Of a stretch of DNA of 64,000 nt, positions 1-64,000 are shown piece by piece. Position 1 is the stretch's first letter. The number at the start of each line of letters is the position of its first letter. Location: NCBI RefSeq assembly GCF_029258205.1, contig NZ_JARHZJ010000088.1:24027-88026 (forward strand), in the 5' to 3' direction. Source of the stretch: Clostridium sp. (lineage in GTDB: Bacteria; Bacillota; Clostridia; Clostridiales; Clostridiaceae). Both the position numbers and the translations under genes were made by a program. Under the pieces are notes generated by a model. It was given only the letters and a program-made list of their open reading frames with translations. It did not search any database and was not told the origin of the DNA.

Positions 1-505
1 TGAAGTCGATGCTCTTATGAAGTTAGTTGTTGAATTCATAAAAAATGAAATTGATGAACTTCATCAAAACGGAGTAAAGGTACAAACTATTGGTGATTTA
101 TCAAAATTCCCGGAAAAACCCAAAAAAGCTATAATTGGGGCTATGGAAAAGACCAAAAATAATAATGGTGTAGTTTTAAGTTTAGCATTAAATTATGGGG
201 GAAGAAATGAAATAGTTAAAGGTATAAAGTCTGTAATAGAAGATGTTCAAGCTGGTAAAATAAGTACAGAGGATGTAAATGAAGATATGTTTAATGAATA
301 TCTTTATACTAAAGGAATGCCAGATCCAGATCTTATAATAAGACCAAGTGGAGAACAAAGACTTAGCAACTTCTTATTATGGCAATGTGCATACTCAGAA
401 TTTTGGTATTCTCAAATAAACTGGCCAGATTTTAATGGCAAAGATTTAAGAAAAGCTATTTTTGATTATCAAAATAGAGATAGAAGATTTGGTGGAATTA
501 AATAA
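1..505 (+). CDS. uppS: Isoprenyl transferase (undecaprenyl diphosphate synthase), 3' part
   Basis: The frame is open from base 2, so the 5' end lies outside the window and the ATG at 17 is internal. The protein contains the cis-prenyltransferase signature RPSGEQRLSNFLLWQ followed by an aromatic-rich SEFWYS stretch, and ends in the family's usual RDRRFGG. The enzyme condenses isopentenyl diphosphate onto farnesyl diphosphate to make the C55 lipid carrier for peptidoglycan. It is followed 13 nt later by cdsA, the usual Firmicute order (frr-uppS-cdsA-dxr-rseP). The catalytic N-terminal Asp motif is not in the window. Confidence 0.95.
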   Translation, partial: EVDALMKLVVEFIKNEIDELHQNGVKVQTIGDLSKFPEKPKKAIIGAMEKTKNNNGVVLSLALNYGGRNEIVKGIKSVIEDVQAGKISTEDVNEDMFNEYLYTKGMPDPDLIIRPSGEQRLSNFLLWQCAYSEFWYSQINWPDFNGKDLRKAIFDYQNRDRRFGGIK

Positions 506-518
506 TGAGGTGATTTGG

Positions 519-1313
519 GTGAAATCTAATAGCAGATATGTAGGAGCACTTATAATGGCTCCGTTTATTGCTTTTATATTCCTAGGAGGAATTTGGCTTA
601 AGTTATTTACTATTGTTCTGTCTTTTGCAGGATTATATGAATATTATAAAACTGTTAAAGTAGCAAAATTAAAGCCTATTTCTATAGCAGGATATATATT
701 ATTAATATTATATTACTTAACTTCAAATAATTTTGAAATGTTATCATTTTTAATAATACTAGCTACATTTATATTACTTTGTGTTCCTATACTTGATATT
801 GAATACACATTTATAGATGTTGCAGTTACTATTTTAGGATTTATATATGTAGGAGTTTTCTTTAGCTTCATACACTTAGTAAACATCAAAGAAGGTGGAC
901 AATACCTAGTTTGGTTAATATTCCTATCATCATGGCTTTGTGATACTACTGCATATTATTCAGGTAGATTCTTTGGTAAACATAAATTATGCCCAAAGGT
1001 TAGTCCTAAGAAGACTATAGAAGGTTCTATAGGAGGAATATTAGGAAGTACATTAGCTTGTGGAATATTTGGTATAATAATATATAATAGTTTTTCTCTA
1101 ATACCTATATATCATTACTTTATAATAGGTATATTATGCGGAGTATTCTGTCAGTTTGGTGATTTAGTTGCTTCATCAATAAAGAGATACGCAGGAATAA
1201 AAGATTATAGTAATTTAATACCAGGACATGGTGGAATATTAGATAGATTTGACAGTATATTATTTGCTGGAACAATAGTATTCTTTTATTTAACACTTGT
1301 CTTAAAATTTTAA
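519..1313 (+). CDS. cdsA: Phosphatidate cytidylyltransferase
   Basis: Integral membrane enzyme making CDP-diacylglycerol from phosphatidic acid and CTP, the precursor of phosphatidylglycerol made by the pgsA product encoded at 25.8 kb. About eight hydrophobic segments are visible, and the C-terminal third carries the CTP-transferase signature (QFGDLVASSIKRYAGIKDYS, then IPGHGGILDRFDS). The ORF track starts at 462 inside uppS; I chose GTG 519 because a GAGGTGAT ribosome site lies just upstream and the protein then begins VKSNSRYVGAL. Length is 264 aa, normal for the family. A strong terminator follows, so uppS-cdsA ends a transcription unit. Confidence 0.95.
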   Translation: MKSNSRYVGALIMAPFIAFIFLGGIWLKLFTIVLSFAGLYEYYKTVKVAKLKPISIAGYILLILYYLTSNNFEMLSFLIILATFILLCVPILDIEYTFIDVAVTILGFIYVGVFFSFIHLVNIKEGGQYLVWLIFLSSWLCDTTAYYSGRFFGKHKLCPKVSPKKTIEGSIGGILGSTLACGIFGIIIYNSFSLIPIYHYFIIGILCGVFCQFGDLVASSIKRYAGIKDYSNLIPGHGGILDRFDSILFAGTIVFFYLTLVLKF

Positions 1314-1341
1314 TGCTTTAGATTTTCTAAAGCATTTTTTT
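1313..1341 (+). terminator. Intrinsic terminator after cdsA
   Basis: Perfect 10-bp stem ATGCTTTAGA / TCTAAAGCAT with a 3-nt loop, followed by seven T residues. Confidence 0.9.
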
Positions 1342-1579
1342 ATAAAATTTTTTATTTATATTTATTTTTAGAGATAAATATTTTCATTATATATTTAATT
1401 TAAAAAGAAAAATATAAGGTTATTGATAGAATATTAAGTAATAACTTGAGTATATTTATTATGTAGATATATTTATAAAGATGGGAATGGTTTTAAAGAA
1501 AAAAATCTAATTTAGAAAAAAAGGTTTATCAATGAATAGACAACTTTCTGTTAAAAGAATACATAATAAATGTGTATTA

Positions 1580-1608
1580 TTGTATTTAGAGATATAATGA
1601 TATAAAAT
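1580..1608 (+). promoter_or_regulatory. Candidate SigA promoter for dxr; 361-bp intergenic region
   Basis: The 361-bp gap between cdsA and dxr holds the cdsA terminator, AT-rich sequence with no convincing ORF, and this candidate promoter TTGTAT-N17-TAAAAT. Several other TATAAT-like words are nearby, so the choice is not unique. A small inverted repeat (AATACA / TGTATT, about 1559-1580) lies at its upstream edge. Confidence 0.4.
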
Positions 1609-1674
1609 AATATAATAGGTTAAATAGATAATTTTAGTCTATTATGTTTAAGGAAGAACTTAGGAGGAAAGAAT

Positions 1675-2829
1675 ATGAAAAGAGTATCTATACTAGGTGT
1701 AACTGGTTCTATAGGAACTCAAACTTTAGATGTATTAAGATTTCATAAAGAGGATTTTGAATTAGTTGGTATAACAGCTAATAGAAATATAGAATTAACA
1801 TTGGATATAATAAAAGAGTTTTCACCTAAATACGTTGCAATAAATCATAAGGAGTCTTACAAAAGATTTGTAGATTTGGTGAAAAGTGAAGGGTTAAAAT
1901 GTGAAGTTATCTACGGTATGGAAGGATTAGTTAAAGTTGCTACTTTAGATGAAGTTGATATAGTTGTTACTTCAGTTGTTGGTATGATTGGATTAAAACC
2001 AACTGTTGAAGCTATAAGAAAAGGAAAAGATATCGCTTTAGCAAATAAAGAAACTTTAGTAGTAGCAGGTGAACTTGTTATGAGAGAAGCTAAAGAAAAT
2101 GGAGTGAAAATACTTCCGGTAGATTCAGAGCATAGTGCTATATTTCAATCATTACAAGGAAATGCACATAACAAAATTGATAAAATACTTTTAACGGCTT
2201 CTGGAGGACCTTTTAGAGGATTTACTATAGATGATTTGAAATCAGTAATTCCAGAAAGAGCTCTTAAGCATCCAAAATGGAATATGGGTCAAAAGATATC
2301 AATAGATTCATCAACTCTAATGAATAAAGGATTAGAAGTTATAGAGGCTCATTGGTTATTTGATTGTCCTTATAAAGATATAGAGGTTGTAGTTCATCCA
2401 CAATCAATAATACATTCTATGGTTCAATATACTGATGGAGCAGTTATAGCTGAGTTAGGTGTACCAGATATGAAGTTACCAATTCAATATGCTTTAAATT
2501 ATCCAAATAGAGAAGGAAATATTAGTGAAAAATTAGACTTATTCAAGATTAGAGAGTTGACTTTTGAAAAGCCAGATTTAGATACATTTAAATGCTTAAA
2601 ATTAGCTTATGAAGCAGGAGAAAAAGGAAAGCTTATGCCAACAATTTTAAATGGGGCTAATGAAGTGTGTGTTGAACTATTCCTAAATAAAAAGATAACA
2701 TATTTACAAATACCAGAGATAATAGAAGAGTGTATGAATGATTTTGATTACAACAAAGAGGTTACTCTTGATAATGTAATAAATTTAGACAAAGAAGTAA
2801 GACAATATATATATGAAAAATATAACTAG
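1675..2829 (+). CDS. dxr: 1-deoxy-D-xylulose 5-phosphate reductoisomerase
   Basis: Second step of the MEP isoprenoid pathway: NADPH-dependent conversion of DXP to 2-C-methylerythritol 4-phosphate, in the cytosol. The N-terminal Rossmann motif GVTGSIGTQTLDV (residues 8-20), the metal/substrate motif PVDSEHSAIFQ and the flexible-loop and C-terminal motif SSTLMNKGLEVIEA are all present. Length 384 aa is typical. The ATG has an AGGAGG site 5-10 nt upstream. It is followed 11 nt later by rseP and then ispG, so two MEP-pathway enzymes flank the S2P protease in one operon. Confidence 0.97.
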   Translation: MKRVSILGVTGSIGTQTLDVLRFHKEDFELVGITANRNIELTLDIIKEFSPKYVAINHKESYKRFVDLVKSEGLKCEVIYGMEGLVKVATLDEVDIVVTSVVGMIGLKPTVEAIRKGKDIALANKETLVVAGELVMREAKENGVKILPVDSEHSAIFQSLQGNAHNKIDKILLTASGGPFRGFTIDDLKSVIPERALKHPKWNMGQKISIDSSTLMNKGLEVIEAHWLFDCPYKDIEVVVHPQSIIHSMVQYTDGAVIAELGVPDMKLPIQYALNYPNREGNISEKLDLFKIRELTFEKPDLDTFKCLKLAYEAGEKGKLMPTILNGANEVCVELFLNKKITYLQIPEIIEECMNDFDYNKEVTLDNVINLDKEVRQYIYEKYN

Positions 2830-2840
2830 GAGGGAAAAGA

Positions 2841-3848
2841 GTGTATATAATTTTTGCTTTATTAGCATTTAGTGCTTTAATCTTAGTTCATGAGCTTGGA
2901 CATTTTATTGTAGCTAAATTAAATGGAATTTATGTTGAGGAATTTGCTATTGGTATGGGACCAAAGCTTTTTGGTGTAAAAGTTGGAGAAACAGAATATA
3001 ATTTAAGAATTCTTCCTTTTGGTGGATTCGTTAAAATGCTTGGTGAAGATGATGAAAGTGATGATTCAAGAAGCTTAAATGCAAAAACTCCTATTCAGAG
3101 AATACTTGTTATGGGAGCAGGTGCATTTATGAATTATGTATTAGCCCTTATAATATTTATTGGGCTAGCTATGAGCTCTGGCTTTGTAGAAAATAAAGTA
3201 GCAAGTGTAGTACCTAATTCACCAGCACAAGAAATAGGAATTGAAAAGGGAGATGAATTCCTAAAAATAGATGGAAATAAAATTCATACAACTAATGATT
3301 TTGTAATGGGATTAGCCTTAGCTAAGGGGAATCCAGTTGAATTAGAAATAAAAAGAGGCAATGATGTCTTAACAAAAACAGTAAAGCCGATTTTAAATGA
3401 GAGTGGAATTTATCAAGTTGGAATAGGATATGATTTTATTAAAAAGCCTACTTTGCTTCAAGGAATAAAACAAGGATTTAATGAAACAAGAAGTCTTGTA
3501 TCTCAGTCTTTTATTGCATTAAAAACTATTTTTACAGGAGAAGCAAATTTAAAAACTGATGTAGGAGGTCCTGTTACAATAATTAAAATGTCAGGGCAAG
3601 CAGCAAAGGCAGGAGCAAATACTCTTTTATGGTTTATGGCATTTTTAAGTGTTCAATTAGCAGTATTTAACCTTTTACCATTCCCAGCTTTAGATGGTGG
3701 AAGAATATTTATAGAGCTTATTCAAATGATAACTAGAAAAGAAATACCTGCCAAGTATATTGAAGCTGTAAATACCGTTGGATTCATGTTGCTTATGGGA
3801 CTTATGGTATTAGTTACTATAAAAGATATAATATTCCCGATACTATAG
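2841..3848 (+). CDS. rseP: RIP metalloprotease RseP (site-2 protease)
   Basis: Intramembrane zinc protease that cleaves membrane-embedded anti-sigma factors and leftover signal peptides. The zinc motif HELGH lies near residue 18 in the first membrane segment, a PDZ domain occupies roughly residues 110-190, and the second active-site motif [12 protein letters not shown] is in the C-terminal membrane region. Length 335 aa is normal. The start is GTG 2841 with AGGAGGG upstream. This intact copy is a useful contrast to the degenerate S2P-like protein at 36.5 kb, in which HExxH is lost. Confidence 0.96.
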
Positions 3849-3867
3849 AAATTTGGAGGAATTAATC

Positions 3868-4917
3868 GTGAATAGAAAAGAAACTAGAAAAGTTAAAGTT
3901 GGAAACATATATGTTGGAGGAGATTTTAGAGTTTCCGTTCAATCTATGACCAATACAGATACAAAAGATGTAGAAGCTACGGTTAAACAAATAAAAGAGC
4001 TTCAAGAAGCTGGATGTGATATTGTTAGATGTGCAGTTTTAGATATAGATGCAGCTTGTGCTATAAAAGATATAGTGGCAAAAATAAATATACCACTAGT
4101 TGCAGATATTCATTTTGATTATAGATTAGCTTTAAAAGCAATAGAAAATGGAGTTTCTGCAATAAGAATAAATCCAGGAAATATTGGATCAAGAGAAAAG
4201 GTAGAGGCTGTAGTAAAGGCTTGTAAAGAAAAAAATATTCCTATAAGAATAGGGGTTAATTCAGGATCATTATCAAAAGAGCTTTTAGCAAAATACGGAA
4301 AGCCTACCCCAGATGCTCTAGTTGAAAGTGCACTAGAACATGTTAAAATATTAGAAGATTTAGATTTTCATGATATAGTAATTTCAATGAAATCATCAAA
4401 TGTTGAAACTATGATAGAAAGTTATAGAATAGCTTCACAAAAAACAAATTATCCACTTCACTTAGGGGTTACTGAGGCTGGTACTCCTTGGAGAGGAACA
4501 ATAAAATCTGCTATAGGAATAGGAACTTTACTTGCAGAAGGAATTGGTGATACTATAAGAGTTTCTTTAACAGGAGATCCTGTTGAAGAGATAAAAGTAG
4601 GTAAAGAAATTCTTAAAAACTTTGGATATGTAAAAGAAGGAGTAGAGTTTATATCATGTCCTACATGTGGAAGAACTCAAATAGACTTAATAAACATAGC
4701 TAAAGAAGTAGAGGAAAGACTAAGTTCTTGCAAGAAAAATATAAAGGTTGCAGTAATGGGTTGTGTTGTAAATGGACCAGGAGAAGCAAGAGAAGCAGAT
4801 ATTGGAATAGCTGGAGGTAAAGGTGAAGGTCTTATATTTAGAAAAGGTGAAATAATTAAAAAAGTAAAAGAAGAAGACTTGGTTGAAGAGCTTATAAAGA
4901 TAATAGAAACAATATAG
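3868..4917 (+). CDS. ispG: 4-hydroxy-3-methylbut-2-en-1-yl diphosphate synthase (flavodoxin/ferredoxin)
   Basis: Iron-sulfur enzyme converting methylerythritol cyclodiphosphate to HMBPP in the MEP pathway. An N-terminal TIM barrel begins with [21 protein letters not shown]; the C-terminal cluster-binding domain has CPTCGRTQ and [11 protein letters not shown], supplying the three Cys ligands of the [4Fe-4S] cluster. The ORF-track start (TTG 3853) overlaps the GGAGGA ribosome site, so I chose GTG 3868, giving 349 aa. It lies 19 nt after rseP. Confidence 0.95.
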
Positions 4918-4920
4918 TTT

Positions 4921-4946
4921 AAAGGAGGGATTAATATCCCTTCTTT
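4921..4946 (+). other. Hairpin between ispG and polC
   Basis: AAAGGAGGGAT / ATCCCTTCTTT form an 11-bp stem with one G-U pair and a TAAT loop. No T-tract follows, so it is unlikely to be a classic terminator. The 5' arm is itself Shine-Dalgarno-like but has no start codon after it; the real polC ribosome site (GGGAGG) is 36 nt further on. Confidence 0.45.
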
Positions 4947-4995
4947 ATGTCGTATAGGGATAAATTAAAATAAAATTCAAAGGGAGGCTTAGATT

Positions 4996-7900
4996 TTGAG
5001 TAACGAGTTTGTTAAACAGATTAACAGATCTATAAAATCAGATGATAATCTTAATGATTTAGAGTTTGAAATAACTAAGTTTCAATTGTTGAAAAGGAGT
5101 AATACTTTAAGAACTATAATAAAAAGTAAAGATCAATTGTCAGAAGAACAAAAGAAAATAATTAAGAATTACATAAAGAAAGCTATAGGTTTTGAAATAA
5201 ATATAGAAATTATGTACTATATAGATATTTCTGATATAACTTTAAAACAGGTAGTAGATCAGCATTGGAATCATGTTTGCGAAAAAATTATAGTGAAGCA
5301 TCCTGTTTTAAAAGAAGTTTTACTTAATTCTTCTATAGTAATTGAAGAAGAAAAAATAATTATAAAAAATGGTTCTGAATTTTTATGTACTTTTGTCAAT
5401 AGAAAACATATAGATAGAGATATTAAGGGATATATAAAATCATTCTTTGGAATAAATTCTTTGGTAGAAGTTAAATATGATGAAAGTTTAGCTAATAAGA
5501 ATTATAATGATGAAAAAATAAATGAAAATAAAGAAATTGCTAAAAAAGCTATAGAAACTATGAAAGCTAAAGCTTCTCAAGAAAAGTCTGTTAAAAAAGA
5601 AAATAATGACAATAAACATAAATCAAAGGGCGGGAATAAAGGCAATTATGAGAAGAAAACTTATAAAGATGAGCCAAGGAATGAAAATACTGTACTGGGA
5701 AGAAATATTCAAGGAGATACTATAGATATAAGTAGTATAGATATGGGATCTGGAATTGTTTCTATTTCAGGAGATGTGTTTAAAACTGATATTTTTGAAA
5801 CTAAGACAGGTAGAATAATACTTACATTCTTTATAACTGACTATACAAGTTCTATAGCTGTTAAATGCTTCTTAAGAGATAAAGATAAAGAACATGTTTT
5901 AGAAAATGTGAAAAAAGGTCTTTATTGTAAGGTTAGAGGAGAAGCTACTATGGATCCTTATGCTAAGGAAGTTGTAATAATGGCTAGAGATATAAATAAG
6001 CTTACAAAAATAGAGCGTATGGATACAGCAGAGGAAAAAAGAGTAGAACTTCATATGCATACAACTATGAGCTCAATGGATGCCGTAACTGCTGCAAGTA
6101 AAATTGTTGAGAGAGCAGCAAAGTTTGGACATAAGGCTGTAGCTATAACAGACCATGGTGTTGTTCAGGCCTTTCCAGATGCTCAAATAGCTGCTAAAAA
6201 GAATAATATAAAAGTTATTTATGGAGTAGAGGGATATTTAGCGGATAATGGAACTCCTATAGTTATTAATGGAAATAATGAATCTTTTGATGATGAATAT
6301 GTAGTTTTTGATATAGAAACAACAGGGTTTTCAAGCAAAAATGATAAGATTATAGAAATTGGTGCTGTTAAGTTAAAGGGTGGAGAAATAGTGGATTCCT
6401 TTAGTGCTTTTGTTGATCCAAAGGTAAATATTCCATATAAGATTACAGAACTTACAAGCATAACTCAAAATATGGTTAATGGACAGCCTACTATAGATGA
6501 GGTGCTTCCTAAGTTTATGGATTTTGTAGGAGAATCTGTATTGGTAGCACACAACGCTTCATTTGACGTTGGTTTTATAAAAAAGAACTTAGCCGATATG
6601 GGAAAAACTTTAAAGAATCCTGTAATGGATACTGTACCTTTAGCTAGATATCTTTATCCAGATTTAAAAAAGGTTAAGTTAAATATAGTTGCTAAACATT
6701 TAGGGATTAGTCTTGAAAATCATCATAGAGCTGTTGATGATGCAAAGGCTACTGCCGAAATATTAAAGTTTTCTTTCAAAAAGATGAAAGAAGAAATGGA
6801 TATTCATGATGTTAAGACTTTAAATGAGAAGTATCTATCAAATATAGATATAAAAAAACTTCCACTACATCACATAATAATATTGGCTAAAAATCAAATT
6901 GGAATTAAGAATTTATATAAATTAGTTTCTATGGCTCATTTAGATTACTTTGCTAGAAGACCACGACTTCCTAAAAGTATAATAACTGAGTATAGAGAAG
7001 GATTAATAATTGGGTCAGCTTGTGAAGCAGGACAATTATATAAGGCAGTTTTAGAAGGAAAGACAGATGCGGAATTAAAAGAAATAGCATCTTTTTATGA
7101 CTACTTAGAAATTCAACCAATACAAAATAATGAATTCCTTATACGAAAAGGAAATGTAAAAGATGAAGAAGAACTTAGAGAGTTGAATAGAAAAATATAT
7201 GATTTAGGAAAGGAAATGGATAAACCGGTAGTAGCAACATGTGATTGTCATTTCTTAGATCCTAATGATGAAGTGTTTAGAAGAATAATAATGGCTGGTC
7301 AAGGATATGGAGATGCAGATAATCAACCACCTTTATATTTTAGAACTACTAATGAAATGATGAAAGAGTTTGAATATTTAGGGGAAGAAGCTTGTAAAGA
7401 AGTTGTAGTAGAAAATACTCAGAAGATAGCTAATATGGTTGATATTGTAAAACCTATACCAGATGAAACGTTTCCTCCTAAGATAGAGGGGGCTGAGGAA
7501 GATATAAGAAATATGACTATGAATAAGGTTCATAGTATATATGGAGAAAATCTTCCAGAAGTTGTTCAAAAAAGATTGGATAAAGAACTTAATTCTATAA
7601 TAAATAATGGATATGCAGTACTTTATCTTATAGCGCAAAAATTGGTTGCTAAATCTTTAGAAGATGGCTACCTAGTTGGTTCAAGGGGGTCTGTTGGTTC
7701 ATCTTTCGTTGCAACAATGTCAGATATAACAGAGGTTAATGGATTACCTCCTCATTATGTTTGTCCAAATTGTAAGAAATCAGAATTTTTCTTGGATGGT
7801 TCTATAAGTTCAGGAGCAGATTTACCAAATAAAAATTGTCCTGATTGTGGAGCTGAGTATATTAAGGATGGTCATGATATTCCTTTCGAAACATTCTTAG

Positions 7901-9345
7901 GCTTTGAAGGGGATAAAGAGCCAGATATAGACCTCAATTTCTCAGGAGAATATCAAGCTGTTGTACATAAGTACACAGAGGTTCTTTTTGGAAAAGGGTA
8001 TGTATTTAAAGCTGGAACTATAGGTACAGTAGCTGAAAAAACAGCATATGGTTTTGTTAAAAAATATCTTCAAGAAAGAGGATTAGTTGTATCTCAAGCA
8101 GAAATAGAAAGACTTACTATTGGATGTACAGGAATAAAAAGAACTAGTGGACAGCATCCAGGGGGAATCATGGTTGTTCCGAGTGACAATGAAATATATA
8201 ATTTTTGTCCAATACAACATCCAGCTGATGATGTTAGCACAGATATTATAACCACTCACTTTGATTACCATTCAATAAGTGGTAGACTTCTTAAGCTTGA
8301 TATACTTGGACACGACGATCCTACCGTTCTTAGAATGCTTCAAGACTTAACTGGATTAGATCCTAAGACAATACCTTTAAATGATCCTAAGGTTATAAGT
8401 TTATTCACATCACCAGAGGCGTTGGGGGTAACTAAAGAAGAATTAGGATGTGAGGTTGGTAGTTATGGACTTCCTGAGTTCGGTACTAAATTCGTTAGGC
8501 AGATGCTTGTGGACACTCAACCTAAGAGTTTTGCAGACCTTGTGAGAATATCTGGACTTTCACATGGTACTGATGTTTGGCTTAATAATGCTCAGTACTT
8601 TATTAAAGAAGGTTATACTACATTAAAAGACTGTATAGCAACAAGAGACGATATTATGGTTTATCTTATGTATAAAGATCTTCCTCCTAAGACCGCATTC
8701 ACTATAATGGAAAAAGTAAGAAAGGGAAAAGGTCTTAGTGAAGAGGATGAAGCTTTAATGAGAGAAAAAGAGGTGCCGGATTGGTACATTGAATCTTGTA
8801 AAAGAATAAAATACATGTTCCCTAAAGGCCATGCTGTTGCATATGTTATGATGGCAGTTAGAATAGCATATTATAAAGTTTATTATCCAGAAGCTTACTA
8901 TACAACATATTTTACAGTAAGAGCTGATGATTTTGATGCTGACTTGATTTGTAAGGGTGAAGAAGCAATAAAGGCAAAAATGGAAGAATTAAATTCTATG
9001 GGAAATAATATATCAGTAAAAGAAAAGGGGCTTTTAACAATTTTAGAAATTTCTTATGAAATGTATAAAAGAGGATTAAATTTCTTGAAAGTTGATTTAT
9101 ATAAATCAGAAGCAACTAAATTTAAGATAGAAGAAGATGGTATAAGACCTCCATTAAATGCTCTTCAAGGAGTTGGAGATAATGCAGCAAAAAGTATAGT
9201 TGAATGTAGAATAAACGGAGAATTTATTTCAAAGGAAGATTTAAGACTTAGATCTAAAGTTTCAAAGACTGTAATAGAAACTTTAGATAATCATGGATGC
9301 TTAGAAGGAATGCAAGAAAGTAACCAACTTAGTTTGTTTGGCTAA
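4996..9345 (+). CDS. polC: DNA polymerase III alpha subunit, Gram-positive PolC type
   Basis: Replicative polymerase of low-GC Gram-positives with built-in proofreading. In order: an N-terminal domain and OB-fold (to about residue 340), PHP domain starting at [11 protein letters not shown] (about 350), an inserted DEDDh 3'-5' exonuclease ([10 protein letters not shown], about 434; [14 protein letters not shown]), then the C-family polymerase core with [12 protein letters not shown] (about 976) carrying catalytic Asp residues. The paired CPNC...CPDC zinc-ribbon-like motif (about 921-955) is usual in PolC. Start is TTG 4996 behind GGGAGG; 1449 aa is full length. Confidence 0.98.
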
Positions 9346-9358
9346 TTTTAAAAATTTC

Positions 9359-9387
9359 TTGTAATATAAAATATACTATGTTACTAT
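9359..9387 (+). promoter_or_regulatory. Candidate SigA promoter of the rimP-nusA operon
   Basis: TTGTAA-N17-TACTAT, just after the polC stop codon. A start near 9394 would give a leader of about 180 nt containing the four hairpins annotated below. Confidence 0.55.
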
Positions 9388-9421
9388 ATAAGTAGAAGTT
9401 TTTTACTAATAGTTTGAGGTA

Positions 9422-9457
9422 AAGGAGTGGGACAGAAAAGCCCGCTCTTTCTATTTG
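9422..9457 (+). terminator. Leader hairpin 1, weak terminator-like, upstream of rimP-nusA
   Basis: Stem AAGGAGTGGG / CCCGCTCTTT (10 bp with two G-U pairs, 9-nt loop), followed by the interrupted T-rich run TTTCTATTTG. A GC-rich stem with a broken U-tract is the arrangement known for NusA-stimulated terminators. In Bacillus subtilis the corresponding leader (ylxS/rimP-nusA) is reported to hold a terminator through which NusA limits its own synthesis; the same role here is inference. Confidence 0.6.
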
Positions 9458-9460
9458 TAA

Positions 9461-9487
9461 CGCAACTTAGAATAAAGTTGCGTTTTT
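9461..9487 (+). terminator. Leader hairpin 2, intrinsic terminator upstream of rimP
   Basis: Stem CGCAACTT / AAGTTGCG with a 6-nt loop and five T residues directly after. It could end polC transcripts or act as an attenuator for the rimP-nusA operon if the promoter at 9359-9387 is real. Confidence 0.8.
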
Positions 9488-9490
9488 GCA

Positions 9491-9546
9491 TACCTATTAT
9501 TATATAAATTAATAGGTATTTACTTTATTGGGTACAATAAAGTAAA
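9491..9546 (+). promoter_or_regulatory. Leader hairpins 3 and 4: two adjacent perfect inverted repeats
   Basis: Hairpin 3 is TACCTATTA / TAATAGGTA (9491-9499, 9510-9518). Hairpin 4 begins at the next base: TTTACTTTATT / AATAAAGTAAA (9519-9529, 9536-9546) with a GGGTAC loop. Neither is followed by a T-tract. They lie 30-85 nt upstream of the rimP start and may influence RNA stability or processing. Confidence 0.6.
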
Positions 9547-9577
9547 TATTTAAAACTTAATAAGGGAGGGAAGTATA

Positions 9578-10042
9578 ATGAAAAAAGAACAACTTGTAGC
9601 TGATCTTGAAGCACTTTGTGCTCCTATAGTTAAAGAAAAGGGATATGATTTATATCATATTGAATATGTAAAAGAAAATAATGAATATTATTTAAGATTA
9701 TATATAGAAAATCCAGAGGAAAGAATTTCTCTAAGAGATTGTGAAATTGTAAGTAGAGCATTAAGTGATATGCTTGATATAGAAGATCCAATAAAAGATG
9801 CTTACTTCTTAGAAGTTTCATCACCAGGATTAAATAGAAAGTTATATACTGATAAGCATTTTAATAGATTTATAGGAAAAGAAGTTTTTGTTGGATTTAA
9901 GAGTTCTTTAAGCGGAAGAAAAAATGTAAAAGGAATTCTTAAAGATGTACAAGAAAATGAAATAATAGTTGAATGTGAAGGAAATGAAATAAAAGTTCCT
10001 AAAGATAAAATTAAGACAGCTAACCTTGAAGGGGAGATATAA
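9578..10042 (+). CDS. rimP: Ribosome maturation factor RimP
   Basis: Assembly factor for the 30S subunit. The N-terminal alpha/beta domain (GYDLYHIEYVKENNEYYLRLYIENPE, DISSPGLNR-type motif seen as EVSSPGLNRKLYT near residue 84) and C-terminal SH3-like domain are both present in 154 aa, the normal length. The ATG follows GGGAGGG. It opens the nusA operon, 18 nt ahead of nusA, the standard order in bacteria. Confidence 0.96.
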   Translation: MKKEQLVADLEALCAPIVKEKGYDLYHIEYVKENNEYYLRLYIENPEERISLRDCEIVSRALSDMLDIEDPIKDAYFLEVSSPGLNRKLYTDKHFNRFIGKEVFVGFKSSLSGRKNVKGILKDVQENEIIVECEGNEIKVPKDKIKTANLEGEI

Positions 10043-10060
10043 TTTAAGGAGGGTTTAAAA

Positions 10061-11161
10061 ATGAATGAAGAATTTCTAGGGGCATTATCTGAAATAGTAA
10101 AAGAGAAAGGAATTTCAGTAGAGGCTTTATTAGAAACTATAGATGATGCTATAATAGCAGCTTATAAGAAAAATTTTTCTAATTCAGGAACGACTGCACA
10201 AAATGTAAAGGTAAAACGTGATGAAAAATCAGGAGAAATCCATGTTTATGCTCAAAAAGTTGTTGTTGAAGAAGTTTATGATGATGTAACAGAAATAAGT
10301 TTAGAAGATGCAAAGGATATTAGTGCTATTTATCAATTAGATGACATAGTAGAAATAGAAGTAACACCTAAAAACTTTGGAAGAGTTGCAGCACAACTTG
10401 CTAAACAGATGGTTATCCAAAGAATAAAAGAATCTGAGAGAAATGTAATTTACTCAGAATTTGTAGAAAAAGAATTTGACATATTACCTGGTACAGTAAT
10501 AAGAAAAGATAAAGGTAATGTATTTGTAGACTTAGGAAAAATAGAAGGTGTTTTAGGACCAAATGAACAAATGCCTACAGAAAAATATAACTTCAATGAA
10601 AAATTACAATTATATGTAGTTGAAGTTAAGAAAACATCTAAAGGGGCTTCAGTTTTATGTTCAAGAACACATCCAGGTTTAGTTAAAAGATTATTTGAAT
10701 TAGAAGTTCCAGAAATATATGAAGGAATAGTTGAAATAAAAAGCATAGCTAGAGAAGCTGGATCAAGAACTAAAATAGCTGTTTATTCAAATGATGAATC
10801 AGTAGATGCTATGGGAGCTTGTGTTGGACCTAAGGGTGTTAGAGTTCAAAATATAGTTAATGAACTAAAAAATGAAAAAATTGATATAATAAAATGGAGT
10901 AATACTCCATCTGAGTATATAGAAAATGCTTTAAGTCCAGCTAAGGTTATAAGCGTAGAAGCTGATGAAGAAACTAAATCAGCTAAGGTTATAGTTGATG
11001 ATAGTCAATTATCATTGGCTATAGGTAAAGAAGGACAAAACGTTAGATTAGCAGCTAAATTAACTGGTTGGAAAATAGATATAAAGAGCAAATCTAAAGC
11101 AGAAGAATTATTACAAGAAGAAAATATTGTTGTTGAAGAAGATACTATAATAGAAGAATAA
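10061..11161 (+). CDS. nusA: Transcription termination/antitermination factor NusA
   Basis: RNA polymerase-binding elongation factor that promotes pausing and intrinsic termination. Domains in order: N-terminal RNAP-binding domain (1-125), S1 domain (about 135-200, GTVIRKDKGNVFVDLGKIEGVL), and two KH domains (GACVGPKGVRVQNIV near 250; SLAIGKEGQNVRLAAKLTGWKIDI near 320). At 366 aa it lacks the C-terminal acidic repeats of E. coli NusA, as is usual in Firmicutes. It may feed back on the hairpins in its own leader. Confidence 0.97.
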   Translation: MNEEFLGALSEIVKEKGISVEALLETIDDAIIAAYKKNFSNSGTTAQNVKVKRDEKSGEIHVYAQKVVVEEVYDDVTEISLEDAKDISAIYQLDDIVEIEVTPKNFGRVAAQLAKQMVIQRIKESERNVIYSEFVEKEFDILPGTVIRKDKGNVFVDLGKIEGVLGPNEQMPTEKYNFNEKLQLYVVEVKKTSKGASVLCSRTHPGLVKRLFELEVPEIYEGIVEIKSIAREAGSRTKIAVYSNDESVDAMGACVGPKGVRVQNIVNELKNEKIDIIKWSNTPSEYIENALSPAKVISVEADEETKSAKVIVDDSQLSLAIGKEGQNVRLAAKLTGWKIDIKSKSKAEELLQEENIVVEEDTIIEE

Positions 11162-11188
11162 TAACTTCTAGACTTTGGAGGTGACAAG

Positions 11189-11455
11189 ATGAAACCTAAA
11201 AAAATTCCAATGAGAATGTGCAATGGTTGCATGGAAATGAAGCCTAAAAAAGAATTGATAAGAATAGTTAAAAATGCTGAAGGTGAAGTTTCAGTAGATT
11301 TAACTGGTAAAAAATCAGGAAGAGGGGCTTATATTTGTAAAAGTGTTGAATGTTTAGAAAAAGCATTTAAAGCAAAAAGATTAAATAAAAATCTTCAATC
11401 TAACATTGGAGATGAAGTCTATGATAGATTGAGGGATGAGATAATAAATGGATAA
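11189..11455 (+). CDS. rnpM: RNase P modulator RnpM (YlxR, DUF448)
   Basis: Small RNA-binding protein; its B. subtilis homologue YlxR/RnpM is reported to bind and inhibit RNase P. The family signature is clear: RMCNGCMEMKPKKELIRIVK at the N terminus and GRGAYIC near residue 47. At 88 aa it is full length. GGAGGTGA precedes the ATG. Its 3' end overlaps ylxQ by 8 nt, suggesting translational coupling within the nusA-infB operon. Confidence 0.9.
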   Translation: MKPKKIPMRMCNGCMEMKPKKELIRIVKNAEGEVSVDLTGKKSGRGAYICKSVECLEKAFKAKRLNKNLQSNIGDEVYDRLRDEIING

Positions 11456-11750
11456 ATTTCTTAATTTTTTAGGACTTACAAAAAGAGCTGGTAAACTTTT
11501 GGAGGGTTATAATAAATGTGAAGAGGAAATGAAAAGAAGTAAGATCTACTTATTTATTTTCTCAAATAGCATTTCAAATCGTTCAAAAGATAAATTCGTT
11601 AAGTACTGTAAACAGTATGATATACCATACATAGATGATTTTTCAAAGGAAGAATTAGGATATAGTATAGGTAGATACGAAATAAATATATTAGGAGTAA
11701 CTGATGAGAATATGGCAGAAAAACTTTTGTCATATTCTAATAATAATTAG
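11448..11750 (+). CDS. rplGA: L7Ae-family ribosomal protein YlxQ
   Basis: L7Ae/L30e-type kink-turn RNA-binding protein, 100 aa. It starts [27 protein letters not shown], the characteristic GLAxRAGKxxxG-type segment of YlxQ proteins. Position between ylxR and infB is conserved in Firmicutes. Its exact cellular role is not settled; kink-turn binding is known for the B. subtilis homologues. Confidence 0.88.
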
Positions 11751-11779
11751 TTCATCTAAAAATTTTCGGAGGTGAATAT

Positions 11780-13819
11780 ATGTCAAAAATAAGAGTTTAT
11801 GAATTGGCAAAAGAGTTAAGAGTTCCAAGTAAAGTTCTTATAAACGTATTAATGGATGAGTTTGGCGTTGAGGTTAAAAACCATATGAGCGTTATAGAAG
11901 ATGAAGATGCTGCATTAATAAAAGAGCTTTTAGCAGGAAGTGAAACAAACAGTGAATTGGTTGCTGAATATGAAGCTGAATTAGCTGAAGAAGTTAATAA
12001 TGTTGCTAAGAAGAAAAAGAAAAAGAAAAAAAGTAGCGAAGATGATGCTTTAGAACAAGGTGTTGAAGTTATAGAAATTGGAAAAACTATAACAGTTAAA
12101 GAATTAGCTGAGAAATTAAATAAACCAGTTAATGATGTTATAAAAACTCTTATCTTCACAGGAGTAATGGCTGCTATAAACCAAGAAATAGATTTTGAAA
12201 CAGCTGAAAAAGTTGCTGAAAAGTACGAGGTTGCAGTTTATGAAAAAGAAGAAGAGAATACTTTAGAAGAGTTCGAAGAAGATACTGATGTAGAAGAAGA
12301 AAATCTAGCTAAGAGACCACCTATCATAACAGTAATGGGTCACGTTGATCATGGTAAAACTTCATTACTTGACGCTATAAGAAAATCAAAGGTAACAAGT
12401 ACAGAAGCAGGTGGAATAACTCAACATATAGGTGCTTATACTGTTGAAGTAAACGGAGAAACTTTAACATTCTTAGATACACCAGGGCATGAAGCTTTCA
12501 CAGCAATGAGAGCTAGAGGAGCTCAAATAACAGACGTAGTTATTTTAGTTGTTGCAGCTGATGATGGAATAATGCCACAAACAGTAGAAGCTATAAATCA
12601 CTGTAAGGCAGCTAACGTTCCAATGATAGTTGCGATAAACAAAATGGATAGAGAAGGTGCTAATCCAGATAGAGTTAAACAAGAATTAACTGAGCATGGG
12701 TTAGTTGTTGAAGACTGGGGTGGAGATATCATAGCAGTACCAGTTTCAGCTAAAAATAGAGAAAACATAGATACTCTATTAGAAATGGTTCTTTTAACTT
12801 CAGAAATGCAAGAATTAAAAGCAGATGCTGGAAGAAAAGCAAAAGGAACAGTTGTAGAGGCTAAATTAGATAAAGGTAGAGGTTCTGTAGCAACATTACT
12901 AGTTCAAAATGGTACTTTACACATGGGAGATTCAATTATAGTTGGTAGCACTTACGGAAGAATAAGAGCTATGTTTGATGACTCAGGTAAGAAGATAAAA
13001 TCAGCTGGTCCATCAATTCCAGTTGAGGTTTTAGGTCTTTCAGAAGTACCAGCTGCTGGAGATAGATTCACAGTTGTTAAAGATGAGAAGACAGCTAGAA
13101 ATATGGCTGAAGCTAGAAAAGAAAAAATAAGACAGGAAAGTTTCGCAACTTCACATAGGGTTTCATTGGAAGATTTATATAGCCAAATTAAAGAAGGTTC
13201 AGTCAAAGAACTTTCAGTTATAGTTAAAGCAGATGTTCAAGGTTCTGTTGAAGCTATAAAAGCATCATTAGAAAAATTATCAACTGATGATGTAAAGGTA
13301 AGAGTTATACATGGAGCTGTTGGTGCTATATCAGAAACAGATATAACATTAGCTGCTGCATCTAACGCTATAGTAATAGGATTTAATGTTAGACCAGATA
13401 ACAATGCTGTAGTAGCTTCAGAAAGAGATGGAGTTGAAGTTAAAACATACAGAGTAATATACGACGCTATAGAAGATATTAAGTCAGCCATGATTGGTAT
13501 GTTAGATCCTGAATATAAAGAAGTTATATTAGGTACCGCTGAAATAAGAGCTACTTATAAAATTTCTAATGTTGGAACAATTGCTGGAGGATATGTATTA
13601 ACTGGTAAATTAGTTAGAAATGCAGATGTAAGAGTTATAAGAGAAGGTATTGTAATATTTGAATCTAAGTTAGCATCATTAAAGAGATTTAAAGATGATG
13701 TAAAAGAAGTAAATGCTGGATATGAGTGTGGATTTAGTGTAGAAAAGTTCAATGATATTAAAGAAGGCGATATAATAGAAGCATATACTATGGAAGCTAT
13801 TCAAAGAAAAGAACTTTAA
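11780..13819 (+). CDS. infB: Translation initiation factor IF-2
   Basis: GTPase that brings fMet-tRNA to the 30S subunit and promotes subunit joining. An N-terminal IF2_N module ([20 protein letters not shown]), a short Lys-rich linker (KKKKKKKK near residue 77), a second IF2_N module, then the G domain with GHVDHGKTS (about 189), DTPGHE and NKMD, followed by domains II-IV. At 679 aa the linker is much shorter than in E. coli, typical for clostridia. GGAGGTGA precedes the ATG. Confidence 0.98.
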
Positions 13820-13840
13820 TTTTATAAAGAGGTGATTTAC

Positions 13841-14191
13841 ATGACTAACTTCAGAGGTAAAAGAATAAATGAAGAAGTAAAAAAAGAAGTAAGTGATATA
13901 ATAAGAAATCAAATAAAAGATCCTAGACTAACAGCAATGGTGAGTGTAACTCAAGTTGAAGTTACTAAAGATTTAAGATATGCTAAAGTTTTTGTTAGTC
14001 TATTCGCTAAAAGTGATGAAGAAAAAGAGGAAAGTTTAAAAGCTCTAAAAAGTTCAGCTGGCTTTATAAGAAAAGAAGTTGGAAATAGAGTTAAGCTAAG
14101 AAGTACTCCTGAAATATTATTTGAAGAAGATAATTCTATAGATAATGCAATGTATATTGAATCATTGCTAAACAAAATCAAGGAGAAATAA
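13841..14191 (+). CDS. rbfA: 30S ribosome-binding factor RbfA
   Basis: KH-like ribosome maturation factor needed for 16S rRNA 5'-end processing and cold adaptation. Family motifs RGKRINEEVKKEVSDIIRNQIKDPRL at the start and LRSTPEILFEEDNSID near the end. The ORF-track start at 13832 overlaps the GAGGTGAT ribosome site, so ATG 13841 is preferred, giving 116 aa. It lies 21 nt after infB and 2 nt before nrnA. Confidence 0.95.
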   Translation: MTNFRGKRINEEVKKEVSDIIRNQIKDPRLTAMVSVTQVEVTKDLRYAKVFVSLFAKSDEEKEESLKALKSSAGFIRKEVGNRVKLRSTPEILFEEDNSIDNAMYIESLLNKIKEK

Positions 14192-14193
14192 AA

Positions 14194-15147
14194 ATGAGAT
14201 TTCATGATGTAATATCAATTATAAATAAAAGTAAGAAAATTGGTATAACATATCATGTATCTCCAGATGGTGATGCCTTAGGTAGTGTTTTAGCACTACT
14301 TCAAGGCATTAGAATTTATGGTAAAGAAGCTTATGTTATCTCTAAAGACTTAGTCTCAGATAACCTAAGCTTTCTGCCTTATGTTGAGGAAATAACTGGA
14401 GAAGTTATAAAACCATCAGAAGATACTGATTGTGTTATAGTATTAGATTGTGGAAATATTGAAAGAATTTCTGCAGATTTAAGTGGATTCAAAGGAAATT
14501 TAGTTAATATTGATCATCATTTATCAAATGATAAGTATGGTGTTGTTAACTATGTAGATACAGAGGCTTCAGCAACAGCTGAAATAATATTTATGTTGCT
14601 TAAGGAGTTGAAGATTGAAATTAATGAAAATATAGCTAAATGTTTATATACATCATTAATAACTGATACCGGTTCTTTTAGATATTCAAATTCTACTGAA
14701 AGAACTCATATAATAGCAGGAGAATTAGTTAATTATATAAAACATGATGAAATTCATAGAAATATATTTGATAATAAACCTTTTGCTAAAATGAAACTAA
14801 TGTCTTTAGTTTTAGGAGATATGGAACTAGTTTGCAATAACAAAATAGTTCTTATGAGAATTACTAAAAATATGATAGATTCTATTGGTGAAGAAGTTCA
14901 AAATAGTTCGGATGTTGTATCATTAGGAAATCAAATAAAAGGTGTAGAAGGATGCATACTTCTTAAAGAGGTAGATGAAGGAGTAAAAGTTAGTTTTAGA
15001 TCTAAAGATACATTAGATGTTAGAAAGATTGCAGAAAACTTTGGTGGCGGAGGTCATACAAAAGCTGCAGGAGCATTCATTAAAAATGTAAGTATAGATG
15101 AAGCTAAAAATAATATATTAGAAATACTTGCAAAAGAGATGGTGTAA
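14194..15147 (+). CDS. nrnA: DHH-family bifunctional oligoribonuclease / PAP phosphatase
   Basis: NrnA-type enzyme that degrades 2-5-nt RNA to mononucleotides and removes the 3' phosphate from pAp. DHH domain motifs are visible: HVSPDGDALGS (residues 23-33), VLDCGN, and the NIDHHLSN signature near residue 106; the C-terminal DHHA1 domain ends in NFGGGGHTKAAGA. Length 317 aa is typical. It is placed between rbfA and truB, 3 nt before truB, the conserved clostridial order. Confidence 0.93.
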   Translation: MRFHDVISIINKSKKIGITYHVSPDGDALGSVLALLQGIRIYGKEAYVISKDLVSDNLSFLPYVEEITGEVIKPSEDTDCVIVLDCGNIERISADLSGFKGNLVNIDHHLSNDKYGVVNYVDTEASATAEIIFMLLKELKIEINENIAKCLYTSLITDTGSFRYSNSTERTHIIAGELVNYIKHDEIHRNIFDNKPFAKMKLMSLVLGDMELVCNNKIVLMRITKNMIDSIGEEVQNSSDVVSLGNQIKGVEGCILLKEVDEGVKVSFRSKDTLDVRKIAENFGGGGHTKAAGAFIKNVSIDEAKNNILEILAKEMV

Positions 15148-15150
15148 TAT

Positions 15151-16035
15151 ATGAATGGGGTAATTAATATATATAAAAATACAGGAATGACTTCATTTGA
15201 TGTTGTAGCCATAGTAAGAAGGATTTCAAATATGAAAAAGGTTGGACATACAGGAACTTTAGATCCATCAGCTTCTGGAGTTTTACCTGTATGTCTTGGA
15301 AAAGCTACAAAAATTATAGATTATATAATGGAAAATAAAAAAGTTTATAGAGTGAATTTAAAACTTGGTATGGTTACTGATACATATGACTTAGAAGGAG
15401 ATATTTTAAGAAAGAAGAATGCATCACATATAACAAAGGATGAAATATTAAATTGTATAAACTCCTTTTTAGGAACAATAGATCAAGTTCCACCAATGTA
15501 TTCTGCTTTAAAACAAAATGGAGTAAGATTATATGAATTAGCGCGTCAAGGAATAGAAGTTCACAGAGAAGCTAGAAAAATTACTATTTATTCTATTGAA
15601 AATATAATAATAGAATCAAATGATAATATACAAATGGATGTTTGTTGTTCTAAGGGGACATATATAAGAAGTCTTTGTTATGATATTGGTGAAAAATTAA
15701 ATGTTGGAGCAACAATGACTGCCTTAGAGAGAATACAAAATGGTCCATTTACTAAAGAAGAATCAATAAATATAGAGGATTTAACAGAAGAGCTTTTAGA
15801 AAATCATATTATTTCTATTGAAAAGGCTTTAGATGCTTTTGAAAAAATCACAGTAAATGAGAAGTTTAGTAAGCTTTTAATAAATGGAGTTAAAGTATTT
15901 GATACTAGAATGTATAGTGATGAAGTTGAATTTAATAAACTATACAGAGTATATGAAGAAAATGGAGCTTTTTTAGGATTAGGGAAGAGAGATGAAAAAG
16001 GATTTAAATTGGAGAAATTACTGATAGAGGAGTAG
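15151..16035 (+). CDS. truB: tRNA pseudouridine(55) synthase
   Basis: Makes pseudouridine 55 in the T-loop of tRNAs. The catalytic motif HTGTLDPSASGVLPVCLG holds the nucleophilic Asp (residue about 38), and NIYKNTGMTSFDVV and KGTYIRSL are family motifs. The C-terminal domain is present; 294 aa is normal. No strong ribosome site is visible; translation is probably coupled to nrnA, whose stop codon is 3 nt upstream. Confidence 0.96.
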   Translation: MNGVINIYKNTGMTSFDVVAIVRRISNMKKVGHTGTLDPSASGVLPVCLGKATKIIDYIMENKKVYRVNLKLGMVTDTYDLEGDILRKKNASHITKDEILNCINSFLGTIDQVPPMYSALKQNGVRLYELARQGIEVHREARKITIYSIENIIIESNDNIQMDVCCSKGTYIRSLCYDIGEKLNVGATMTALERIQNGPFTKEESINIEDLTEELLENHIISIEKALDAFEKITVNEKFSKLLINGVKVFDTRMYSDEVEFNKLYRVYEENGAFLGLGKRDEKGFKLEKLLIEE

Positions 16036-16038
16036 TCA

Positions 16039-16968
16039 ATGATTTTAATAAATAATGATTTTAAGAGAGTGGTTCAAAAAGGCACCTATGTAGCTTTAGG
16101 GAGTTTTGATGGAATTCATAAAGGTCATTTAGCTTTAATAAATAAAATTAATGAATTATCTAAAAAGAATGATTCATTAAGTATGGTATATACATTTAAA
16201 AATCATCCAAGAACATTTATAAACAAGGAAGGAGCTCCAAAACTTTTAGTAACTTTACATGAAAAGGTAAAAATTCTTGAAGATTTAAAAGTTGATTTGA
16301 GTAGTTTTGTTGAGTTTGATAAAAAGTTTATGGAGTTGGAGCCAGAAGAGTTTATAGAAAATCTTATAAAAAACTATAATTTACAAGGAATTGTTGTTGG
16401 ATTTAACTATAGATTTGGGCATAAAAACATGGGTGATGTTAAGTTACTTAAGGAATTATGTGATTTAAAAGGATTAGAGCTTTATGTTATAGATCCATTT
16501 ACATATAAATCAGAAGTAGTTAGTTCAACAAGAATAAGAAAAGCTTTATCAGAAGGAGATTTAGAGGATGCTAATAGTATGTTAGGTAGATATTTTTCAT
16601 TAATTGGTGAAGTGGTAAGTGGAAGGAAAATAGGGAGAACAATTAATTTTCCAACAGCTAATTTAAAGATCAATGATGAAATAATACTTCCTAAGATAGG
16701 AGTTTATTATACTAATCTGGAAGTTAACGGAGAAATTTATAAAGGTATAACTTCAATTGGGAATAATCCTACTGTAAATGGTAAGAATATTACAGTAGAG
16801 ACTCACATACTAGATTTTGATGAAGATATATATGGAAAGTATATAAAACTTTATTTTATAAGTAAGATAAGAAATGAAAAAAAATTTAATTCTTTAGAAG
16901 AATTAAGAGAACAATTAATTAAAGATAAAAAATTTGCTGAAGAAAGTAACATAAAAATTTCTTTGTAA
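16039..16968 (+). CDS. ribF: Bifunctional riboflavin kinase / FAD synthetase
   Basis: Converts riboflavin to FMN and FMN to FAD. The N-terminal adenylyltransferase domain has the LGSFDGIHKGHLALI nucleotide-binding motif (residues 18-32) and STRIRKAL near 170; the C-terminal kinase domain has GRTINFPTANL and YTNLEVNGEIYKGITSIGNNPT. Length 309 aa is typical. It lies 3 nt after truB and is the last gene before the separate rpsO promoter. Confidence 0.96.
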   Translation: MILINNDFKRVVQKGTYVALGSFDGIHKGHLALINKINELSKKNDSLSMVYTFKNHPRTFINKEGAPKLLVTLHEKVKILEDLKVDLSSFVEFDKKFMELEPEEFIENLIKNYNLQGIVVGFNYRFGHKNMGDVKLLKELCDLKGLELYVIDPFTYKSEVVSSTRIRKALSEGDLEDANSMLGRYFSLIGEVVSGRKIGRTINFPTANLKINDEIILPKIGVYYTNLEVNGEIYKGITSIGNNPTVNGKNITVETHILDFDEDIYGKYIKLYFISKIRNEKKFNSLEELREQLIKDKKFAEESNIKISL

Positions 16969-16974
16969 TAAAGA

Positions 16975-17003
16975 TTTACAAGAAAAGCGAATTTTGATAT
17001 AAT
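16975..17003 (+). promoter_or_regulatory. SigA promoter of rpsO
   Basis: TTTACA-N17-TATAAT immediately after the ribF stop codon, with optimal spacing. Confidence 0.75.
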
Positions 17004-17012
17004 TATATAGAA

Positions 17013-17059
17013 CCTAACTCTAAGATTTAAGGGTAACCGTCTTTTTTCTTGGAACTAGG
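17013..17059 (+). promoter_or_regulatory. Structured rpsO 5' leader, possible S15 autoregulatory element
   Basis: CCTA-AC-TCTAAG (17013-17024) pairs with CTTGGA-AC-TAGG (17048-17059), a two-part stem with a symmetric AC/AC internal loop enclosing about 23 nt. It sits between the promoter and the CGGAGG ribosome site. S15 is known to bind its own mRNA leader in several bacterial groups, using different folds; assignment of this fold to S15 control is inference. Confidence 0.5.
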
Positions 17060-17083
17060 GGATAAATTTTCGGAGGTATAACA

Positions 17084-17347
17084 ATGGATAAAATAAGAAA
17101 ACAAGAAATAATAGCTAAACATGCAAGACATGAAGGAGATACTGGTTCACCAGAAGTTCAAATTGCGTTATTAACAGAAAGAATAAACTCTTTAACTGAT
17201 CACTTAAGAACACATAAAAAAGACCACCATTCAAGAAGAGGGCTTTTAATGATGGTTGGACAAAGAAGAGGTTTATTAAACTACTTATATGATCAAGATA
17301 TTGAAAGATACAGAGCTATAATCAAAGAATTAGGATTAAGAAGATAA
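17084..17347 (+). CDS. rpsO: 30S ribosomal protein S15
   Basis: Primary 16S rRNA-binding protein of the small subunit. The 87-aa sequence matches the family throughout ([43 protein letters not shown]). ATG 17084 follows CGGAGG. The gene has its own promoter, leader and terminator and is followed by pnp, an arrangement conserved from E. coli to clostridia. Confidence 0.99.
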
Positions 17348-17352
17348 TTTAG

Positions 17353-17383
17353 TAGAGCGGGTTTTTTACCGCTCTATTATTTT
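17353..17383 (+). terminator. Intrinsic terminator after rpsO
   Basis: Stem TAGAGCGG / CCGCTCTA with an 8-nt T-rich loop, followed by TTATTTT. The tail is imperfect, so some readthrough into pnp is plausible. Confidence 0.8.
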
Positions 17384-17405
17384 AAAAATATTAATATTTT
17401 TAAAA
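17380..17405. repeat. 26-bp AT palindrome in the pnp leader
   Basis: A perfect self-complementary sequence, TTTTAAAAATATT / AATATTTTTAAAA, directly after the rpsO terminator and 34 nt before the pnp start. As RNA it could form a hairpin across the rpsO-pnp junction. Confidence 0.55.
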
Positions 17406-17439
17406 ATTTAGCCTTTATATACCGAAAGGAGGTATTTAT

Positions 17440-19548
17440 ATGAATCATATCCATGAAACTATCATAGCAGGAAGACCAATGAAAGTTGAGTTCGGAAAAT
17501 TAGGAATGCTTTCAGATGCTGCTATATTAATGAGTTATGGTGATACAGTAATATTAACAAATGTAAATGCATCAGAAAAACCAAGAGAAGGAATAGATTT
17601 TTTTCCATTAAGTGTTGAATACGAAGAGAGATTATATTCAGTTGGTAAAATACCAGGTGGATTTATAAAAAGAGAAGGAAAGCCTTCAGAGAAAGCTATA
17701 CTAAATGGTAGAGCTATAGACAGACCTTTAAGACCTTTATTTCCAAAAGGATATAGAAATGATGTTCAAGTAGTCTGTACAGTTGTTTCAGTAGAAAATG
17801 ATAACCTTCCTGAAATATTAGCTATAAATGCTGCCTCAATGGCATTATGTTTATCAAGCATACCTTTTACTACTCCAGTAGCTGCAGTTCAAGTTGGATT
17901 AATAGGAGAAGAATTTATACTAAATCCTAATTCAAAGGAAAGAGAAGAAAGTTCACTTCAATTAACTGTTTGTGCAACTAATGAAAGAGTTATGATGATT
18001 GAAGCTGGTGGAGATGAAATTCCAGAAGACACAATGATTAATGCTATCAAATTTGGGTTTGATAAGTGTCAAGATATAATAAAATTCCAAGAAGAAGCCG
18101 TAAGTATGTTTGGTAAAGAGAAAAAAGTACCAGAACTACATAAAGTATCAGAAGAAATAGAGGATGCTGTAAGAGAATTTGCCTTTGATATGATTAGTGA
18201 GTCAATGCACATTACTGATAGAGATGAAAGAAATGCTGCAATGGATGAAGTTAAAGCTAAAATCAATGAAGAATTTGAAGAAAAATATCCAGATAATATG
18301 TCTGATATTGGAGAAGTTGTTCACGATACACAAAAAGAAGTGGTAAGACATATGCTTTTAAAAGAAGGAAAAAGACCAGATGGAAGAGCTTTTGATGAAG
18401 TAAGAAACATTGGTTGTGAAGTTGGATTACTTCCAAGAACTCATGGAACAGGACTATTTACAAGAGGACTTACTCAAGTAATGACTGTTGCAACTTTAGG
18501 ATCAATAAGTGAAATTCAAATATTAGATGGTATTGGTGAAGAAGAATCTAAGAGATATATGCATCACTATAACTTCCCATCATATAGTGTTGGAGAAGTT
18601 AGACCATTAAGAGGACCCGGTAGAAGAGAAATTGGTCATGGAGCTTTAGCTGAAAGAGCTTTAGAACCACTTATACCTTCAGAAGCTGAGTTCCCATACA
18701 CAATAAGATTGGTATCAGAAGTATTAAGTTCAAATGGATCTACTTCACAGGCTTCAGTTTGTGGTAGTACATTAGCACTTTTAGATGCTGGTGTTCCAAT
18801 AAAGAGACCGGTAGCAGGTATAGCTATGGGATTAATAACTTCAAAAGATTTAACTGAGGAAGAAGTTTTAACTGATATCCAAGGTTTAGAAGATTTCTTT
18901 GGAGATATGGATTTTAAAGTAGCCGGAACAGAAAAAGGAATAACTTCAATTCAAGTAGATACTAAAATAAAAGGTTTATCAGAAAAAGTTATACATGATG
19001 CTATACATGGAGCAAGGAAAGCAAGATTAATGATTTTAGATAAGATTAAAGAATGCATACCAGCTCCAAGAAAAGAAGTTTCAAAATATGCACCTAAGAC
19101 ATCAACTTTACAAATAGATCCTGAGAAAATCAGAGATGTAATTGGTGCTGGTGGAAAAGTTATAAATAAGATTATAGCTGATACTGGTGTTAAAATAGAT
19201 ATAAAAGAAGATGGATTAGTTTATGTTTCATCAGCTGAATTAGAAGGTGTTAAAGAAGCTGTTAAAATAATAGAAGGCTTAACTAAAGAAGTTAAAGCTG
19301 GAGAAATTTATTTAGGTAAAGTTACAAAAATTGCTCAATTTGGTGCTTTTGTTGAGGTGTTACCTAATAAAGAAGGATTAGTTCATATTTCTAAGTTAGA
19401 TAATAAAAGAGTAGAAAAAGTTGAGGATATAGTATCTGTTGGAGATGAGATATTAGTTAAAGTAACAGAAATTGATTCTCAAGGTAGAATAAATCTTTCA
19501 AGAAAAGATGCAATAAAAGAGGCTGAAGAAGAAAATAAACAGCAATAG
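17440..19548 (+). CDS. pnp: Polyribonucleotide nucleotidyltransferase (PNPase)
   Basis: Phosphorolytic 3'-5' exoribonuclease. Two RNase PH domains ([15 protein letters not shown] in the first; [16 protein letters not shown] and the catalytic-region [18 protein letters not shown] in the second), joined by an alpha-helical linker, then KH ([21 protein letters not shown], about residue 565) and S1 (about 623-690) domains. At 702 aa it is full length. AAAGGAGG precedes the ATG. It probably acts with RNase Y, encoded at 28 kb, in mRNA decay. Confidence 0.99.
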
Positions 19549-19550
19549 TA

Positions 19551-19582
19551 AAAGGCAATTATTATTGCCTTTTTATTTTTTT
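19551..19582 (+). terminator. Intrinsic terminator after pnp
   Basis: Stem AAAGGCAAT / ATTGCCTTT, 4-nt loop, followed by TTATTTTTTT. Confidence 0.88.
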
Positions 19583-19681
19583 CTTATTCATAAAGTCTAC
19601 ATCTTTTAATGAGAATTGACATATATTATTTATAAGCAACATATTATTTATTGTTTTAATAAATAAGTGGAGGTATGTTTT

Positions 19682-19957
19682 ATGAGTAATAATGTTAGGT
19701 ATTTAAGCGAAATAGAAAGATATGAAATTATAAATATAAATGATGGTGAAAAGTATAGTGGACTTATAAATAATGATGTTATTATAGATGAAGAAGGAAA
19801 ACTAAAATATTTAATAGTAAATTTAGGTGGAGGCAAGTTTAATCTTTTTAACTCAGATGAATATTTAGAAATTGAGTGGGAAAATGTAAAAAGAATAGGA
19901 GCTAAAACCATAATACTAGATGTAGACAGTGACATGATAAAAAAAACTAAACTATAG
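19682..19957 (+). CDS. ymxH: YlmC/YmxH-family PRC-barrel protein
   Basis: A 91-aa protein of the YlmC/YmxH sporulation-associated family: a single PRC-barrel-like beta domain (YEIININDGEKYSG, then LIVNLGGGKFNLF, WENVKRIGAKTIILDV). No enzymatic motif. The ORF-track start at 19667 lies in the GGAGG ribosome site, so ATG 19682 is chosen. Next to dapG and the TepA-like gene here, as in other Firmicutes. Function unknown; 'sporulation protein' is a family label only. Confidence 0.8.
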   Translation: MSNNVRYLSEIERYEIININDGEKYSGLINNDVIIDEEGKLKYLIVNLGGGKFNLFNSDEYLEIEWENVKRIGAKTIILDVDSDMIKKTKL

Positions 19958-19970
19958 GAGTGTGGGGATT

Positions 19971-21167
19971 TTGAAAATAGTAGTGCAAAAATTTGGTGGT
20001 ACTTCTGTATCAACAAAAGAAAGAAGAACTATGGTTGTAGAAAAGGTAAAAGGGGCAATCAATAAAGGATACTTACCAGTGGTTGTTGTATCTGCTATGG
20101 GAAGAAACGGAGAACCTTATGCAACTGATACACTTTTAGGATTAGTGTCAGAAGAGTTTAAAAAAGAAAATAAATTAGCTACTGATTTACTTATGGGATG
20201 TGGAGAAATTATAAGCACTGTTGTTTTGAGTGATGAATTAAGAGGGGAAAAAATAGAAGCAATTCCGTTAACAGGAGGAAATGCAGGGATACTTACAGAT
20301 GATAATTATTCAAGTGCTGATTTTATAGATATAAATCCTAAATTAATATTAGAAGTTCTCAAAGATGGAAAAGTGCCTGTTGTTGCTGGATTCCAAGGGA
20401 TTGATAGAAATGGATTCTTAACTACTTTAGGAAGAGGCGGAAGTGATACTACAGCGGCAGTTTTAGGAGTAGCATTAAAGGCTGAAGAAATTGAAATATA
20501 TACAGATGTTGATGGAATAATGACTGCTGACCCAAGAATAGTTGGAGATGCTGAACTTATTAATAAAATAAGTTACAATGAAGTATTTCAATTAGCAGAC
20601 CAAGGGGCTAAGGTAATTCATCCAAGAGCTGTAGAAATAGCAATGAAAGGTAATGTTGCCTTAGTAATAAAAAATACTATGAGTACTTGTACTGGTACAA
20701 TTATAGATAATTTAGGAGATGTAGATAATAATAAGTTTATAACTGGAATAACTCATCAAGGAAATAGAATTCAAGTTTCTATAAAATCTGATGAAAATAA
20801 GAATAATATAAATTATAAGACCATTTTAGAAAGTCTTGCAAATAATAAGATAAGTTTAGACTTAATAAATATTTTCCCTAAAGAAAAAGTATTTACAATA
20901 GATTCAAGTGTTAAAGAATTATTTGAAGATATTATGAGGAAAAATGATTTAAAATATAGTTTAGTAGAAGACTTAAGCACTATAGCTATAGTTGGTTCAA
21001 GAATGAGAGGACTTCCAGGAGTTATGGCTAAAATAGTAGGTGCTTTAGATAGTGAAAACATAGAAGTTTTACAAACAGCAGATTCACATATGACAATTTG
21101 GTGTCTTGTTGAAAGTAAAAATGTAAAAGAAGCGATAAAAGCACTTCATAAAGCTTTTATGAAATAA
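19971..21167 (+). CDS. dapG: Aspartate kinase, dapG-type
   Basis: Phosphorylates L-aspartate, the entry step to lysine, diaminopimelate, threonine and methionine. The N-terminal kinase domain has VVQKFGGTSVS and TLGRGGSDTTAAVLG, with YTDVDGIMTADPR; two ACT regulatory domains fill the last 150 residues (IAIVGSRMRGLPGVMAKIVGAL). I chose TTG 19971 rather than GTG 19962, which abuts the AGGAG site, giving 398 aa. The location after ymxH matches the diaminopimelate-sensitive DapG of sporeformers; the effector specificity is inferred from that context. Confidence 0.88.
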   Translation: MKIVVQKFGGTSVSTKERRTMVVEKVKGAINKGYLPVVVVSAMGRNGEPYATDTLLGLVSEEFKKENKLATDLLMGCGEIISTVVLSDELRGEKIEAIPLTGGNAGILTDDNYSSADFIDINPKLILEVLKDGKVPVVAGFQGIDRNGFLTTLGRGGSDTTAAVLGVALKAEEIEIYTDVDGIMTADPRIVGDAELINKISYNEVFQLADQGAKVIHPRAVEIAMKGNVALVIKNTMSTCTGTIIDNLGDVDNNKFITGITHQGNRIQVSIKSDENKNNINYKTILESLANNKISLDLINIFPKEKVFTIDSSVKELFEDIMRKNDLKYSLVEDLSTIAIVGSRMRGLPGVMAKIVGALDSENIEVLQTADSHMTIWCLVESKNVKEAIKALHKAFMK

Positions 21168-21220
21168 TGTATATAAATTTTCTTTCTGTGCAAAATAAAG
21201 TTAGTACAGGAGGGAGATAT

Positions 21221-21910
21221 ATGGAACATAATAAAGAAAATCAAAATAAAAGTATAGACGAAATAAAAGAAATAGGAGCAGTTTTACCTGAACATAAGAA
21301 AGAAGATTCTAATATACAGGTTTTAACCATAATAGGGCAAATTGAAGGACATAGTGTTCAACCGCCACAAACTAAAACAACTAAGTATGAGCATATGATT
21401 CCTCAATTAATTGATATAGAACAAAATGATAGAATAAAAGGTATATTATTTGTTTTAAATACTGTTGGAGGGGATGTTGAAGCAGGATTAGCAATTGCTG
21501 AGATGATAAGAAGCCTAAAAAAACCAACAGTATCATTAGTTATTGGAGGAGGTCATTCTATAGGAGTTCCTCTAGCAACAGCATCTCAATATTCTTTTAT
21601 TTCTCCATCAGCTACTATGATAATACATCCAATAAGAATGAATGGACTTGTAATAGGAGTTCCTCAAACATTTAAATATTTTAATAAAATGCAAGAGAGA
21701 ATAAATGATTTTATAACAAGGACATCAGGAATTAAATTAGATGTACTAAAAAAAATGATGATGCAAACAGATGAACTTTTAAACGATATGGGAACAATAT
21801 TAGTTGGAGAAGAAGCAGTTAAATGCGGATTAATAAACGAAGTTGGCGGTGTTAAAGAAGCCTTAGATAAGTTAAATAGCTTAATAGAAGCTTATAATTT
21901 AGAACCATAG
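21221..21910 (+). CDS. tepA: ClpP-fold serine protease, TepA type
   Basis: Protease of the ClpP/TepA family related to translocation-enhancing protein A of B. subtilis. Residues FVLNTVGGDVEAGLAIAEMI form the oxyanion-hole glycine region, GGGHSIGVPLA carries the nucleophilic Ser, and MIIHPIRM the His. There is no signal peptide; it should be cytoplasmic. The first 18 codons of the ORF-track entry precede the AGGAGGG site, so ATG 21221 (229 aa) is preferred. Substrate unknown. Adjacent ymxH, dapG and FtsK/SpoIIIE genes are a conserved Firmicute neighbourhood. Confidence 0.85.
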   Translation: MEHNKENQNKSIDEIKEIGAVLPEHKKEDSNIQVLTIIGQIEGHSVQPPQTKTTKYEHMIPQLIDIEQNDRIKGILFVLNTVGGDVEAGLAIAEMIRSLKKPTVSLVIGGGHSIGVPLATASQYSFISPSATMIIHPIRMNGLVIGVPQTFKYFNKMQERINDFITRTSGIKLDVLKKMMMQTDELLNDMGTILVGEEAVKCGLINEVGGVKEALDKLNSLIEAYNLEP

Positions 21911-21930
21911 GATATCTATGGTTCTATTTA
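21902..21930 (+). terminator. Probable terminator after tepA
   Basis: Stem GAACCATAG / CTATGGTTC with a 5-nt loop; the arm includes the last codons. The tail TATTTATG is weak. Confidence 0.6.
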
Positions 21931-21947
21931 TGTAATATAAAAATATT

Positions 21948-21978
21948 TTGACAATTTATAGTCATTTATGTATATAAT
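21948..21978 (+). promoter_or_regulatory. Candidate promoter of ftsK/spoIIIE
   Basis: TTGACA followed after 17 nt by TATATA, or after 19 nt by TATAAT; located 50-80 nt upstream of the gene. Confidence 0.55.
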
Positions 21979-22040
21979 ATTTTTTGGTACAAGTATTTTA
22001 CCATTTTTAAATTAAAATAGGTGAGGTGATTTATTTTAGT

Positions 22041-24431
22041 ATGGCTGGGGCAAAGAAGAAAACCGCAACTAAGACTCAAAAAAAGAAAAATCAAAGCAAA
22101 ATTAAAGTTACAGAAGAAATATATGCTTTAATAGCAATATGTGTTTCTTTAATTGTTATGTTTAGTTTATATACTGATAAAGCAGGATATTTAAGTGTTA
22201 TATCAAGAACTCTCTTGATAGGATTTTTTGGAATTGGAGCTTTTTTTATTCCGATTTACATAATATATTTATGTACAAAGCTTTTCTTATTTAAAAGAGA
22301 GGTGTTATTTTCAAGAATAGGATTGGGGATAACAATAGCACTTATAACTAGTGTGCTACTTATTCAGACTGTGAATATAAACGATTATTATGTACAAGGA
22401 AGTATATGGAGATCTATAAAAACTATATGGAATTCTCAAAGTGAATGGCATGGAGGTATAATAGGATTTTTAATTGTATTACCTCTATATAAATTAGTAG
22501 GTAAAATAGGACTTTTTGTCATTTTTATAACATTATATCTTATAGCTTCAATGCTTATATTCGATTATAATCTAGTTTCAATAAGAAATTTCTTTGGAGG
22601 TTTTAAGGAAAAAGCTTTTAAAGTTAAATTTGTTGATAAAAAGTATGAAAAAGATGATTATATTAATTTGAAGAAAAAAGATAATAGTTATGAAAGAAAT
22701 AAAGATTATAAAAAAGATGAGACTTCACATGATAACAGTAAGATAAAAATATTAGACTTTATGAAAAATTCCTCTTTGAATGATATAGAGGATAATAAAA
22801 AAGAAAAGGACAATCAATTAAAGGATAATATTAAAATAAACCAATTTAAACCAGAGTCTAAAATGCCTAGGGACTTAAGTTTAGATAATACCATAATAGA
22901 ACAAAGAGGATTCAATTCAGAAAATGCTAAAAATGAAGAATCTATAAATAAAGAAATATCAAATAATATGGCTAGTAAAAATTCAAGTGTAGGGGCTAGT
23001 TATATTGCACCAAATGCAGAGTTATTAAATTTAAATAATAATAATGAATTAGATAAAGATGATAAGAAGGCATTATTAGCTAATGCAGCTAAACTTGAAG
23101 AAACTCTTATGAGTTTTGGAGTAGAGGCAAAAATACTTCAAGTAACAAAAGGACCATCTGTTACTAGATTTGAACTTCAACCTAAGGCTGGTATAAAGGT
23201 TAGTAAAATAGTTAATTTAGCTGATGATATAGCTTTAGGATTAGCAGCTAAAGGGGTTAGAATAGAGGCACCTATTCCAGGAAAGTCTGCGATAGGAATA
23301 GAGGTTCCAAATAAAGAACAAACACCAGTTTTCTTTAGAGAAATTGTAGAATCTAAAGAATTTTTAGATAATAAATTTAAGGTAGCTTGCGCTTTAGGAA
23401 AAGACATAACAGGTAAGGCTGTTGTTACAGATTTAAGTAAGATGCCTCATGTGCTTATTGCAGGAGCAACTGGTTCTGGTAAGAGTGTATGTATAAATAC
23501 ATTAATAGTAAGTATACTATATAAGTATTCTCCAGATGAGGTTAAGCTTTTAATGGTAGACCCAAAAGTTGTTGAATTAAATGTTTATAATGGAATTCCT
23601 CACTTACTAATTCCAGTAGTTACAGATCCTAAGAAGGCTGCTGCGGCATTAAACTGGGCTGTAAATGAAATGACTAGAAGATATAAACTTTTTGCAGACA
23701 ATGGAGTAAGAAATATAGAATCATATAATGCTTTATATAATAAAGGAGAAGTTCCAGAGAAACTTCCTTATATAGTTATTATAGTGGACGAGCTTGCAGA
23801 CCTTATGATGGCTTGTCCTCATGATGTAGAGGATTATATTTGTAGACTTGCTCAAATGGCTAGAGCAGCAGGGATGCACTTAGTAATAGCTACCCAAAGA
23901 CCATCTGTAGATGTAATTACAGGGGTAATTAAGGCTAATATACCTTCTAGAATATCTTTTGCAGTTTCAAGTCAAGTTGACTCTAGAACAATATTAGACT
24001 CAGCAGGAGCTGAAAAACTTTTAGGTAGAGGGGATATGTTATTCTACCCAGTTGGAGAGTCTAAGCCTCAGAGAGTTCAAGGGGCTTTTATTTCAGAGGA
24101 AGAAGTTGAACATGTTGTATCATTTATAAAAGAGTCACAAAAGGATGCTCAATATGAAGAGGATATATTAGAGCATATAAATTCAGCAACTCTTGCTTCA
24201 GATGGAAATGGTGATAGTGATAGAGATGAACTTTTAGATGAAGCTATAGAAATCGTAGTTGAAAGTGGTCAAGCTTCAGCATCATATTTACAAAGAAGAT
24301 TAAGAATAGGATTTAATAGAGCGGCAAGAATAATAGAAGAACTAGAAGAATGTGGGGTTATTTCTAGAAGAGATGGAAGCAAACCAAGACAAGTGCTTGT
24401 TAGTAAAGAGCAATTAGAAAATATGAAATAA
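22041..24431 (+). CDS. FtsK/SpoIIIE DNA translocase
   Basis: Membrane-anchored ATPase that pumps DNA through the division or sporulation septum. About four N-terminal membrane helices (residues 25-185), a long polar Asn/Lys/Asp-rich linker (about 195-330), then the motor with Walker [10 protein letters not shown] (about 475) and Walker [10 protein letters not shown], and a C-terminal winged-helix gamma domain ([25 protein letters not shown]) that reads chromosome polarity sites. ATG 22041 (796 aa) fits the GAGGTGAT site. Whether it serves division, sporulation or both cannot be told from sequence. Confidence 0.95.
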
Positions 24432-24499
24432 AAACTTGTTTAATTTAAAAAAGAGTTTTAAAATAAGAAATATATATTTAAACGTAGGAGGAAGTAGAT

Positions 24500-25837
24500 T
24501 TGGCGAAATATAAGGTAGGAATGGTGAGTTTAGGTTGTGATAAAAATAGAGTTGATTCAGAAATCATGCTTGGTATGGTTCAGAATGAGTACGAACTTAC
24601 TAATAATCCAAAGGAAGCTGACATAATAATAGTAAATACTTGCGGATTTATAGAAAAGGCTAAACAAGAATCCATAAACACAATATTAGATATGGCAAAA
24701 TATAAAACAAGTCACAACTGTAAGTTACTTATAGCTACAGGCTGCTTAACTCAAAGATATGGTGATGAATTATTAGAATTAATGCCTGAAATAGATATAA
24801 TGTTAGGTGTTAATGATTATGCTAAAATAAATGAAGCTATAATGAACTTTATAAATGGAAATAATGAAAAAGTAAAAGCTACAAATTACAGTGATATATC
24901 AATTAATGAAGGATTAAGGTTGATAACAACTGATAAAGCTACTGCATACTTAAGAATTGCAGAAGGATGCGATAATTTCTGCACTTATTGTATTATTCCT
25001 AAAATCAGAGGTAAGTTTAGAAGTAGAACTTTAGAAAGTATTGTAGAAGAAGCGAAGAAATTAGCTGAAAATGGAGTTAAAGAGTTAATATTAATAGCTC
25101 AAGACACAACTAATTATGGTATAGATATATATGGCGAAAAGAAACTTCACTTAGTTTTAAGAGAATTAGCTAAGATTGAAGGAATAGAGTGGATAAGAGT
25201 TCTTTATTGTTATCCAGAAGCTATATATGATGAACTTATAAAAGAGATTTCAGCAAATGATAAGGTATGTAATTATCTTGATTTGCCTATACAACATATT
25301 AGCAATAATGTTTTAAAAAGAATGGGTAGAAAGACAACAAAAGAAGAAATAATAGGAAAAATTAATGAACTAAGAAAAAATGTTCCTAATATAGTTTTAA
25401 GAACTTCTTTAATAGTTGGATTCCCAGGAGAATCTGAGGAAGATTTCAATGAATTAAAAGATTTTATAAAGACAGTAAAATTAGATAAAGTTGGAGTCTT
25501 TACTTATTCAAGAGAAGAAGGAACACCTGCTGCCATAATGGAAGATCAAATAGATGAAGAGGTTAAAAAAGCTAGAGAAGAAGAAATAATGTTACTTCAA
25601 AAGGCAGTATCAGAAGAAATTAATAAAAACAAAGTAGATAGAGAATATGATGTTCTTATAGAAAAGTTTAATGGAGAATACTATATAGGAAGAAGCTATG
25701 AGATGGCTCCAGATATAGATGGATATATTTATGTGAAAGGAAATGGAGCTAAAAAGGACCAGTTCTGTAAAGTTAAAATTGAAAAGGCCTTAGAATATGA
25801 TTTGGTAGGAGTTGTATGCAATGAATCTTGCAAATAA
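24500..25837 (+). CDS. rimO: Ribosomal protein S12 (Asp) methylthiotransferase RimO
   Basis: Radical SAM enzyme that methylthiolates Asp in ribosomal protein S12. N-terminal MTTase domain with three Cys ([35 protein letters not shown]), radical SAM motif [14 protein letters not shown] (about residue 155), and a C-terminal TRAM domain. The DKNRVDSE segment distinguishes RimO from MiaB. Start TTG 24500 follows AGGAGGA. Its end overlaps pgsA by 17 nt. Confidence 0.95.
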
Positions 25838-26411
25838 ATTAACTTTAATTAGAATAATTTTAGTGCCAATATTCTTAGTATTTATAGCTTATCAGGACTT
25901 ACCTTATGGTAGTTTAATAGCAACGCTTATATTCATAATAGCATCTATTACAGATCAACTAGATGGATATATTGCAAGATCAAGGAATCAAGTTACTAAT
26001 TTTGGTAAGTTTATGGATCCTCTGGCAGATAAGTTGTTAGTTACGGCTGCTCTTATATCTTTAGTTGAATTACAATTAGTTCCTGCATGGGCAGCTATTG
26101 TAATAATAGCTAGAGAGTTTGCTGTTTCGGGTTTAAGAACCATAGCTGCATCAGAGGGATTGGTTATAGCTGCTAGCTGGTGGGGGAAAATTAAGACTGT
26201 AATACAAATAATTGCCATAATTCTTTTGTTGTTACAAGTAAATATAATTAATTCACCAGGAATTAATGAGTTAGTTGCAGGAAGCAGTTTTTTAAGAAAT
26301 TTCTTTATATATGTTCCTGATATATTCTTATATTTAGCTGTTGCAATAACAATAATTTCTGGAGTGGATTACTTTAGAAAAAATAAAAATGTTATAAATA
26401 CTTATAAATAA
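25821..26411 (+). CDS. pgsA: CDP-diacylglycerol-glycerol-3-phosphate 3-phosphatidyltransferase
   Basis: Makes phosphatidylglycerol phosphate from CDP-diacylglycerol, downstream of the cdsA product. The CDP-alcohol phosphotransferase motif is complete: [20 protein letters not shown] then FMDPLADK. Five to six membrane helices. ATG 25821 lies 9 nt after a TAGGAG site inside the rimO 3' end; the ORF-track TTG 25812 is too close to that site. Length 196 aa is typical. Translationally coupled to rimO. Confidence 0.95.
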
Positions 26412-26431
26412 TGTTTTAAAAGTTAAAAAAC

Positions 26432-26492
26432 AGTCAATTATTAAGACATGGAGTTCTATTAAGAACTTCATGTTGATGTTGACTTTTTTTTT
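26432..26492 (+). terminator. Two-part terminator after rimO-pgsA
   Basis: Outer stem AGTCAA / TTGACT and inner stem CATGGAGTTCT / AGAACTTCATG (one G-U pair, 4-nt ATTA loop) followed by a run of nine T. The 3' outer arm TTGACT is also the -35 box of the recA promoter. Confidence 0.85.
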
Positions 26493-26506
26493 GTATATAT
26501 TATAAT
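26479..26506 (+). promoter_or_regulatory. recA promoter overlapping the upstream terminator
   Basis: TTGACT-N16-TATAAT. The -35 element is the last arm of the pgsA terminator and its T-tract fills the spacer. Confidence 0.8.
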
Positions 26507-26513
26507 GGTAGTA

Positions 26514-26525
26514 GAACTTATGTTC
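26514..26525 (+). promoter_or_regulatory. LexA (SOS) box of recA
   Basis: GAAC-TTAT-GTTC, a perfect match to the core GAAC-N4-GTTC of the Gram-positive LexA operator, starting 8 nt after the -10 box, where bound LexA would cover the transcription start. Confidence 0.85.
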
Positions 26526-26546
26526 GGTTATTTAAGGAGGTTAAGT

Positions 26547-27605
26547 ATGGCAAATATAGATAAAGATAAATTAAAAGCTATTGAGATGGCTATGGGGCAA
26601 ATAGAGAAGCAATTTGGAAAAGGATCAGTAATGAAACTTGGAGAGCAAGGAGCTCCTCAAATGGATGCTGTTTCTACTGGATGCTTAGATCTTGATATAG
26701 CTTTAGGAATAGGTGGAGTACCAAGAGGAAGAATTATTGAGATATATGGACCAGAGAGTTCTGGTAAGACAACGGTTGCTTTACATGTAGTAGCAGAGGC
26801 ACAAAAATTAGGTGGAGCAGCAGCGTATATAGATGCAGAACATGCTTTAGATCCAGTTTATGCAAAAAGATTAGGGGTTAATATAGATGATTTAGTGGTT
26901 TCACAACCAGATACAGGAGAACAAGCTTTAGAGATAACAGAAGCATTAGTTAGATCAGGAGCTATAGATGTTTTAGTTGTGGATTCGGTTGCAGCTTTAG
27001 TTCCAAGAGCAGAAATTGAAGGAGAAATGGGAGATTCTCACGTTGGTCTTCAAGCTAGATTAATGTCACAAGCTTTAAGAAAATTAACAGGAACAATTAA
27101 TAAATCAAACTGTGTAGTAATATTCATAAACCAATTAAGAGAAAAAGTTGGTATAATGTTTGGAAATCCAGAAACAACACCAGGTGGTAGAGCATTAAAA
27201 TTCTATGCTTCAGTTAGAATGGATATAAGAAGAATTGATTCAATAAAACAAGGAGACGGAATAACTGGTAATAGAACAAGAGTTAAAATAGTTAAAAATA
27301 AAGTTGCTCCTCCATTTAAGCAAGCTGAGTTTGATATTATGTACAATGAAGGTATATCAAAAGAAGGTAATATAGTAGATGTTGGAGTAAAAGAGAATAT
27401 AGTGCAAAAGAGTGGTGCTTGGTTCTCATATGGAGATATAAGATTAGGCCAAGGTAGAGAAAATGCTAAACAGTATTTAAAAGAGAATCCAGCAGTTGCT
27501 TTAGATATAGAAAATCAAATAAGAGAAAAATATTCACTTCCTTTAGCTAAGAATGTTGAAGGAGTAGATATGGAAAAAAATACAGAAGAATCTGTTGAAA
27601 GTTAA
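26547..27605 (+). CDS. recA: Recombinase RecA
   Basis: ATP-dependent strand-exchange protein and LexA co-protease. Walker [10 protein letters not shown] (about residue 66), [20 protein letters not shown], loop L2 region [22 protein letters not shown]. Length 352 aa. The ORF-track entry starts at 26505 inside the -10 region; ATG 26547 follows AAGGAGG. It is a single-gene unit with its own SOS promoter and terminator. Confidence 0.99.
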
Positions 27606-27636
27606 AAAGATAAGGATTTCCTTATCTTTTTTTATT
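27605..27636 (+). terminator. Intrinsic terminator after recA
   Basis: Stem AAAAGATAAGGA / TCCTTATCTTTT, then TTTATTTT. Confidence 0.88.
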
Positions 27637-27706
27637 TTACTAATATTGATTAATTTTAATGTGTGAATTTAAAATTTTATAAATATTTTAACATTAATAA
27701 AATTTT

Positions 27707-27734
27707 ATAGTTTTTTTAAATACAAAAAAACTAT
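27707..27734. repeat. Inverted repeat in the recA-rny intergenic region
   Basis: ATAGTTTTTTT and AAAAAAACTAT separated by 6 nt. The 338-bp recA-rny gap holds the recA terminator, this repeat, the rny promoter and a long rny leader; no ORF is supported. The A arm followed by little T makes a terminator unlikely on either strand. Confidence 0.5.
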
Positions 27735-27808
27735 GAAAGCGCAATATATCTTGTATTATGAGAGAATAATTTTTGTTTTTTAGCATAGAATATACGCAAG
27801 GGGTAATC

Positions 27809-27837
27809 TTGACATAAGTTTAAAATTACTATACAAT
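27809..27837 (+). promoter_or_regulatory. SigA promoter of rny
   Basis: TTGACA-N17-TACAAT, near consensus, giving a leader of about 100 nt. Confidence 0.8.
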
Positions 27838-27943
27838 AATAACAAATACTGGTTTATCATATTCAAAAAAATTACAGTGAGAATAGTATGACACCTTTCT
27901 ACGCGAAGTGTTTTTATAGAGAGAATAGCGAGGAGGTGTTTAT

Positions 27944-29479
27944 ATGGTAGTAGGAATACTTATAGGAATAATAATATTAGGAGTAGTAGGTTTTATTCAA
28001 TACACTCTTATACAAAAAGCTTCAAAAAATAGGGTGGAAAGCTTAGAAAAAGAAGCTAATTTAACACTTGAGGAGGCTAAAAGAGAAGCTGAATCAATAA
28101 AGAAAGAAGCCATATTAGAAGCTAAAGAAGAGGTGCACAAACTAAGAGAAGATCTTGATAAAGAAACTCGTGACAGAAGAAATGAGATTCAAAGGTTTGA
28201 AAGAAGACTTATCCAAAGGGAGGAGTCATTAGATAAAAAAGGTGAAATGCTTGAAAAAAGAGAAGATGGCATGAATAAAAAATCTATAGAGATTCAAGAG
28301 CTTGAAGAACGTGTACAAAATTTATACGGTGAACAAAGAACTGAACTTGAGAGAATTTCAAATCTTTCAAGTGAAGACGCAAGAACATTGTTATTAGATG
28401 AAATAAGAAGAGAAATAAAACATGAATCAGCTATGCTGATCAAAGAACTTGAGACTAAGGCCAAAGAAGAAGCTGATAAAAAATCAAGAGAAATAATTAC
28501 TACTGCTATTCAAAGATGTGCAGCAGATCATGTTTCTGAAACTACAGTACATGTTGTTGCTCTACCTAATGACGAAATGAAAGGAAGAATCATTGGTAGA
28601 GAAGGTAGAAATATAAGAACTTTAGAAACATTAACAGGAGTTGATTTAATAATAGATGATACTCCAGAAGCTGTTATTCTTTCAAGCTTCGATCCAATAA
28701 GAAGAGAAGTTGCTAGAATAGCTTTAGAAAAATTAATTGTAGATGGAAGAATTCATCCAGCTAGAATTGAAGAAATGGTAGAAAGAGCTATTAAAGATGT
28801 AGAAAATGACATTAAGGAAGAGGGAGAACAAGCAACTTTCGAAACTGGTGTTCATGGATTACATCCAGAAATAATTAAGCTTCTAGGAAGACTAAAGTAC
28901 AGAACAAGTTATGGTCAAAATGTTTTAAAACATTCAATAGAGGTTTCATATTTAGCGGGATTAATGGCATCTGAATTAGGTTTAGATGTAAATCTAGCTA
29001 GAAGAGCAGGACTTTTACATGATATAGGTAAAGGTGTTGACCAAGAATATGAGGGACCTCATGCTGTTATAGGTGGAGAACTTGCAAAGAAATATCATGA
29101 GTCACCAGCTGTGGTAAATGCTATAGCAGCCCATCATGGTGATACAGAGATGCAAACTCTTGAAGCAGTACTTGTTCAAGCAGCAGATGCTATATCAGCA
29201 GCTAGACCTGGTGCAAGAAGAGAAACTTTAGAAGCTTATATTAAGAGATTAGAAAAATTAGAAGAAATAGCTACTTCATATGAAGGTGTAGAAAAGTCAT
29301 ATGCCATTCAAGCTGGAAGAGAAATTAGAATTATGGTTAAACCAGATCAAGTTGACGATGCAGGGGCAATTGAGATGGCGAGAAATATTGTTAAGAAGAT
29401 AGAAGAACAATTAGAGTATCCAGGTCAAATCAAGATAAATGTAATAAGAGAAACTCGTGCAGTTGACTATGCTAAATAA
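27944..29479 (+). CDS. rny: Ribonuclease Y
   Basis: Membrane-anchored endoribonuclease that starts mRNA decay in Firmicutes. N-terminal transmembrane helix (residues 2-22), long coiled coil (about 25-190, rich in E/K/R), KH domain ([24 protein letters not shown], about 216), and HD domain with LLHDIGKG (about 357) and AAHHGD. Length 511 aa is normal. ATG 27944 follows GAGGAGGTG. Single-gene unit with a long leader. Confidence 0.98.
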
Positions 29480-29526
29480 ATGAATATGTAAAATATATTT
29501 TGGATATAAAATGTATTGTTTTAATT

Positions 29527-29560
29527 AACTCTACTGAATAATTTCAGTAGAGTTTTCTTA
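29527..29560 (+). terminator. Intrinsic terminator after rny
   Basis: Perfect stem AACTCTACTGAA / TTCAGTAGAGTT, 4-nt loop, followed by TTCTTATTATTTT. Confidence 0.85.
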
Positions 29561-29599
29561 TTATTTTAAATAAAAATTAAAAATATTTTATCTATTTAA

Positions 29600-29626
29600 G
29601 AAGGAATTAGAGAGTTTGTATAGAAA
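29600..29626 (+). promoter_or_regulatory. Candidate SigH promoter of spoVS
   Basis: GAAGGAATT matches the SigH -35 consensus RWAGGAWWT; 13 nt later AGAAA approximates the -10 HGAAT. In B. subtilis spoVS is transcribed by SigH, supporting the reading. An imperfect inverted repeat (GGAAACGTT / AAACGTATCC, about 29641-29672) lies between this and the ribosome site. Confidence 0.55.
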
Positions 29627-29697
29627 TATTATATGGTAAAGGAAACGTTAACTATTAAATGTAAACGTATCCTAAAAAGGTCTAGGAGGTTTATATA

Positions 29698-29958
29698 ATG
29701 GAAGTATTAAAGGTATCAACTAAATCAAATCCTAATTCAGTAGCAGGCGCACTAGCAGCTATAATAAAAGAAAGAAATACTGTGGAGATACAAGCAGTAG
29801 GAGCTGGAGCTATAAATCAGGCTGTGAAGGCTATAGCTATAGCAAGAGGATTTGTAGCTCCAAGTGGAAAAGATATAGTTTGTATTCCTGCATTCACAGA
29901 CATCGAAATTGATGGTGAAGAAAGAACAGCTATAAAGCTTATAATACAACCAAGATAA
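29698..29958 (+). CDS. spoVS: Stage V sporulation protein S
   Basis: Small Alba-like protein of 86 aa, very conserved in sporeformers: begins MEVLKVSTKSNPNSVAGALA and contains GAGAINQAVKAIAIARGFVAPSG and CIPAFTDIEIDGEERTAIKL. In B. subtilis loss of SpoVS blocks late sporulation. It is downstream of rny, as in many clostridia and bacilli. Strong AGGAGG site before ATG. Single gene between two terminators. Confidence 0.96.
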   Translation: MEVLKVSTKSNPNSVAGALAAIIKERNTVEIQAVGAGAINQAVKAIAIARGFVAPSGKDIVCIPAFTDIEIDGEERTAIKLIIQPR

Positions 29959-29993
29959 AGTTTATAGAGGAACTAAATTTGGTAAATAAATAG

Positions 29994-30036
29994 ATACTGC
30001 TATTAGTATTCTAACTTATAGCAGTATTTTTTTATT
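29994..30036 (+). terminator. Intrinsic terminator after spoVS
   Basis: ATACTGCTA / TAGCAGTAT with an inner TAG/CTA extension, followed by seven to eight T. Confidence 0.88.
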
Positions 30037-30111
30037 GGTTTACTTTAAATAATAAAAATGATATATTGTAAGCGTAATAAAATAAATTTAAAGCAGTAAA
30101 GAGGGGATTAG

Positions 30112-31299
30112 ATGATATTATCTAGAAAAGCACAAAACATAGGGGCATCACTAACTTTAGCATTAACAGCTAAAGCAGGTGAATTAAAAAAAGAAGGAAT
30201 AGATGTAGTAAGCTTTGGAGTAGGTGAGCCAGATTTTAATACACCTAAGAATATAATAGAAGCTGCTACTAGAGCTATGGAAGAAGGAAAGACAAAGTAC
30301 ACAGCTACATCTGGAATAGTAGAATTAAAAGAAGCTATAGCAAAAAAATTACGTTATGATAATGGACTTAACTATGGAATTAAAAATATAATTATATCAA
30401 CAGGAGCTAAACAATCTTTAGCTAATGTATTTATGGCAATTTTAAATCCAGGAGATGAGGTTATAATACCAGTACCATATTGGGTAAGTTATCCTGAATT
30501 AGTTAAATTAAGTGATGGAGTTCCTGTTTTTATAGAAACAAAAAAAGAAAATGATTTTAAAGTCACTTATGATGAATTAAAATCAGCTTTAAGTGAAAAT
30601 ACAAAGGCAATAGTAATAAATTCACCAAATAATCCAACAGGAACTGTATATTCAAAAAAAGATTTAGAAGTTATCGCTAAGTTTGCTAAAGAAAATGATA
30701 TTATAATAATTTCTGATGAAATATATGAAAAACTTATATATGGAAAAGAAGAACATATAAGTATTGCTTCATTAAGTGAAGATGCTTTTAAGAGAACAGT
30801 AGTTATAAATGGATTTTCAAAGGCTTATGCAATGACTGGATGGAGAATTGGATATGCAGCTTGTTATAATGAAGAGCTAATTAAAGTAATGAATAATGTT
30901 CAAAGTCATATGACATCAAATACAAATAGTATAGCTCAATTTGCGGCCTTAGAAGCTTTAAATGGAGAACAAGAAACTTTAAAGACTATGGTTAAAGAAT
31001 TTAGTTTAAGAAGAGAACTTATGATAGAACTTATAAGTGATATTGAAGATGTTACTTTTATAGAGCCTAAAGGTGCATTTTATGTAATGGTTGATGTGTC
31101 TAAAGTTCTAAGAAAAGCTAATATAAAAGGCTCAATGGAATTTGCAAATTTATTACTAAAAGAGGAAAATGTTGTTGTAATACCAGGTGTAGCTTTTGGA
31201 GAAGATAACTTCATACGACTATCTTATGCTACATCTAAAGAAGAAATAATTAAAGGATTAAAAAGAATAAAGAAATTTGTTAATAAATTTCTTTATTAA
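30112..31299 (+). CDS. aspB: Pyridoxal-phosphate aspartate aminotransferase, class I
   Basis: Fold-type I aminotransferase of 395 aa, similar to the Bacillus/Thermus aspartate aminotransferase (AspB) subgroup. PLP-binding lysine in NGFSKAYAMTGWRIGY (about residue 240), INSPNNPTGTVY and SDEIYEKL motifs, and an N-terminal substrate Arg region. Likely interconverts aspartate and oxaloacetate, but substrate range within this subgroup is broad. ATG 30112 follows GAGGGG. Single-gene unit. Confidence 0.85.
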   Translation: MILSRKAQNIGASLTLALTAKAGELKKEGIDVVSFGVGEPDFNTPKNIIEAATRAMEEGKTKYTATSGIVELKEAIAKKLRYDNGLNYGIKNIIISTGAKQSLANVFMAILNPGDEVIIPVPYWVSYPELVKLSDGVPVFIETKKENDFKVTYDELKSALSENTKAIVINSPNNPTGTVYSKKDLEVIAKFAKENDIIIISDEIYEKLIYGKEEHISIASLSEDAFKRTVVINGFSKAYAMTGWRIGYAACYNEELIKVMNNVQSHMTSNTNSIAQFAALEALNGEQETLKTMVKEFSLRRELMIELISDIEDVTFIEPKGAFYVMVDVSKVLRKANIKGSMEFANLLLKEENVVVIPGVAFGEDNFIRLSYATSKEEIIKGLKRIKKFVNKFLY

Positions 31300-31324
31300 T
31301 AGAGGTTAATCTTTTCTTAAGTTG

Positions 31325-31353
31325 TTGAAATTCTTTTGAAAAATGAGTATAAT
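31325..31353 (+). promoter_or_regulatory. SigA promoter of ptsH
   Basis: TTGAAA-N17-TATAAT, about 50 nt upstream of the ptsH start. Confidence 0.75.
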
Positions 31354-31403
31354 TAAGAAGTTAGTATTGTTAAATAACAAATAAAAGTAAAGAGGTGTTT
31401 ATA

Positions 31404-31664
31404 ATGGTAACTAAAGAAGTTATAGTTAAAAATTCAACAGGATTACATGCTAGACCAGCAACTTTACTAGTAAAAAAAGCTTCAGCTTTCAAATCAGACA
31501 TAAGCTTAGAGTACAATGGAAAAAAAGCTAATGTTAAAAGCTTAATTGGAGTTTTATCATTAGGAGTTTCTAAAGATGCTAATGTTAAAGTTATCGCTAG
31601 TGGTGATGATGAAGCTTTAGCAGCTGAAGAAATAGCTAATTTAATTGAAAATTTAGAAGAGTAA
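31404..31664 (+). CDS. ptsH: Phosphocarrier protein HPr
   Basis: Phosphotransfer protein of the sugar PTS, 86 aa. His15 in STGLHARPA accepts phosphate from enzyme I; Ser46 in ANVKSLIG is the HPr kinase/phosphorylase site used for catabolite repression through CcpA in Firmicutes. Both residues are at the canonical positions when ATG 31404 (after AGAGGTG) is used. Unlike in B. subtilis, ptsI is not adjacent; the gene stands alone between promoter and terminator. Confidence 0.96.
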   Translation: MVTKEVIVKNSTGLHARPATLLVKKASAFKSDISLEYNGKKANVKSLIGVLSLGVSKDANVKVIASGDDEALAAEEIANLIENLEE

Positions 31665-31670
31665 TCTTCG

Positions 31671-31706
31671 TAAAAGGATTCCTAATGGGATCCTTTTATT
31701 TTTATA
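31671..31706 (+). terminator. Intrinsic terminator after ptsH
   Basis: TAAAAGGATTCC / GGGATCCTTTTA with one G-U pair, TAAT loop, then TTTTTAT. Confidence 0.85.
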
Positions 31707-31839
31707 ATTTTATTTTTATAATTTTTTATGATTTTTCAAAAATTACAAATAAGATACGTACGTTAAAGTCTAAATTACATGAAATTTATAAATAATAACC
31801 ATGAAAACACGAATAATAGATAAAAGAATGATAAATTTA

Positions 31840-31868
31840 TTTATAATACACTTATCTTATGATATAAT
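31840..31868 (+). promoter_or_regulatory. Weak candidate promoter of purB
   Basis: TTTATA-N17-TATAAT. The -10 is perfect but the -35 is poor. I see no riboswitch-like structure in the 242-nt gap. Confidence 0.35.
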
Positions 31869-31906
31869 AAAATTAAATTAGCATTTCTACTTTAGGAGGG
31901 TACAAA

Positions 31907-33337
31907 GTGAAAAATTTATATAGCACACCATTGAATTCAAGATATGCATCAAAAGAAATGTCATATATTTTCTCAGATGATATGAAATTTTCAACGTGGA
32001 GAAAATTATGGGTTGCTCTTGCAGAGGGTGAAAAAGAATTAGGATTAAATATAACTGACCAGCAAATAGAAGAGCTTAAAAGTCATATTTCAGATATAAA
32101 TTATGAAGAAGCAATAAAAAAAGAAAAAGAAGTTAGACACGATGTTATGAGTCATGTTTATGCATACGGACTTCAATGTCCTTCAGCAAAAGGTATAATA
32201 CATTTAGGAGCAACAAGCTGCTATGTTGGAGATAACACAGACGTAATAATAATGAGAGATGCATTATTATTAATAAAGAAAAAAATTGTTGCGGTTTTAA
32301 ATAATTTAAAAAGATTTGCTTTAGAATATAAGGATATGCCTACTTTAGGATTTACTCATTTTCAACCAGCACAGCTTACTACTGTAGGTAAGAGAGCTAC
32401 ATTATGGATGCAAGATTTAGTAATGGATATTGAGAACATAGATTTCTTATTATCAACTTTAAAATTAAGAGGAGTAAAAGGAACTACTGGTACTCAAGCA
32501 AGCTTTATGAATCTTTTTGAAGGTGATGAAGAAAAGGTTAAGGCTTTAGATAAAATCGTTGCAGAAAAAATGGGATTTAAAAAGAGTTTTGGAGTTACAG
32601 GTCAAACTTATCCAAGAAAATTAGATTCTATAATTTTAAATACATTATCAGAGGTTGCACAAAGTGCATATAAATTCTCTAATGACTTAAGATTACTTCA
32701 AAGTATGAAAGAAATAGAAGAACCATTTGAAAAGAATCAAATAGGATCATCAGCTATGGCATATAAGAGAAATCCTATGAGAAGTGAAAGAATGGGAGCA
32801 TTAGCTAGATATGTTATTGTAGATGCATTAAATCCAGCTATTACAGCTTCAACTCAATGGTTTGAAAGAACATTAGATGATTCAGCAAATAAGAGAATTG
32901 CAGTAGCAGAAGCTTTCTTAGCTTTAGATGGAGTTTTAAATCTTTATATAAATATTGCTGAGAATATGGTAGTTTATGATAAAGTTATTGAAGCGCATGT
33001 AAATCAAGAGTTACCTTTCATGGCAACTGAAAATATAATGATGGAATCAGTTAAAAAAGGTGGAGATAGACAAGAACTTCATGAAAGAATAAGAGTTCAT
33101 TCTATGGATGCTGCTCAAAGAGTTAAAGGAGAAGGGCTTAATAATGACTTAATAGAAAGAATAATAAATGATAATTCATTTAATCTGTCTAAAGAAGAAA
33201 TTATAGCAATAATAGATCCAGTTAAGTTTGTTGGTAGAGCTCCAAGCCAAGTTGTAGAGTTTATTGATGAATATGTAAACCCTATAATAGAAGCTAATAA
33301 GGATGCGGCTAGCTTAAGTAGTGATATAACAGTTTAA
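31907..33337 (+). CDS. purB: Adenylosuccinate lyase
   Basis: Fumarase/aspartase-superfamily enzyme acting twice in purine synthesis (SAICAR to AICAR, adenylosuccinate to AMP). Signature loop GSSAMAYKRNPMRSER (about residue 290), HLGATSCYVGDN and THFQPAQLTTVGKR carry active-site His/Thr. At 476 aa it belongs to the longer, eukaryote-like PurB subgroup found in clostridia rather than the 430-aa Bacillus type. Start GTG 31907 after AGGAGGG. Alone, not in a pur operon. Confidence 0.94.
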   Translation: MKNLYSTPLNSRYASKEMSYIFSDDMKFSTWRKLWVALAEGEKELGLNITDQQIEELKSHISDINYEEAIKKEKEVRHDVMSHVYAYGLQCPSAKGIIHLGATSCYVGDNTDVIIMRDALLLIKKKIVAVLNNLKRFALEYKDMPTLGFTHFQPAQLTTVGKRATLWMQDLVMDIENIDFLLSTLKLRGVKGTTGTQASFMNLFEGDEEKVKALDKIVAEKMGFKKSFGVTGQTYPRKLDSIILNTLSEVAQSAYKFSNDLRLLQSMKEIEEPFEKNQIGSSAMAYKRNPMRSERMGALARYVIVDALNPAITASTQWFERTLDDSANKRIAVAEAFLALDGVLNLYINIAENMVVYDKVIEAHVNQELPFMATENIMMESVKKGGDRQELHERIRVHSMDAAQRVKGEGLNNDLIERIINDNSFNLSKEEIIAIIDPVKFVGRAPSQVVEFIDEYVNPIIEANKDAASLSSDITV

Positions 33338-33345
33338 TATAATGT

Positions 33346-33382
33346 AGAGCTATTAAAGAGAAATCTTTAATAGCTCTTTTTT
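33346..33382 (+). terminator. Intrinsic terminator after purB
   Basis: Perfect 14-bp stem AGAGCTATTAAAGA / TCTTTAATAGCTCT with a GAAA tetraloop and a T run. Confidence 0.92.
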
Positions 33383-33595
33383 AATGAAAATAATTCATGA
33401 AAAATTTTTATTTGAAGTTTTTAGGTAATCTTTTATTGTAGAAAATTTATATAAAATAAAAATTAATATTTTATAATTAGGAATAAACTTTTATGTTATA
33501 TTAAATTAATTTGTTAAAAAATTAAAAAACACTTGTTTTAGATGCTTAAAGGTGGTCAATACTTTAGATAAATTATAATTAAGGAGATGGAAATT

Positions 33596-33925
33596 ATGAA
33601 TAAAGTTGATCTTGTTGGAAGAGTTGCTACTAAAATTGAAGTTAAGGAATCTAAGAAACATAAAAAATATGTTAGATTCAGAATAGCTGTTAGTAGCTTT
33701 AATGGTAAAGAAGAAACAACTACCTTTTTAAGTGTAATTACTTGGAGTAAATCTACAGTAGATTTCTTAGATAAATTTGTAAAAATAGGAGATTTAGTAT
33801 CTGTAAGTGGAGAGATAGTGGAAAGTAGATACGAAAGTGAAAGTGGAGAAGTTAGATATTATACAAATATAAGTACTTCTAATATAAATCTTCTTAATAA
33901 AGCAAAAGAAAAAGATATTTCATAG
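33596..33925 (+). CDS. Short single-stranded DNA-binding protein (SSB-like)
   Basis: A 109-aa OB-fold protein of the SSB family: NKVDLVGRVATKIEVKES, FLSVITWSKSTVDFLDKFVKIGDLVSVSGEI, YYTNISTSNINLLN. It ends soon after the OB fold and lacks the flexible tail and acidic DDIPF-like tip that recruits repair proteins in main SSBs, so it is probably a paralogue of the replicative SSB encoded elsewhere. ATG 33596 is placed after AAGGAG. Isolated between terminators. Confidence 0.8.
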   Translation: MNKVDLVGRVATKIEVKESKKHKKYVRFRIAVSSFNGKEETTTFLSVITWSKSTVDFLDKFVKIGDLVSVSGEIVESRYESESGEVRYYTNISTSNINLLNKAKEKDIS

Positions 33926-33996
33926 TAAAGAAAAAGTGAGTATGTCAAAATAGTCAGTTCTTAAAAATATAACTTGTGCAATTTGAATAATTATTA

Positions 33997-34035
33997 AACC
34001 AGTAGAAAAATTAAAGTTCTACTGGTTATTTTTTG
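33997..34035 (+). terminator. Intrinsic terminator after the SSB-like gene
   Basis: AACCAGTAGAA / TTCTACTGGTT, 9-nt loop, then ATTTTTTG. Confidence 0.88.
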
Positions 34036-34086
34036 TTAAGAGTTTTTTTAATAATTTTATAAAATTATGGTTTTTATACAGTTCTT

Positions 34087-34701
34087 TTATTTTTCTTCTA
34101 AAAGTTTTGTAAAATAATTTCTTGGAATTATTCCTTTTTTTATACCATTTATAACAGTAAGGTATGTTGCTGCCGTATCAAATCTAGCATCATGATAGTT
34201 ACCACTACCTTGAAAATACTTATTAGCAGTTTCGCTTATTTCAGAATCAGTTATATTTAAGTATTTAATTACTTCTTCAAGTTTAGGATTTTTATAATCT
34301 CCAGTAGGTCTTAATATTTTACAAATATCTTTATAATATTTCATAGTACAAAATACATTATTAGGTTCAAAGAATTCTCCAAGACCTAGTAATTCATGTT
34401 TTAAGAATTTAATATCAAACTGAACGTTATGACCTATTATAAAATCTGCTTCTAAGAAGTCATTTATGAAATCAGCATAAAGATCTTCAAAATACATTCC
34501 TTCACTTAATTCATATAATTTTTCTAAAGAAAAGCCATGGATTCTTTCAGCTTCTGGTTCCATTTCATCGACTGTAAAGAATACATTTTTTCCTATTGTT
34601 TTTTGAGGTTTAGTTGAAGTATCTACAAGGATATAACTAAGTTGACATATACTTCCGGGTTTGACTCCTGTAGTTTCTGTATCAAAAAAAAGTAATTTCA
34701 T
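34087..34701 (-). CDS. DnaQ-like DEDDh 3'-5' exonuclease
   Basis: A 204-aa stand-alone exonuclease domain. Exo I motif LLFFDTETTGVKPG (residues 4-17), Exo II FIIGHNVQFDIKFL (about 90-103), Exo III YHDARFDTAATYL (about 168-180), giving the D-E-D-H-D set. No polymerase or helicase domain is attached. It may proofread, or trim DNA or RNA; the sequence does not decide. Divergent from phoH across a 221-bp gap that contains an 18-bp perfect inverted repeat. Confidence 0.88.
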   Translation of the reverse strand: MKLLFFDTETTGVKPGSICQLSYILVDTSTKPQKTIGKNVFFTVDEMEPEAERIHGFSLEKLYELSEGMYFEDLYADFINDFLEADFIIGHNVQFDIKFLKHELLGLGEFFEPNNVFCTMKYYKDICKILRPTGDYKNPKLEEVIKYLNITDSEISETANKYFQGSGNYHDARFDTAATYLTVINGIKKGIIPRNYFTKLLEEK

Positions 34702-34815
34702 TATTTAAAGCCTCCCATATTCTAATGTCCATATAATAGTATAAACTAAAATTTTTATTAATAAAATCTAATTTAAAATTTATACATTATAGATTATAGA
34801 AATTTTGATTATAAA

Positions 34816-34861
34816 ATATTAATATTTAAGAATTATATTTAGTATTCTTAAATATTAATAT
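34816..34861. repeat. 18-bp perfect inverted repeat between divergent genes
   Basis: ATATTAATATTTAAGAAT and ATTCTTAAATATTAATAT separated by 10 nt, in the shared upstream region of the exonuclease gene and phoH. No T-tract follows on either strand, so it is not a terminator. Confidence 0.6.
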
Positions 34862-34922
34862 ATAAACAAATGAAAATCAAGTTTGATTATTATAGCTGTA
34901 TTATTCTAAAGGAGTGATTATT

Positions 34923-36302
34923 TTGAAGAAAACCTATATATTAGATACCAATGTATTGCTATATTCACCAGGAGCTATATATTCATTTTCAAATAATAAT
35001 ATTATTATTCCAGAGGTGGTTCTAGAGGAATTAGACAATATTAAAAAAATGAATAATGATTTAGGAGCAAATGCTAGAAATGTCGCAAGAGAATTAGATA
35101 AGCTTAGATTGAGTGGCTCATTAAGTGAAGGAGTTGATTTACCTAAAGGCGGAAAGCTTAAGGTTGTTACTAACTTTTATAATACTGAAATACCAGAATC
35201 ATGGAATATAAGCAAGCCTGATAATAGAATAATACAAATTTGCAAAGCATTAAAGGAAAAGGGTGAAGATGTTTGTTTAATAACTAAGGATATATTTGAA
35301 AGAATAAAGGCTGATACTGTTGGAATAAAATCAGAGGATTTTTATGAGGTTGTAGTTCCAGAATTTGAAGAACAATATAGTGGAAGAATGGAAGTTTACA
35401 CAAGTTCTGAATGCTTAAGCAAATTCTTTAAAAATAAATTTATGGAGAAAAAAGATTTAACATTCTATGATGAAGAAAATAAATGCTATGTGGAACCGAA
35501 ATTAGAGATTAATCAATTTTTAATAATACACTGTAATGATAATGATAAACAAACTGCATTGGGAAGATTTAATGGAAAAGTTATAAGGCCTTTACTTTAT
35601 AAAGATAGCAATAATATTATGGGAATAAGCCCTAGAAATGTTGGACAAAAATTTATGCTAGAATGCTTGAGTATTGATGCCAAAAAGGCACCTTTAGTAA
35701 TTATAAAAGGACCAGCAGGGACAGCAAAAACTTTATTTTCATTAGCTGTGGGATTACAAAAAATATTAGAAGAGGAAAGTGGCCAATATAGAAGAATTCT
35801 AGTTTGTAGACCAAATGTAACAATGGATGAAGAAATAGGTTATTTACCAGGAAGTGAGCAAGAAAAAATAGCTCCGTTTATGAGACCTATATATGATAAT
35901 CTAGAAATTTTAATAGATTCAGATGAGAATGAAAGATATTCAAATGAGAGAGAGTTAAATGATAAAATAGAGGAACTTTTTGAAAGAAAGATAATAACAA
36001 CAGAGGCTGTGGCATATTTAAGAGGAAGAAGTATAATAAAGAATTGGATTATAATAGATGAAGCTCAAAATCTAACACCTAAGCAGGTTAAAGCTATTAT
36101 AACAAGGGCTGGAGAAGGATCAAAAATAATATTAGTTGGAGATCCAGAGCAAATAGATCAAGCTTTCTTAGACTCAAGAAGCAATGGACTTTGTTATGCT
36201 TCAGAAAAGATGAAAGGAAGTCCTCTTTGTTATCAAGTTACATTAAAATATGACGAATGTGAAAGAAGTGAATTGGCTTATGAAGCTGCAAAAAGATTAT
36301 GA
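34923..36302 (+). CDS. phoH: PIN-PhoH fusion ATPase (YlaK/PhoH2 type)
   Basis: An N-terminal PIN nuclease domain (TYILDTNVLLYSPGA; conserved acidic residues through about residue 130) is fused to a C-terminal PhoH P-loop ATPase with Walker A GPAGTAKTLFS (about 260), GYLPGSEQEK and Walker B IIDEAQNLTP. PhoH2 proteins are reported to act as RNA helicases with RNase activity. I chose TTG 34923 over GTG 34914, which overlaps the GGAGTG site, giving 459 aa. Single-gene unit. Confidence 0.9.
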   Translation: MKKTYILDTNVLLYSPGAIYSFSNNNIIIPEVVLEELDNIKKMNNDLGANARNVARELDKLRLSGSLSEGVDLPKGGKLKVVTNFYNTEIPESWNISKPDNRIIQICKALKEKGEDVCLITKDIFERIKADTVGIKSEDFYEVVVPEFEEQYSGRMEVYTSSECLSKFFKNKFMEKKDLTFYDEENKCYVEPKLEINQFLIIHCNDNDKQTALGRFNGKVIRPLLYKDSNNIMGISPRNVGQKFMLECLSIDAKKAPLVIIKGPAGTAKTLFSLAVGLQKILEEESGQYRRILVCRPNVTMDEEIGYLPGSEQEKIAPFMRPIYDNLEILIDSDENERYSNERELNDKIEELFERKIITTEAVAYLRGRSIIKNWIIIDEAQNLTPKQVKAIITRAGEGSKIILVGDPEQIDQAFLDSRSNGLCYASEKMKGSPLCYQVTLKYDECERSELAYEAAKRL

Positions 36303-36319
36303 TATTTATTAAAGTTTTA

Positions 36320-36366
36320 AGAGGTTTATTACTCCTAAATAGGGAGGAAAAAACCTCTATTTTTAT
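36320..36366 (+). terminator. Nested terminator after phoH
   Basis: AGAGGTTT / AAACCTCT enclosing a second CTCCT / GGGAG hairpin, followed by ATTTTTAT. Confidence 0.75.
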
Positions 36367-36484
36367 ATGTTTATAAAAATAGGTTAAGTAAAATGTTAAA
36401 ATTAATAAATTATTAAGTTTACTACATAATAAATTCAAGAAATTTATGATATAATTTAAAATACAAAATAAGGAGGTCTTAATT

Positions 36485-37105
36485 ATGCAATTTTTATTAA
36501 AAGCGTTTCTTAGTATTCCAGCAATATTAATAGCTTTTTCAGTTAAAGAATACACTCGTGCCAAAATGGCAGATAAATTAGGTGATAAATCACCAAGGTT
36601 TAAAGGAGAATTAACCTTAGATCCATTAAAGCATGTTGATATAGGTGGTGCAATAATGATGGCTTTTTTTGGATTTGGTTGGAGTAAATCTGTAGAGATA
36701 AATAAATATGCATTTAAAAATCCAAAGAAGGATGCCCTTAAAGTTAACATAGCTGCATGGCTTTCAAACTTAGTTGTTGCTATAATTGGGGTAATACTTA
36801 CAAGTTTATATTTGAGGTTTTTTGGTTTAAGAGGAGATTTTTCTCAAATTATATTTTTAATATTACAATATATAATAATTTTAAATGTAAATTTCTTTGT
36901 ATTTAATATATTACCACTTCCAGGACTTGATTGTTTTAGAATTTTAGAGGACCTTAAACCTCAATTATTCTATAAGTTATCTGAAATAGTATATCAATAT
37001 TATTATTTTATACTTATAGGTATAATACTTCTTGGAAGATATGTATTAGCTATACCATCTCAATTGGTTATGACTTTTGTATATTCTATAGGTTTATTTA
37101 TTTAA
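36485..37105 (+). CDS. Site-2-protease-like membrane protein lacking HExxH
   Basis: A 206-aa protein of the short M50B (FtsH-neighbour/YwhC-like) family: LTLDPLKHVDIGGAIMMAFFGFGW, INKYAFKNPKKDALKV and NILPLPGLDCFRIL match conserved segments, with about five membrane helices. The zinc motif should be HEFAH at residues 20-24, but reads KEYTR. Both His ligands and the orientation are replaced while the Glu position and downstream Asp remain. It is therefore predicted to be inactive as a protease but under selection as a folded protein. AAGGAGG precedes ATG. Confidence 0.8.
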   Translation: MQFLLKAFLSIPAILIAFSVKEYTRAKMADKLGDKSPRFKGELTLDPLKHVDIGGAIMMAFFGFGWSKSVEINKYAFKNPKKDALKVNIAAWLSNLVVAIIGVILTSLYLRFFGLRGDFSQIIFLILQYIIILNVNFFVFNILPLPGLDCFRILEDLKPQLFYKLSEIVYQYYYFILIGIILLGRYVLAIPSQLVMTFVYSIGLFI

Positions 37106-37131
37106 TGATAATTTGAAATTTACAATACTTT

Positions 37132-37211
37132 AATTAGATTAGGTTCATAATTAGAAAATAAATTTTGATTTATAAGTTATTTTTTAATTTAGTATCTAAT
37201 CTAATTTTTTT
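37132..37211 (+). terminator. Long-loop terminator after the S2P-like gene
   Basis: AATTAGATTAG / CTAATCTAATT with a 53-nt loop, followed by TTTTTTAT. Confidence 0.6.
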
Positions 37212-37269
37212 ATGCAAAGATAATTGAAATAAAATGTAAAAATATGGTAATATATAGAGGGGTGAGAAT

Positions 37270-38484
37270 ATGATAAAAATGTCTAAAAAAATAAAAATAA
37301 TTTTAGCTTCTCTACTAATTGTTTTTTCTGTTTTGGTAATAAATAGTATTACAGCAAATAATATTGTAACAACAAAGGGGGCTAGCATTGAGGAAAAAGA
37401 AGTAATTAAGGAGAATGATAAAAAGGGATTTTTTGATATGTTTAGCTTAGGAAAAAAGATTAATATAAGTGCTGTAGGAGACATAATGTTACATGATGAG
37501 CAAATATGGTCTGCATATAATAAAGAAAATAAGACTTATGATTTTATGAATAATTTTAAGTATATAAAGCCATTTATAGAAAAAAGCCATATAGCTTATG
37601 GAACAATTGAGGGAACTTATTCTGGAGAAGAAGAGGGGTATTCTGGGTATCCTAATTATAATGGGCCAGATTCCATGATAGATGCATTAAAAGATACTGG
37701 TTTTGATATTATAAATGTAGCAACAGATCATTCTTTAGATAAAGGTCTAGAAGGAGTAAGTAAAACAGGAGAAAAAATAGATAAAGAGATGACTTCTATT
37801 GGAAATAAAAAGTATATTATTAAGAAAGTAAAGGGAGTAGAAATAGGATTTACTTCTTATACTTATGAGAGTAGGGAAGGAGAGTTAAATGGTAATAAAA
37901 TTCCTGAAGATATGAATTTAAATACATTTTCATATAATAAATTAGATAATGGATTAGAGGAAATGAAAACCTTAGTAGAAGAGATGAAGAATGATGGAGC
38001 TGAGTTTATAGTTTTTGGGATGCATTGGGGTGTAGAATATAATACTGAGCCTAGTAAATATCAGATGAAAATAGCAGAAGCCTTAAATGAATATGGAGTT
38101 GACTTAATATTAGGAAGCAATCCTCATGTTATACAACCTATAAAAGAAATTCAAGGAGAATATGGACATAAAACTTTAGTAGCTTATTCTTTAGGTAATT
38201 TTATATCTAATCAAAGGTTGGAAACTATGGGAGATAGAAGAACAGCTGATGGTATTATACTTAATTTAACTTTGAATAAGAGTAGAAAAGGGGTAAAAGT
38301 AGAGGAATGGAGTTATACTCCAACTTGGGTATATAAGATTCAAAGAGAAAATAAAAAATCAGATTATTATATATTACCAGTTGAAGAAACTTTAAAGAGT
38401 GAAGAAGGTAAAAAGTTAGATAAGCAAATTTTAAATGAGTTAAATAAATCTTTAGAATCAACTAAATCTATAGTAGAAAAATAA
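37270..38484 (+). CDS. CapA-family protein
   Basis: A membrane-anchored or secreted protein of 404 aa. Residues 5-28 form a signal anchor. The CapA (poly-gamma-glutamate synthesis-like, metallophosphatase-fold) domain starts ISAVGDIMLHDEQIW (about residue 74), followed by DIINVATDHSLDKG, FGMHWGVEYNTEPS and ILGSNPHVIQPIKE, which carry the metal-binding Asp/His residues of the fold. No capB/capC-like gene is nearby, so a role in poly-glutamate export cannot be assumed; an envelope hydrolase is possible. Confidence 0.82.
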   Translation: MIKMSKKIKIILASLLIVFSVLVINSITANNIVTTKGASIEEKEVIKENDKKGFFDMFSLGKKINISAVGDIMLHDEQIWSAYNKENKTYDFMNNFKYIKPFIEKSHIAYGTIEGTYSGEEEGYSGYPNYNGPDSMIDALKDTGFDIINVATDHSLDKGLEGVSKTGEKIDKEMTSIGNKKYIIKKVKGVEIGFTSYTYESREGELNGNKIPEDMNLNTFSYNKLDNGLEEMKTLVEEMKNDGAEFIVFGMHWGVEYNTEPSKYQMKIAEALNEYGVDLILGSNPHVIQPIKEIQGEYGHKTLVAYSLGNFISNQRLETMGDRRTADGIILNLTLNKSRKGVKVEEWSYTPTWVYKIQRENKKSDYYILPVEETLKSEEGKKLDKQILNELNKSLESTKSIVEK

Positions 38485-38540
38485 ATCTTAGAGAAAAGTA
38501 TTTTCATTTAAACTTAAAGAAAGTTAGGTTTGTAAATTTA

Positions 38541-38580
38541 AAAAAAGTTTATGGGCAATTATTCTCCCATAAACTTTTTT
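38541..38580. terminator. Bidirectional terminator (CapA gene / ppx)
   Basis: Perfect 15-bp stem AAAAAAGTTTATGGG / CCCATAAACTTTTTT with a 10-nt loop, between convergent genes. Confidence 0.93.
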
Positions 38581-38582
38581 AT

Positions 38583-40091
38583 TTAGGCTTTTTCAATAAT
38601 TAACTCTTTATTATACACTTCTTCAAAGGCTTTAGAACTTCTTCTAGCTTGACGAAGCTCTAATTCTAAATCATATTCAGAATAAAGTTTTAAATGTACT
38701 GTATCTTCTTTAAGTATTATATCAACATTTTCTACATGGCCAGTTAAACCTCTGTCTAAGCCTTCAGCAAGCTTAAGAATCACTCCTAAATACTCAACAT
38801 GTCTTACATCTAATCTATTAATTATAGTTGAATATTTGGCAATTGGTGCTTGGAAAGAGTTATTTCTATGGTAAGCAGCACATAGTGCACTTAATAATAT
38901 TTCTTTATGAGTTAATCCACTTATATGAGAATTTAAAATGACATAAAATGAATGTACGTGATGATCATAATATCTTATACTTATACCACAATCATGAAGC
39001 AAGGAGGCTGTTTTTAATATATTTTTAAATTCATCTCCTAAATGATGAAGTGGTTTTAAACCTTCAAATAGTGAAAAAGCAAGTCTACACACATTTTTAG
39101 CATGAGGAATATTTATGTTTAAAGTATCCATAATTCCTTTTAAACTTGTATCTAAAATATCATCACAAGTATGGAATTTATCTGTTATATATTCATATAT
39201 AAGTCCTTCTCTAAGACCACGACCACATATTATTACTTCTTTAGTATTTGTAAAACTTAGAATTTCTTTTATTAAATCTGTAGAAGCAACTATGACATCA
39301 GCTCTAGCGGGTGAAAGTCCTTCAATTTTTTTTCTTTGACGAAAATTTTTACTTTTTAGGAGATGAAACATCTCATCAATATCATAGTCATAAAGAACAT
39401 AATTATGAACTATATCAATAGGATATCTCTTTCTACGTCTATCAATTTTTCCTAAGTTTCTGAAAGAACCTCCAACACCTATAACAGATTTAAATGTATT
39501 ATCCTTAAGCCAATCTATTTCTTCTAGCTGTTTTTTTATATACTTAACGCAATTTGTATTATTTTCATATCCAATCATATCATTTAATTGGAATAAGGAT
39601 GTTAAAGTTACATAACCAAAAGGAAAAGTAACTTCCTTATAAATTTCGTTGTTTTTTAACCAACATAAGTGAGTATTATTTCCGTTTATATCTAAAAGAA
39701 GAGAATTATCCATATAAAGAGAATTTTTAGCTCCTAAAAAATTATAATGAATTTCTTCTTCATTAGATAATATTCTAAGGTCTAATCCAAGTTCTTTTTT
39801 GATTATCTCCTTAAGATTAATTTTTTCATCTACACTTTTAATACTTTCAGAACCTATTAGTATAATTTTTGATGCACCACAAGATATGCACATAGATTTA
39901 AAAGCTTTTATAGATGATATTGTAAGTTTAATTTTATCTTCGTCCAAAACAGAACAAGCGAAGAAATCAGAGCCAAGTCTTATATGCTCTTTTAATTCAT
40001 CAATTATTTTAAAATATCCATATTTCTCAACTTCAGCAAGTGTTAATCTTACAGAGTTAGAACCGATATCTATTACTCCTATTCTATCCAT
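38583..40091 (-). CDS. Ppx/GppA exopolyphosphatase-family protein with HD domain
   Basis: A 502-aa ASKHA-fold phosphatase. N-terminal GVIDIGSNSVRLTLAEV and LDINGNNTHLCWL are ATP/phosphate-binding motifs; GVGGSFRNLGKIDRR follows. The C-terminal HD-type domain has SLLHDCGISIRYYDHHVHS. Family members hydrolyse polyphosphate or pppGpp, linking it to stringent or phosphate stress. In the second phosphate loop, DINGNNT replaces the usual DIGGGS, so catalytic efficiency is uncertain. Divergent from the argS T-box unit. Confidence 0.87.
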   Translation of the reverse strand: MDRIGVIDIGSNSVRLTLAEVEKYGYFKIIDELKEHIRLGSDFFACSVLDEDKIKLTISSIKAFKSMCISCGASKIILIGSESIKSVDEKINLKEIIKKELGLDLRILSNEEEIHYNFLGAKNSLYMDNSLLLDINGNNTHLCWLKNNEIYKEVTFPFGYVTLTSLFQLNDMIGYENNTNCVKYIKKQLEEIDWLKDNTFKSVIGVGGSFRNLGKIDRRRKRYPIDIVHNYVLYDYDIDEMFHLLKSKNFRQRKKIEGLSPARADVIVASTDLIKEILSFTNTKEVIICGRGLREGLIYEYITDKFHTCDDILDTSLKGIMDTLNINIPHAKNVCRLAFSLFEGLKPLHHLGDEFKNILKTASLLHDCGISIRYYDHHVHSFYVILNSHISGLTHKEILLSALCAAYHRNNSFQAPIAKYSTIINRLDVRHVEYLGVILKLAEGLDRGLTGHVENVDIILKEDTVHLKLYSEYDLELELRQARRSSKAFEEVYNKELIIEKA

Positions 40092-40213
40092 TTCTTTTCT
40101 CCTCTAATTGTTTAAAATATAATTTGATTATAATACTGATACTATAGAATTTCAAAGAAGTTTTCAATGGATATTTAAAATAAAATATTATTAATAATAA
40201 ATAAAAGATAATA

Positions 40214-40243
40214 TTGACAGGGTTTAAGATAAAATACTATAAT
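40214..40243 (+). promoter_or_regulatory. SigA promoter of the argS T-box transcript
   Basis: TTGACA-N18-TATAAT upstream of the T-box leader. The 480-bp gap between ppx and argS holds this promoter, the T-box and the argS ribosome site. Confidence 0.75.
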
Positions 40244-40267
40244 AAATTAAGAAAATATAATATAAAA

Positions 40268-40490
40268 AGTCTGTGAAGAGAAGAGTAATCTTTATGATTT
40301 CTTAAGCGAGTAAGGGATGGTGTAAGCCTTATAGAATAGTTTAGATGAAGAGAGCCTCTGAGATTGCATTTTAATAGATTAAGTATTTATTAAAGTGTCG
40401 CTTATGCGTTAAATTATAAAGTGGGTTTTTAACCAATTAGAGTGGTACCGCGGATATATCCGTCTCTTTGTTACAAAGAGGCGGTTTTTT
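40268..40490 (+). promoter_or_regulatory. T-box riboswitch upstream of argS
   Basis: Stem I signatures AAGCGAG (AG bulge region) and GGGATGGTGTAAGCC (distal loop region) are followed by the invariant T-box sequence AGAGTGGTACCGCGG (40439-40453) and a terminator CCGTCTCTTTG / CAAAGAGGCGG plus T6 (40460-40490). Uncharged tRNA pairing with the T-box bulge would stabilise the antiterminator. The downstream gene implies tRNA-Arg; an AGA triplet stands in the expected specifier area (GATGAAGAGAGCC), consistent with the AGA-dominated Arg codon use, but I could not fix the specifier by folding. Confidence 0.93.
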
Positions 40491-40571
40491 ATATTGTAAA
40501 TAAATTTATATTTTGGCAATAATGTCATTATAAGACATGTTTTAAAATAAGATAAAATAAGGAGGACAATT

Positions 40572-42269
40572 ATGGATTACAAAAAGTTAGTTGCAGAAAG
40601 AATTAAAGAACATGTTGATCTAGAATTAGAAAACATAGAAAAACTTATAGAAATACCACCTAAGCCAGAGATGGGAGACTTTGCATTCCCTTGCTTTCAG
40701 TTAGCAAAGGTTATGAGAAAAGCTCCTAATATGATAGCAGCTGAATTAGCTGAGAAAATAAATAAAGAGGGATTTGAAAGAGTAGAGTGTTTAGGACCTT
40801 ACTTAAACTTCTTTGTTGATAAAGTAGTTTTCTCAAAAAATATAATAACCAAAGTTTTAGAAGAAGGAGATAAATATGGTTCTTCTAAAATAGGAGAGGG
40901 AAAAAATGTTGTAGTTGAATATTCATCACCTAACATAGCTAAGCCTTTCCACGTTGGACATTTATTCACAACAGCTATAGGACATTCATTATATAGAATG
41001 TTAAATTTTGAAGGATATAATCCAATAAGAATAAATCACTTAGGAGACTGGGGAACTCAGTTTGGTAAATTAATCTCAGCTTATAAAAGATGGGGAAATG
41101 AAGAAGCTTTAGAAGAGGAGCCAATAAATGAACTTTTAAGAATATATGTTAAATTCCATGATGAAGCTGAAAATAATCCAGAACTTGAAGATGAAGGAAG
41201 AATGTACTTTAAGAAGCTTGAAGATGGAGATCAAGAAGCGGTAGCCCTATGGGAAAGATTTAAAGACTTATCTTTAAAAGAGTTTAATAAGATATACGAT
41301 ATGCTAGGTGTAGATTTCGATTCTTGGGCTGGAGAAAGCTTCTACAATGATAAAATGGATACAGTAGTAGAAGAACTAGAAAAGGCTAATATATTAACTG
41401 AGAGTAATGGTGCTAAGGTTGTAATGTTAGATGAGTATAATATGCCACCTTGTATAGTTGTTAAATCAGATGGAGCATCAATATATGCCACAAGAGACTT
41501 AGCAGCAGCTAGTTATAGACATAAAACATATAACTTTGATAAATGTATATATGTAGTTGGTAAAGATCAAATATTACACTTTAACCAAGTGTTCAAAACA
41601 TTAGAATTAGCAGGTAATGAATGGGCTAAAAACTGTGTACACATTCCATTTGGATTAGTTAAATTTGCAGATAGAAAACTTTCAACAAGAAAAGGTAATG
41701 TAGTTTTACTTGAAGACTTATTAAACGAAGCTATAGATAAAACTAGAGAAACTATAGAAGAAAAAAACCCTTCATTAGAAAATAAAGAAGAGGTAGCTAA
41801 GAAAATAGGTATAGGAGCTATATTATTTACTTACTTAAAGAACTCAAGAGAAAGAGATATAGTCTTTGATTGGAAAGAGATGTTAAGTTTTGAAGGTGAA
41901 ACTGGTCCATATGTTCAATACTCATATGCAAGAGCTAAGAGTATATTAAGAAAAGCTAAGGAACAAAATATAACAGCTGAGCCAGATTTTACGAAGTTAA
42001 CTTCAAAAGAAGAATTTGAATTAGCTAAAACTTTAGATGGATTACAAAAGGCTGTAATTTTAGGAATAGATAAGTTAGAACCGTCAGTTGTAACTAGATA
42101 TTCAATAGAAGTAGCTAAGGCTTTCAATAAGTTCTATAATAATCATACAGTTTTAAATGTAGAAGATGAAGGATTAAAAGCGGCAAGACTTGAGCTTATA
42201 AAAGCTACTGCTCAAGTTATCAAAAATGCTTTATTCTTAATAGGAATAGATGTAGTTGAAAAAATGTAA
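40572..42269 (+). CDS. argS: Arginyl-tRNA synthetase
   Basis: Class I aminoacyl-tRNA synthetase, 565 aa. N-terminal Arg-tRNA-synthetase D-loop recognition domain (1-85), HIGH-like PFHVGH (about 128), the KMSKS region in its degenerate form KLSTRKGN (about 377), and a C-terminal DALR anticodon-binding domain. ArgRS enzymes commonly lack a canonical KMSKS lysine. AAGGAGG before ATG. Controlled by the T-box upstream. Confidence 0.98.
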
Positions 42270-42277
42270 TTTATAAT

Positions 42278-42316
42278 AAAAAATAACCAATTCCATTTGG
42301 AATTGGTTATTTTTTT
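42278..42316. terminator. Bidirectional terminator (argS / feo operon)
   Basis: AAAATAACCAATTCC / GGAATTGGTTATTTT with a short ATTT loop, flanked by A and T runs; it serves argS on plus and the feo operon on minus. Confidence 0.92.
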
Positions 42317-42464
42317 ACTTCTTATTATCTTTTCTACTAGAACAACTTCCTTTAGAAGCACATCCGCTACAACCACTACATTGTCCTTTAGATGATTTTT
42401 TGAAGTTTTTATATAATATAAACACAACAGCTATTACTATTAAAGCTGTAATAAGAATTTCCAT
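42315..42464 (-). CDS. FeoB-associated Cys-rich membrane protein
   Basis: A 49-aa protein too short for the ORF track. Read on the minus strand it starts MEILITALIVIAVVFILYKN, one membrane helix, and ends in a Cys-rich tail GQCSGCSGCASKGSCSSRKD with four Cys. This matches the small FeoB-associated Cys-rich family (C-x2-C-x2-C pattern). It starts 14 nt after feoB, with GAAGGTG upstream, and its stop codon overlaps the terminator. Presumed to assist ferrous iron uptake; the track's 42212-42427 ORF is a shadow of it. Confidence 0.88.
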   Translation of the reverse strand: MEILITALIVIAVVFILYKNFKKSSKGQCSGCSGCASKGSCSSRKDNKK

Positions 42465-42478
42465 TTAAAACACCTTCT

Positions 42479-44242
42479 TTAAAAGATTAATAAACCGATA
42501 TGATAAATTATGAAGGCACTTATCCAAGCAACTAGGAATTGGAATATTACTGATAAAACTGTGAACTTACTACCATATTCTTTTTTCATAACACCTACAA
42601 CACTTATACATGGTGTATAAAGTAATACAAATACCATGAATGAGTAAGATGAAAGTGCTGTAAAGAATTGAGGTAACATATTAGTTAAATCACCTTTATA
42701 AATAACTTCCATTGTTGATATTATAGTCTCTTTAGCCATTAAACCAGTTAATAATGAAACTGAAGCTTGCCAATCTCCAAATCCTAATGGAGCAAATATT
42801 GGAGCTATAAATGAACCTATGTTATATAAGAAACTATGTGTTATATCTTCAACCATTCCAGTGAAATTAAAGCTTTGAAGGAACCAAATAACAACACTCA
42901 TTGCAAAGATAATAGTTCCAGCTTTCTTTAAGAAGTTTTTTGATTTATCCCAAAGCTGAGCTAATACAGAACTAACTTCTGGCACTTTATATTCAGGAAG
43001 CTCTATAATGAATGGCTCTTCATCTTTCTTGAATAAAGTATTTTTAAATACTAATCCTAATATAAAAGCTACTAATATACCTAATATGTATAAAGAAGCA
43101 ACAACAATAGATGCATTATCTGGGAAAAATAATCCAGCAAATATTACATATACAGGTAGTCTAGCATTACATGACATAAATGGTGCTAAAAGGGCAGTAA
43201 GTTTTCTATCCTTTTCACTTTCTAAAGTTCTAGCTGACATAATAGCAGGAACTGTACATCCGAATCCTGTTATCATAGGAAGAAAAGCCTTTCCTGAAAG
43301 TCCTATTTTTCTCATAAACTTATCCATTAAGAAAGCAACTCTAGCCATATATCCACTATCTTCTAATATTGCTATACACAAGAATAGAGCTAATATTATT
43401 GGTAATAAGACTATAATTCCACCTACACCAGCTACAACACCATCAACAAGTAATGATTGGAACCATGGAGCTGTATCTGATAAAAGATTACTTAAGTATG
43501 GCATGAAAGTATCACCTAAAAATCCATCTAAAGCATCTGAAATAGGTTGTCCAACCCATGAGAATGTAAATTGGAATACAAAAAACATAAGTGCTATAAA
43601 TAATGGGTATGCAAGCCATGGATTTAAAAATATTTTATCTAACTTATCAGTTAAAGTAGTTGAAGAATTATCTGATCTATTAAAGCAGTCTGATAATTTA
43701 TCTTCAATAAATCTATAAGTATGAGCCTCATCATTAAATGAGTAACTATTTTTATCTAAATATTTTTCGAAATCACCTTTATTTAAAAATTCTTTAACGT
43801 CATTTAATCCTTCTTTTTTAGATGCTGTTATAGGAATTACTTTAAGATTAAAAGCCTTCTCTAATTTTTTAGGATCAATTTTAATTCCTTTTTTCTCAGC
43901 TATGTCGTTCATATTAAGAAGCAATACTATTGGCTTCTTGAATTCTTTAAGTTGCATAGTTAAATATAGATTTCTATCTAGATTAGAAGCATCTACTATA
44001 TTTAATATTAAATCAACTTTTCCAGATTCTAAGAATTTTTTAGATACTTTTTCTTCGTTAGAGAATGTATCTAAAGCATATATACCAGGTAAATCGACTA
44101 TTTTGTTAGAGTTGAAAAATCCTTCCTTTTTATCAACTGTAACACCTGGCCAGTTTCCTACATGTTGGTTAGATCCTGTTAAGGCATTAAAAAGAGTAGT
44201 TTTACCAACGTTAGGATTACCGAGTAAAGCTATTGTTGTCAT
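42479..44242 (-). CDS. feoB: Ferrous iron transporter B
   Basis: GTP-gated Fe(II) importer. N-terminal G domain with LLGNPNVGKTTLFNAL (G1), DLPGIYAL (G3) and LNMNDI (G4), a GDI-like helical segment to about residue 200, then the FeoB channel: two Gate repeats with GYMARVAFLMDKFMRKIGLSGKAFLPMITGFGCTVPAIM. At 587 aa it is shorter than most FeoB proteins (about 650-770 aa), mainly in loops and the C terminus. In an operon with feoA and the Cys-rich protein. Confidence 0.96.
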   Translation of the reverse strand: MTTIALLGNPNVGKTTLFNALTGSNQHVGNWPGVTVDKKEGFFNSNKIVDLPGIYALDTFSNEEKVSKKFLESGKVDLILNIVDASNLDRNLYLTMQLKEFKKPIVLLLNMNDIAEKKGIKIDPKKLEKAFNLKVIPITASKKEGLNDVKEFLNKGDFEKYLDKNSYSFNDEAHTYRFIEDKLSDCFNRSDNSSTTLTDKLDKIFLNPWLAYPLFIALMFFVFQFTFSWVGQPISDALDGFLGDTFMPYLSNLLSDTAPWFQSLLVDGVVAGVGGIIVLLPIILALFLCIAILEDSGYMARVAFLMDKFMRKIGLSGKAFLPMITGFGCTVPAIMSARTLESEKDRKLTALLAPFMSCNARLPVYVIFAGLFFPDNASIVVASLYILGILVAFILGLVFKNTLFKKDEEPFIIELPEYKVPEVSSVLAQLWDKSKNFLKKAGTIIFAMSVVIWFLQSFNFTGMVEDITHSFLYNIGSFIAPIFAPLGFGDWQASVSLLTGLMAKETIISTMEVIYKGDLTNMLPQFFTALSSYSFMVFVLLYTPCISVVGVMKKEYGSKFTVLSVIFQFLVAWISAFIIYHIGLLIF

Positions 44243-44279
44243 TAGTTTTCCCCCTAATTAAATTATTCTATTTTATTTA

Positions 44280-44498
44280 TTACTTTAAAATTATATTTTT
44301 AGCATCCTTTTTTCTGATTGCTAAATCAAATCCTCTTAAATTTACTATTAATGGATCGCCAAGTGGAGCCACTCTTTTAAGTTTAACTTCTGTTCCTTCT
44401 ATACATCCTAAAGCAAGAAGTCTTTTAGCTAAACCATTGTGTCCACATATTTTATCTACAATACCTGCTTGGCCTATTTTTAAATCATATATACTCAT
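44280..44498 (-). CDS. feoA: Ferrous iron transport protein A
   Basis: SH3-like cytoplasmic partner of FeoB. Starting at ATG 44498 (after GAGGTG on the minus strand) the protein is 72 aa: MSIYDLKIGQAGIVDKI, CIEGTEVKLKRVAPLGDP, VNLRGFDLAIRKKDA, all typical of FeoA. The 13 extra codons in the ORF track run through the Fur box and leader and are not supported. First gene of feoA-feoB. Confidence 0.94.
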   Translation of the reverse strand: MSIYDLKIGQAGIVDKICGHNGLAKRLLALGCIEGTEVKLKRVAPLGDPLIVNLRGFDLAIRKKDAKNIILK

Positions 44499-44513
44499 CT
44501 TAAGCACCTCACT

Positions 44514-44531
44514 AATGAAAATCATTATCAA
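44514..44531 (-). promoter_or_regulatory. Fur box of the feo operon
   Basis: On the minus strand TGATAAT-G-ATTTTCA matches the 7-1-7 Fur motif TGATAAT-N-ATTATCA with one mismatch. It lies just downstream of the -10 box, so Fur-Fe(II) would block transcription. Confidence 0.8.
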
Positions 44532-44541
44532 ATTCATCTAA

Positions 44542-44570
44542 ATTATATCAAGCCATATGAAATTTGTCAA
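44542..44570 (-). promoter_or_regulatory. SigA promoter of feoAB
   Basis: On the minus strand TTGACA-N17-TATAAT, consensus in both boxes. Confidence 0.85.
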
Positions 44571-44683
44571 TTGATAAATTCTATTAATTAAAAATTTAAT
44601 AAATATTTATTAACACTTAACGAAATAATGATATAATGATATAATGTTTTTGTTATAAGTTTATATAAGAAAAGAGTGATAAA

Positions 44684-45367
44684 GTGATCATAAAAGAGCA
44701 TGAAATAGATATAAATGATTTAGATCTTAGTAATGCCCTATCTTTTAATGAAAATTATGATATATATAAACAGGCTGTATATTTTGATTTAGAACACTAT
44801 GTATATAAAAAACCAAAGTGCATAGGTGTTTTTGGTGCTGGATATTTTGATAAAGATAAATCTAAATTCATTACTACTCAGTACATGATAGAGCATAAGG
44901 GAGAAGTGAGAGATATTCTTTACTTAGCAAAGAAATATTTTATAATGGTTGCAGCAGAGAAAAAGAAGAAATACATAGTAACTTTTTCTGGAAATAATGA
45001 CTTTACAGTTATAAATTATTTGTTTGATAAATATGGGATAAACTTTGATTTTAATAATTACTTTAGATCTGTGGATATACAGAAAATTTATGAGCATACT
45101 TTTAAGCAAGGGATAGGTCTTAAAGCTTTGGAAAAGAAATTTGGAATTGAAAGAGAAGGTGATGTTCTTTCAGGATCAAATTTAGCAAAAACATTCCATA
45201 AGGTTTTAAAGGATAAAGATTATTTTCAAAGAATGCCAAAAGAAAAAATTGAAAAGATACTTGTATATAACGAGCAAGATGTTGTAAATTTATTTCACAT
45301 ATTATTGAGTTGGAAAAAGATATTAGTTAATTTAGAAGACAGTGAAAGTAAAGAAAGTAAAAATTAA
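44684..45367 (+). CDS. RNase H-like (YprB-type) exonuclease-domain protein
   Basis: A 227-aa protein with the YprB-like ribonuclease H fold: YFDLEHYVYKKPKCIGVFGAGYF begins with the first acidic motif (D-x-E), VTFSGNNDFTVINYLFDKYGI resembles Exo II (N-D), GIGLKALEKKFGI and VYNEQDVVNLFHILLSW supply the final Asp. This domain is often found in DNA/RNA-processing 3'-5' exonuclease relatives. Start GTG 44684 after GAGTGAT. Role unknown. Ends at a bidirectional terminator. Confidence 0.78.
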   Translation: MIIKEHEIDINDLDLSNALSFNENYDIYKQAVYFDLEHYVYKKPKCIGVFGAGYFDKDKSKFITTQYMIEHKGEVRDILYLAKKYFIMVAAEKKKKYIVTFSGNNDFTVINYLFDKYGINFDFNNYFRSVDIQKIYEHTFKQGIGLKALEKKFGIEREGDVLSGSNLAKTFHKVLKDKDYFQRMPKEKIEKILVYNEQDVVNLFHILLSWKKILVNLEDSESKESKN

Positions 45368-45393
45368 TAGTTTGTTATAGGAAAGAAAACTAT

Positions 45394-45432
45394 AAAAACT
45401 AAAAGCACCGATTATTGGTGCTTTTAGTTTTT
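45394..45432. terminator. Bidirectional terminator
   Basis: Perfect 16-bp stem AAAAACTAAAAGCACC / GGTGCTTTTAGTTTTT with a 7-nt loop, between the convergent RNase H-like and MBL genes. Confidence 0.94.
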
Positions 45433-46278
45433 ATGCCTTTTTATAGATTTTCCATCAGAAGTTAAAATAATAGTTCCATCTTCATCTGTTCTAAAAATCT
45501 TAGTTTTATAATAAGATAATTTTTTTAGTGTTTCTTTTGATGGATGACCATATGAATTATCTAAACCTGAAGAAATTATAGCTATTTTAGGAGAAACTTC
45601 TTTTAGGAATGAATCTGTTGAAGAAGTTGTACTTCCATGATGTCCTACCTTTAATACATCTGATTTTAAATTTTTATTTGATTTAACAACTTCCATTTCC
45701 ACTTCAGTTTCTGCATCTCCAGTAAACAAAAAAGAGGTTTCACCATAATATATCTTAAGAAGAGGTGAGTAGTTGTTTAGGTTTTCATACTTCTTATCAG
45801 ATGGAGAATATATCTCTATTTTAGTGTTTTCGCCTAAATCTATGGGGAGAGAGTTTGATGTGGATATTGTATTTATATTAATATTCTTTTCTTTTAGTGC
45901 AGTTACCATATCTTTGAATATATCAGTATTTTCTGTGGCTTTTGGTGCACAAAAATATCCTACATCGAATTTTCTAATAATAGACTCCATACCTCCAATA
46001 TGATCGGCATGAGGATGAGTGGCTATTATAAAATCAAGTTTCTTTATTTCAAGTCTTTTTAAATATTTTACTAGACTCTTAGAAGATTCTAGAGTCCCAG
46101 CATCTATTAAAAGATTTTTGCCATTGCTTTGTATTAAAGCGGAATCTCCTTGTCCTACATCTATATAATGTACAATAAAATCGTGATTTGGAATTGAGTA
46201 TAAAGGAGAATAAAAAAATATTGATGTCAATAGTATAAATATTAAAAATAAACTAACTTTTTTAGGGGTGATCTTCAA
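45424..46278 (-). CDS. ComEC-like metallo-beta-lactamase-fold hydrolase, secreted
   Basis: A 284-aa MBL-fold protein resembling the soluble C-terminal domain of ComEC/Rec2. An N-terminal hydrophobic segment (residues 8-28) suggests a signal peptide or anchor, so the enzyme acts outside the membrane. Metal motifs are intact: DVGQGDSALI, ATHPHADHIGG (about 87-97), FTGDAETE, KVGHHGSTTSS and SSGLDNSYGHP. Related extracellular proteins are proposed nucleases or phosphodiesterases. No other competence gene is nearby. It is a distant paralogue of the degenerate lipoprotein at 52.4 kb. Confidence 0.87.
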   Translation of the reverse strand: MKITPKKVSLFLIFILLTSIFFYSPLYSIPNHDFIVHYIDVGQGDSALIQSNGKNLLIDAGTLESSKSLVKYLKRLEIKKLDFIIATHPHADHIGGMESIIRKFDVGYFCAPKATENTDIFKDMVTALKEKNININTISTSNSLPIDLGENTKIEIYSPSDKKYENLNNYSPLLKIYYGETSFLFTGDAETEVEMEVVKSNKNLKSDVLKVGHHGSTTSSTDSFLKEVSPKIAIISSGLDNSYGHPSKETLKKLSYYKTKIFRTDEDGTIILTSDGKSIKRHKN

Positions 46279-46394
46279 TTAAAAAACTCCTTTGAAAATA
46301 ATTAATTATATAATAGATTATTAACAGATAGTTAAAGTAATAAACTTTAATTTGTAAATTTTATAATTACAATTAAAAAAAATAATGAATTTTT

Positions 46395-46423
46395 TTGGAA
46401 AGATACAACTTTAATGATATAAT
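46395..46423 (+). promoter_or_regulatory. Candidate SigA promoter of the 46479 kinase gene
   Basis: TTGGAA-N17-TATAAT, about 55 nt upstream of the start codon. Confidence 0.6.
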
Positions 46424-46478
46424 TAAATTGGATATAATACATCTTTAACCTTATAAAAACTAAAAAGGGGGCTTAATA

Positions 46479-48224
46479 ATGAAAAAAGAATTTTGCTTAA
46501 AACATGGAAAAGTAACTATGAACTTTACAGCGAAGTATTGTGATAGTTTTGAATCCATAATAAATAGTGAAGGATTTAGAAAAGTCTTAGAAAGTTATTT
46601 AAAAAAGACTAAAAATAAGAAAAGTCATAATTTTAGATTCTTAAGTGAAGCTACAGGTACTGAAGACATAAAGGTTATATCTAGGTACTTAATAAGCACA
46701 TTAAAACTATTATCTATGATGGGGGCTGATGAGGTATTAGTTATTAATGATGATTTTGAAGGATTGATTGAGGATAAGAACTCTTTTGCTAATATTATAG
46801 ATGATGTTTATTCCTTCTGGAGAAAGTTGGAAAGATATACTGTTATTCAAAATAATAAAGTAAAAGATGGTATTGCAGCAGTAGGATTTGTAGATGCTAA
46901 TAAAAGTTTTAATGATTTAATTTTGAAATTTTATAGAAGACTTCAAAAGAATCTATTAGGAAGTATGCCTAACATACTTAGACAGGTTTCGGCAGGTGGA
47001 AATGCAAGTATTATGGTAAGTGATTTAATATGGCCAAGTCCAAGAGAATATTCTATACTAGAACATATTCCATTTATAGATGCAATATCTTTAGAAGCAC
47101 CATTTATAACTTATCCAAGTAAGAATACTAGAGATGGTATATTCTTAGAAATAAGTGAAAACCCATTAACTAGGTCTCATATAAATAGTGAAGAATGGTT
47201 TTGTTATCCTGCTAAGGTAGGAGAATTATTAGCTTATGTATATTTTCATAGAGATTTTATGTCTCATGGGATAAGTTTATGCAATTTGTTTGATTTAGCA
47301 ACTGTAGAGGAGTGTAGGGGAATAAAACCAGATATTATTTATGTTTTCGGAGCTAAGGACGATGATGATGAATTAAAAACTTGTTTCTATGATGATGAGA
47401 AGAATAATATAATGTTAGGATATGCTAATTATAGTGAAGAAATAGATTATTTTGGATATATGAAAAAAATGATATTAACTTTGCACAATATAATAATGAT
47501 AAAAAGAGGATATATGCCTATTCATGGAGCTATGGTTAATGTTGTTCTTAAAACTGGAAAAGAAGCTAATATTGTAATAATGGGAGATAGTGGAGCAGGA
47601 AAATCTGAAAGCTTAGAAGCTTTTAGAGCTTTAAGTGAAGAATATATAAGTGATATGACCATAATTTTTGATGATATGGGTTTATTTAAAAATGTAGATG
47701 GTGTCATTAAGGGATATGGAACTGAAATAGGAGCCTTTGTAAGACTTGACGACTTAGATCAAGGCTATGCTTTTAAGGAAATTGATAGAAGTATATTTAT
47801 GAATCCTGATAAGATAAATGCGAGACTTGTTATGCCAGTATGTAAATATGATGAAATAATAAAAGGATATGAGGTAACTATTTTCCTTTACGCCAATAAT
47901 TATGAGGGATTAGCTGAAGGAGAAAATTCTATTGAATATTTTAAAAATCCAGAAGAAGCTAAGAAGGTTTTTAAAGTAGGTGCTAGAATGGCTAAGGGAA
48001 CTACTACTGAAAATGGTTTAGTTGAATCATATTTTGCTAATCCTTTTGGTCCAGTTCAAAAGAAAGAAGCTATGGATTTAATAATAGATAAATATTTTGA
48101 AGATATGTTTAATAGTAAAGTAAAAGTTGGACAAATAAAAACTTGTTTAGGTGTTTTAGGCTTTGAAAAGGAAGGGCCTAAAAAAGCAGCTATAGAACTT
48201 TTTGATATAATTCAAAAAATGTAA
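46479..48224 (+). CDS. PEPCK/HprK-like P-loop kinase of unknown function
   Basis: A 581-aa protein. The C-terminal part (about 340-560) has IHGAMVNVVLK, then the P-loop MGDSGAGKSESLEAF (about 367-381), FDDMG, and YGTEIGAFVRLDDLDQGYAFKEIDR, FLYANNYEG and ARMAKGTTTENGLVESYFANPFGPVQ. The P-loop GDSGxGKSE is like HPr kinase/phosphorylase, and the later motifs are those of proteins annotated as ATP-type phosphoenolpyruvate carboxykinase. The N-terminal 340 residues have no motif I recognise. Substrate unknown; genuine gluconeogenic PEPCK activity should not be assumed. Strong GGGGG ribosome site; single-gene unit. Confidence 0.75.
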   Translation: MKKEFCLKHGKVTMNFTAKYCDSFESIINSEGFRKVLESYLKKTKNKKSHNFRFLSEATGTEDIKVISRYLISTLKLLSMMGADEVLVINDDFEGLIEDKNSFANIIDDVYSFWRKLERYTVIQNNKVKDGIAAVGFVDANKSFNDLILKFYRRLQKNLLGSMPNILRQVSAGGNASIMVSDLIWPSPREYSILEHIPFIDAISLEAPFITYPSKNTRDGIFLEISENPLTRSHINSEEWFCYPAKVGELLAYVYFHRDFMSHGISLCNLFDLATVEECRGIKPDIIYVFGAKDDDDELKTCFYDDEKNNIMLGYANYSEEIDYFGYMKKMILTLHNIIMIKRGYMPIHGAMVNVVLKTGKEANIVIMGDSGAGKSESLEAFRALSEEYISDMTIIFDDMGLFKNVDGVIKGYGTEIGAFVRLDDLDQGYAFKEIDRSIFMNPDKINARLVMPVCKYDEIIKGYEVTIFLYANNYEGLAEGENSIEYFKNPEEAKKVFKVGARMAKGTTTENGLVESYFANPFGPVQKKEAMDLIIDKYFEDMFNSKVKVGQIKTCLGVLGFEKEGPKKAAIELFDIIQKM

Positions 48225-48267
48225 AAGTTATATCCCTATTAGAAATTTCTAATAGGGATATAACTTT
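48224..48267. terminator. Bidirectional terminator, 44-bp palindrome
   Basis: AAAGTTATATCCCTATTAGAAA and its exact reverse complement abut, forming a 22-bp stem between the convergent kinase and DUF378 genes. Confidence 0.9.
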
Positions 48268-48271
48268 ATTT

Positions 48272-48475
48272 TCAGTCTTTTATGTTATTAAAATAACCAT
48301 AGAATGATAAGCAGTATAATCCTGCTAAACCTACTAATACATATATTACTTTGCTCCAAATAGAGGCTATTCCAAAGATTGAGTCTACTAAATTAAAATT
48401 CATAATACCAATTAGACCCCAATTTAGAGCTCCTATTATTACTAGAGTAAGAGTAATAATATTTAATGTTTTCAT
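48272..48475 (-). CDS. DUF378 small membrane protein
   Basis: A 67-aa protein with two membrane helices and the DUF378 core ALNWGLIGIMNFNLVDSIFG followed by VIYVLVGLAGLYCL. The YuzA-like family has no known function. I start at ATG 48475, 9-10 nt after AAGGATG on the minus strand; the track start (GTG 48484) overlaps that site. No terminator separates it from the Lrp gene region except the palindrome at 48553-48584, which belongs to lrp. Confidence 0.82.
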   Translation of the reverse strand: MKTLNIITLTLVIIGALNWGLIGIMNFNLVDSIFGIASIWSKVIYVLVGLAGLYCLSFYGYFNNIKD

Positions 48476-48552
48476 TATTAACACATCCTTTTCTAAGATA
48501 TGCTAATATTATTAGTAGAAATTTGTATTTTATTCATATTTAAAAATATAAT

Positions 48553-48584
48553 AAAAAAGAAATAGCTTAAGCTATTTCTTTTTT
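48553..48584 (-). terminator. Terminator of the Lrp-family gene
   Basis: AAAAAAGAAATAGCTT / AAGCTATTTCTTTTTT, a 32-bp perfect palindrome at the lrp stop codon; on the minus strand it gives a hairpin running into a U-rich tail. Confidence 0.85.
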
Positions 48585-49054
48585 TAAAGAGTTATATTTC
48601 TATCTATTAGTTGAGATAAAGATATAAATGTATCAGTTGCACTTATTCCTTCAATATGATTAATTTTGTTCATTAAAATATCTTGAAGATCTGATATGTT
48701 CTTGCAAATAACCTTAGAGAAAATAGCATAACCACCAGTTATTAAATGAATTTCAACTACTTCTTTGATTTTTGAAAGTTCATCAAAAACATGAGTATAT
48801 GATGAAGTAGAGCTAACATGAACACCAACGAAACATGTAACATCATAACCTAATTTAGGTAAATTTAAAAGTATTCTAGTACCTTTTATAATTCCTAAGT
48901 CTTCCATCTTCTTCATTCTAACATGGATTGTACCACCTGAAACATGGCATATTCTTGCTATCTCTAAGTAAGGAGTTCTGCAATCTTTAATTAGGATATC
49001 TAAAATTTGTAAATCTAATTCATCTAAATGAGTTGATGTATTTGTTAAAGACAT
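48584..49054 (-). CDS. Lrp/AsnC-family transcriptional regulator
   Basis: A 156-aa regulator. N-terminal winged helix-turn-helix (LDELDLQILDILIKDCRTPYLEIARI, then VSGGTIHVRMKKMEDLGIIKG) and C-terminal RAM ligand-binding domain (VTCFVGVHV, VVEIHLITGGYAIFSKVIC). These proteins usually sense amino acids and form octamers. No amino-acid gene is adjacent, so the targets are unknown. AGAGGTGAT precedes ATG on the minus strand. Divergent from the small membrane protein gene at 49292. Confidence 0.92.
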   Translation of the reverse strand: MSLTNTSTHLDELDLQILDILIKDCRTPYLEIARICHVSGGTIHVRMKKMEDLGIIKGTRILLNLPKLGYDVTCFVGVHVSSTSSYTHVFDELSKIKEVVEIHLITGGYAIFSKVICKNISDLQDILMNKINHIEGISATDTFISLSQLIDRNITL

Positions 49055-49227
49055 AGTATCACCTCTTTAAAATTTGAATAAAATGATAATTCTATTTTAA
49101 CAAATTTTCTATAAAAATACTATATATTCTTTTGATAATAACAAATATATTTTTATTAATTTAACACATTAATAAAAATGATATTATAAATGTTAATTTT
49201 ATAATAATATTTTAAAAAAATAAAAAC

Positions 49228-49256
49228 TTGAAAATATTTTTCTTTTAGACTAATAT
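49228..49256 (+). promoter_or_regulatory. Candidate promoter of the 49292 gene
   Basis: TTGAAA-N17-TAATAT, 36 nt upstream of the likely ATG. Confidence 0.55.
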
Positions 49257-49291
49257 ATTATATAAGGAGTATTATGCAAGGAGGTAAAAAT

Positions 49292-49624
49292 ATGGGAATA
49301 TTTATATTGATTTTACAAATGATACTTTTAGCAGTAGTAATTTTTGGAGGATTTTCATTATTAAGTAGATTTGTATTTAACAAAATTAAAATTAATAAAT
49401 GGATAATTTTAGCTGCAGCAATAATAATTTTCCTTATTCCTATGTTTATTCCTATGAATCAATGGCTTATGTTAACAATTTCAGCAGTAGCAACTATATT
49501 ATTCTTATGGTTCTTAGATATTAGTAGAAATGGGTATCCAAAACTTAAAAAAGATAAAAAAGTTGTTATTAAACCAAAAGCAAAACCCAATAGAGTTAAA
49601 CATAATAAGGATTCAAAAAAATAA
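49292..49624 (+). CDS. Small membrane protein of unknown function
   Basis: A 110-aa protein with three hydrophobic helices (about residues 3-23, 35-52 and 56-74) and a very basic C-terminal tail (PKLKKDKKVVIKPKAKPNRVK). I do not recognise the family. Two in-frame starts each have a good ribosome site: ATG 49274 behind AAGGAGT and ATG 49292 behind AAGGAGG; the second is stronger and is used here. Ends at a bidirectional terminator. Confidence 0.65.
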   Translation: MGIFILILQMILLAVVIFGGFSLLSRFVFNKIKINKWIILAAAIIIFLIPMFIPMNQWLMLTISAVATILFLWFLDISRNGYPKLKKDKKVVIKPKAKPNRVKHNKDSKK

Positions 49625-49657
49625 ACTCCATTACTAATGGAGTTTATTTTTTTATTC
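49621..49657. terminator. Bidirectional terminator
   Basis: ATAAACTCCATT / AATGGAGTTTAT with a 3-nt loop, flanked by an A run (left) and T7 (right), between convergent genes. Confidence 0.92.
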
Positions 49658-50653
49658 ATAATTAATAAAGATTGGAGAGGAAATTGCCTCTTTGTTGTTA
49701 TTTAAATAAACTTTAGCTACAAACCAAGTTTCATTTAAAGAAACTTCTTTTTCAAAAATGTATTTAATATTATGCAAATCTATATCTTTAATTTCTTTAA
49801 TAATTTTTCCGTTATTAGTTAAAAAATGAATTTTATATATTTTATTTAAGTAATCTTCTACCTGTAAATATAAACTAATTTTTGAAGATGAATCTACAGT
49901 AATTGTCCCACCCATAAAGGTTGAATTTAAACAAAATAACATTTTTAAAGTTTTAGATTCAGTTGAAAATATATGTCTATTTTTAAATGCATTAAGTAGA
50001 GAATTTTTATCTAATTTATGTGAAATTATACATGTTAAATTTTCACTATCCCCTTGATTTAATTTATGATTATCTTGAGAATTTATAGGACCTATTTTAA
50101 AACCTTTATCTAAGAGTGAGAAAAATTGAGAATCATATCTAGTATAATTATTAGGAGGAATTCCATTTCCAACTTCTATAGAACATAATAATTTATCTAA
50201 AATTGGAGTGAAGTTAATTTTTTTAGATATAGAATTTTTAGGATGATTAATACTAAGTAAAGCTGTGTGATCATTAATTAACCAGAGCAATAAATATTTA
50301 ATATCAGGAATTATTCCAGTAAAAAATGTATTAGGACATATTATATTTAAGTGACCTAGGGTAGTAGATTTGGCTTCGAAACCACATAAAGCTAAAAAGT
50401 CAGAATGTTTTTTGTTAAATTTATTTATACATTTATTTAAATATGCCCATTTTGAAATTTCTTTATTTTTTTCTTTGATAGTTTCACTTAAATATTTATT
50501 ATGATCTGTGATTATTAAAAAATCCAATCCATTAGAGCGAGCGTGTTCTAATGATTCATAAGGATTGCTTTTTCCAGTGGATAAAGATGTATGAGAATGA
50601 GGAATTCCATAATAAAATCTAAGTTTATCAAAAGGTATAGCTTTTTTATCCAT
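49652..50653 (-). CDS. PHP-domain protein
   Basis: A 333-aa protein with a polymerase-histidinol phosphatase domain: GIPHSHTSLSTGKSNPYESLEHA (residues about 15-37), FLIITDHNKYL, CGFEAKS and, later, INSQDNHKLN supply His/Asp metal ligands. The C-terminal 90 residues look like a beta-sandwich. PHP stand-alone proteins are metal-dependent phosphoesterases; the substrate is unknown. No signal peptide. It is convergent with the 49292 gene and divergent from the carbonic anhydrase gene. Confidence 0.85.
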   Translation of the reverse strand: MDKKAIPFDKLRFYYGIPHSHTSLSTGKSNPYESLEHARSNGLDFLIITDHNKYLSETIKEKNKEISKWAYLNKCINKFNKKHSDFLALCGFEAKSTTLGHLNIICPNTFFTGIIPDIKYLLLWLINDHTALLSINHPKNSISKKINFTPILDKLLCSIEVGNGIPPNNYTRYDSQFFSLLDKGFKIGPINSQDNHKLNQGDSENLTCIISHKLDKNSLLNAFKNRHIFSTESKTLKMLFCLNSTFMGGTITVDSSSKISLYLQVEDYLNKIYKIHFLTNNGKIIKEIKDIDLHNIKYIFEKEVSLNETWFVAKVYLNNNKEAISSPIFINYE

Positions 50654-50897
50654 AAATACCTCTTTATATATTAATATAATATATAATATTAATAATATTT
50701 AGATTAAATGTGTTTTATTTATTATTTTTGTATATGTTTTTTATAAATATAATATTAATAATACTTATGTTAAAATGTATTAAATTTAAGAGAGAAACCT
50801 TAAATTTAGGAAAGATTAAATTAAGCATATAAAAGCATAAGTAGACATATTCTGCTTTCATATGATAGAATTATAAGAATGGCTAAGAGGTGATTAT

Positions 50898-51401
50898 ATG
50901 TTAATTAAAATTAGAGGAAATAAGCCTAAAGTAGGGGAAAACACATTTATAGCTCACAGTAGTGATATCATTGGAGACGTTACTATAGGAAGAGATTGTG
51001 GAATTTGGTTTGGAGCTGTAGTAAGAGGAGACGAAAACTCAATTAAAATAGGAAATGAAACCAATGTACAAGATAAGGTGGTATTGCATGGTGATAAAGA
51101 ATACATAGTTGAAATTGGTGATGGTGTTACTATAGGACATAGTGCTATAATACATGGATGTAAGATAGAGGATGAATGCTTAATTGGTATGGGAGCAATA
51201 ATATTAAATGGAGCCAAAATAGGGAAAAATACTATGATTGCTGCAGGAACTTTAGTAAGTCAAAATAAGAAAATACCTGAGGGTGTATTAGTCATGGGGA
51301 TTCCAGGAAAGATTGTTAGAAAACTTACTCAAGATGAAATTGAAAGTATAAAAAATTCAAGAAAAGAATATATAAAGATGAAAAATCTTTATATTAAATA
51401 A
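50898..51401 (+). CDS. Gamma-class carbonic anhydrase family protein
   Basis: A 167-aa left-handed beta-helix built of hexapeptide repeats (IGDVTIGRDCGIWFGAVVRGD and onward). Zinc-ligand His residues are in VVLHGD and IGHSAIIHGC. It belongs to the YrdA/PaaY-like branch, whose members often show weak or no carbonic anhydrase activity. GAGGTGAT precedes ATG. It lies 11 nt ahead of cvfB, forming a two-gene unit. Confidence 0.88.
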   Translation: MLIKIRGNKPKVGENTFIAHSSDIIGDVTIGRDCGIWFGAVVRGDENSIKIGNETNVQDKVVLHGDKEYIVEIGDGVTIGHSAIIHGCKIEDECLIGMGAIILNGAKIGKNTMIAAGTLVSQNKKIPEGVLVMGIPGKIVRKLTQDEIESIKNSRKEYIKMKNLYIK

Positions 51402-51412
51402 AGGAGGAGCTT

Positions 51413-52255
51413 ATGATAATAAACGTAGGACAATTTAATAAAATGAAAGTAGTAAGAGAAGCGGATTTTGGATACTACTTAGACAGAGGAACTAGAAATA
51501 CTTCTGATGATATATTAATTCCAAATGGAAATTTAGATGGAAAAGAAATCAAGGTTGGAGATGAAGTAGAAGCTTTTATCTATAGAGATTCTAGAGATAG
51601 ACTTATAGCTACATTAAAAAAGCCTTTAGCCGTTGTAGGAGATGTTGCCTTATTAGAGGTTAAATCTATTACTAAGATAGGTGCTTTTGTAGATTTTGGT
51701 TTAGAAAGAGATATACTTGTTCCATTAAAAGAGCAAAAATACAAAATGGAAGAGGGTAAAAGATATTTAGTATATATTTATGTTGATAAGACAGGAAGAT
51801 TAGCAGCAACAACAGAGGTAGATAAATATTTAGAGGAAATAGAAGAGCCTAAAATAGGAACAGAAGTTTCAGGAATAGTTTATGGACATCAAACTAATGG
51901 GTCTTTAAGAGTAGCAATAGATAATAGATATAGAGCTGTAGTTCTTAAAAATGAATATTTTACCAATATTAAACCTGGAGATACTATAAAAGGTAAAATA
52001 ATAAAGGTTTATGAAGATGGAATAGTAGGATTATCTTTAAGAAATCATAAACTTAAGGAAAGAAATGAATTAGGAGAAACTATATTAAACTACTTAAAAG
52101 AAAATGGTGGAGTTATGAGTTTAAATGATAAGAGTACTCCAGATGAAATAAGAAATACTTTTAAAACTTCCAAAAATTACTTTAAAATGGCCTTAGGTGG
52201 ATTAATGAAAAAAGGTTTAATAGAGCAGGATGAATTTGGTACTAGATTAAAATAA
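51413..52255 (+). CDS. cvfB: CvfB-like S1-domain RNA-binding protein
   Basis: A 280-aa protein like Staphylococcus CvfB / Bacillus YitL. Three S1-like OB modules in the first 210 residues (VVREADFGYYLDRG; ITKIGAFVDFGLERDILVP; GIVYGHQTNGSLRVAID and onward) and a C-terminal winged helix (LNYLKENGGVMSLNDKSTPDEIRNTFKTSKNYFKMALGGLMKKGLI). CvfB binds RNA and affects virulence-factor expression in S. aureus. AAGGAGG precedes ATG. Confidence 0.9.
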   Translation: MIINVGQFNKMKVVREADFGYYLDRGTRNTSDDILIPNGNLDGKEIKVGDEVEAFIYRDSRDRLIATLKKPLAVVGDVALLEVKSITKIGAFVDFGLERDILVPLKEQKYKMEEGKRYLVYIYVDKTGRLAATTEVDKYLEEIEEPKIGTEVSGIVYGHQTNGSLRVAIDNRYRAVVLKNEYFTNIKPGDTIKGKIIKVYEDGIVGLSLRNHKLKERNELGETILNYLKENGGVMSLNDKSTPDEIRNTFKTSKNYFKMALGGLMKKGLIEQDEFGTRLK

Positions 52256-52259
52256 TATT

Positions 52260-52298
52260 AATAGCTATATGGAGTTTTTACTCTATATAGCTATTTTT
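52260..52298 (+). terminator. Intrinsic terminator after cvfB
   Basis: ATAGCTATATGGAG / CTCTATATAGCTAT with one G-U pair and a TTTTTA loop, followed by TTTTTG. Confidence 0.9.
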
Positions 52299-52361
52299 GC
52301 TATTATATTTAGTATAAAAAATAATTTTCTGGAGATTTTATTGGTATAGGTGGTGAATTTT

Positions 52362-53162
52362 ATGAGGAAAAGAAAAAATAATGGAATAATATTTATTATA
52401 AGTTTAATATCATGTTTATTACTTGGATGTAATATTGCTTTGGCAAAAGAAAATCCTAATACTATAGAATTTCTAAGTTGTGATGAAGAAATTATAATTT
52501 TAAGAAGTCTTGGTGAAACTGTTTTGATAAGTGAAGGTGATAATGCAGAGGGAATCATAGAAGGAATAAATCAAGAAAAGTTAAATGAAGTTGATTTGTT
52601 TGTTTTAAGATCTATTGAAGAAGAAACTAATGAGCTTATTAAGAATTTGATAAATAAAAGTAATATAGGGAAAATACTTCTTCCTACTTTAAATGGAGTA
52701 AGTGAGGAGGTAAATAATCTTATAAAGGAAAAAAATATAGAAATAGTATCTATGGAAGATGGATTTAGCTACAATAAGGAAAGTATTTCTTTAAATGCAA
52801 AGAAAGTAGATGATTCTAAGGAGGGAATGATTTTTGTTACTGTAGATAATATCAAGCTAGCTATTTTATCAGAAGAGGCTTATGATAGTGCAATTAACCT
52901 TAGTAAGATAGAAGATTGTAGAGTTGAGATTTTGAATTTAATTGATTCAGAGAAAGAAAGTAGAAAAAAAGTGGAAAAATTAGTTAAGAGATTAAAGCCT
53001 TTAGTAATAATAGAAGATTTAGATAATGGGAATTCTATAGAAAAGTTAGGAATCAAACATTATAACTTAAATGAAGAAAATGGATTAAAAATAATGAGAG
53101 TTCTTGGAGAAACTAAAGAGTTTGAGGTTTTTTCAAAAAAAGAAGGTTATATATCAAAATAA
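52362..53162 (+). CDS. Putative lipoprotein with degenerate ComEC/MBL-like fold
   Basis: A 266-aa protein. The N terminus MRKRKNNGIIFIISLISCLL ends in a lipobox LLGC, so it is probably lipid-anchored. The rest follows the segment order of ComEC-type MBL proteins: IEFLSCDEEIIILRSLGETVLI (for IDVGQGDSALI...), DLFVLRSIEEE where the metal motif xTHPHADH should be, ILLPTLNGV, IKEKNIEIVSM, then RVEILNLIDSEKES where VGHHGS should be. All metal-binding His are missing. The homology claim is my alignment by eye to the 45.4-kb protein. ATG 52362 follows AGGTGGTG. Confidence 0.6.
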   Translation: MRKRKNNGIIFIISLISCLLLGCNIALAKENPNTIEFLSCDEEIIILRSLGETVLISEGDNAEGIIEGINQEKLNEVDLFVLRSIEEETNELIKNLINKSNIGKILLPTLNGVSEEVNNLIKEKNIEIVSMEDGFSYNKESISLNAKKVDDSKEGMIFVTVDNIKLAILSEEAYDSAINLSKIEDCRVEILNLIDSEKESRKKVEKLVKRLKPLVIIEDLDNGNSIEKLGIKHYNLNEENGLKIMRVLGETKEFEVFSKKEGYISK

Positions 53163-53168
53163 CTTTTT

Positions 53169-53365
53169 ATAAAACTTACAAACATATTCCGAAAATTACT
53201 AGACTTAGCTAAGAATTTATAATAATTACTTCGAAAATATCACTAAAGCTTCGAAACTTACTACGCTTCAAATAGTTTTAGCTTTTTAACGTGATATTTT
53301 CTACATAATAATTAAAATTCTAAAGATCATTTAGATATTATCTTAATACTGTTTGTAAGTTTTAT
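53169..53365. repeat. Nested inverted repeat of about 197 bp between convergent genes
   Basis: Outer arms ATAAAACTTACAAACA (53169-53184) and its exact reverse complement (53350-53365); inner arms GAAAATATCAC (53233-53243) and GTGATATTTTC (53291-53301); an intermediate pair AGAATTTATAATAATTA / TAATAATTAAAATTCT is imperfect. The whole could fold into one long hairpin. No ORF. It may be a terminator region for both flanking genes or a MITE-like element; target-site duplication is not evident. Confidence 0.65.
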
Positions 53366-53387
53366 TATTATATTTTCATAGGGTCTT

Positions 53388-54917
53388 TTATCTGCTTTTT
53401 ACATAGATTTTTCTAAATCTTGATGAGAGTTTTTCTTTTATTATTAAAAATATGAATATAGAAGCTGCTATGGAAGTAACAGCTAAAACTTGAACTCTGA
53501 AATCAATAAAAGAAAGTTTTAATGAAATTGGACTTAAGCATACATATGTTAAAACTCCTATTAGTATATATATTAAGAAATTTGATAAGGATAAACCTAT
53601 ATTTATATTTTTGTATATTTCATAAAGATTTAAGCAAAGAGAAAGTGATGAAATTACAAGCATAGTTATTGCATAGCCATAAATATTTATAGATGGTATT
53701 GCAGTTAAGAAAAATAACAATGTAACTTCTAAAACTTCTGTTATTATAGTATTTCTTAAAATTACGTTTTGTTTTCCAAGTCCATTTAAAATTCCATACA
53801 TAGTATTTGATGTAAATACTATTGGCATCATTACTGATGTTACTCTTATATATTCTCCTAAATCATCTCTTCCAAAAAATAATTTACCCAAAGAATCAGG
53901 AACGCATAATCCAATAATTGTGGTACAAATACCTATTAGAAAAGCTATTTTAATAACATCTTTAATTCTTTTAGTAGCTGAAAGATAATTTCTTTTACTT
54001 AAAGTTTGAGATAAATCGGGTATTAACATGGTGTTTATTGAAGAAACTATAATTATAGGAAAAGTTACTATGGACATAGCCATGGAAGAGTATTTTCCTA
54101 TAAGAGAAAGTGCTTGAGAATAAGTAAATCCAGCAACTACAAGTCGTTTAGGAACTAAAAGTGTTGATATAACGCTAAATATGCTAGTTAAAAATCCGTT
54201 TAAACATAATGGGACTGAAGTTACTAAAACATCAAATAATAATTGCGCATGGCTCTCCCCTTTTGTATTTTTTTTAGGAAATTTCTTAATTGAATATTTA
54301 AAATAGCCAAATAAAAGGATTAAGCTTTGTAGTTCTCCAAGACATAAGGCTAAGTAAGCTAAAGTAACTAAAGACTCTAAAGTTTTAGCTTTAAATATAA
54401 AAATTAATATAGCTAAAACAAAAATACGTAAAGATTTTTCTGAAATATCTATAAAAGAAGGAGCTGTAATTTTAGAAGTTCCATAGAAAAATCCCTTTAA
54501 TATGTTTGAAAGTGATATAAATATCATAGCTGGACAAGTTACCATTATAGATTTTATTATTCTAGGATCCTTAGCCCAAAAATGTCCAATTATAGGAGAT
54601 AAGAAAAATACAAATATTCCTATTATAAGGCACCAAATAAAATTAAAAATAGCTACAACTTTCATAGTTCTAATTATGTTTTTATAGTCATCTCTTGATG
54701 AATATACAGCAGTTATCTTAGAAATAGATGCAATTATACCAGCTGTCATGATTGCTATAAATAAATTATAAATAGGCATTATAATCCCATAAAGTCCCAT
54801 TCCCTCAGGACCTAATATTTTTGATAAGTACATAGAAAATATAAAACCTAATAATCCAGTTGTTAAGTTAGAGGCTGTTAATATTAGAGAGTTTTTATAA
54901 AAATCATTTTTACTCAA
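53388..54917 (-). CDS. SpoVB/MurJ-like polysaccharide flippase
   Basis: A 509-aa membrane protein of the MOP (multidrug/oligosaccharidyl-lipid/polysaccharide) superfamily with about 14 helices. The start KNSLILTASNLTTGLLGFIFSMYLSKILGPEGMGLYGI matches stage V sporulation protein B and related lipid II or cortex-precursor flippases. Later segments MLIPDLSQTLSKRNY and YGILNGLGKQNVILRN are family-typical. A sporulation role is plausible but several paralogues usually exist in clostridia. Divergent from the propeller gene at 55065. Confidence 0.85.
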   Translation of the reverse strand: MSKNDFYKNSLILTASNLTTGLLGFIFSMYLSKILGPEGMGLYGIIMPIYNLFIAIMTAGIIASISKITAVYSSRDDYKNIIRTMKVVAIFNFIWCLIIGIFVFFLSPIIGHFWAKDPRIIKSIMVTCPAMIFISLSNILKGFFYGTSKITAPSFIDISEKSLRIFVLAILIFIFKAKTLESLVTLAYLALCLGELQSLILLFGYFKYSIKKFPKKNTKGESHAQLLFDVLVTSVPLCLNGFLTSIFSVISTLLVPKRLVVAGFTYSQALSLIGKYSSMAMSIVTFPIIIVSSINTMLIPDLSQTLSKRNYLSATKRIKDVIKIAFLIGICTTIIGLCVPDSLGKLFFGRDDLGEYIRVTSVMMPIVFTSNTMYGILNGLGKQNVILRNTIITEVLEVTLLFFLTAIPSINIYGYAITMLVISSLSLCLNLYEIYKNINIGLSLSNFLIYILIGVLTYVCLSPISLKLSFIDFRVQVLAVTSIAASIFIFLIIKEKLSSRFRKIYVKSR

Positions 54918-55064
54918 TGAATCACCACCCTGTTTTAAAAGTTCAATAATAATGAATATTCACAACTTATGTTAAATATTCATTATATAGAAGGCAATTA
55001 TTATTAATTATACATAAGTTATTAATTATGAAATTTTATTTTTGAGGCTTTTTAGGGAGGAAAT

Positions 55065-56351
55065 ATGAAGAATGTTATAAGATTTATTAGTTTAATTTTA
55101 ATTAGTGTATTACTAGGAAGTATAATGTGTTTTTTTACTAATAAAGATGGTAAATATTTAGAAAGTGAAAGTTTTAGTGAAGAGTTAATATTAAAAGGAT
55201 TAAAGGGAGCAAGAGCCTTAAGTCATAATGAAGAGAATATTTATATAGCAGTAAAAAACAAAATTTTGAAAATAGATAGAAATAATAATGTGTTTTTGGA
55301 AGTAAATGAAGATGGAAATATCTATGATTTAGAATATTATAATGAATTTTTATATTACACTTTAGATGAAAAGTTAGTAGCTTACAACATAAGAAGTTCA
55401 GAAAGAGAGGTTTTAATTGAGGACATTCCTAATAAGGGAATAAATAAAGAGGATACTATGATTTTAATAAATGAAGGAAAACTTTATTTAACCATAGGAA
55501 CTTCTACAAATTCTGGAATAGTAGATGAAGAGGGAGAAAATCCTGACATTCCTCCAGTAGATATTATTTTAAGTGGAAGAAATTATGATGAAAATAAAAA
55601 GGGAGCTTTTGTGCCATATAATACTAATACATCAAAGGGAGAAAAAATAAAAGGGAATATATTAGGGAGTGGAGCTATTATAGAATTTGATATACAGAGT
55701 AAAAAAAAGCAATTATATTCTTATGGAATAAGAAATGTTAAAGGGTTTGATTTAAATAGTTCAGGAGATATTTTTGCAATTGTTGGAGGAATTGAAGATG
55801 AGGGATATAGGCCTTTAAGTGGAGATTGCGATTATATATATAAAATAGAGGGAAAGGGAATTTGGTATGGTTGGCCAGACTATAGTGGAGGAGATCCAGT
55901 TAATTCTCCAAGGTTTAGAGAGGAAGGAAAGCCTATAATTAATTTTATAACAGATGAACATAAAAGTTATGTAATGCCAAAACCTTTATACCAAAGTGAG
56001 AATGCTGGAAATATAAATACATTATTAATAGATAAAGAAGGAACAATTTTAGAGAAAAATTCATTTTTATTCTTTAATAATAAAAATAATACTCTTTTAA
56101 AATTCTTAAAAGAGGGAGAAGTTAAAGAATTTATATATTTAGATAAAAATTCATATATAAATGATATGAAGATAATAGGAGAGAATCTTTATATATTAGA
56201 CGGTAACAAGGGAGTGCTTTTTAGACTAGAAAAAAGTGATATAAAAAATAGCATACCTCTTTATAATTATTTTGTTATATTAGGGATAAACTTTATATTT
56301 ATTGGAGTTTTGATTATTAAGTTTATGCTATCTTTAAAGAAAAATAAATAA
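55065..56351 (+). CDS. Membrane-anchored beta-propeller protein, GSDH-like
   Basis: A 428-aa protein with an N-terminal anchor (residues 5-24) and a C-terminal membrane helix (about 400-422), so the middle is probably displayed outside the membrane between two anchors. The middle has propeller-like strands (NIYIAVKNKILKIDRNNNVFLEV) and a segment similar to glucose/sorbosone dehydrogenases: YGIRNVKGFDLNSSGDIFAIVGG, then GIWYGWPDYSGGDP. PQQ-binding residues cannot be confirmed. Function unknown. GGGAGG precedes ATG. Confidence 0.65.
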   Translation: MKNVIRFISLILISVLLGSIMCFFTNKDGKYLESESFSEELILKGLKGARALSHNEENIYIAVKNKILKIDRNNNVFLEVNEDGNIYDLEYYNEFLYYTLDEKLVAYNIRSSEREVLIEDIPNKGINKEDTMILINEGKLYLTIGTSTNSGIVDEEGENPDIPPVDIILSGRNYDENKKGAFVPYNTNTSKGEKIKGNILGSGAIIEFDIQSKKKQLYSYGIRNVKGFDLNSSGDIFAIVGGIEDEGYRPLSGDCDYIYKIEGKGIWYGWPDYSGGDPVNSPRFREEGKPIINFITDEHKSYVMPKPLYQSENAGNINTLLIDKEGTILEKNSFLFFNNKNNTLLKFLKEGEVKEFIYLDKNSYINDMKIIGENLYILDGNKGVLFRLEKSDIKNSIPLYNYFVILGINFIFIGVLIIKFMLSLKKNK

Positions 56352-56404
56352 AGTATTTAGTTAGAAAATTAAAAAGTAAAAATAGTTACAGAAAATAAAA
56401 TTAT

Positions 56405-56446
56405 AAGAGTAATTTTTTCTAAATAAGCATAGAAAGAATTACTCTT
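56405..56446 (+). other. Hairpin after the propeller gene
   Basis: AAGAGTAATTTTTTCT / AGAAAGAATTACTCTT, 16 bp with one G-U pair and a 10-nt loop. It lacks a T-tract, so termination would be weak. Confidence 0.55.
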
Positions 56447-56492
56447 TAAATGTATAATAGAAATTAATATGGAATAAATTGGGAGTGATATT

Positions 56493-57095
56493 ATGGTAAG
56501 AGAAGTTATACTTGATATGAGTAACATAAATTTTAAAGGTAACACTTTAGATGTTGGTATAAATAACTATGGAATTATTTATAATATTTTAAAGCAGACA
56601 GAAAGTGAAATAAGTGTAGATTATTATGTTGAAAACTTTAATGGAGAATATAGAAATCAATATGATAATGGTGTGCTTTTCTTTGCTTTAAGCCAATTGC
56701 ATAAAAATGAAGTTGAAGATGTTGTAAAAAACATATGGAGCAATGTGAGATTTGGAGGAAGCTTATATATATGGGATAGAGAGAAGCATAAAAAAGAAAC
56801 TGTAAATGATAAGGTTAAAGTTTTAATGACAGGAAATAAAGAAAAAGAGTTTAAATTTATAGACAATAGTATTTCTAATGAGTTTACAGTAGATAGCTCA
56901 AAAAAAATACTTGAAAAATATTTTGAAATAGAGGAAACTAAAGTTTGTGATAAAATAATATTTATCAAAGGAATAAAGAGAGGAAGTATAAAAAATGAAG
57001 ATACTGCTAACAGCAATAAACTCAAAGTACATTCACAGCAATCTAGCAGTGAGGTATCTGAAGGCATTTACAAGGGATTTAGATTTCCAAGGTGA
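56493..57095 (+). CDS. Methyltransferase-like protein, degenerate
   Basis: A 200-aa protein whose layout suggests a class I SAM methyltransferase: KGNTLDVGINNYGIIYNIL at motif I, DYYVENFNG, then NGVLFFALSQLHKNEVEDVVKNIWSNVRFGGSLYIWD resembling motifs IV-V. Motif I lacks the usual GxGxG, so SAM binding is doubtful. The last 33 codons overlap the start of the radical SAM gene in another frame (101 nt), and the C-terminal sequence there looks unstructured. No firm function. Confidence 0.55.
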   Translation: MVREVILDMSNINFKGNTLDVGINNYGIIYNILKQTESEISVDYYVENFNGEYRNQYDNGVLFFALSQLHKNEVEDVVKNIWSNVRFGGSLYIWDREKHKKETVNDKVKVLMTGNKEKEFKFIDNSISNEFTVDSSKKILEKYFEIEETKVCDKIIFIKGIKRGSIKNEDTANSNKLKVHSQQSSSEVSEGIYKGFRFPR

Positions 57096-58674
57096 TATAA
57101 AAGAGTTTTCAATAAATGATAGAGTTGAGAATATTTTAGAAGGCATTATTGAGGAGAAACCAGATGTAGTTGCTTTCTCCTGTTACATATGGAATATGGA
57201 ATTTGTAAATAGAATAGCTGAACTTATAAAACTTGTTAATCCTAATATAGAAATACTTTATGGTGGACCAGAAGTTTCCTATGAAGGAAAAGAATTTTTA
57301 GAAAATCATCCAGGTGAATATGTAATTGTAGGAGAAGGAGAAAAAACTTTTAGAGAGTTTGTTCTTTATAAACTTGGAGATGGAAAAATAGAAGATATAA
57401 AAGGATTAAACTACAAAAGGGATGGAAAAGTCTTTGAAAATACTAAAAGACCTGAAATGGATATGAATGAATTAGTATTTCCTTATACTTATGAAGAAGA
57501 TATAAATAATAAGATTGTTTATTATGAAGCTTCAAGAGGATGTCCTTTTAAATGTAAATATTGTCTTTCGTCTGTAATGCATGGAGTTAGGTTCTTAGAT
57601 GTAGAAAGAGTAAAAAAAGAATTAAAATATTTTATGGAAAGAGGATTAAAATTAGTTAAGTTTGTTGATAGAACCTTTAACTGTAATAGAGAATATACAG
57701 TTGAGCTTCTTAAATATTTAAGCGAGCAAGATACAGATACAAGATTTCATTTTGAGGTTGCAGCAGATCTTTTAACAGATGATCAAATAGAAATACTAAA
57801 TAATGCTCCAAAGGGAAGATTCCAATTAGAAGTTGGAGTTCAAACTACAAATAATGAAGTCCTATATAATATAAATAGGTATATTACATATGAAAATATA
57901 AAACAGAAAGTATTAAAAGTTGCATCAGGAAAAAATGTAATTCAGCATTTAGATTTAATAGCAGGGTTACCAGGAGAGGATTTAGATTCTTTTAAAAAAT
58001 CTTTTAATGATGTTCATGCTATAAGACCAGATGAGATTCAATTAGGTTTTTTAAAATTATTAAAGGGATCATCAATGAGGGAAGAAGCCGAAAAGTGGGG
58101 AATAGTTTATTCACCTTATGCTCCGTATGAAATAATCAGAAGTAAAGATATAAGTTATGAAGAACTTTTATTATTAAAGAAAGTAGAAGCAATGGTTGAT
58201 AAATATTATAATTCATGCAAGTTTAACAATGTAATTAAGTTCTTCTTAAATATATATGATAAACCTTTTGATTTTTATTATGATTTAGCTATGTTTTTTG
58301 AAGAAAAGGGTAATTTCAAGAAAAGTATAGGAAATGTTGAATATTATAAGATATTATTAGATTTTTATCTTGAGAAGATAGGAAGAGAGGATGAAGATCT
58401 ATTTAAGGAAGTTTTAAAATTTGATTATTTATGCTTTAATAAAAAGAGATGGTTACCAGAGTTTTTAATTAGAACAATTACTAAAGAAGATGAACAAAAG
58501 ATAAAAGATAGTTTTGATAGACAAATGCCATTTAAGAAATCGCATATAGAAAAATTTGAAATAGATATAATTAATTATATAAAAAATGGAGAAATTAAAT
58601 TTGAACCAAAATATCTTATATTTGATGAAATGAATTTTGACTATGATTCACATGTAGAAATTGAAATGAAATAA
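56995..58674 (+). CDS. B12-binding-domain radical SAM protein (DUF4080 type)
   Basis: A 559-aa protein. N-terminal cobalamin-binding-like Rossmann domain (MKILLTAINSKYIHSNLAVR; YGGPEVSYEG), radical SAM core with ASRGCPFKCKYCLSS (about residues 178-192; CxxxCxxC), and a C-terminal DUF4080 region. Such proteins often methylate or rearrange unactivated carbon; the substrate here is unknown. The N terminus is conserved in the family, so ATG 56995 (after AGAGGAAG) is right and the overlap with the preceding gene is real. Confidence 0.88.
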   Translation: MKILLTAINSKYIHSNLAVRYLKAFTRDLDFQGDIKEFSINDRVENILEGIIEEKPDVVAFSCYIWNMEFVNRIAELIKLVNPNIEILYGGPEVSYEGKEFLENHPGEYVIVGEGEKTFREFVLYKLGDGKIEDIKGLNYKRDGKVFENTKRPEMDMNELVFPYTYEEDINNKIVYYEASRGCPFKCKYCLSSVMHGVRFLDVERVKKELKYFMERGLKLVKFVDRTFNCNREYTVELLKYLSEQDTDTRFHFEVAADLLTDDQIEILNNAPKGRFQLEVGVQTTNNEVLYNINRYITYENIKQKVLKVASGKNVIQHLDLIAGLPGEDLDSFKKSFNDVHAIRPDEIQLGFLKLLKGSSMREEAEKWGIVYSPYAPYEIIRSKDISYEELLLLKKVEAMVDKYYNSCKFNNVIKFFLNIYDKPFDFYYDLAMFFEEKGNFKKSIGNVEYYKILLDFYLEKIGREDEDLFKEVLKFDYLCFNKKRWLPEFLIRTITKEDEQKIKDSFDRQMPFKKSHIEKFEIDIINYIKNGEIKFEPKYLIFDEMNFDYDSHVEIEMK

Positions 58675-58702
58675 ATGGAAATTTGAAATTTATTAGTATA
58701 TT

Positions 58703-58748
58703 AGTCGTATTAATATACAATATATAAAGATGTTAATACGACTTTTTG
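58703..58748 (+). terminator. Intrinsic terminator after the radical SAM gene
   Basis: AGTCGTATTAA / TTAATACGACT with a 19-nt loop, then TTTTTG. Confidence 0.85.
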
Positions 58749-58841
58749 TAAATGTTAATAAATTTAATTTTTTATTCAAAAAAATATAATGTGGATTTTT
58801 GCAAAAAAATCCTTGAAAATGTATACATTGATAAAATTATA

Positions 58842-58869
58842 TTGAATTAAGTTTATTTTCATGTATAAT
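58842..58869 (+). promoter_or_regulatory. Candidate promoter of the V-ATPase operon
   Basis: TTGAAT-N16-TATAAT, about 80 nt upstream of the first gene. The leader contains a small ATTAATAC / GTATTAAT hairpin. Confidence 0.55.
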
Positions 58870-58949
58870 TAATATTAAGGGTTAATTAATACTATATAAA
58901 GTATTAATATATATTTTATAAAAATTCCTTATATAAAGGTGGTGAAACT

Positions 58950-59276
58950 TTGGCAATAGAAGCAATAAAAGAAATTAAAAAAGTTGAATTGCAAGCTGAT
59001 GAAATGATTAAAAAAGCTCATGAGCAAAGCAAAAAAATAATTTCAGATGCAACAATACAAGCTGATGAAAGATATTATTCAATAATAGAAGAAGCTAAAA
59101 ATGTTGCAAGAGGAATTATTAGCAATGCAGAGGAAGCTGGAAGAAAAGAGGCTGATGTCATACTTTCAGAAGGTGAAAAACAATGTACTGAGGTATCAAG
59201 TCTTAAAGGTTCTAAGATTGATTCAGCAGTAAATTTAGTTATTGAGAGGATTGTGAAAACTAATGGCAATAGTTAA
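58950..59276 (+). CDS. V-type ATP synthase subunit H (peripheral stalk, G-type)
   Basis: A 108-aa, almost wholly coiled-coil protein rich in Ala, Glu and Lys, matching the AhaH/NtpF peripheral stalk subunit that pairs with subunit E. Start is TTG 58950 behind AAAGGTGGTG. It overlaps the subunit I gene by 14 nt and is first in the operon, as in other clostridial and archaeal-type V-ATPase clusters. Confidence 0.85.
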   Translation: MAIEAIKEIKKVELQADEMIKKAHEQSKKIISDATIQADERYYSIIEEAKNVARGIISNAEEAGRKEADVILSEGEKQCTEVSSLKGSKIDSAVNLVIERIVKTNGNS

Positions 59277-61209
59277 GATGAATAAATTCACCTTACTTGC
59301 CTTTGAATCAGAGAAAGAAAAGCTTCTTAAAAAAATTCAAAGTTCTTCAGAAGTTGAGTTTATAAACTTACAAGATGAAGAAAAAGTGGAAGGCAATAAA
59401 GTCTTTGAATCTCTTAGCAAAGATGATTTAGATAATGAAACAATTCTTATAGAAGAAAATGTTTCAAAAACAAGATCAGCTTTAGACTTCTTAAAAGAGT
59501 TTGTTGCTGAAGTTGGAGGACTTAAGGCTTTAAAAATTGGTAAAGAAAGTTTAACTTTGAATGAGCTAGAAGTAAAGGTTGAAAATAGCAACTGGGAAGT
59601 CGTTTATTCAGAGGTTAAGAAAATGGAGAGAGAGCTTGCTACTCTAGAAAACGAAAAGACAAAACTTTTAGGTGAAATAGAAATCTTAGAGCCATGGCAA
59701 AGTTTCGATGCTCCACTAGGTGAATTAAATAATTTTGAAAAAGTAGTTGCGTTCTTAGGTGTGATTTCAAGTCAAAATCTTGAAAACATGAAGAATGAGA
59801 TTGAAAGTGAATTTAGGGAAAGTTATATAGAAATTATTTCTAACACTGACCAAGATTCATATGTCTTTGTAATGACAATGAAAGAAAGAGCTGAAGAAAT
59901 GGATGAAGTTTTAAAGAACTTTGGTTTTTCAGCATTCCAAACTAAGTATAAAGAAAAAGCTTCAGTTCTTGTTGAAGAGTTTAAATTAAAAATAAAAGAA
60001 ATCGAAGCTCAAAAGACAGACTTAAGAGGAGTACTTTCAAATTACAGAGAAGAAAAGAGAACTTTAGAATTAGCTTATGAATATTACAGCAACATACTTA
60101 TTAGAAAAGAAGCTAGTGAAAACTTCTTAAAAACAGATAAAGTAGTTGTTATTCAAGGTTGGGTTCCAAAGAATGATAATTTTTCTTTAGAAGGAATTAT
60201 ACAGAGTTCAGTAGGAGATATGTATTATCTTGAATTTGAAGAAGTTAAAGAAGATGAAATTGCAGAAGTTCCAGTTAAATTACACAATAAGGGACCAGCA
60301 GCAGCTTTCGATTCAATAACAGAAATGTATAGCTTACCAAGATATGATGAAATAGACCCTACACCACTTTTAACACCTTTCTACCTAGTATTCTTTGGTA
60401 TGATGGTTGCAGACTTAGGATACGGACTAGTATTATTTATAGGATCACTATTAGCTATGAAATTACTTAATTTAGATGAGGCACAAGAAAAGTTTGCTAA
60501 ATTCTTTATGTATTTAAGTATAGCTACAACTGTTGCAGGAGCAATATTTGGTACTGTCTTTGGATTTGAATTACCATATGCACTTATAAATCCAAGTAGA
60601 GATACCAACTTGTTACTTATGTTATCAGTTGGATTTGGTGTTGTTCAAATATTCTTTGGATTATTTATAAAAGCATACATGTTAATTAGAGATAAGCAAT
60701 ATTTATATGCTTTATTTGATGTAGGATCATGGATAATGCTTTTAATAGGTCTTCCAATGTTATTCTTTGGTGGCACTATAAGCTTAGTAGGTAAAGTATT
60801 AGCTATAGTAGGTTCAATATTAATAATCTTAACACAAGGTAGAGATGAAGAAACAAAAGGTGCTAAAATAGGTCAAGGTTTATATGCCTTATATGGTATA
60901 ACAGGATACGTAGGAGACTTAGTATCATATACAAGACTTATGGCTTTAGGTATTGCAGGTGGATCAATAGCAGCTGCACTTAATCTAATAATAGGTATGT
61001 TCCCAGGAATAGCAGTTATAGTTGTAGGACCTTTATTCTTTATAGCGGCTCATACATTTAATATGCTTTTATCATTACTTGGAGCATATGTTCACACAGC
61101 GAGATTACAGTACGTTGAGTACTTCTCAAAATTCTATGAAGGTGGCGGAAAAGCATTCACACCATTTAGAACAATAAATAAATTCATAACAATAAAAAAA
61201 AATAAATAA
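59263..61209 (+). CDS. ntpI: V-type ATP synthase subunit I
   Basis: Membrane stator subunit (equivalent of the 'a' subunit), 648 aa. The cytoplasmic half (1-350) contains two coiled coils; the C-terminal half has seven to eight helices with the family motifs TPFYLVFFGMMVADLGYG and GDLVSYTRLMALGIAGGSIA, the latter with the ion-channel Arg. The start MAIVKMNKFTLLAF is typical. It overlaps subunit H by 14 nt. Confidence 0.94.
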   Translation: MAIVKMNKFTLLAFESEKEKLLKKIQSSSEVEFINLQDEEKVEGNKVFESLSKDDLDNETILIEENVSKTRSALDFLKEFVAEVGGLKALKIGKESLTLNELEVKVENSNWEVVYSEVKKMERELATLENEKTKLLGEIEILEPWQSFDAPLGELNNFEKVVAFLGVISSQNLENMKNEIESEFRESYIEIISNTDQDSYVFVMTMKERAEEMDEVLKNFGFSAFQTKYKEKASVLVEEFKLKIKEIEAQKTDLRGVLSNYREEKRTLELAYEYYSNILIRKEASENFLKTDKVVVIQGWVPKNDNFSLEGIIQSSVGDMYYLEFEEVKEDEIAEVPVKLHNKGPAAAFDSITEMYSLPRYDEIDPTPLLTPFYLVFFGMMVADLGYGLVLFIGSLLAMKLLNLDEAQEKFAKFFMYLSIATTVAGAIFGTVFGFELPYALINPSRDTNLLLMLSVGFGVVQIFFGLFIKAYMLIRDKQYLYALFDVGSWIMLLIGLPMLFFGGTISLVGKVLAIVGSILIILTQGRDEETKGAKIGQGLYALYGITGYVGDLVSYTRLMALGIAGGSIAAALNLIIGMFPGIAVIVVGPLFFIAAHTFNMLLSLLGAYVHTARLQYVEYFSKFYEGGGKAFTPFRTINKFITIKKNK

Positions 61210-61260
61210 ATTATAGTTAAAATTAAATTAAAATAACATTATATTTTCAGGAGGAATTAA

Positions 61261-61758
<498 letters not shown>

Positions 61759-61788
61759 TAGTAAGCAAAGATTGGAGAAGTGAAAGGA

Positions 61789-62385
61789 ATGTCAAATTTA
61801 AACAATTTAACTTCCAAGATTCTAAATGATGCTGAAGAAAAGAAAAAGTATATATTAGCTGACGCTGAAGCGCAAAAAGATAAAATAATATCTAAGAAAA
61901 CTAATAGAGCAGAAGCGGATAAAGAAGAAATAATAACTAAAGCTAATATAGAAGCAGAAGTTAAAAAAGCAAGAATAATTTCAAATGCTAAATTATCAGT
62001 AAGAAATGATATGTTAAGAGCTAAGCAAGACGTTATATCAAAAGTATTTAACGAAGCTATAGAAAAATTACAAAATCTTTCTAATGGAGATTATAAATAT
62101 TATGTTATTTCAACTTTAGATTCTTTAGAGTTAGAAGGAACAGAAGTTATTATAATCAATGAAAAAGATAAAGATATATTTAGCAATGAGTTCTTGGAAG
62201 CATTAAATAAAGAACTTGAATCTAAAGGAAAAAAAGGAAGTATTACATTAAATATGGAAGGCAAGTTTAATGGTGGCTTCATATTAGATAGAAATGGAAT
62301 ACAAATAAATAATACCTTTGAAGCTTTAATTAACTCTTTAAGAGGAGAGTTAGAGTTTGAGGTGAACAAAGTATTATTTGATTAA
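61789..62385 (+). CDS. ntpE: V-type ATP synthase subunit E
   Basis: Peripheral stalk subunit, 198 aa: an N-terminal long helix rich in Ala/Glu/Lys (KILNDAEEKKKYILADAEAQKDKI) that pairs with subunit H, and a C-terminal globular domain (GGFILDRNGIQINNTFEALINSLRGELE). GTG 61780 overlaps the GGAGAAG site, so ATG 61789 is used. Confidence 0.92.
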   Translation: MSNLNNLTSKILNDAEEKKKYILADAEAQKDKIISKKTNRAEADKEEIITKANIEAEVKKARIISNAKLSVRNDMLRAKQDVISKVFNEAIEKLQNLSNGDYKYYVISTLDSLELEGTEVIIINEKDKDIFSNEFLEALNKELESKGKKGSITLNMEGKFNGGFILDRNGIQINNTFEALINSLRGELEFEVNKVLFD

Positions 62386-62397
62386 GGAGGATGAAGA

Positions 62398-63405
62398 ATG
62401 GATTCAATGCAATTTTTGCAATTAATTCCTAGAATCAGAGTATACGAAAAGAAACTCCTTGATAAAGCTCAAATAGAAAGAATGATAGATGCAAACACTG
62501 CAGAAGGTGCATTAAAAGTTCTACAAGAAACAGAGTATGCAGCATTTATGAATGAAGTAAGAAGACCAGATGATTATGAAATTCTTTTATCAAATGAGTT
62601 AGTTAGATTGTATAAAACTATGTATGAAGCTAGTCCTTTAAAAGAAATCATAGATGTTATGGCCTTAAAATATGACTATCATAACATAAAAGTGTTAGTT
62701 AAGGGAAAAATCTTAGACAAAGATTTTTCCCAAATGCTAATACCAGTTGGTATGGTGGGATTAAATGATTTAAAATCTGCAATAAATGGAGAAGATTTTG
62801 GTAGACTTCCTAAGAAAATGGAAGAGTGCTTAAGAAAAATATTTGAAAAGTTTGAGGAAACTGATGATCCTCAATTTATAGATTTAATCGCAGATCAATA
62901 CTTATATGCTAATATTCATGAAATTGCAAATAAGAAAAATATAAAAGATAAGGCTTTAGATAGATATCTTACTAATCTTATAGATTTAAATAATGTCAAA
63001 ACATTATTAAGAGCTAAAAAGCAAGATAAAAATGTTACCTTCTTTTTAGATGCTATAGTGCCAGGTGGTAGTATAGATACAAGTAAATTTAGAAGTTTAT
63101 ACTTAGATACAATCGAAAATATTCCTAATAATTTAAGTAGTAAAGAATATTCACAAGTACTAAGAGAAGGAATAGCTAGTTATATAGAGACTTCATCAGT
63201 TAGTGAATTTGAAAAGCTTATTGATAATCACATAATGAGTATAATGAAGGAAGCTAAAATAGTAACTAAAGGTCTAGAGCCAGTTTTAACATATATGTAT
63301 GTTAAAGAGAATGAAATAAAGCAAATAAGAACTATCATGGTTGGTAAATTAAACAATATTACTAAGGAAGTAATAAGAGAAAGGCTGCGTGATGGATATG
63401 TATAA
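62398..63405 (+). CDS. ntpC: V-type ATP synthase subunit C
   Basis: Mostly helical 335-aa protein that links the central stalk to the membrane rotor (AC39-like). Family features [21 protein letters not shown] at the start, [14 protein letters not shown], and the Lys/Glu-rich C-terminal [24 protein letters not shown] precedes ATG. It overlaps the subunit F gene by 14 nt. Confidence 0.93.
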
Positions 63406-63709
63406 AAAAATAGGAGTTGTAGGTGATAAAGATTCAGTTTTAGCTTTTAAAGCTCTTGGAATAGATGTGTTCCCTGTAGTTGAAGATGAAGAAGCTAGAA
63501 AAACAATTGATAAGCTTGCAATGACAGGTTATGCAGTAATCTTTGTTACAGAGCACGTAGCTAAGAATATAGAAGAAACTATCGAGAGATATACAAGACA
63601 AGTACTTCCTGCTGTAATATTAATTCCAAGCAATCAAGGAACTCTAAATATAGGAAAACAAAGAATATCAGATAACGTTGAAAAAGCAGTTGGCGTTAAC
63701 ATTTTATAG
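63392..63709 (+). CDS. ntpG: V-type ATP synthase subunit F
   Basis: Central-stalk subunit with a receiver-like fold, about 105 aa. [24 protein letters not shown] and [19 protein letters not shown] are typical, and the C terminus [17 protein letters not shown] is the helix that inserts in the AB hexamer. Starts GTG 63389, ATG 63392 and ATG 63398 are all in frame; 63392 fits the GAGAAAGG site best. Confidence 0.9.
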
Positions 63710-63725
63710 AAAGTAGGTAGATAAC

Positions 63726-64000
63726 TTGAAAACGGGGAAAATTATCAAGGTTTCAGGTCCTTTAGTAGTTGCTGAAGGTATGGATGAAGCTAATGTATAT
63801 GACGTTGTAAAAGTTGGAGAAAAAGGTCTTATTGGAGAAATCATTGAAATGAGAGGAGATAAGGCTTCAATCCAGGTATATGAAGAAACATCAGGTATTG
63901 GACCTGGGGACCCAGTTATAACTACTGGTGAACCACTTTCAGTAGAATTAGGACCAGGACTTATAGAGTCAATGTTCGATGGAATACAAAGACCTCTAGA
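63726..64000 (+). CDS. ntpA: V-type ATP synthase subunit A, 5' part
   Basis: Not in the ORF track because the window ends inside it. From TTG 63726 the frame reads [20 protein letters not shown] and later [22 protein letters not shown] and [12 protein letters not shown], the unmistakable N-terminal beta-barrel of the catalytic A subunit. About 91 codons are present; the nucleotide-binding domain with the P-loop lies beyond the window. GTAGGTAG lies about 10 nt upstream of the TTG. Subunits B and D are expected downstream. Confidence 0.93.

Follow-up and report, generated by a model that had tools for sequence, protein, structure and literature searches.

Site-2 proteases (S2Ps) are viewed as cutting enzymes for which the zinc site is essential. 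The sole S2P pseudoprotease found in the literature searched is EGY3 of Arabidopsis chloroplasts, which lacks the HExxH motif, is regarded as non-proteolytic and contributes to the stability of other proteins (PMC10978774). Among rhomboids, the iRhoms are pseudoproteases proposed to act on former rhomboid substrates (PMC3149277), and the membrane proteins SpoIVFA and BofA restrain SpoIVFB without cutting (PMC6242693). No bacterial S2P pseudoprotease was found in the same literature, and dead members are unmentioned in those passages of a review of bacterial S2Ps (PMC10202637) that matched a few search terms. A function for short S2Ps likewise did not surface in the literature searched. Against that literature, the protein described here would be new as a bacterial S2P pseudoprotease that replaces its active orthologue; S2P pseudoproteases as such are already known from EGY3.

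The gene lies in a 64,000-nucleotide stretch of Clostridium sp. DNA, henceforth referred to as the window, and was read as an intact open reading frame with an ATG start. The features of the locus are collected in Table 1. The open frame and strong ribosome site, which the initial annotation had cited in favour of function, were both verified, with an intact frame for 206 residues and AAGGAGGT 7 nt before the ATG. The Pfam Peptidase_M50 model (PF02163) matches the C-terminal half of the protein with an E-value of 1.4e-5 and 25.0 bits, below the gathering score of 27.2, which is passed by the sister proteins of genomes G002, G005 and G006. An NCBIfam search of the window protein returned no match. 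A promoter scan around the gene gave scores no better than shuffled sequence. The hairpin between the PhoH gene and the S2P-like gene is consistent with a separate transcription unit. An operon with PhoH or CapA is unlikely because of this upstream terminator-like hairpin and because the median gap upstream of the orthologues is 128–156 nt.

Table 1 Features of the S2P-like locus in the window.
Feature	Position	Strand	Basis or remark
RseP-type S2P (HELGH), same genome, different S2P subgroup	2841..3848	+	M50 search
PIN/PhoH-like ATPase, upstream neighbour	34914..36302	+	Upstream neighbour in 5 of the 6 other genus members
Terminator-like hairpin between PhoH gene and S2P-like gene	36343..36358	+	Region scan
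Candidate extended -10 box TGaTATAAT, without a good -35	36447..36455	+	Direct reading
Shine-Dalgarno AAGGAGGT, 7 nt upstream of ATG	36470..36477	+	Direct reading
Short S2P-like pseudoprotease CDS, 206 aa	36485..37105	+	Intact frame, orthologues, S2P-like model with pLDDT 94
KEYTR (residues 21-25) at HExxH position	36545..36559	+	Alignment; [KR]EYxR in 7/7 genus members
Conserved loop LGDKSPRFKGELTLDPLKHVD (residues 32-52), kept from active orthologues	36578..36640	+	G33, D34, G41, P47 and H50 common to active and inactive forms
S67 (WAK to WSK)	36683..36685	+	Ala/Gly in 68/68 active; Ser/Thr in 31/31 of the two main inactive clades
A91 (AGP to AAW)	36755..36757	+	Gly in 68/68 active; Ala in 7/7 of the genus and 58% of the QGYxK clade
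D149, third zinc ligand position (LDG to LDC)	36929..36931	+	Alignment
PGA_cap (CapA-like) protein, downstream neighbour	37270..38484	+	Similar-sized ORF in G002 and G006
Ppx/GppA phosphatase, conserved flank	38583..40091	-	Flanks active and inactive S2P
Arginyl-tRNA synthetase (ArgS), other conserved flank	40572..42269	+	Flanks active and inactive S2P

The HExxH zinc motif of peptidase family M50 is absent from the window protein. Residues K21-E22-Y23-T24-R25 align column for column with H-E-Y-A-H of the orthologues, confirming the original observation that KEYTR replaces HExxH and that both zinc histidines are gone. K21 and R25 stand at the two His ligand positions, and the catalytic Glu (E22) is kept. 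The alignment thus demonstrates loss of the zinc site at the level of sequence; with that site, the protein has presumably lost the ability to bind zinc and to hydrolyse peptide bonds. The flanking motifs noted initially are real and present as LGD (residues 32-34), LDPLKH (45-50) and PLPGLD (144-149). In the window protein the last of these reads PLPGLDC, with Cys for the Gly that follows the ligand Asp, and other members of the genus have LDG, LDC or LEM.

KEYTR was also found in an independent metagenome-assembled genome (MAG) of a sister species, whose protein is 69–70% identical, and the seven species of the window genus carry KEYTR (two), KEYIR (two), KEYAR, REYIR and REYSR. Because the motif recurs in an independent sister MAG and [KR]EYxR holds in 7/7 species, KEYTR is neither a chance occurrence nor a sequencing error, and the genus-wide pattern likewise rules out a recent loss. 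An acid (Asp/Glu) is retained at residue 149 in all seven. Neither of the refuting conditions set out in the initial annotation held: close relatives do not carry HExxH, 7/7 of the genus lacking it, and selection is not relaxed to neutrality.

Of 208 Clostridiaceae genomes, 181 gave an orthologue match, almost always in single copy; the gene is missing from the remaining 27, including 15 of the 174 genomes of best quality. Besides the window protein, 100 orthologues from the family were read for their motif. Sixty-eight have HE[YF]AH together with LDG, all from other genera than that of the window, and most of these other genera retain HExxH. The window protein is 40–50% identical to the HExxH orthologues. 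A second inactive group comprises 24 genomes of genus g3 (L044-L098; Clostridium clade) with QGY[AGS][KR] and with LDG changed to L[AV]G or LAC, so that this clade is without all three zinc ligands (residue 149 being Ala/Val) and without the catalytic Glu. Single cases of HSYAK (one further g3 genome) and HSFTQ (one g36 genome) were also observed.

In a class-wide sample of 89 loci, including a few from Clostridiaceae, HExxH was present at 86, including one misaligned locus that proved to be HEVAH on direct inspection. The three exceptions read RGYAQ (L309), HEYFK (L341) and REYSR (L342), of which L341 and L342 overlap scpA. Across the seven inactive kinds, the second His is replaced by Lys/Arg in five and by Gln in two. 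The inactive short S2Ps of two genomes of family f9 (L347:2166-2918, minus strand; L348:4025-4840, minus strand) are HEYFK without the Asp and REYSR with the Asp. Both overlap the start of scpA; ScpA and ScpB were identified by eye. The f9 REYSR is the same motif as that of one window-genus member, though the lineage is unrelated.

The locus was compared between active and inactive forms. In the window genus the gene lies between PhoH and (CapA)-Ppx-ArgS, with PhoH as the upstream neighbour in five of the six other members and a long ORF in between in G004. A similar-sized ORF occupies the CapA-like position in G002 and G006 and is absent in G001, G003 and G004; since an ORF is found there only in some genus members, the CapA-like gene seems to have been inserted between S2P and Ppx. 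In g3, the active HExxH, QGYxK and HSYAK genes all lie between an LCP-family gene and Ppx-ArgS, and for the QGYxK genes the LCP-family gene was always upstream where that flank was available. Most other genera have an NAGPA gene and a beta-propeller gene upstream and, downstream, a gene that from reading its sequence is presumably TrmB-like. The Ppx-ArgS flank shared by active and inactive versions identifies this as the same locus, and the pseudo form therefore replaced the active one in place. The ArgS beside the pseudo S2P in L059, L063, L068, L070, L071, L073, L083 and L095 is of a different type with a very long or odd branch, which suggests either replacement or a truncated reading.

The PF02163 search found only RseP and SpoIVFB as other M50 proteins in the window genome and in the fully listed genomes of the genus, the result for G003 and G004 being less certain; both proteins belong to other S2P subgroups than the short S2P. 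A hidden active short-S2P paralogue was thereby ruled out for the window genome and the fully listed genus genomes. These data bear on the proposal, made in the initial annotation by analogy with rhomboid pseudoproteases, that the protein serves as a regulator of the genuine S2P in its host cell. An inhibitor or adaptor that binds RseP or SpoIVFB would find its targets in the genus, where both are present; in B. subtilis the membrane partners of SpoIVFB, SpoIVFA and BofA, keep it inactive (PMC6242693), and iRhoms illustrate that pseudoproteases can turn into regulators (PMC3149277). However, the pseudoprotease stands in for an active single-copy S2P as its orthologue and is not an extra paralogue; neither rseP nor spoIVFB adjoins its locus in the window genome, and other genera have active versions alongside RseP and SpoIVFB. 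Since no second short M50 protein occurs in the fully listed genus genomes, replacement rather than a regulatory paralogue is indicated. The regulatory proposal is improbable and is not supported by the single-copy, in-place replacement, which leaves no active copy of the subfamily in these genomes.

Selection on the inactive gene was estimated pairwise with a codon model. Close QGYxK pairs (≥85% identity) gave omega values of 0.039–0.105, compared to 0.024–0.123 for comparable HExxH pairs. The window protein against its sister gave an omega of 0.039 with saturated dS and a likelihood ratio of 131 against omega 1. Because of this saturation, the low ratio in the window genus draws its support chiefly from the QGYxK clade and from long-term conservation. 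The frame is open in all seven species of the genus at 43–70% identity. Together these results are strong evidence that the inactive gene is maintained by purifying selection. The orthologue comparison proposed at the outset thus gave a conserved [KR]EYxR in 7/7 species with an omega of 0.039 (dS saturated), and with zinc-site loss throughout the genus under purifying selection, the original suggestion of function without proteolysis is supported. A decaying, functionless remnant is a very improbable alternative: absence from 27 of the 208 genomes indicates that the gene can be lost, and its protein evolves somewhat faster in the window genus, but the open frames in seven species, the dN/dS of ~0.04, the strong ribosome site and the invariant motif positions all speak against decay. 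Relative to four housekeeping genes, the protein rate in the window genus is ~1.4–1.6 times that of the active forms, and the QGYxK rate is close to the active one overall.

Fifty-one positions are at least 95% conserved in the active forms, and the inactive forms retain 71% of them in the window genus (mean) and 83% in the QGYxK clade. Residues kept in inactive forms include G33, D34, G41, P47, H50, G55, G65, W66, N73, D83, P144, P146 and Y172. The window genus has lost P92, N46 and T36, which active forms keep, and from these substitutions part of the protein surface appears to be changed in this genus. Besides the ligand positions, both main inactive clades show A67 to Ser/Thr, D84 to Ala/Ser and a shift of G91 toward Ala.

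Such changes raise the question of whether the old active site now serves another function, such as ligand or ion binding or a different chemistry through K21, E22 and R25, tuned by the convergent changes at 67, 84 and 91. Ser/Thr at 67, Ala/Ser at 84 and a basic residue at 25 are common to both main clades and are absent in active orthologues save for one Ser at 84, Y23 is invariant in both clades, and the convergence at 67, 84 and 91 could mean a new shared function. Against this, the HSYAK and HSFTQ forms are without the changes at 67, 84 and 91, and one common new chemistry is disfavored because the clades differ at 21, 22 and 149 (K/R-E-acid versus Q-G-Ala). A new site of this kind is accordingly given a low probability.

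Structure prediction, suggested in the initial annotation, yielded an S2P-like fold. The AlphaFold2 model of the window protein has a pLDDT of 94 and a pTM of 0.88; an active orthologue modelled as a control has a pLDDT of 95 and the same helix order. The best PDB match for both models is mjS2P (3b4r), with a probability of 0.99–1.00, although the TM-scores are modest (0.42–0.46) and the E-values lie above 0.001. A profile search of PDB sequences with the window protein recovered RseP, mjS2P and SpoIVFB. Orthology to HExxH short S2Ps, together with the predicted S2P fold, identifies the window protein as an S2P homologue.

In the active site, Zn2+ balances Glu22 and Asp149. The corresponding charges in the window genus are K/R21 and R25 (+2) versus E22 and D/E149 (-2), and the charges at the four positions likewise cancel out in the REYSR, HEYFK, HSYAK and RGYAQ forms. 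QGYxK (+1, with one basic residue and no acid at those positions) and HSFTQ (-1) are not neutral, and the charge rule does not cover all kinds. Going by residue types, the helices may be pinned by basic residues where zinc once held them.

The reading preferred here, which is given roughly even credence, is that a maintained pseudoprotease has replaced, in place, the single-copy short S2P that occurs across Clostridia and that it continues to bind the ancestral partner in the membrane but leaves it uncut, with a salt bridge in the place of zinc. Judging from the alignment and the predicted model, the membrane fold, the LGDKxPRxxG..L(N/D)PxxHxD loop and the WxKPxxxN segment are kept. The helix-bundle core formerly linked by zinc may be held by a buried salt-bridge network of K21/R25 with E22/D149, a possibility based on the types of residue present, and the net charge of this network would equal that of Zn2+ with Glu and Asp. 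The membrane partner of the active orthologue would still be recognised and then held, shielded or positioned uncut. The main argument for partner recognition being common to both forms is that the loop and the WxKP segment are widely conserved in dead and live versions. A common role is predicted since the locus and most conserved residues are shared by inactive and active versions.

The origin of the inactive forms was addressed with a species tree of PolC, PNPase, InfB and FtsK (31 genomes, 3572 columns). PNPase, InfB and FtsK were added because a common pseudo clade was left unrejected by PolC on its own (AU p 0.09), and ArgS was dropped as a species marker because several g3 genomes carry unrelated-looking, very long-branched copies. 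Two PolC types were noted in the family (G043, G045, G115, G130, G060): the best full-length match of some genomes is ~51% identical to the window PolC, and others carry both types. The four-gene tree gave 100/100 support for the KExxR genus, for the QGYxK clade and for the whole of g3 including its active members, and the HSYAK host is nested within an HExxH clade (100/100).

A different origin, in which the pseudo form arose once and was then transferred in place between two Clostridiaceae lineages, is unlikely. It would fit the quick 101-protein S2P tree, which places KExxR beside QGxxK with a branch support of 99, and the derived residues at 25, 67, 84 and 91 common to both clades; the S2P data do not reject a union of the two groups (AU p 0.36 and 0.15). 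The four-gene species tree, however, decisively separates the hosts, a common clade of all KExxR and QGYxK hosts being rejected with an AU p of 6.6e-48. Matched-taxon S2P trees recover g3 as one group, and so place each pseudo clade in its own genus, with support of 49%, or of 86% in a second run with 14 positions dropped, in which the omission of the shared positions favors that result; these trees reject neither arrangement of the two pseudo groups. The S2P tree cannot settle the origin alone because the gene is too short. The two clades further differ at residues 21, 22 and 149 and in their upstream genes (PhoH versus LCP), and HSYAK, RGYAQ, HEYFK and REYSR count as separate under either view. 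For the two main pseudo clades, independent conversions under vertical descent give the simpler account.

A broader proposal is advanced tentatively, with somewhat less than even credence: the same conserved S2P would have turned into a pseudoprotease many times independently in Clostridia (at least three times in Clostridiaceae, with further cases in other families), usually with Lys/Arg at the position of the second zinc His. What selection ancestrally maintained in the subfamily would then be the binding of a membrane partner without proteolysis, and zinc could be replaced by a salt bridge between Lys/Arg and Glu/Asp. Proteolysis is suggested to be the dispensable part of the subfamily's job because activity was lost repeatedly across lineages. 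If true, active and dead orthologues swapping at one locus would mean a non-proteolytic job for an S2P subfamily, and the same gene in the same place, with and without zinc, would be a natural experiment offering a route to short-S2P function.

Among known systems, short M50B S2Ps without a PDZ or CBS domain, for which the nearest solved fold is mjS2P (3B4R), resemble the window protein as an orthologous single-copy gene at the same locus with the same helix order and with the LGD, (N/D)PxxHxD, WxKPxxxN and PLPGLD motifs. The window protein differs from them in Lys/Arg for the zinc His residues, in the altered AGP and LDG motifs and in its sub-threshold Pfam M50 score. SpoIVFA and BofA, unlike the window protein, are not homologues of the protease they restrain. 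The iRhoms share with it an intramembrane-protease fold without catalysis but belong to the serine-protease rhomboid family, are eukaryotic and coexist with active rhomboids; the search of the window genome and the fully listed genomes of the genus found only RseP and SpoIVFB, and no active close paralogue. EGY3 is alike in being an S2P family member without HExxH. It has active S2P relatives in the same organelle, whereas the bacterial protein replaces its active orthologue, and this conversion recurs in many lineages.
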